This document shows, piece by piece, positions 1 to 21,440 of a DNA stretch of 21,440 nucleotides. The notes beneath the pieces were generated by a model. It saw only the letters and a list, made by a program, of their open reading frames with translations. It made no database searches and had not been told where the DNA came from. The stretch spans positions 1 through 21,440 of the IMG/VR virus record IMGVR_UViG_3300048128_000051; one strand, 5' to 3'. A program made the translations under genes and the position numbers. The first letter of the stretch is position 1. The number at the start of each line of letters is the position of its first letter. This stretch comes from a virus.

Positions 1-2
1 AA

Positions 3-1070
3 AGCGTTGAAGCGACCATTAACACTAACCAGCTTAATGTCATAGTAAACCTAAACCCTGGCCAAGATTTACAGATATTTACCACAGGCGGTGAGTTTAT
101 TGTTGCCCAGGGGGCTAACGAGCCGGTCACGCCTTCTAACTTCCTTGTCAAGCCGCAAAGCCGTCTGGGCAGCCGACCAGGCGTTCCTGTCGAGGATTTA
201 GCCGGCGCAACAATTATTGTGCAGCGTCAGGGCAAATCGCTTATCAGCTTTCAATTTACAGACACAACTGCCAGTTATGGTGCGCAGCCGCTATCTGTTT
301 TAAGCAGCCACTTGCTTAATGACCCGGTAGACCTTTCTATACGCCGGGCAACGTCAACAGATGAAACAGACAGGCTGTTCCTGGTCAACGCCGGCGATGG
401 CAGCATGGCAGTTTATTCTATTCTACAGGCTCAAAATGTTATAGCGCCCAGCAGATTTACCACAGACGGCGAATTTATAGCTGTAGCTAATGAGCTTTCA
501 GACACATACGCAATAGTCAAAAGAACAATAAACAGCGCGACAGTGTACTATCTGGAGAAGTTTAACGAAAGTTTGACACTGGATAGCGCTAAGTCGGGCT
601 CTGCAGCCGCCTCAACTACCATGAGCCACTTAGAGGGGGAAACAGTAGAGATTGTTAGAGACGGCGTTCTGGAGCCCTCTCAGACGGTTCCGGCATCTCC
701 GCATACAATTACATTTGGCACAGCTGCTACAAGCAGTTTTCAAGTTGGCCTTAACTACAATATCACAATCAAGACAATGCCAGCTGAGCCGGCGCTGCCC
801 CAGGGCACTGTCCAGGGCGTAAACAAAAGAATTGTCCAGGTAGATGCTATTGTGCATGAGACGCAGAACATGACCATTAACGGCAAGCCGGTTGCTTTCA
901 GGCAGTTCGGCGCCAGCGTTCTTGGTCAGCCGGTGCAAGAATTTACCGGCACAAAAACTGTTCATGGGTTGCTAGGCTTTAGCAACACTGGTCAAATAAC
1001 TATTAGTCAAAGTGTCCCGTTAAAAATGACGGTGCTAGGCATCGAATACAGAATGAGCGTGGGGAATTAA
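3..1070 (+). CDS. Tail nozzle / tail tubular protein B-like, 5' end missing
   Basis: The reading frame is open from the first bases of the window, so this is the C-terminal 355 residues of a longer protein; the GTG at 219 is internal and should not be taken as the start. The order of motifs matches the nozzle proteins of short-tailed phages (T7 gp12-like): a strand ending FTTGGEFIVAQG (codons at about 81-116), then VTPSNFLVKPQSRLGS, then IIVQRQGKSLISFQF, then a segment about a low-complexity surface loop and YYLEKFNE. In such phages this protein closes the distal end of the tail tube and touches the fibres. It is the first gene of the plus-strand chain seen here and is followed two bases later by a small ejection protein, the order found in T7-like genomes. 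Assignment rests on recalled family pattern, not on a search; the family is quite sure, the exact role moderately so. Confidence 0.72.
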   Translation, partial: SVEATINTNQLNVIVNLNPGQDLQIFTTGGEFIVAQGANEPVTPSNFLVKPQSRLGSRPGVPVEDLAGATIIVQRQGKSLISFQFTDTTASYGAQPLSVLSSHLLNDPVDLSIRRATSTDETDRLFLVNAGDGSMAVYSILQAQNVIAPSRFTTDGEFIAVANELSDTYAIVKRTINSATVYYLEKFNESLTLDSAKSGSAAASTTMSHLEGETVEIVRDGVLEPSQTVPASPHTITFGTAATSSFQVGLNYNITIKTMPAEPALPQGTVQGVNKRIVQVDAIVHETQNMTINGKPVAFRQFGASVLGQPVQEFTGTKTVHGLLGFSNTGQITISQSVPLKMTVLGIEYRMSVGN

Positions 1071-1072
1071 AA

Positions 1073-1507
1073 ATGCAAATGGCGATGGCGGGTTTTTCCG
1101 CATTTATGCAAATCAGAGCAGGGCAAGCTGAAAAAGCAATGTATAACGCGAAAGCTGCTGAAGCTGTTATACAAGGAAAAGCTAAGGCTCTCGAGGCAAA
1201 GCGAAAAGGTGTGGCGGTTTTGCAAAATCTAAACGAGACGTTGGCAACTACGGCGGCTAGGGCAACTACAGGCGGCGGTGTAGTAAACACTTTATCACTA
1301 ACGAATTACGCTATGAAAACCGGTGTGTCTGAGTATTACACTACAAAAGACAATGCGACCCTTGCCGTAGGGCAAGCGGATTTCCAAGCTGGGATTTATA
1401 AGACTGCTGGTAAGCAAGCGATGTTAAGCGCCTATGCGGGCGCAGCCGGCACATTAGGTCAGGGGCACTCTAATCAAATGCAATCAGGCGGGTATGGAAT
1501 TGGATAA
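1073..1507 (+). CDS. Small internal virion (ejection) protein, gp14-like
   Basis: A 144-residue protein, rich in Ala and Gln, mostly helical at the N terminus (residues 10-60, with QAEKAMYNAKAAEA and KAKALEAKRKG) and with a Gly-rich end. The pattern of an Ala-rich helix followed by Arg/Lys-rich helix, a Gly turn (TTGGGVV) and another helix is typical of the small ejection proteins (T7 gp14-like) that leave the virion first and insert in the outer membrane. The ATG at 1073 is preceded by GGGGA seven bases upstream; in-frame ATGs at 1079 and 1085 are less well placed. It ends in a TAATG overlap with the next gene, so translation is probably coupled. The role is inferred from size, composition and position between nozzle and large ejection protein. 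Confidence 0.62.
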   Translation: MQMAMAGFSAFMQIRAGQAEKAMYNAKAAEAVIQGKAKALEAKRKGVAVLQNLNETLATTAARATTGGGVVNTLSLTNYAMKTGVSEYYTTKDNATLAVGQADFQAGIYKTAGKQAMLSAYAGAAGTLGQGHSNQMQSGGYGIG

Positions 1508-3732
1508 TGGCACGCAGACCTAGATACCAAAAATTAGGCATTGGTTTAGACGCACCAGCTCGAACAGACTTTGCCGGTCTGCAAGAGACTGCACGCGCTG
1601 CGCAAAATATATCCCGTCAAATTGACAGGATGAGTGACTTTGTTTTTAAACAAGAATCAAAAAAAGCAGAGCAGCGCGGAAAGCAAAGAGTGCAAGACCT
1701 CGGGGCGCAGCCAGTGTTGGCAGAGCTAACGAAACAGGGCGGGCCTACAAATATTGAGCAGCGAGCAGCGTTTGCAACAGCCAACCGAATTGCAGCTGCT
1801 GAGCTAGAAACAGAAGCACAGCTAGAAATAGACAAGGTTCTTACTGACGCAGAAATAAACAAAACTTCGTTTTCGATAGTGCAAGAAAGCCTGACCAACA
1901 TTACAAATGGATTGCCGGCTGCGTTATCGGACTTAGACCCAGAAACTGCGGGCATATTGCGCCAGCGAATTGGTGCGCTGCAACAAAAAGCAGAAAACAA
2001 ATACAGCGTATTCGCTAACAACGTGCAAGTCAAAGCAGCTCAAGGGCGAGCATTAACAGGTATTGACGTTAGGCGCCGGGGTATTATGCAGACCGCTGCT
2101 TCCCGGTATTACGATGAAGGTGGTAACGTTGATGAGGTTCAGCGTCAGGCTGCTGTGAATTTCGATTTAGAAAACTTAGCGACATTTATGCGTGATTTGC
2201 AGTTTGACGAAGATGATATCAGCAAAGTCGTACTTTCCGCTAAAGAAGATAGTGTAATGGAAAGCACATACTTTGATTTCCGGCAGCTAGGCTCTCTTGA
2301 AGAAAAGCAATCATTTATCAGCGAGCAACGGGATTCGTTGCCTAAAATAATAGGTGAAGAAAAAGCCAGGACCACTTTGAATGGGCTGCAGACTGAAATG
2401 AACAAACAAGTGACCGGGCTAAAAGGTCAGGCCACACAGGCAAAATCCAAAGTTAAAGAGTTGTCCAGTGTTCTTACAGACGGCGGTATGCCCAACGAAT
2501 CTGACATAATTAGGCTAGAGCAACAGATAGACAGTTTAGGTGATTACGGGACAGAAGCTAAACAGGATTTAGCAGATTTTAAGTTTTTGCGCACTTCTAT
2601 GAAAGCTGTACGGTCTATGAACCCGGCGATGCTGCAGCAAGAAATAAATAAGCTGCAACAAGGTTTGCCTGGTTTGGGTGGCCCAGGGCTAGACACGATA
2701 CAGGAAACTACGCTGCTAAAGTCGGCCAATAAGTTTCTTACTAAAATGAACACAGAGCTTGAAAGGGACCCTTTCAGTTTTGGAGTTACAACCGGATTAA
2801 TAACTTTTGAGCCACTTGACCCGTTTGATGCGGATAATTTTGCAGTACAGGCGCAAGCTAGGATTAGGGATGGTTTGGCTGTAAGCCAATATTATGGGAC
2901 GCCTCCAGCCTTTATCACAGATGAAGAGGCGAAAGTTTATACCGAAATAATGCAGGGCCAAGATGTTGGGCGGCAAATGGCATTGTTGACAACGATACAC
3001 AGCACTTTCGGCAAAGAGCACGCCGCTGATGTTTTTGCGCAAATAGCGGGCAAAGACCAGGAGATAGGGCACATTGCCGGGCTTCTTACAATGGGTATGC
3101 ACCAGGTTTCAACAGAGGCTTTAGAAGGCCGAGATTTATTACAACAGGGCTATGTCCCGGTAGACTTTACACCTGAGTCAACAAAAAGTATTTCGGACGA
3201 GTTTTTTGGCAATGCTATGGTGGTTCAAGGTGCGGCAAGAGAAAGCGGTTTAAAAGTTGCTGAAGCTATTTATGCGAAGCGTGCCAACAGGCAATCAATA
3301 AAACAATTTAATAATAATTTGTGGTTAGAAAGCCTAGAGTCTGCGTTTGGAAAAAACAGGGGTTTGGGTGGTATTCAAAAAGTTTTCGGCGATAAAACTC
3401 TTTTGCCCGCGTATGTTTCTTCTGATGAAGTGGAGGCGGCATTTGACAACATGACACCAGACAAACTGTTTGAGGCATCTGGTATTCGTTTGCCTAAAGA
3501 GCAATTTGAAGAAATTTTTAAACCGCAAACGAGCGGCTTATTTGGCACAGATGCTGCTGAATTTAACGATGATTACAGTTTGCTCAACATCGGCTATGGT
3601 GAGTACATGATTGTACTGGGGCAGCCAAACGGTTACGGAGGAAAAGTGGCGGGTGCTTACGAGGATGAGTTTGGTGGCGTTGAAGGTGAGCGTGATTTAA
3701 TTATTAACCTAAACACTTTGTTGAACAGATAA
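1507..3732 (+). CDS. Large internal virion (ejection) protein, gp15-like
   Basis: A 741-residue, largely helical, charged protein with no signal peptide or membrane segment. The N terminus is basic (MARRPRYQKLG) and is followed by long heptad-like stretches rich in Gln, Glu and Lys (about residues 30-140 and 290-400), fitting a rod-like core protein. Position, size and composition match the middle ejection protein (gp15-type) of podoviruses, which forms part of the inner core and later a periplasmic conduit. I see no enzymatic motif. It starts at ATG 1507 inside the stop codon of the previous gene (TAATG) and ends in another TAATG with the following gene. The family call is by synteny and composition only; another structural role is possible. 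Confidence 0.55.
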   Translation: MARRPRYQKLGIGLDAPARTDFAGLQETARAAQNISRQIDRMSDFVFKQESKKAEQRGKQRVQDLGAQPVLAELTKQGGPTNIEQRAAFATANRIAAAELETEAQLEIDKVLTDAEINKTSFSIVQESLTNITNGLPAALSDLDPETAGILRQRIGALQQKAENKYSVFANNVQVKAAQGRALTGIDVRRRGIMQTAASRYYDEGGNVDEVQRQAAVNFDLENLATFMRDLQFDEDDISKVVLSAKEDSVMESTYFDFRQLGSLEEKQSFISEQRDSLPKIIGEEKARTTLNGLQTEMNKQVTGLKGQATQAKSKVKELSSVLTDGGMPNESDIIRLEQQIDSLGDYGTEAKQDLADFKFLRTSMKAVRSMNPAMLQQEINKLQQGLPGLGGPGLDTIQETTLLKSANKFLTKMNTELERDPFSFGVTTGLITFEPLDPFDADNFAVQAQARIRDGLAVSQYYGTPPAFITDEEAKVYTEIMQGQDVGRQMALLTTIHSTFGKEHAADVFAQIAGKDQEIGHIAGLLTMGMHQVSTEALEGRDLLQQGYVPVDFTPESTKSISDEFFGNAMVVQGAARESGLKVAEAIYAKRANRQSIKQFNNNLWLESLESAFGKNRGLGGIQKVFGDKTLLPAYVSSDEVEAAFDNMTPDKLFEASGIRLPKEQFEEIFKPQTSGLFGTDAAEFNDDYSLLNIGYGEYMIVLGQPNGYGGKVAGAYEDEFGGVEGERDLIINLNTLLNR

Positions 3733-6700
3733 TGACTTTTCAATACAAAAAAGCCAGCCCATTTGATTTAGCAGCCTTGCCTACGCTAGACCCAAATCCT
3801 CAATCTGGGTTTGATGAAAGCCGGCAACTAGCATATCGCGCTATTGAATTAAACGACACATCTGTAAGCGAGGCCAATGCTCTTGAAGAGGTGTGGGACC
3901 CTATCATCGAAGAGATGAACAGTAGACAAACGGGCAAAACATTTTACAACCCTAGCATAAATTACAGAACCGGCATCTTCAACGAGGAATATCAAGAACA
4001 AAATTACTCTGGTGCAGTTACTGAAATTTTAAATGAAATAGAAACCAATGATATGTTCTCTGATTTGCGCGGTGTCGTAGACAGAGACTTAATATATGAG
4101 CAAGCAGCCACTAACGCTAGAGAAGCAAATGACGCTTTTTTGCGAAACAGCCCGGTGAGCTCTACGCTAGGAACTTTTGTCGGTACTGCTCATGCAGCGT
4201 TAGATGACCCGGTTCTTATCGGTTCGATGTTGTTTGGCGGCGCTAAAGGTGTTTGGCAAATGGCTTTACAAGAAATGGCTATTGGCGCTGCATCAGAAGC
4301 TGTAATCCAAACAAAAGTAAAAGAATGGTATGAAAGCACCGGCCAGGAATATACAGACGAAAAATTTAGGAACGCTGTTCTTTATGGTGGCGCTATCGGT
4401 TTTGCTACACCGTTTGCTTTTAAAGGCGCGGGCATGGGCTTTAAGGCAACAGGCAAAGCTGTAAACTTTACTGTGGACCAACTGAAGCAGGGCATATCTG
4501 TTATGCGTGCAGCTGGTGTGCCGTCCACATCACGCGGAAGATTTGCCGAAGAACTGGCTGACGAGATAGAGGCAGTTAACGAAGCAAACCCACTCGATGC
4601 ACCCGTTAACAATCCCCTGCCAGCGCAAACGGAGCACATGGCAAGAGTTGAAGCTGCAGCTGTTGCAGCTGAAAAAAACGTACCACCGGCAATGCCAGAC
4701 CAACCGAAGGTGCCGGCCAGAGCACTAACTGTCAGTGATGTTGATAAAGCCGACCCAACTGTGTACCCTTTCGACCCGAACAAATTGCAAGTAGATGCCG
4801 AGAAATTCCAATTTAAAAGTGGCGGGGATGAATTTGGCGTAACAGAAAAATTGCAAGGAGTTACAAAATGGAACCCAATTTATGCCGAAGAAATATTAGT
4901 ATGGGAGCGTGCAGACGGCACACAGTTTGTAATTGATGGACACCAGCGCACTGGCCTTGCACGCAGAATTATGGCCAATGACCCGAAACAAAAAATAAGC
5001 GTTAATGGAAAAAAATTAAACGAAAAAGATGGATGGACCGCTGAGACTGCCAGGGCTGTTGCTGCTTTAAAAAACATATCACAAGGCTCCGGCACCGGCA
5101 TTGACGCAGCTAAAGTGTTGAAGGAGGACCCTAGCTTTGTCAGAGAGCTGCCGCCTAAATCAGCACTGGTGCGAGATGCAAATGGTCTAGTTGAGCTGTC
5201 AGATGAGACGTTTCTTGCTGTGGTCAACGGCGTTGTAGAAGAAAGTTATGGTGCAATAGTGGGCCGTCTTATCAAAGACGAAGGTCTGCAGCAAGCGGCT
5301 GTAGCTGTTTTAGCAAAAACCCAACCTGATAATAAATTTCAAGCTGAAAGCATTGTGCGTCAGGTAATGGAAGCCGGCGCAGAAACAAGAACACAAGAAA
5401 CGCTATTCGGTGAAGAAATAATTACAGAAAGTTTTTTTGCAGAACGTGCTAAGATTTTAGATGCTACGGTTAAGCAGCTGCGCAGAGATAAAGCAGCTTT
5501 TAATAGCCTGGTAAACAATAGAGAGCGCCTTGAGCAAGAAGGAAACAAGATAGTTGAGGGCGCAAACAAACGGAGAGCAGAAAATGATACGCAAGCAATC
5601 GCAATCCTCCAAGCAATCGCCAACAGAAAGGGGCCAATCTCAGACGCCCTCACAGCGGCAGCCAGGACAGCCCGAGACACCGGCAGCTTTACAAACCCTA
5701 TCAGCGGATTTGTCGAAACTGTCAGACGAGGAATACGAGATGGTCAGTTTGATGGCGCAGCGGTTAGCGATGGAAGGAGCCTTGAAAATGATACGCCGCA
5801 AGGCAGCCCTCGCCCGGCAGAGCCAGAGCCAAACGTAGAATTATTTGATGAACCGTCTGGCATTGGAGCGCAGCGTCAAGCAGAACAGCTAGAAACAGAC
5901 ACTAAAAATGAACTTGTCGAAAGCGTGCCGCCAGAACGTGTTGAGGGATTTCAACAAGACAGAGAGCTTTTAGATGATTTTAAAAGACTGTTAGACGAAG
6001 GGGCAGACGAAGATACACTGTTTCAGCACCCTGCAGCTGTAAAAGCAATAGAAGCTGCAGAAGCAATACCGGCAACAAACAAGCGAGAAGGTTTTGGTAC
6101 AGATGAGTTCCGGGCTGAAAGAGAATTTGATTTTGACGGCGAGACAGTTAAAGGCTATGATGAAGCGTTATTCCGGCATTTCGAGCTATCTACTACGCTG
6201 GCCTACAGAGAGCTGGGCATGGAAGTCCCGGATATCCCTGTCCTTTATGAAGGCAAAGCTGTTATATTAGTCGGACCGCCCGCAGCAGGGAAAAGCACGT
6301 TAGCCAACCCAATAGCGGTAAAGTTGAAAGCAGCAATACCAGACTCAGACGAATTTAAAAAAACGCTGCCTGAGTACGAAGGTGGCCTGGGTGCTGCAGC
6401 TGTTCATGCTGAAAGCTCTGGCATGGCAAAAGAGTTGGTTGACGCTTCAGCTGATTCCAAACTCAACATGGTAATACCCAAAGTGGGTGAAGATGCGGCT
6501 ACTATAGAAAAATTACGCAAGAAGCTAAAAGACAAGGGGTATGACGTAGCATTAATAAACATGGATGTAAGCTACGAAAACGCCTTAGTGCGGATGTTTA
6601 AAAGGTTTGTGTCTAAAGGTAGGCTTATTGGCGCAGACTACATGAAGTCTATAGGTAACAGGCCAACACAAACATACAATGACATCAAAGGCAATTTTGA

Positions 6701-7136
6701 TAGGTATGTAGATATTGACAACAATGGGGGCAAAGAAATTGGCCCTAGAATTAAGGAGGACAATTATGGTGGACCAGAAATCGCAGAAGCAATTAGCTCG
6801 GCTAGACCTACGCAAATACAACTGGAGCCAGGAAGAGCGGATGGCAGAAGAGCAAGCGGAGAAGAACCCGCAGTATCAAGACCGAGTGAACCGGCTGGCA
6901 GAGCGACTGAAGCGGAAGAGGACCGGGGAGTAGGCTTTGGCATACTGGCTAAAGTAGAAGCAGAGATAGCCAAAGAAGAACAGTTAATGAGCGAAGCCGC
7001 AAAAGCAATTCCTGTTGTCAGAGGTGTGGACGATGCTGGCAATGAGATTGTTGGCACTGCTACAAGAAAAGAGTTGTTGGACGAAATAGACCAAGATAAA
7101 AAAATGCTCGATAGACTACGGGGTTGCGTAACATGA
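3732..7136 (+). CDS. Polyvalent-type ejection protein with ParB/DdrB-like and zeta-toxin-like kinase domains
   Basis: An 1134-residue multidomain protein. Residues about 130-260 are Ala/Gly-rich and partly hydrophobic. Residues about 350-465 form a ParB/DdrB-like domain with the signature VIDGHQRTGLARR near D402-R406. Residues about 790-1005 look like a zeta-toxin/UDP-sugar-kinase type P-loop domain: Walker A GPPAAGKST at 848-856, the acidic PDSDEF at 870-875, and SKGR at 961-964. Zeta toxins phosphorylate UDP-N-acetylglucosamine and block wall synthesis. Linkers around 650-720 and 1010-1050 are rich in Pro, Glu and Arg. Such ParB plus effector fusions fit the published concept of polyvalent proteins that enter the host with phage DNA. 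Its place between two ejection-type genes supports packaging in the virion, but that is inference. It ends with ATGA overlapping the next start. Two candidate nested genes lie in its +1 frame (5584-5838, 6766-6933). Confidence 0.75.
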   Translation: MTFQYKKASPFDLAALPTLDPNPQSGFDESRQLAYRAIELNDTSVSEANALEEVWDPIIEEMNSRQTGKTFYNPSINYRTGIFNEEYQEQNYSGAVTEILNEIETNDMFSDLRGVVDRDLIYEQAATNAREANDAFLRNSPVSSTLGTFVGTAHAALDDPVLIGSMLFGGAKGVWQMALQEMAIGAASEAVIQTKVKEWYESTGQEYTDEKFRNAVLYGGAIGFATPFAFKGAGMGFKATGKAVNFTVDQLKQGISVMRAAGVPSTSRGRFAEELADEIEAVNEANPLDAPVNNPLPAQTEHMARVEAAAVAAEKNVPPAMPDQPKVPARALTVSDVDKADPTVYPFDPNKLQVDAEKFQFKSGGDEFGVTEKLQGVTKWNPIYAEEILVWERADGTQFVIDGHQRTGLARRIMANDPKQKISVNGKKLNEKDGWTAETARAVAALKNISQGSGTGIDAAKVLKEDPSFVRELPPKSALVRDANGLVELSDETFLAVVNGVVEESYGAIVGRLIKDEGLQQAAVAVLAKTQPDNKFQAESIVRQVMEAGAETRTQETLFGEEIITESFFAERAKILDATVKQLRRDKAAFNSLVNNRERLEQEGNKIVEGANKRRAENDTQAIAILQAIANRKGPISDALTAAARTARDTGSFTNPISGFVETVRRGIRDGQFDGAAVSDGRSLENDTPQGSPRPAEPEPNVELFDEPSGIGAQRQAEQLETDTKNELVESVPPERVEGFQQDRELLDDFKRLLDEGADEDTLFQHPAAVKAIEAAEAIPATNKREGFGTDEFRAEREFDFDGETVKGYDEALFRHFELSTTLAYRELGMEVPDIPVLYEGKAVILVGPPAAGKSTLANPIAVKLKAAIPDSDEFKKTLPEYEGGLGAAAVHAESSGMAKELVDASADSKLNMVIPKVGEDAATIEKLRKKLKDKGYDVALINMDVSYENALVRMFKRFVSKGRLIGADYMKSIGNRPTQTYNDIKGNFDRYVDIDNNGGKEIGPRIKEDNYGGPEIAEAISSARPTQIQLEPGRADGRRASGEEPAVSRPSEPAGRATEAEEDRGVGFGILAKVEAEIAKEEQLMSEAAKAIPVVRGVDDAGNEIVGTATRKELLDEIDQDKKMLDRLRGCVT
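5584..5838 (+). CDS. Candidate nested gene 1 (84 aa) inside the ParB/zeta gene, +1 frame
   Basis: An 84-codon frame nested in the ParB/zeta gene. ATG 5584 is preceded by GGAGAG with a six-base gap. The product has a Gln/Ser/Pro-rich, probably disordered N terminus (residues 1-38) and a well-formed amphipathic helical C terminus (about 40-78, with LSKLSDEEYEMVSLMAQRL and MIRRKAALAR). The host frame here encodes the helical and then Pro-rich stretch between ParB and zeta domains. The frame is bounded by a stop at 5551-5553, so the open stretch is only 95 codons and may be chance. No similarity is recognised. I rate it as possible, weaker than the nested frame at 6766. Confidence 0.28.
   Translation: MIRKQSQSSKQSPTERGQSQTPSQRQPGQPETPAALQTLSADLSKLSDEEYEMVSLMAQRLAMEGALKMIRRKAALARQSQSQT
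6753..6760 (+). promoter_or_regulatory. Strong internal ribosome-binding site for the nested gene at 6766
   Basis: AAGGAGGA lies inside the ParB/zeta coding sequence, six bases before ATG 6766 in the +1 frame. It is as good as the best ribosome-binding sites between the real genes of this phage (for example before the tail fibre at 9628). In the host frame it encodes Lys-Glu-Asp, so selection for that peptide alone would not need AAGGAGG rather than synonymous AAAGAAGA. Confidence 0.5.
6766..6933 (+). CDS. Candidate nested gene 2 (55 aa, charged helical) after the zeta domain, +1 frame
   Basis: A 55-codon frame with an AGGAGG site six bases upstream. The product (starting MVDQKSQKQLARLDLRKYNW, then many Glu, Arg and Gln) reads as one or two charged amphipathic helices and looks protein-like. 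The host frame over the same bases is a Pro/Gly/Arg/Glu-rich linker immediately downstream of the zeta-like kinase domain, a tolerant place for overprinting; the host frame regains a helical, family-like C terminus after it. Zeta toxins are classically neutralised by a small helical antitoxin (epsilon), so a nested inhibitor or virion accessory is conceivable, but nothing in the sequence shows this. No homolog is recognised. Confidence 0.42.
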   Translation: MVDQKSQKQLARLDLRKYNWSQEERMAEEQAEKNPQYQDRVNRLAERLKRKRTGE

Positions 7137-9592
7137 CACTAATTAACTGTATTACTAACGGGATTGAAGAGGGCAACATTACTCGGGAGCAGGGTGCGGA
7201 AGCTGCCGATTTGTTTACGCAGCTAGAGGCAGAGTACGCAACCAAAATGGCGCCTGGGCAAGCGTCAGCAAAGGCGGGCCAAGATACTTTCGATGCTTTG
7301 GAATACCAAGTTTTGCAACGTAAGCGCAGAAAATTACTTGCATATCAAAACTGGAAACAAATTACAAAAAACTTTGATGAGTATAAAAATGGAGCAGACC
7401 CGGCGGCTGCAGCTGTGGCCCACTTTGTTCCAAAAGAAGGGGCAAAGTTTTCCAATATAGAGATGCGCACTCAGGCCGTAACCAATGCAGCAACCAGGGT
7501 GATGTATGACGTTCTGGGGACTTTCCGCAAAAACCTTATTGGCAGCACTCGGAAAAAAGCGCAGCTGAAAGATATGGTGCGCGAAATATTTGGCGAAGAT
7601 ACTGGTAGCGCATCAGCGAAAGAGTTGGCCGCTTCCTGGTCTAAATCAGCAGAATATCTGCGGCAGCGTTTTAATGCAGCTGGCGGCGCGATTTCAAAAC
7701 GGTTAGATTGGGGATTGCCACAGTTTCACGACACCTTAAAGGTACGGAAGGTACCGTATAACGAGTGGGCAAACTTCATTAGGCCCAAGTTAAATCTTAA
7801 CAAAATGAAAGATGAACAGACCGGGCTGCCATTCACAGAGGCAAGATTAGAGATTGCGCTGCGCGATGTGTATGAAACTATACGTCAAGACGGGATGAAC
7901 AAGCCGCCATCGGGTGTTTCCAGGGCTAAATCTATTGCAAACAGGCACACAGACCACAGATTTTTAGTGTTTAACACAGCAGATGATTGGATGGCTTATC
8001 AAAAAGAGTTTGGCAATATAGATGCTTTTGATGTGATGATGGGTCATATATCCAACATGAGCCGTGAAATTGCCATGCTGGAAATACTTGGGCCAAACCC
8101 TACAGCTACAGTTACCTTTATGAAGCAAAGCCTGATGCAAAGAGCTGCGGGTGATATCAAAAAAGAAGATGCTGCACGAAGCGCAGCAAATACCGTTGAC
8201 AGTTTATTTAATTATTTGTCAGGCCGCTCTTTAGCTCCAATCAACACCAAATGGGGAAATGTATTGGCTGGAGTGCGCCAGCTGTTGCAATCAGCGCAGC
8301 TGGGCGCGGCGTCTATTGCTGCCATAACTGATGTAAACTTTCAACGGATTGCCAGGTCTGCATCTGGTTTGCCGCAAACCACTATAATTAGCGACTACCT
8401 AAAACAGCTTAATCCGCTTTCTGTGGAAGAAAAAGGTAGACTGGCTATACGCATGGGTCTTATCGCCGAAGGTTGGATGACTATCGCTTCGGCGCAACAG
8501 CGGTATGTTGGGGACCTTACCGGACCAGAGTTTACTCGCCGTGTAGCCGACTTTGTTATGAAGGCGTCTTTGCTTTCCCCCCTAACAAACGCGGGCAAGT
8601 GGGCTTTTGGTATGGAGTTTTATGGCACGCTTGCAGACAATATAGGTAAACGATTTGACGAGCTCGACCCCACATTAAGAAACACATTAGAGAAGTACTC
8701 TATCGGTTCTGACAAGTGGGACATTATGAGGTCTACGGAACTGTATGATCACAAAGGCGCAAAGTTTTTACGGCCAGAAGATATTGAGTTTCGAGAGGAC
8801 ATTAACCCGCGTTTAGCTAGAGACTTGGCCACTAGGGTCATGGAAATGATTGAAACCGAGTCACAGTATGCTGTCCCCTCTACTACTGCAGAGGGCCGAA
8901 CCTGGCTGTATGGTGACACTAGGGCGGGAACAGTGTCAGGCGAAGTGATGCGCTCGTTTGGTATGTATAAAGGCTTTGGTGTAAGTTTGGTGAACTTTCA
9001 CATGATGCGGGGAATGTCGCAAAAAGGTATGCGTGGCAAGGGTAAATACTTTGCTGACTTGCTTATATCTACTACCCTTATGGGCGCTCTTGCCATGCAG
9101 CTTAAAGAGATGTCAAAAGGGCGTGACCCTCGGCCCATGACAGACCGAGAATTTTGGATGGCTGCTATGCTGCAAGGTGGGGGTTTGGGTATATATGGAG
9201 ACTTTTTGTTTGCTGACGTTAACAGGTTTGACCGGGGGCTGCCGGAAACAATAGCTGGGCCGGTTTTTGGTTTTGGCAAAGATGCTATAGATTTAACTGT
9301 TGGTAATTTGTATGAAGCGGCAACAGGACAAGACACTAAGGCTGCGTCTGAACTTATTAAATTTGCTGGCAAATATACGCCTGGAGCCTCTTTATGGTAT
9401 ATGCGCCTGGCTTTAGAGCGCATGGTTTTAGACCAAATGCGCCTTATGGCAGACCCAAAGGCCAGACAAAAGTTTAGGCAAATAGAAACCCGATATCGCA
9501 GGGATAGCGGGCAACAATATTGGTGGAGGCCGGGGCGCCCAGAGCCTAGCAGAAAACCAAATGTTGAGAACATTCTAGCGGAGAGACAATAA
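7133..9592 (+). CDS. Large internal virion / ejection-type protein
   Basis: An 819-residue protein. A TTG three codons upstream is possible, but ATG 7133 forms an ATGA overlap with the stop of the previous gene and is preferred. The protein is helical and basic, with a motif region around MMGHISNMSREIAMLEILGP and a C-terminal part holding hydrophobic stretches near residues 637-657 (DLLISTTLMGALAMQL) and about 675-700 (Gly-rich, GGGLGIYGDFLF), ending in WWRPGRPEPSR. This C-terminal layout recurs in very large phage ejection/polyvalent proteins as I recall them. I see neither a lytic transglycosylase signature nor any other catalytic motif. It follows the ParB/zeta gene and precedes the tail fibre, the slot of T7 gp16. 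A role in DNA ejection is inferred from synteny and the semi-hydrophobic C terminus. Confidence 0.55.
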   Translation: MTLINCITNGIEEGNITREQGAEAADLFTQLEAEYATKMAPGQASAKAGQDTFDALEYQVLQRKRRKLLAYQNWKQITKNFDEYKNGADPAAAAVAHFVPKEGAKFSNIEMRTQAVTNAATRVMYDVLGTFRKNLIGSTRKKAQLKDMVREIFGEDTGSASAKELAASWSKSAEYLRQRFNAAGGAISKRLDWGLPQFHDTLKVRKVPYNEWANFIRPKLNLNKMKDEQTGLPFTEARLEIALRDVYETIRQDGMNKPPSGVSRAKSIANRHTDHRFLVFNTADDWMAYQKEFGNIDAFDVMMGHISNMSREIAMLEILGPNPTATVTFMKQSLMQRAAGDIKKEDAARSAANTVDSLFNYLSGRSLAPINTKWGNVLAGVRQLLQSAQLGAASIAAITDVNFQRIARSASGLPQTTIISDYLKQLNPLSVEEKGRLAIRMGLIAEGWMTIASAQQRYVGDLTGPEFTRRVADFVMKASLLSPLTNAGKWAFGMEFYGTLADNIGKRFDELDPTLRNTLEKYSIGSDKWDIMRSTELYDHKGAKFLRPEDIEFREDINPRLARDLATRVMEMIETESQYAVPSTTAEGRTWLYGDTRAGTVSGEVMRSFGMYKGFGVSLVNFHMMRGMSQKGMRGKGKYFADLLISTTLMGALAMQLKEMSKGRDPRPMTDREFWMAAMLQGGGLGIYGDFLFADVNRFDRGLPETIAGPVFGFGKDAIDLTVGNLYEAATGQDTKAASELIKFAGKYTPGASLWYMRLALERMVLDQMRLMADPKARQKFRQIETRYRRDSGQQYWWRPGRPEPSRKPNVENILAERQ

Positions 9593-9628
9593 ATGTGGTA
9601 TATTCACAGCCATAAAGGAGATATTTAA
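9593..9628 (+). CDS. 11-codon mini-ORF tiled between ejection protein and tail fibre
   Basis: ATG 9593 directly follows the TAA of the upstream gene, has GGAGAG seven bases before it, and encodes MWYIHSHKGDI. Its TAA overlaps the ATG of the tail fibre (TAATG), and its last codons contain the AAAGGAGA site of the fibre gene. It may be a translated leader or a coupling device, or mere spacer that happens to be open; the length is too short to argue from coding statistics. Confidence 0.25.
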   Translation: MWYIHSHKGDI

Positions 9629-11037
9629 TGGCCGATATCCCTATTAATGCAATAGACAGACGTATCCAGTTTACCGGGAATACTGGTACAGGGCCGTTTG
9701 CATTTACTTTTAACATCCTGGCAGATAGCGATATCGTAGTGTATAAAAACGATACGCTGCTTACGCTTACTACGGATTATACCATCTCAACTAGCGCAGA
9801 TGGTACTGGCAGCGTAACGCTTACTGGCAGCGGTAACGGTACTGCACTTGTCTCATCTGATTTCTTAACGATTGTCGGCGGGCGTCAGCTTGCCAGGACA
9901 ACTGATTTTGTTACTGCCGGCGATTTGTTGGCCAGCTCACTGAATGAGCAGCTGGATAGTAACGTGATCATGGTGCAGCAGCTGGATGAAAAGATTGAGC
10001 GCACGCTGCGTATCGACCAATCTGACGTTACAGCTGATATGGTGCTTCCTAAAAAAGATGACCGGGCCAATAAAACCCTGGGCTTTGATGCCAACGGTTT
10101 GCCGGCTGTAGGCGAAGAGATTGGCGATTACAAAGGTAATTGGGCGGCGAGCACGACCTATGCCATTCGTGACCTGGTAAAAGATACCAGCAATGACAAC
10201 ATATATCGTTGTAATACAGCTCATACATCTAGCGGCGCGGTTCCGCTTTCGTCAAATGCTGATATCGGAAAATGGGATTTAATTGTAGATGCTGAGACGG
10301 CCGGCAATGCAAAGAATGACGCAGAAAAACTAGCCATCCATCCAGAGGATAGCCAGTTTACTTTGAGCGATGGCACGACCACCGGCTACTCAGCATTGCA
10401 CCACAAAGAGAAAGCACTGGACGCGCAGACAGCGGCTGAGACAGCTGAGACTAATGCCGCAACATCAGAGAGCAATGCGGCTGATTGGGCTGTCAAAACA
10501 AACGGCATCGTTGATAGCACGGACTATTCATCTAAGGCATGGGCTAATGGCGGCACAAATATCACAGCGTCATCTGGTGCTGGTGCTTCAAAAGAATGGG
10601 CAATAGGTGGCAGGGCTTCTGTTGCAGATACTCCAAATGCTACAACAGTTGTTGACGGTACAGAGTATTCTGCAAAAGGTTATGCTATTGGTGCCATAAA
10701 CAGAGGTTCTGCTGGCTCACACTCTGCTAAAGATTGGGCTACCTATACGTCTGGCACTGTGGATGGCTCTGAGTATTCTGCCAAGCACTACGCAGAAGAA
10801 GCGGCTGCATCTGTTGCGACTTTCGATGATAAGTATGCTGGGGCTAAAGCAGATGATGCGGCTGCTGACACTTACTTCACATCTGGCGGTAGAACAAAAG
10901 ATGCTGGGGATATGTATTACAGCACATCAGATGGTGTAGTTAGAATTTGGAGTGGCACTCAATGGGAAGATGCCGCAGTTTCCACGGCTGGGTTTGCTAC
11001 GGCTGGCTTTGCCATAGCCATGTCGATTGCATTATAG
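9628..11037 (+). CDS. Tail fibre with T7 gp17-like N-terminal anchor
   Basis: A 469-residue fibre protein. Residues 1-130 match the pattern of the T7-type fibre N terminus that binds the tail (INAIDRRIQFTGNTGTGPFA, then FLTIVGGRQLARTTDF and a heptad stretch LNEQLDSNVIMVQQLDEKIE suited to trimer formation). Residues 168-196 resemble a small carbohydrate-binding-like strand pair (YKGNWAASTTYAIRDLV ... NIYRC). From about 230 to 400 the chain is Ala-rich with degenerate YSAKxYA repeats, a likely shaft. The C terminus ends in a short hydrophobic AGFATAGFAIAMSIAL without an obvious receptor-binding tip, suggesting that the tip is supplied by the separate proteins encoded next. The ribosome-binding site AAAGGAGA is strong. 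The anchor call is confident; receptor unknown. Confidence 0.85.
   Translation: MADIPINAIDRRIQFTGNTGTGPFAFTFNILADSDIVVYKNDTLLTLTTDYTISTSADGTGSVTLTGSGNGTALVSSDFLTIVGGRQLARTTDFVTAGDLLASSLNEQLDSNVIMVQQLDEKIERTLRIDQSDVTADMVLPKKDDRANKTLGFDANGLPAVGEEIGDYKGNWAASTTYAIRDLVKDTSNDNIYRCNTAHTSSGAVPLSSNADIGKWDLIVDAETAGNAKNDAEKLAIHPEDSQFTLSDGTTTGYSALHHKEKALDAQTAAETAETNAATSESNAADWAVKTNGIVDSTDYSSKAWANGGTNITASSGAGASKEWAIGGRASVADTPNATTVVDGTEYSAKGYAIGAINRGSAGSHSAKDWATYTSGTVDGSEYSAKHYAEEAAASVATFDDKYAGAKADDAAADTYFTSGGRTKDAGDMYYSTSDGVVRIWSGTQWEDAAVSTAGFATAGFAIAMSIAL
10510..10800 (+). repeat. Degenerate YSAK-type protein repeats in the tail-fibre shaft
   Basis: Four copies of a motif like VDGTEYSAKxYA occur at codons 295 (VDSTDYSSKAWA), 342 (VDGTEYSAKGYA), near 363 (SHSAKDWA) and 378 (VDGSEYSAKHYA), separated by Gly/Ala/Ser-rich linkers. 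The DNA copies have diverged, so the repeat is kept at protein level. Such repeats usually build a regular trimeric shaft in phage fibres. Confidence 0.6.
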
Positions 11038-11046
11038 GAGTAAAAA

Positions 11047-11382
11047 ATGCCACAACTTTTTAGAAGAGACACATTATCACAAGTTGGCACTGTAGCGGCT
11101 GACATTCCTGATGGTGCTAACTTTGACAGCTACGATACCATTGTTGGTATCCATATTGCCAATGTAACGACCAATGCTATCAATGTTGATTGTTATATTA
11201 ACGATGGTACTAACGATATCTATTTGGTTAAGGGTGCGCCAATAGCGGCTGGCGGTGCATTACAAGTCCTGGACGGTGGTGCAAAGGTAGTGGTGCAGTC
11301 TGGTGACAGGCTGTGGGTGCAGTCAGATACAGCATCATCTGCTGATGTATGGGTATCAAGAGTTGATGATATTAGCTCATAG
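11047..11382 (+). CDS. Small beta-rich tail-fibre-associated protein
   Basis: A 111-residue protein with regular alternating strands: IVGIHIANVTTNAINVDCY, then DIYLVKGAPIAAGGAL, then KVVVQSGDRLWVQSDTASS. This layout, a jelly-roll-like sandwich with the phrase about ANVTTNxIxVD and APIxAGxALxV, is one I recall from small proteins next to tail fibres in marine phages. There is no enzyme motif. The start is preceded by AGGAG that overlaps the TAG stop of the fibre gene. A decoration or fibre-connector role is inferred from position. Confidence 0.5.
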   Translation: MPQLFRRDTLSQVGTVAADIPDGANFDSYDTIVGIHIANVTTNAINVDCYINDGTNDIYLVKGAPIAAGGALQVLDGGAKVVVQSGDRLWVQSDTASSADVWVSRVDDISS

Positions 11383-11391
11383 GAGTGACCA

Positions 11392-12144
11392 ATGGGTTAT
11401 GTAGGCAATCAAACATCTAACAGCTATTCCTCGATGGACAAGCAGACTATCACTGGTGATGGTACTGGTAATTATACACTGACCCACGCTGTAGCCAACG
11501 CTCAAGAGATTGAGGTGTTTGTAAACAATGTGCGTCAGGAAGCTGGCGTTGCGTACACAGTAGCTGGCACTGCGTTGAGTATGACAGGAAACGTAGCAAG
11601 CACAGATGACTTCTACGTTATATATCAGGGCAAAGCATTGCAAACTGTAGTGCCGCCTGATGGTTCTGTGACACAAGCCAAACTTGCTTCTAGTGTTATT
11701 CTTATTCCTACAGGAATGATTGCACCTTTTGCTATGAGTACAGCCCCTACAGGCTGGCTAGAGTGTGATGGCTCTGCTGTATCAAGAACAACTTATTCAG
11801 ATTTGTTTGCCGCTTTAAGCACCACACATGGCGTAGGAGATGGCTCAACTACATTTAATGTGCCTGACTTAAGAGGCGAGTTTATTCGTGGTTGGGATAA
11901 TGGCCGTGGTGTAGATTCTGGACGAGCATTTGGTTCAACGCAAACAGACCAGTTCCAAGGACATGAACATACTGATAGGTGGGTCTCTGGGTCTCCTTAT
12001 GGTATTGCTAACTCTGGTATTGCAGCATTTGCATATAATAGTGGCCCCACAACAGGTATTGTCACTGGCTCAAATGGAACGCCAAGATATGGCGATGAAA
12101 CAAGACCACGCAACATCGCTATGATGTACTGCGTGAAAGCATAG
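11392..12144 (+). CDS. Tail-collar-domain fibre-tip protein
   Basis: A 250-residue two-part protein. Residues 1-100 form a beta-rich module (GDGTGNYTLTHAVANAQEIE, FVNNVRQEAGVAYTV, DDFYVIYQGKALQT), the kind that leads many marine-phage fibre proteins; the protein at 12993 begins with a similar module. Residues about 103-185 match the phage tail-collar domain (PTGMIAPFAMSTAPTGWLEC, VPDLRGEFIRGWDNGRG). The end, GDETRPRNIAMMYCVKA, is the usual C-terminal phrase of that family. The protein is probably part of the distal fibre and may contact the receptor. The collar assignment is confident by motif. Confidence 0.8.
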   Translation: MGYVGNQTSNSYSSMDKQTITGDGTGNYTLTHAVANAQEIEVFVNNVRQEAGVAYTVAGTALSMTGNVASTDDFYVIYQGKALQTVVPPDGSVTQAKLASSVILIPTGMIAPFAMSTAPTGWLECDGSAVSRTTYSDLFAALSTTHGVGDGSTTFNVPDLRGEFIRGWDNGRGVDSGRAFGSTQTDQFQGHEHTDRWVSGSPYGIANSGIAAFAYNSGPTTGIVTGSNGTPRYGDETRPRNIAMMYCVKA

Positions 12145-12154
12145 GGAGGCTGTA

Positions 12155-12721
12155 ATGGCATTATCTAAAATACAAGCCGAAAGCATGAACCTCGCTGATA
12201 GCTATGCGTTCACTGGTACTGTGAGTGGTGCTGGTAAAGACTGGACTGAAAGTGCGGCTATAGGAACGCTGGATAGCGCGGCACACACTGTTACTGGCAT
12301 ACCCTCTGGAACAAGAGAGATAATGATGACGTGGAATGACGTTGGTCATAGTGGCTCAAGTGGCGTAAACCCAAGAATACAATTAGGAACAAGTGGCGGG
12401 ATAGTTACCAGTGGGTATATAGGTTTTTATGAATATGTTTACGGTGGCAATACTCACGCAAGCACAAGTCAGTCTGTTGGACTTGCGGACTTTGGGAATT
12501 GGGGATCTAGTACAGATTGGGACGGATATTGTTATGCCTTTTGTTCTGATTTATCTGGTCATGTTTGGTTTTCTCAAAGCGCAATGCAAATAAATACTAG
12601 CTATGATGGGGTATATAGAAATTACAGTAGAGTAGACCTTTCAGCAGAGTGCGACAGAATTTCCATGAGTGTCCAAACTGGAACATATAATCAAGGAACT
12701 GCTAGAGTTTTTTATAGGTAG
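12155..12721 (+). CDS. Probable fibre-tip / receptor-binding protein
   Basis: A 188-residue protein with a short N-terminal leader (MALSKIQAESMNLADSYAFT) like that of many phage fibre-tip proteins, followed by a Gly/Ser/aromatic-rich beta domain (GIPSGTREIMMTWNDVGHSG, then YEYVYGGNTHAS, and the end GTYNQGTARVFYR). It shows the high Ser, Thr, Gly, Tyr and Trp content of glycan-binding folds, but I do not recognise a named family for the C-terminal domain. GGGAGG, overlapping the previous TAG stop, serves as ribosome-binding site. Its place inside the fibre cassette supports a virion-surface role. Confidence 0.5.
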   Translation: MALSKIQAESMNLADSYAFTGTVSGAGKDWTESAAIGTLDSAAHTVTGIPSGTREIMMTWNDVGHSGSSGVNPRIQLGTSGGIVTSGYIGFYEYVYGGNTHASTSQSVGLADFGNWGSSTDWDGYCYAFCSDLSGHVWFSQSAMQINTSYDGVYRNYSRVDLSAECDRISMSVQTGTYNQGTARVFYR

Positions 12722-12727
12722 GTAATT

Positions 12728-12982
12728 ATGGCAACAGAAAAACTTGTAAATGCCGTAACTGGCGAAACATCAACACGAACATACACTCAGTCAACACCTA
12801 CAGCAGAAGAAAAGCTAGAGGCTTTAAGGGAAATGCGAAACAGGTTTCTTGCTGAAACAGATGTATGGGCTTTGTCTGACCGCACTATGACTCAAGCCCA
12901 AACAGATTATCGCCAAGCATTGCGTGACATAACCGACAGCTACACATCACTGGATGATGTTGTATGGCCTACAAAACCATAA
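12728..12982 (+). CDS. Tail-assembly-chaperone-like protein
   Basis: An 84-residue helical protein. The C-terminal half reads RNRFLAETDVWALSDRTMTQ, then QTDYRQALRDITD and VVWPTKP. This matches the recalled signature of the phage tail assembly chaperone family (Gp31-like, the LLAETDW...LSD...YRQALRDI...WP pattern). Members are often encoded beside fibre genes and help fold or attach fibres; here it sits in the middle of the fibre cassette. The ribosome-binding site (AGGTAGG) is weaker than those of its neighbours, and the stop TAA overlaps the next AAGGAG. Confidence 0.65.
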   Translation: MATEKLVNAVTGETSTRTYTQSTPTAEEKLEALREMRNRFLAETDVWALSDRTMTQAQTDYRQALRDITDSYTSLDDVVWPTKP

Positions 12983-12992
12983 GGAGAAATAA

Positions 12993-13874
12993 ATGCCATA
13001 CATAGGCAAATCACCAGTAGGCGGTGGCTTTCATAAGCTAGACGCTCTTACTGCTTCTGCTACAGATACCTACGCACTGACGCTAGGTTCTGCGGCATAC
13101 TTTCCAGAGACAGCCAACCAGCTACTTGTATCTCTGAACGGTGTTATCCAAGCACCACAGGATAGCTTTACAGTGTCAGGTTCTGACCTTGTGTTTGACA
13201 CGGCTCTGACAGGCTCAGACAGCATAGACTTTGTTGTTGCTCTGGGTGATGTGCTGGGTGTTGGTTCGGTTACTGACGGTGCTGTAACGACTAACAAGCT
13301 GGGCAATGGAGCTGTGACAAGAGCAAAGATAGCAAATGATTTGTCTGGCACAGATTTAGCTATAGATACAACATCATCTACATTTAAGATGACTGATTTA
13401 AATAGCAACGCTTTTTATAGAACTGGTACATGGACACCAATTTTATCAGACCAATCAGCTACTGATACAAACGCTACTATTCATACAGGAACACCAGCAG
13501 TTCAACTTGGATGGTATCAAAGAGTTGGTAATGTAGTTAATGTTCAGTGGCATTACCAAACCCCAGCTAGTTCTTTTTCTTACACTAATGGCTCAAGTGG
13601 TACTGGGCAACTTAGTTTTTCTGGGCTTCCTTTTACAGTAGCTAACTTAACAGGCTACTATCCGATTGCGAATTGCGGATATTTTGCTGCATTAAATGGC
13701 TGGGACGGTAGCGGATATGGGTATCCCTTTCAAGGGATTGGAGTTTATAATACAAAGCAAGTTCATTGTAACTACCCTTATGCTCTTGGAGTTACCAATG
13801 TTGTATCATCCTCACACTCTAATTTAAACAGCCAGTCAATATGGTCTATGACCTATTTGACAGATGACGCATAG
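12993..13874 (+). CDS. Tail-fibre tip protein
   Basis: A 293-residue protein starting MPYIGKSPVGGGFHKLDALT. Residues 15-90 form a beta module (YALTLGSAAYFPETANQLLV, SLNGVIQAPQDSFTV, SDLVFDTALTGSDSIDFVVA) that corresponds in layout to the N-terminal module of the collar protein at 11392. A linker, VGSVTDGAVTTNKLGNGAVT, is of the repeated GAVTxxKL type often found in phage fibres. The C-terminal ~150 residues (from TGTWTPILSDQ) are rich in Tyr, Ser, Gly and Asn and probably make the tip. No enzymatic motif is visible. AAGGAGA provides a strong ribosome-binding site. Confidence 0.6.
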   Translation: MPYIGKSPVGGGFHKLDALTASATDTYALTLGSAAYFPETANQLLVSLNGVIQAPQDSFTVSGSDLVFDTALTGSDSIDFVVALGDVLGVGSVTDGAVTTNKLGNGAVTRAKIANDLSGTDLAIDTTSSTFKMTDLNSNAFYRTGTWTPILSDQSATDTNATIHTGTPAVQLGWYQRVGNVVNVQWHYQTPASSFSYTNGSSGTGQLSFSGLPFTVANLTGYYPIANCGYFAALNGWDGSGYGYPFQGIGVYNTKQVHCNYPYALGVTNVVSSSHSNLNSQSIWSMTYLTDDA

Positions 13875-13884
13875 GGAGACTGAC

Positions 13885-14418
13885 ATGGCATTAATTAAAC
13901 TAAACGACCAGTCTCTATCTGCGGTTACATCGGCTGGCTTGCCTAGCGGTAGTGTGTTGCAGGTGCAAAGCACGACAAAAACGGATACTTGGTCTGGCAC
14001 TCCTGGAGTGGGGGTATTTCTTGACATCACAGGCTTATCGGTAGATATCACACCTTCTTCAACCACAAGTAAAATACTTGTAACCTTTTCTGCTAATGTT
14101 AGTGCATCTGGAAATTCAACAACAGGTGTTCGCTTAATGCGAGATTCAACAGCAATTAGTGTTGGGGATGCGGCAGGAAACAGACCACTCGCTACAACTG
14201 GCGGTGGAGGAAACGAAGGTGATAATTGGCATGGTGATGTTTTAGCAAGTTCGTTTTTAGATTCACCGTCTACTACAAGTTCAGTAACTTACAAACTCCA
14301 ATTAATTGGAAACTCAACAGCCACTCAATATGTTAATAGAAAAGCACGAGATACTAACAGTGCTGGCGATGACTATCGTATGACATCACATATTACCGTA
14401 ATGGAGATTGCAGGGTGA
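13885..14418 (+). CDS. Fibre-associated beta-sandwich protein
   Basis: A 177-residue protein. The ATG at 13885 is chosen over an in-frame ATG at 13864 because AGGGAGA sits five bases before it and 13864 lies inside the previous gene. The N terminus, MALIKLNDQSLSAV, resembles that of the protein at 12155. The rest (ITGLSVDITPSSTTSKILVT, then VRLMRDSTAISVGDAAGNRP, then TYKLQLIGNSTATQYVNRKA and TVMEIAG) is a pattern I recall as a widespread C-terminal domain in marine phage fibre and virion proteins. It is probably a receptor-facing or decoration protein. It ends TGA overlapping the GTG of the next small membrane protein. Confidence 0.55.
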   Translation: MALIKLNDQSLSAVTSAGLPSGSVLQVQSTTKTDTWSGTPGVGVFLDITGLSVDITPSSTTSKILVTFSANVSASGNSTTGVRLMRDSTAISVGDAAGNRPLATTGGGGNEGDNWHGDVLASSFLDSPSTTSSVTYKLQLIGNSTATQYVNRKARDTNSAGDDYRMTSHITVMEIAG

Positions 14419-14561
14419 ACCAGAGCGACATTCCATTAGTGGCTGGTGGCATTACTGCTCCGTGGTGGGTAGGCGCACTGAATGAATGGCTGGGTTTAAT
14501 AGCTGTTACTCTTACCATTGTTATGCTTATTCGCAATCTTTGGAAGTCTAGGAAGGACTAG
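14415..14561 (+). CDS. Small single-span membrane protein, holin candidate
   Basis: A 48-residue protein starting with GTG 14415, which overlaps the TGA stop of the fibre gene; GGAG lies eight bases upstream. The sequence has a short polar N terminus (NQSDIPLVAGG), one hydrophobic span (about residues 12-40, with WLGLIAVTLTIVMLI) and a basic end RNLWKSRKD, so it would sit N-out, C-in. In T7 the gene right after the fibre is the small single-span holin, so position, size and topology all fit a class II-like or pinholin-like role. There is no sequence motif to confirm it. A spanin part or antiholin is possible instead. Confidence 0.55.
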   Translation: MNQSDIPLVAGGITAPWWVGALNEWLGLIAVTLTIVMLIRNLWKSRKD

Positions 14562-14563
14562 CT

Positions 14564-15022
14564 ATGATTGACCCCGCAACGCTGGCGTTGGCGGCTAGTG
14601 CGTTTGCGGCAGTGAAAAAAGGTTTTGCACTGGGCAAAGATGTCGAGGGTATGTATCAGGACATATCACGTTGGATGGGTGCGGTACATGAGATAGAAAC
14701 TACCCATAACAAACAGAAGCAGGGGTTTTTTAACAAGTCAGTCCAAGAAGAAGCGTTACAAACTTGGGCGGCAATGAAGAAGATTAGACAGCAAAGAGAA
14801 GAACTCAGGCTGTTTATGCTATCTCAGAACCCACAGGCTTGGAATGAGTTTGTAAGCATAGAAGGTCAGATACGCAAAGACAGATTAAGGGCAGAGCAAA
14901 GACGCAAAGCTAGGATTAAGAAGAACATAGAGATACTGGCTATAACTATACTGATGATATGTATTGGTGCTGGACTGTGGTTTCTAGTTTGGTTTGCGAT
15001 GAAGGCAAGAGGTCTAGTATGA
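14564..15022 (+). CDS. Coiled-coil protein with C-terminal membrane span
   Basis: A 152-residue protein. Residues 1-30 are Ala-rich with an amphipathic stretch (ATLALAASAFAAVKKGFALG). The centre is a long charged helix (MKKIRQQREELRLFML, KDRLRAEQRRKARIKK). Residues about 124-147 form one strong membrane span (ILAITILMICIGAGLWFLVW). The ribosome-binding site AGGAAGGA is good. It sits between two other small membrane proteins in the lysis region, so a role in lysis (holin partner or spanin-like) is plausible, though spanins usually anchor at the N terminus, opposite to what is seen here. I recall similar proteins in marine podoviruses without known function. Confidence 0.45.
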   Translation: MIDPATLALAASAFAAVKKGFALGKDVEGMYQDISRWMGAVHEIETTHNKQKQGFFNKSVQEEALQTWAAMKKIRQQREELRLFMLSQNPQAWNEFVSIEGQIRKDRLRAEQRRKARIKKNIEILAITILMICIGAGLWFLVWFAMKARGLV

Positions 15023-15228
15023 GTGATTGGCTTGAGAAATACCTAAAAGTAAACATAACAGCTAAGCTAACTATGATTGCTAGCGTTATGATGTCATGGC
15101 GTTGTGCTGAGTGGTTCATGCACTTAGAAGAGCCGACAACCGCACAGGCGAGTTTCGTATCTGTTATTATGGGCGTTATGACAGGCATCTATGGCTTGTA
15201 CCTCGGCAGGGAGGCAAAGGGTAAATGA
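15019..15228 (+). CDS. Two-span small membrane protein, holin candidate
   Basis: A 69-residue protein starting at ATG 15019, which overlaps the previous stop as ATGA; an upstream TTG-started extension to 14959 would run inside the previous gene and is rejected. It has a charged N terminus (SDWLEKYLKVN), a first span (TAKLTMIASVMMSWRCAEWF), a short acidic turn (HLEEPTTAQ) and a second span (ASFVSVIMGVMTGIYGLYLG), then a basic tail (REAKGK). Two spans with a basic C terminus is the class II holin layout. It overlaps the next gene by ATGA, so the membrane proteins appear translationally coupled. Holin is the best guess; a partner or antiholin is equally possible. Confidence 0.5.
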   Translation: MSDWLEKYLKVNITAKLTMIASVMMSWRCAEWFMHLEEPTTAQASFVSVIMGVMTGIYGLYLGREAKGK

Positions 15229-15569
15229 TACAGTTACTAGGCGTGGTGGGCAGCCTAGCCCAGACCTTTCTTGAAGGTAAGGTGGAGAAAGAAAAGGCCA
15301 AATCTAAAATCATGCAGACCGCTGCTGACAATGACAGCAAGTGGGAAATGATTATGGCTGAGTCTACCAAGTCTAGCTGGAAAGATGAGCTAATTACTAT
15401 TGCTGTACTTACTCCTTGTGTGCTGACCTTCATTCCAGGCATGGAAGATGTGGTAAAGCAAGGCTTTGACAGGCTGAACGAGCTGCCTGATTGGTATCAA
15501 AACATATTATATGTTACCATCTTAGCAGGGCTGGGCCTCAAGGGCCTGGATAAATTTAGGAGAAAGTGA
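15225..15569 (+). CDS. Holin-like membrane protein (GTA/3TM holin-type)
   Basis: A 114-residue protein. It has a short hydrophobic start (LLGVVGSLAQTFL), a charged helix (residues 18-50, GKVEKEKAKSKI...ESTKSSWKDE), then two hydrophobic segments (ELITIAVLTPCVLTFI and YQNILYVTILAGLGLKGL) and a basic end (DKFRRK). The layout, a charged helix ending in SSWKDE followed by two spans with a PDWYQ turn between them, recalls the 3TM holin family of phages and gene-transfer agents. It probably forms or assists the membrane lesion that lets the endolysin out. The start overlaps the previous stop (ATGA). Confidence 0.55.
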   Translation: MIQLLGVVGSLAQTFLEGKVEKEKAKSKIMQTAADNDSKWEMIMAESTKSSWKDELITIAVLTPCVLTFIPGMEDVVKQGFDRLNELPDWYQNILYVTILAGLGLKGLDKFRRK

Positions 15570-15751
15570 TGGCCAGGTTCAAGACTGTTCCAAAGGAAAA
15601 GGGAAGCGGGCTGCCGAAAAAGTATGTAAGCGGCAGCAAGAACAAGTCAGCCACCAGGTCAGAGATAAAGCGCACCCGGCGCCGGTATCGCATGGGGCTT
15701 TTGAGCCCGGCTGAAATGGACCGCATCAGCAAGCAGAGGAGCAAGACCTGA
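15569..15751 (+). CDS. Small basic protein (60 aa)
   Basis: A 60-residue, strongly basic protein (MARFKTVPKEKGSGLPKKYV at the start and EIKRTRRRYRMGLLSPAEMD later). ATG 15569, overlapping the TGA of the holin-like gene, is preferred to the GTG at 15566 because AGGAGA is five bases upstream. No catalytic motif, membrane span or signal peptide is visible. I recall proteins of this type (MARFKTVPK...GxPKKY) as recurrent in marine phage genomes, function unknown. Binding to nucleic acid is possible from charge alone. It ends in a TGATG overlap with another basic protein. Confidence 0.6.
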   Translation: MARFKTVPKEKGSGLPKKYVSGSKNKSATRSEIKRTRRRYRMGLLSPAEMDRISKQRSKT

Positions 15752-15954
15752 TGGCAGCACCAGAAAAATATAAGAAAGCTCTCGGCGCATCCAGGGCAGA
15801 AAAGATTTATAAACGTGGGCTGGGCGCCTACTATTCATCTGGCAGCCGTCCCGGTATGTCAGCTCATGGCTGGGCAGTGGCCCGGCTAAAGGCCCATGTA
15901 AAGGGCAAAGCAACCGTCAAAAAAGCAGACGCAGATTTATTTAGGAAAGGATAA
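15751..15954 (+). CDS. Small basic protein (67 aa)
   Basis: A 67-residue basic protein with the phrases YKKALGASRAEKIYKRGLGA, YYSSGSRPGMSAHGWAVARL and KADADLFRKG. This combination (GLGAYYSSGSRP...WAxAR) is one I recall from many marine phages, sometimes as a domain of larger proteins, without a demonstrated function. AGAGGAG lies eight bases before the ATG, which overlaps the stop of the upstream gene. With its two basic neighbours it forms a unit between holin-like genes and endolysin. Confidence 0.6.
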   Translation: MAAPEKYKKALGASRAEKIYKRGLGAYYSSGSRPGMSAHGWAVARLKAHVKGKATVKKADADLFRKG

Positions 15955-15959
15955 ACGTC

Positions 15960-16079
15960 ATGCCTATGGGTAGAGGAACGTATGGAAAAAAGGTTGGCCG
16001 TCCATCTAAGGAAGATAAGAACGACCCGAAGATGAAGCGCCTGGCTATGTTAAAGATGAAGAAAGCAGCCAAGAAGTAA
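15960..16079 (+). CDS. Very small basic protein (39 aa)
   Basis: A 39-residue protein, MPMGRGTYGKKVGRPSKEDK followed by a Lys/Met-rich end. AGGAAAGGA is eight bases upstream, and the TAA stop overlaps the endolysin start (TAATG), which makes translation likely. MPxGxGTYGxxxGRPxK is a phrase I recall from tiny phage proteins. The GRP core resembles AT-hook-type minor-groove contacts, though a single GRP is weak evidence for DNA binding. Confidence 0.55.
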   Translation: MPMGRGTYGKKVGRPSKEDKNDPKMKRLAMLKMKKAAKK

Positions 16080-16555
16080 TGAAGCTAACGCCTCATTTTA
16101 GCCTGGACGAGATGATCAAAAGCCAGACGGCGGTGCGCAAGGGGATACCAAACGTACCAAAGGATGAGCACATCGAGGCCATGTCGCTGCTCTGCGAGCA
16201 CATCTTGGAGCCGGTGCGTGAGCAGTATGGTAAACCATTCACGCCCAGCAGCGGCTATCGCAGCGGGGAGTTGTGCGTTGCTATTGGTAGCAGCGTCAAC
16301 AGCCAGCACGCGAAGGGTGAGGCTGCAGACTTTGAGGTGCCAGGGGTAAGTAATCTGGAGGTGGCCGGGTGGATTGCCGGCAACTTAGATTTCGACCAGC
16401 TTATCCTGGAGCATTACGAAGGCGGCAACACCGGCTGGATACACTGCAGTTACAAAGGCCAGAACAACCGCAAGGAAGTCCTGACCTATGACCGCAAGAA
16501 TAAATACCAGAAGGGTTTGATTGTATCTAATACTTCTGGTTACTTGGATTATTAG
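16079..16555 (+). CDS. Endolysin: M15-family zinc peptidase (peptidoglycan endopeptidase)
   Basis: A 158-residue single-domain enzyme. The M15_3-type motifs are present: SGYRS at 58-62, SQHAKGEAADF at 75-85 and WIH at 120-122. By comparison with the family H77, D84 and H122 would bind zinc, with an acidic residue near E111 as general base. Such enzymes cut peptide cross-links or stem peptides in peptidoglycan. There is no signal peptide or membrane segment, so it would need one of the holin candidates upstream to reach the wall. One variation: the usual RS..LN.AIGG stretch reads RSGELCVAIGSS here. It is the last plus-strand gene and overlaps the convergent minus-strand gene by 29 bases. Confidence 0.85.
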   Translation: MKLTPHFSLDEMIKSQTAVRKGIPNVPKDEHIEAMSLLCEHILEPVREQYGKPFTPSSGYRSGELCVAIGSSVNSQHAKGEAADFEVPGVSNLEVAGWIAGNLDFDQLILEHYEGGNTGWIHCSYKGQNNRKEVLTYDRKNKYQKGLIVSNTSGYLDY

Positions 16556-16721
16556 ATTGTCTGCGCTGCATTGCAGCTTTCAATGTGGGTGTGTACGTTA
16601 CGCCTGTGTTTCTTCTTTGCTCTGTTCTGTATCTGTCGAAGTTAATCACTTCGTCATTTAATTTTTTCAGATAAAGAGCAAACTGCTCCGGCGTCATGTC
16701 ATGCACTGTCAGTCTTTTCAT
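16527..16721 (-). CDS. Small protein of unknown function (64 aa)
   Basis: A 64-residue basic protein, MKRLTVHDMTPEQFALYLKK followed by a helical, Arg/Gln-rich segment (NFDRYRTEQRRN, AAMQRRQSNNPS). GGGGAAAG precedes the ATG. It is the last gene of the minus-strand operon, overlapping the upstream gene by 23 bases and the convergent endolysin by 29. No family is recognised. The long overlap with the endolysin leaves some doubt about the exact end or even reality of this gene. Confidence 0.5.
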   Translation of the reverse strand: MKRLTVHDMTPEQFALYLKKLNDEVINFDRYRTEQRRNTGVTYTPTLKAAMQRRQSNNPSNQKY

Positions 16722-17112
16722 CTGCTTTCCCCAAATGTTTTGTGCCTCTTAATATATCAACGCCAATTCTATCAGCAGAAACATTTAGTTTAGCGGCGTC
16801 CCCGCCGCCTGAAACAGCTCTCATTGCACACGATTGGTCCCGCTCGTAAAAGAATTTATAAGAAAATTCTTCTGCGTTCTCGTCATATCCCCGCACCTCA
16901 AGAACGGTGCCGCCTTGTGCCTTGTGGAACATAACGCAAAGCCCGCTTTCAATATGCTTTGGTCTAAACCCTAATCGTAGTTTGCGGTTGCCATTCTCCG
17001 TTCGCTCTTCTTGAGGCAAGTCTTTTGTTGCACATACCTTTACGCTTTGTGTTGTTTCGATTGCGTTAAAATTTTCGTAGCGTTCCCACGCTGCTAATTC
17101 AAATGCGTCCAT
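16699..17112 (-). CDS. Protein of unknown function (137 aa)
   Basis: A 137-residue soluble protein with no signal or membrane segment. It begins MDAFELAAWERYENFNAIET, contains a basic beta-rich stretch (NGNRKLRLGFRPKHIESGLC, GGTVLEVRGYDENAEEF) and a Gly-rich loop (AVSGGGDAAK). GAGGAGG is a strong ribosome-binding site. I do not recognise a family. It lies downstream of the LexA-like regulator in the recombination operon. Confidence 0.6.
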   Translation of the reverse strand: MDAFELAAWERYENFNAIETTQSVKVCATKDLPQEERTENGNRKLRLGFRPKHIESGLCVMFHKAQGGTVLEVRGYDENAEEFSYKFFYERDQSCAMRAVSGGGDAAKLNVSADRIGVDILRGTKHLGKADEKTDSA

Positions 17113-17124
17113 AACTAATCCTCC

Positions 17125-17349
17125 TCAATCCAATATAACCAGGCCGTTCTTCATACCATTACCACGGCGCACCCAACCCCGGCGCTCGATGGCGGCCAGG
17201 TGCTTTGCTATGTTAGCCTGGCTGATACCGAAATACTCCGCTGCTTCTGTTTGCGTAGGCGTGATGCCGTTAGCTTTCTGATACACCACCAGGTAATCAA
17301 AGATTTCCTTCTGGCGTTCCGTCAAATTATATTTTATCTGTTCCATCAT
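17125..17349 (-). CDS. LexA-type winged-helix DNA-binding protein without protease domain
   Basis: A 74-residue protein made only of a winged helix. LTERQKEIFDYLVVYQKANG at residues 9-28, helix 2 near 33-41 (QTEAAEYFG), recognition helix near 43-58 (SQANIAKHLAAIERRG) and wing WVRRGNG at 59-65 follow the LexA N-terminal pattern. The self-cleavage domain of LexA is absent, so it cannot respond to RecA by autoproteolysis in the usual way. It could repress the phage's own early promoter late in infection or compete at host SOS boxes; both are inference. The start is ATGATG (17349 or 17346) overlapping the TGA stop of recT. Confidence 0.75.
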   Translation of the reverse strand: MMEQIKYNLTERQKEIFDYLVVYQKANGITPTQTEAAEYFGISQANIAKHLAAIERRGWVRRGNGMKNGLVILD

Positions 17350-18305
17350 GCGTTCCTCGATTTAACGGCGAGCTCTTTTAGCTTGCCCTTGTAAGCATCA
17401 GCAACAATCTGCTTGATGTTCTCTGGCATATTGTCGATGCCTTCCTGGTTTGCTTCCTTCAGCTGCTTGAGTAATGACATTCTATCCCGCTCGTTTATCG
17501 GGTTGCCTTGCGCGTCAAGCTCGGCTGCGGCTGCCTTCTCAAACATCATAATCATTTGATTGCCGTATGCCTCAACGTCCTCTGATTCAAAGATAAGCGA
17601 GCCCTGGCGTCCGACCAGGCGGTAGTTAAATGCCGGTTGCTCAGGCTCTGGCGGCTGCTCAGGCCCCTCTATCACATCAACAGTATCTTCCACCACCAGC
17701 TCTACATCATCGGCCTCAGGCGCCTTTATATCGTCCAGCTGGTTCTTTGGTGGTTCATCCGGGGTGATGTTCTTAGGCGGCGGGATATCTTGCGCCTCTT
17801 CCTGGGTGATAATCCCTTTCATTGCATCCGGGAAAGCATCGCGGATAGCAAACCCCCTGGCACGCATTGCCAACATCCGCTCCGGGTACTGTGTCCAGGG
17901 TCCCTGCTTACCCCAAAGCCTTGCCTTCTTGGCGTTAGCAACAGAGAAAGTTTTTGTCGTTTCCTCTATCTGCCCGTCAGGATAGGCACGCTTTACGGTG
18001 CAGCTGGCAACCATGCTCTCGCCCTCGCCCTCTACCTTTTCGGTTACGCCCCGGCAATCGGGGTGCGCTTTTACCAGGGCAAGCGCAGCATCTCCCCAGA
18101 TGCTAGGCTTGCCATTGATAACGGCTATGTTCTGCAGCGCTTGCATAGGCTGCAGCCCTACTTCAAATCCCCATTGCATTGCGACCAGGCAATCTTGTGG
18201 CTTGCCCTTAAAGTTGTTGGGCACCATGCCGGACTGCGCCAGCATCTTAGAAAACTCCATTGCTTCGGTCATGTTCTGCGGGGTGAGTGTTAAACTTTTC
18301 GACAT
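17346..18305 (-). CDS. recT: RecT-family single-strand annealing protein
   Basis: A 319-residue protein. The core (residues 1-170) shows RecT phrases: CLVAMQWGFEVGLQPMQALQ at 39-58, NIAVINGKPSIWGDAALALV at 59-78, and a block at 128-160 with RLWGKQGPWTQYPERMLAMR and GFAIRDAFPD. RecT proteins coat single-stranded DNA made by a partner exonuclease and anneal it to complementary DNA; the partner here is the YqaJ-type gene upstream. Residues about 172-225 are an acidic, Pro-rich linker (for example EGPEQPPEPEQP) and the end is a helical, basic tail. An ATG at 18320 is in frame, but its GGAGG is the ribosome-binding site of ATG 18305, which also forms TAATG with the previous gene. Confidence 0.88.
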   Translation of the reverse strand: MSKSLTLTPQNMTEAMEFSKMLAQSGMVPNNFKGKPQDCLVAMQWGFEVGLQPMQALQNIAVINGKPSIWGDAALALVKAHPDCRGVTEKVEGEGESMVASCTVKRAYPDGQIEETTKTFSVANAKKARLWGKQGPWTQYPERMLAMRARGFAIRDAFPDAMKGIITQEEAQDIPPPKNITPDEPPKNQLDDIKAPEADDVELVVEDTVDVIEGPEQPPEPEQPAFNYRLVGRQGSLIFESEDVEAYGNQMIMMFEKAAAAELDAQGNPINERDRMSLLKQLKEANQEGIDNMPENIKQIVADAYKGKLKELAVKSRNA

Positions 18306-18520
18306 TATTTTTTCCTCCATACCCGGTAGCTGTCACCTTCCCGGCGGCTGATTGCCAGGCCGCCGCTCTTTTTAATCGCAGCAAACAGGCCATTCTTTTT
18401 GGTGCCGTTAGATACCAGGACGCTATCGCCTGGCTTCATTTTGGCTGCTACTTCTTGCCACTTGCCGGCACGCTGTCGGCTGGGCATTGGCACGTTCTTT
18501 TGAATTTTAATTTTATCCAT
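18305..18520 (-). CDS. Small protein between exonuclease and RecT (71 aa)
   Basis: A 71-residue basic protein. It starts MDKIKIQKNVPMPSRQRAGK, contains MKPGDSVLVSNG at 28-39 and ends GDSYRVWRKK. The pattern (K-x-VPxP, MxxGDS, then RxWR) is one I recall in small phage proteins of unknown function. AAGGAG lies upstream of ATG 18520, which overlaps the end of the exonuclease gene by eight bases; the stop overlaps the recT start as TAATG. This tight coupling on both sides suggests a role in the same recombination step, such as a mediator or DNA-binding accessory, but this is inference. A same-frame extension to 18805 would run through the exonuclease and is rejected. Confidence 0.65.
   Translation of the reverse strand: MDKIKIQKNVPMPSRQRAGKWQEVAAKMKPGDSVLVSNGTKKNGLFAAIKKSGGLAISRREGDSYRVWRKK
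18314..18318 (-). promoter_or_regulatory. Ribosome-binding site that decides the recT start
   Basis: GGAGG on the minus strand, eight bases before ATG 18305. The alternative ATG at 18320 directly abuts and contains this site, so it would leave no ribosome-binding site of its own. Confidence 0.6.
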
Positions 18521-19517
18521 CGTTTTGCTCCTTGATACTGATGGTTTTTTGTCTGACAGATTTTGCTTCTGTCGCTGGTTTGATGGTGTTGTTACAGACT
18601 GTGCAAAGCTCTGCCGGCTTTGCTTTGTAGTTTCTGACCGGCCAGCTGACCTGGTAGAGACTGTTGCCGGCGATAATTCTGCCCCGGCTGTTTTCTCCAA
18701 GAGCTGCCATGAGCTGCGCTTGGGTTTCTGCTTTGATTTCTTCTGCGCTTTTGATTGCGCCCAGGGCAGCCTGGTAATTTCGTACAGCTTCTGCAAGGTC
18801 TGCATCTAACTCTATCTCCTCTTCTGTTTGTTTTGGTGCAGGGTGCAGCTTGGCTGCTTCCTCTGCTGTTCTAGGTTCCGGCCAGGTTCCATCTGTCATG
18901 TGCTGCTCGAAGTCCTGGACAGCGCGTTTGATAGCCGTCTGGGTGTCCCGGTGCTGCATATAGATATGAGCTGTAAGTTTGCGCCCCCCGTAGTTTGTAA
19001 AGATAATCCCGATGCCGGCGTTGTGGCACATCATGCCAGCTTGCAGCTGGATTGGCCCTCGATAAAGGGGCGGGTCATCTTCTCTCTGCGTGGCGGTTGT
19101 AAACTTGGCCTCCAACACGATGCGGCCGCTGGCCTCCAGCTCACCGCTGCGCGTCATAACATAAATACCCGCTGCTTCATCTGTCTTGTACGTCACAGGC
19201 TCATCATCTGGGATGTGGTGCAGCCCGTCATCAGAATAGTAAAGCTCCATTCTTGGGTGCTTCTTTGCTTCTTTGTGACTGTGGGTGCCAATCTCTGCCG
19301 GGTCCAACCCGACCAGGCGGCAGCCGCGCTCCAGAGTTACATCTTCTGTCGCGTCTCCCATGTCCACTTGCAAGCTGTCCAGCTCTGGCCGGGGCTTGCC
19401 TTCCAGGCTTTCCCTGGCACGCAGCACAACATCATAAGCATCTTGCCAGGGGCTGTGTCCCATGTAAGCGGCCAATGCGCTGCCGGACAAGTGGTTATCT
19501 GGTGATAGTTTAGCCAT
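18513..19517 (-). CDS. YqaJ-type (PD-(D/E)xK) viral recombination exonuclease
   Basis: A 334-residue protein. The YqaJ-type nuclease pattern is visible: SGSALAAYMGHSPWQDAYDV at 11-30, GxxxE at 54-58, D97 in SDDGLHH, LEAKF with E136 and K138 (the ExK pair), and PIQLQAGM at 155-162. These residues would bind the metal that cuts double-stranded DNA from the end and leaves a single strand for RecT. Residues about 235-290 are a charged helical segment, and near the C terminus there is a Cys pair (LCTVCNN) of unknown meaning. It overlaps its neighbours on both sides by eight bases, so the recombination genes are probably co-translated. Confidence 0.85.
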   Translation of the reverse strand: MAKLSPDNHLSGSALAAYMGHSPWQDAYDVVLRARESLEGKPRPELDSLQVDMGDATEDVTLERGCRLVGLDPAEIGTHSHKEAKKHPRMELYYSDDGLHHIPDDEPVTYKTDEAAGIYVMTRSGELEASGRIVLEAKFTTATQREDDPPLYRGPIQLQAGMMCHNAGIGIIFTNYGGRKLTAHIYMQHRDTQTAIKRAVQDFEQHMTDGTWPEPRTAEEAAKLHPAPKQTEEEIELDADLAEAVRNYQAALGAIKSAEEIKAETQAQLMAALGENSRGRIIAGNSLYQVSWPVRNYKAKPAELCTVCNNTIKPATEAKSVRQKTISIKEQNDG

Positions 19518-19824
19518 CTAAAAACTCCTTCCCTGCCTGGGTTATCTGCCAGACAATCTCCCGGCGCTTGCGCTGGTTCATCAATCTATCCCCGGTATCT
19601 TCTACCAGGCCATAGCGCGTGAGCTCAGTAATGCGAGGCTTCACGCTGTATAACCATTCATCCATGCCGGCTGCCACTTGCTCCCCGGTGGCCGCTCCGT
19701 ACTGTGACAGATGCCGCAGCACCCTCAAGCGCAGCCCGGTTACACGCGGCGCCACTTTCTCCGCTGCTTCAACCTCAGTATCTGCAGCGCCCCGGTGGTG
19801 CATCTTCTTAATATCAACTTCCAT
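19510..19824 (-). CDS. Winged-helix protein
   Basis: A 104-residue protein. The segment RLRVLRHLSQYGAATGEQVA (33-52), a helix around EWLYSVKPRITELTRYGLVE (56-75) and a basic strand pair REIVWQITQAGKEFLDG read as a winged helix with the wing at about 75-95. Winged helices of this sort in phage early operons are often replication or regulatory proteins. ATG 19824 is chosen over ATG 19830: AAGGGAGA is six bases before 19824 but touches 19830, and 19824 forms TAATG with the upstream small gene. Confidence 0.65.
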   Translation of the reverse strand: MEVDIKKMHHRGAADTEVEAAEKVAPRVTGLRLRVLRHLSQYGAATGEQVAAGMDEWLYSVKPRITELTRYGLVEDTGDRLMNQRKRREIVWQITQAGKEFLDG

Positions 19825-19997
19825 TACCATTCTCCCTTCGCGGTTTCATACGGAATAAACAGGCAGTCCAGGGTTTCCCATGTGCCGTTCTCATAGTAGA
19901 CTGTTTGGCCGCAGCCAATCATCAGATTGAGTAAGGCCAGCCCGATAATCAGGCTGACCACTATAATTAATCCAACTGCAAACAACTTGCTCAACAT
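19824..19997 (-). CDS. Small membrane protein or lipoprotein (57 aa)
   Basis: A 57-residue protein. Residues 5-28 form one hydrophobic span (FAVGLIIVVSLIIGLALLNL and onward) followed by IGC at 27-29, then a polar end (QTVYYENGTWETLDCLFIPY and ETAKGEW). The MIGC sequence could be a lipobox-like site, which would make it a lipoprotein, or it may be a plain N-terminal anchor. It sits among recombination and regulatory genes, with TAATG overlaps on both sides (stop of the 94-residue gene, start of the winged-helix gene). A role at the envelope early in infection, such as exclusion of other phages, is conceivable but not shown. Confidence 0.6.
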   Translation of the reverse strand: MLSKLFAVGLIIVVSLIIGLALLNLMIGCGQTVYYENGTWETLDCLFIPYETAKGEW

Positions 19998-20281
19998 TAT
20001 ATCACCACATAATCAGTAAGTTTCACATTGCCGGCTTTCTTTACCTTGTCACCCACAAGCTCATAGAACCCGACAAGCTCCGGCGCTCCGTACCGCTTCG
20101 CCTTGCAAACTGTGATATATGGGTTCAGGGTTTTGCCCTCTGCTGCCCACTTCTCGCCCCAGACTTCCAACTTCCGGGCAGCCACAAAGCCTACGTCCTT
20201 CAGCGTTTTGCAAAGCGGGAAGCCGATTGTCCACTTGCTGCCATCTTTATGAGTACATGGCCACTCTACATAATACGTCAT
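19997..20281 (-). CDS. Protein of unknown function (94 aa)
   Basis: A 94-residue soluble protein, MTYYVEWPCTHKDGSKWTIG at the start, with alternating strands and a helix (KTLKDVGFVAARKLEVWGEK), and a Val/Lys-rich end (LVGDKVKKAGNVKLTDYVVI). GGAGG lies upstream. The start overlaps the stop of the 172-residue gene as ATGA. No family is recognised. Confidence 0.6.
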   Translation of the reverse strand: MTYYVEWPCTHKDGSKWTIGFPLCKTLKDVGFVAARKLEVWGEKWAAEGKTLNPYITVCKAKRYGAPELVGFYELVGDKVKKAGNVKLTDYVVI

Positions 20282-20796
20282 GCTGCGCCTCCTACGCCGT
20301 TCTTTGTCATACAGGCTATTGCCTTCGCGTTAATCAAGCCGGTTATCTTGCCTTCTATCTCAGCTTGCTCCGCATCCTTCTTGGCCCGCTCTTCCGGGTC
20401 AGTAGGCCGCGCTGCCACTGTCCAGGTAACGTGCTTCATCACATCGTTCATCGCGTTAATCTTGCAGACCTGGGCTTTCTGCTGGTCGTTCAACTGGTCA
20501 AAGTCTAACCAATCAAACACATCGGCCAACCGCTCCTCGCTGCAATGCTTGCCGATACCGGCAGTGCCTAACTTGCCGTCCTCTGCCTCAGTGACAACCA
20601 TCACCGCCTCATAGGTGCTCTTCTTAGGCTTGCACCATTTGCCGGTCTTGGGGTTCATGGTGCAGACTACAGCCCGGTCCCCATGCTTGGTAGTCTCAAC
20701 CCAATACTTCCGCTGGGTTTTCATCCGAAAGCCCCAGGGGTAATTGTCAACCTCTGCGGCAGTGTCGAAACATTTTGCTGTGTAATGTATTTTCAT
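20278..20796 (-). CDS. Protein of unknown function (172 aa)
   Basis: A 172-residue protein. It opens with a strand-rich part (MKIHYTAKCFDTAAEVDNYP, GFRMKTQRKYWVETTKHGDR, AVVCTMNPKTGKWCKPKKST), with Cys at 9, 45 and 54, and ends in a charged helix (DPEERAKKDAEQAEIEGKIT). A central acidic stretch reads VFDWLDFDQLNDQQKAQV. Cys spacing does not fit a known zinc finger. AAGGAGGAG lies before the ATG. It starts a short chain of coupled genes leading to the recombination genes. Function unknown. Confidence 0.6.
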   Translation of the reverse strand: MKIHYTAKCFDTAAEVDNYPWGFRMKTQRKYWVETTKHGDRAVVCTMNPKTGKWCKPKKSTYEAVMVVTEAEDGKLGTAGIGKHCSEERLADVFDWLDFDQLNDQQKAQVCKINAMNDVMKHVTWTVAARPTDPEERAKKDAEQAEIEGKITGLINAKAIACMTKNGVGGAA

Positions 20797-20850
20797 ATCA
20801 ACTCCTCCTTACAACCTAAACATAAGCACCCTATCACCGTCTGTCAACCC

Positions 20851-21114
20851 TTATCCCTGCCATCCGCCCAATCCGGGTCCACCGTAATTTTCAGCCCACG
20901 CTAAGTTGCCGTCATCTTCCGGGCCCTCGCTGACTATGTAAGGTTCATCCTCGATGTCAGCCATTACCTCATCAACTAACAACCGCGTATCTGTCGCAGT
21001 GTAGCTCTTGCCGTTCCATTCAACCGCGTAAATCATGCCGGTTTCGCTGCCGCCAAACTTGATGGCGTGAGCCTTGTTGGCAATCTCCATCCGCTTGTCA
21101 TTTTCTGTGGTCAT
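20851..21114 (-). CDS. Acidic protein of unknown function (87 aa)
   Basis: An 87-residue, acidic protein. It contains GSETGMIYAVEWNGKSYTAT, a helix LLVDEVMADIEDEP, and an acidic, Gly-rich end (EGPEDDGNLAWAENYGGPG). AGGAGG precedes the ATG. Its net negative charge and small size would fit a host-inhibitor or DNA-mimic type of early phage protein, but there is no specific motif to support this. A gap of 54 bases separates it from the next gene downstream, in which I see nothing but that gene's ribosome-binding site. Confidence 0.55.
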   Translation of the reverse strand: MTTENDKRMEIANKAHAIKFGGSETGMIYAVEWNGKSYTATDTRLLVDEVMADIEDEPYIVSEGPEDDGNLAWAENYGGPGLGGWQG

Positions 21115-21123
21115 CTTTTCCTC

Positions 21124-21426
21124 CTATTTAAAATCAAACAATGGCAACCCGAAGGTCATGGGGTCTTGCCCCCCGGTGTCAATCTCCAACACCCACTCAA
21201 TCTTTTTCCGCCGGCCCCAAAACTCTGCGACAGGCTTTGGCCCCCGCTGGTCCATCACTGTTCCGTTCAACAGCGTCTGTGCGTGCCGCGTAGTCACAAC
21301 GTAGTAAAGCGTGCCCGGCGTGGCTTGCTTGGCAAACGCGCCCAGCGTCCGGCCCTTGCAGTCAGGAACCCGCTTGTATTTGACGTTGAAGCCTTCAAGC
21401 AATTCGATAATATCGTTGTTGAACAT
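21124..21426 (-). CDS. Protein of unknown function (100 aa)
   Basis: A 100-residue protein, MFNNDIIELLEGFNVKYKRV at the start, then a basic mixed part (GTLYYVVTTRHAQTLLNGTV, RGPKPVAEFWGRRKKIEWVL) and an end rich in Gly, Pro and Phe. A GGAAAGGCGGG stretch just inside the window's right edge is a likely ribosome-binding site. It is the most upstream minus-strand gene visible; the operon's promoter must lie beyond the window. No family is recognised. Confidence 0.55.
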   Translation of the reverse strand: MFNNDIIELLEGFNVKYKRVPDCKGRTLGAFAKQATPGTLYYVVTTRHAQTLLNGTVMDQRGPKPVAEFWGRRKKIEWVLEIDTGGQDPMTFGLPLFDFK

Positions 21427-21440
21427 CCCGCCTTTCCACC

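What the first reader, a model, noticed from the sequence alone, without database searches (positions are those of the whole stretch)
6766..6933. Overprinted 55-aa gene with an ideal ribosome-binding site, nested after the zeta-kinase domain
Directly visible: AAGGAGGA, six bases, ATG, then 55 codons in the +1 frame of a 3.4-kb gene, giving a charged helical peptide, while the host frame at the same place is a Pro/Arg/Glu linker. Known: zeta toxins are paired with small helical antitoxins. Inference: the nested product could restrain the zeta-like domain in the producing cell, or be another accessory. A toxin-inhibitor pair encoded in two frames of one virion gene would be new to me.
Basis: partly seen in the sequence, partly recalled or inferred. 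Interest (0 to 1): 0.68.

Follow-up and report, generated by a model that had tools for sequence, protein, structure and literature searches.

The report
Hidden gene overlapping phage zeta toxin
A short gene is hidden in a second reading frame of a large phage particle-protein gene, just behind its toxin-like 'zeta' kinase domain; it is real and conserved, was found with every full copy of this zeta domain we could check, and is most likely the toxin's built-in safety catch, although that function is untested.

Summary
In detail: TAAGGAGG, six bases, ATG, 55 codons (6766-6933) in the +1 frame of a 1134-codon gene (3732-7136). It is not chance. In seven independent pairs of relatives, 7% of fourfold-degenerate host sites changed inside it versus 30% outside, and changes shift to host codon position 1, the wobble position of the +1 frame.

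The ORF tracks the zeta kinase domain. It is present in 26/26 distinct zeta-bearing hosts and 0/38 that carry another C-terminal domain. In a zeta-anchored search, 74/74 loci have a +1 ORF behind zeta (0/74 in +2), across three host-protein architectures. In four contigs (three distinct) it is un-nested and starts the next gene after zeta. Haloarcula tailed viruses carry an unrelated conserved +1 ORF behind their own zeta domain.

It was found in 80/80 ParB-anchored loci.

Neither peptide has a known family. Best explanation: the zeta-linked peptide is a zeta-specific partner, most likely an inhibitor protecting the producing cell from a kinase meant for injection. Linkage and translation signatures are shown; inhibition, binding and zeta activity are inferred.

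The parts
3732..7136 (+). Host gene: 1134-aa virion-module 'polyvalent'-type protein with a DdrB-like ParB-type domain, a zeta kinase domain and a conserved short C-terminus
   Evidence: ORF; PHROG 10691/21 at aa 349-651 and Pfam Zeta_toxin 1.4e-14 at aa 842-999; lies between internal-virion/head-like genes
4776..5684 (+). ParB-like domain of the host gene (aa ~349-651)
   Evidence: PHROG 10691 E=1.7e-67; conserved DGHQR core; identification as DdrB-like ParB from PMC5512222 and the DGHQR motif (inference)
5572..5575 (+). GGAG ribosome-binding-site-like element of nested ORF 1
   Evidence: sequence; AAGG/GGAG-like element kept in relatives
5584..5838 (+). Nested ORF 1 (n1), 84 aa, +1 frame, unannotated overprinted gene tied to the ParB-like domain
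   Evidence: E<1e-12 in +1 frame in all full-length downstream-anchored hosts; 80/80 ParB-anchored loci; fourfold sites 63/993 vs 2395/7948, p=6e-71
6255..6728 (+). Zeta kinase domain of the host gene (aa ~842-999)
   Evidence: Pfam PF06414; profile matches zeta toxin 1gvn_B 1.3e-7 and PezT 2p5t_B 5.5e-5; Walker A GPPAAGKS, D39/D41, R122/R126/R132 (A8 columns) invariant in 16 relatives
6752..6759 (+). TAAGGAGG ribosome-binding site of nested ORF 2, 6 nt before the ATG
   Evidence: sequence and SD scan; SD-like element precedes the ATG in most relatives, weaker in L074 and L096
6766..6933 (+). Nested ORF 2 (n2; the finding), 55 aa, +1 frame, overprinted companion of the zeta domain
   Evidence: 26/26 zeta hosts vs 0/38 non-zeta; 74/74 zeta-anchored loci; fourfold sites 15/210 vs 794/2607, p=1e-15; un-nested homologues next to zeta
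7133..9592 (+). Downstream virion structural protein gene (PHROG 684), used as the unbiased anchor for the census
   Evidence: PHROG 684 E=5e-177

Best explanation
The 55-codon ORF is a genuine overprinted gene (n2), translated from its own ribosome-binding site. Its product is an obligate, zeta-specific partner. Most likely it is an immunity or antitoxin-type inhibitor: it holds the zeta kinase domain of the virion protein inactive while the protein is made and packaged in the producing cell, and the kinase becomes active when the protein is ejected into the next cell without fresh n2. Shown here: coding constraint, conserved start, linkage to zeta, un-nesting next to zeta. Inferred: translation in vivo, physical binding, inhibition, zeta activity and ejection.
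For: (1) Fourfold-site depression restricted to the two nested ORFs: exactly two dips in zeta lineages and one in non-zeta lineages. (2) Changes shift to host codon position 1, the +1 wobble: pos1/2/3 = 69/43/94 in n2 vs 1109/641/3044 outside, p=3e-5 for pos1 vs pos3, as coding predicts and RNA structure does not. (3) ATG present in every zeta lineage and mostly SD-preceded; in the window lineage the start has moved downstream and gained TAAGGAGG. (4) 26/26 zeta vs 0/38 non-zeta hosts, including near-identical backbones that differ by a cassette swap: L007/L010 98%, L068/L069 97%, L062/L022 96% over ~720 aa. (5) 74/74 zeta-anchored loci with a +1 ORF behind zeta, 0/74 in +2, in three architectures: ~1100-aa ParB-zeta hosts, ~720-750-aa hosts without n1, and giant ORFs with zeta mid-protein. 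(6) In L354-L357 n2 is free of overlap yet still directly behind zeta and apparently coupled to its stop codon. (7) The zeta fold is intact by sequence. (8) Known zeta toxins are restrained by small proteins (epsilon; PMC3266247). (9) Haloarcula viruses have a +1-coding ORF behind their zeta domain.
Against: No sequence match of n2 to epsilon, PezA or any family. The AlphaFold model is weak (three helices, pLDDT 67, pTM 0.28). Linkage could be hitch-hiking, since n2 overlaps the zeta cassette. n2 sequence varies strongly between clades. The zeta domain's activity is untested. n1 shows that this gene type also hosts an overprinted ORF without zeta. In L354-L357 n2 is fused to the next protein, which also fits a docking role.
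Confidence: 0.6

Rival explanations
1. n2 is a zeta-specific docking, packaging or folding partner, not an inhibitor: it helps the kinase domain fold, be packaged, or join another ejected protein.
For: Strict linkage to zeta fits equally. In L354-L357 the n2 segment is the N-terminus of the next gene's larger protein, fused to different C-terminal parts, which would tether that protein to zeta.
Against: Known small partners of zeta-family kinases are inhibitors (PMC3266247; general knowledge). A packaging factor would also be expected for the non-zeta variants, which lack one.
Confidence: 0.2
2. n2 is an independent accessory protein (for example counter-defence or lysis timing) whose linkage to zeta is cassette hitch-hiking.
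For: The overlap makes co-transfer automatic. n1 is an overprinted gene in the same host gene regardless of zeta.
Against: No n2 homologue was found away from zeta in the scans run; n2 persists in three architectures and when un-nested.
Confidence: 0.15
3. n2 is made by ribosomal frameshifting, giving a zeta-n2 fusion instead of a separate peptide.
For: The +1 frame is open a little upstream of the ATG in most relatives.
Against: Conserved ATG with SD-like element; the start has moved in the window lineage; un-nested versions start with their own ATG. No slippery-site analysis was done.
Confidence: 0.03
4. Chance ORF, or conservation caused by RNA structure or host-frame constraint only.
For: In a single genome the ORF is only about 1 in 50 by codon shuffling. 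The N-terminal half of n2 lies over conserved zeta sequence, so its similarity is partly host-driven.
Against: Fourfold depression and the codon-position shift; 74/74 vs 0/74 frame specificity; un-nested copies; halovirus parallel.
Confidence: 0.02

Closest known systems
epsilon-zeta and PezAT toxin-antitoxin systems
   Same: A zeta-family P-loop kinase with a small, mostly helical partner encoded next to it
   Different: Here the partner overlaps the toxin's coding sequence in the +1 frame behind the domain, has no sequence similarity to epsilon or PezA, and the kinase is one domain of a large virion-module protein
AvrRxo1/XopAJ zeta-family effector and its small partner (partner recalled from memory)
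   Same: A delivered zeta-family kinase; the profile search touches AvrRxo1 (4z8q, E=0.004) and NCBIfam XopAJ (E=0.001, below cut-off)
   Different: Separate genes, secreted by a bacterium; not a virion protein
Phage polyvalent proteins (Iyer et al. 2017, PMC5512222), including P1 DdrB-like ParB proteins
   Same: Large multidomain protein in the late/virion module with a ParB-type domain and exchangeable effector-like domains (zeta here; RelA/SpoT-like in relatives, by motif)
   Different: That paper has no occurrence of 'overlapping' and none of 'immunity protein' in its main text
Overprinted phage genes (for example phiX174 E in D, lambda Rz1 in Rz; general knowledge)
   Same: A second protein encoded in an alternative frame of a host gene
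   Different: Here two separate overprinted genes sit behind two separate enzymatic domains of one gene, and one moves with its domain

Membership tests
Overprinted (overlapping) protein-coding gene | Depressed synonymous change in the host frame | tested here: met
   15/210 vs 794/2607 fourfold sites, p=1e-15
Overprinted (overlapping) protein-coding gene | Substitution pattern of the alternative frame (wobble shift) | tested here: met
   Host pos1 raised relative to pos3, p=3e-5
Overprinted (overlapping) protein-coding gene | Conserved start, ribosome-binding site and open frame | tested here: met
   ATG in all; SD-like element in most, weak in L074/L096
Overprinted (overlapping) protein-coding gene | Protein product detected | not testable with these tools
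   No ribosome profiling or proteomics available
Zeta toxin kinase family (host domain) | Sequence match to the family | tested here: met
   PF06414 54.4 bits vs cut-off 22.3; 1gvn_B 1.3e-7, 2p5t_B 5.5e-5
Zeta toxin kinase family (host domain) | Walker A and catalytic-site residues kept | tested here: met
   GPPAAGKS and the aspartate aligned with the zeta catalytic region invariant in 16 relatives; residue roles from general knowledge
Zeta toxin kinase family (host domain) | UDP-GlcNAc kinase activity or toxicity | not testable with these tools
   Needs an assay
Epsilon/PezA antitoxin family (n2) | Sequence homology to epsilon or PezA | tested here: not met
   No PDB match with the n2 profile at E<=10, none in Pfam/PHROGs/NCBIfam; n2 is therefore not filed in this family
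Type II antitoxin by function (n2) | Genetic linkage to the cognate toxin | tested here: met
   26/26 vs 0/38; 74/74
Type II antitoxin by function (n2) | Binds and neutralises the toxin | not testable with these tools
   No complex modelling or assay was possible
Phage polyvalent proteins (host protein) | Late/virion gene context, ParB-type domain plus other effector-like domains | tested here: met
   definition from PMC5512222

The most novel reading that the evidence does not exclude
Virion-delivered effector proteins commonly encode, in the +1 frame across the end of each toxic enzymatic domain, that domain's own immunity protein: n2 for zeta and n1 for the ParB-like nuclease. The pair then always recombines as one unit. 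The same arrangement exists with an unrelated peptide in archaeal tailed viruses.
Probability: 0.3. Interest if true: 0.92.

Novelty: new variant of a known kind. Interest (0 to 1): 0.8.

Why it matters
It adds two unannotated, widely conserved gene families hidden inside virion genes, and gives a testable answer to how a phage can make a toxin-like kinase for its particle without harming its own factory cell. If inhibition is confirmed, toxin and inhibitor are locked together by sharing DNA, so swapping the effector domain swaps its safety catch. The role of virion zeta proteins, which a 2014 review calls unknown in haloviruses (PMC4284463), becomes directly testable.

Tried and rejected
Chance ORF: rejected. 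RNA structure as the cause of conservation: rejected by the codon-position pattern. Known families for n1 and n2: none in Pfam, PHROGs, NCBIfam or PDB sequences. Fold search for n1: no match; n2 model too weak to search. tblastn of n1 and n2 in annotated phages: none. n1 in bacterial and archaeal genomes: none by one pattern scan. Other nested ORFs in non-zeta (RelA/SpoT-like) variants: some low-divergence stretches, but the +1 frames there carry stops or are explained by shared tracts. 16/38 non-zeta hosts have some +1 ATG ORF of 45 aa or more, so length alone is not evidence. Higher frame-specific identity of nested over host residues as a test for n2: inconclusive, because the frames constrain each other.

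Full report
What is there. The window is a 21.4-kb virus record. The host gene 3732-7136 encodes 1134 aa and sits in the virion module, between a head/internal-protein-like gene and a PHROG-684 virion structural gene. It has a ParB-like region (aa 349-651) and a Pfam zeta-toxin domain (aa 842-999, E = 1.4e-14). Behind zeta, in the +1 frame, lies the reported 55-codon ORF (n2), with TAAGGAGG ending 6 nt before its ATG.

Chance in one genome. Shuffling synonymous codons of the host gene gives some out-of-frame ATG ORF of 55 aa or more with a 6-nt ribosome-binding match in 1.9% of shuffles; the +1 frame stays open over n2 in 19% and over n1 in 0.6%. So the sequence alone is suggestive, not decisive, and comparison was needed.

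Comparison, anchored on the downstream gene. Relatives were fetched with the PHROG-684 gene, so the sample was not chosen for having the ORF. n1 is in the +1 frame of every full-length host (E < 1e-12). The only hosts without it are the distant L017, L020, L023, L024 and L026; L043 is a fragment. In 64 host genes, deduplicated at 97% identity, n2 is present in all 26 with a zeta domain and none of the 38 without. Pfam independently finds zeta in 22 of 48 C-termini scanned. The others carry other domains, many with a RelA/SpoT-like motif by my reading. Cassette swaps separate the classes on near-identical backbones: L007/L010 98%, L068/L069 97%, L062/L022 96% over about 720 aa.

Coding constraint. 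In 22 pairs using each sequence once, fourfold-degenerate host sites changed at 63/993 in n1 and 2395/7948 outside (p = 6e-71). In the seven pairs where both members have n2, the counts are 15/210 in n2 and 794/2607 outside (p = 1e-15). Fisher tests ignore local rate variation, but the profile shows exactly two troughs in zeta pairs and one in non-zeta pairs, with edges at the ORF ends. Host codon-position changes are 69/43/94 in n2, 75/29/97 in n1 and 1109/641/3044 outside. Position 1, which is the wobble of the +1 frame, rises relative to position 3 (p = 3e-5 and 3e-6). That is the signature of +1 coding.

Starts. Relatives start n2 at an ATG just upstream of the host DNNGG motif, usually after AAGGAG, AGGAGG or similar; L074 and L096 have weak sites. 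In the window and L006 the frame is closed further upstream, and the start used is the later ATG with its own TAAGGAGG or AAAGAGG. The C-terminal part, typically [YF][ND][WYF]xxAExxAE in the window-like clades, is kept; other clades differ. The N-terminal half overlaps conserved zeta sequence, so its similarity is partly host-driven.

Comparison, anchored on zeta. A separate scan with the zeta alignment gave 79 new loci. Of the 74 with enough sequence behind zeta, all have a +1 ATG ORF of 45 aa or more there and none has one in +2; 69 match the n2 profile at E <= 1e-3. They include hosts of 720-750 aa without n1 and giant ORFs with zeta in mid-protein. L246 is counted among the 74 although its n2 is un-nested. 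L354 (the same contig as L246) to L357 show the zeta gene ending, then TGA-nn-ATG and an n2-like segment (MRESLVALYDRVENEDPxLTDPIALAMVQRILAKQ in two of them, a close variant in the others) as the N-terminus of the next, variable gene. There it is free of any overlap, which is independent evidence that it is a real protein segment tied to zeta.

Comparison, anchored on ParB. 80/80 loci carry n1. Dunaliella viridis virus SI2 has a weak n1 match (E = 1e-3) in the same place and frame.

Archaeal parallel. Haloarcula viruses HCTV-1, HCTV-5, HCTV-16 and HVTV-1, whose zeta proteins are annotated, have an unannotated +1 ORF behind zeta encoding an acidic peptide (PERPxPDAxAxEIxEWMxExF...). HCTV-5 versus HVTV-1: 12/1/1 changes at host positions 1/2/3 inside, 367/348/595 outside (p = 9e-5). 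HCTV-1 versus HCTV-16: 5/1/0 versus 18/9/126 (p = 6e-5). The start is clear in HCTV-1, HCTV-16 and HVTV-1 but not in HCTV-5. I found no sequence relation to the phage n2.

What the products look like. n2 is predicted as three helices at low confidence (pLDDT 67). n1 has a disordered basic N-terminus and a confident long helix at 48-83, with no PDB fold match. Neither has a family. The zeta domain aligns with zeta toxin 1gvn_B and PezT, with Walker A and key charged residues invariant.

How it most likely works. Shown: n2 is a coding gene, linked to zeta without exception in the material examined, across architectures and un-nested. Inferred: because zeta kinases are normally held by a small protein partner (PMC3266247), and because virion polyvalent proteins are thought to act at entry (PMC5512222), n2 probably inhibits zeta in the producing cell, and the kinase acts only after ejection. 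I put this at about 0.6, a docking or packaging partner at 0.2, and hitch-hiking at 0.15. The position of n1 behind the ParB-like domain suggests by analogy an equivalent role there, which is speculation.

Novelty. Overprinting, zeta kinases and polyvalent proteins are known. I found no description of these two ORFs in the six literature searches run (open-access papers only) nor in the annotated records examined. I file it as a new variant of a known kind.

Limits. Sequences come mainly from environmental contigs, related to each other, so counts are not independent events. Scans keep the best 80 loci. No expression data exist here. No complex could be modelled.

Noticed in passing
window 5584-5838 (+): Second overprinted gene, 84 aa, +1 frame behind the ParB-like domain, conserved in 80/80 ParB-anchored loci and independent of zeta.
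   Followed up: yes
L337 3707-3820, L341 3707-3820, L338 ~3650-3766, L005 up to 3781: Haloarcula virus zeta proteins carry an unannotated +1 ORF encoding a conserved acidic peptide behind zeta, with changes almost only at its wobble position.
   Followed up: partly
L354-L357 at 3001 (L246 at 4593): n2 un-nested: first ~36 aa of the gene directly after a zeta gene, fused to different C-terminal parts.
   Followed up: partly
L008, L010-L014, L022, L027, L070 host C-termini: In place of zeta, relatives carry a RelA/SpoT-like domain (recognised by motif, not by a profile match); no conserved nested ORF was found behind it.
   Followed up: partly
L003 4908-5204 (+1) and L004 4827-5027 (+1): Dunaliella viridis virus SI2 (E=1e-3) and Ruegeria phage 45A6 (E=0.02) may have diverged n1 ORFs behind their ParB-like domains.
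   Followed up: partly
window 16079-16555 (+) and 17346-19517 (-): M15 peptidase (Pfam E=2e-17), a likely endolysin; and minus-strand genes that look like RecT and a YqaJ-type exonuclease by eye only.
   Followed up: no
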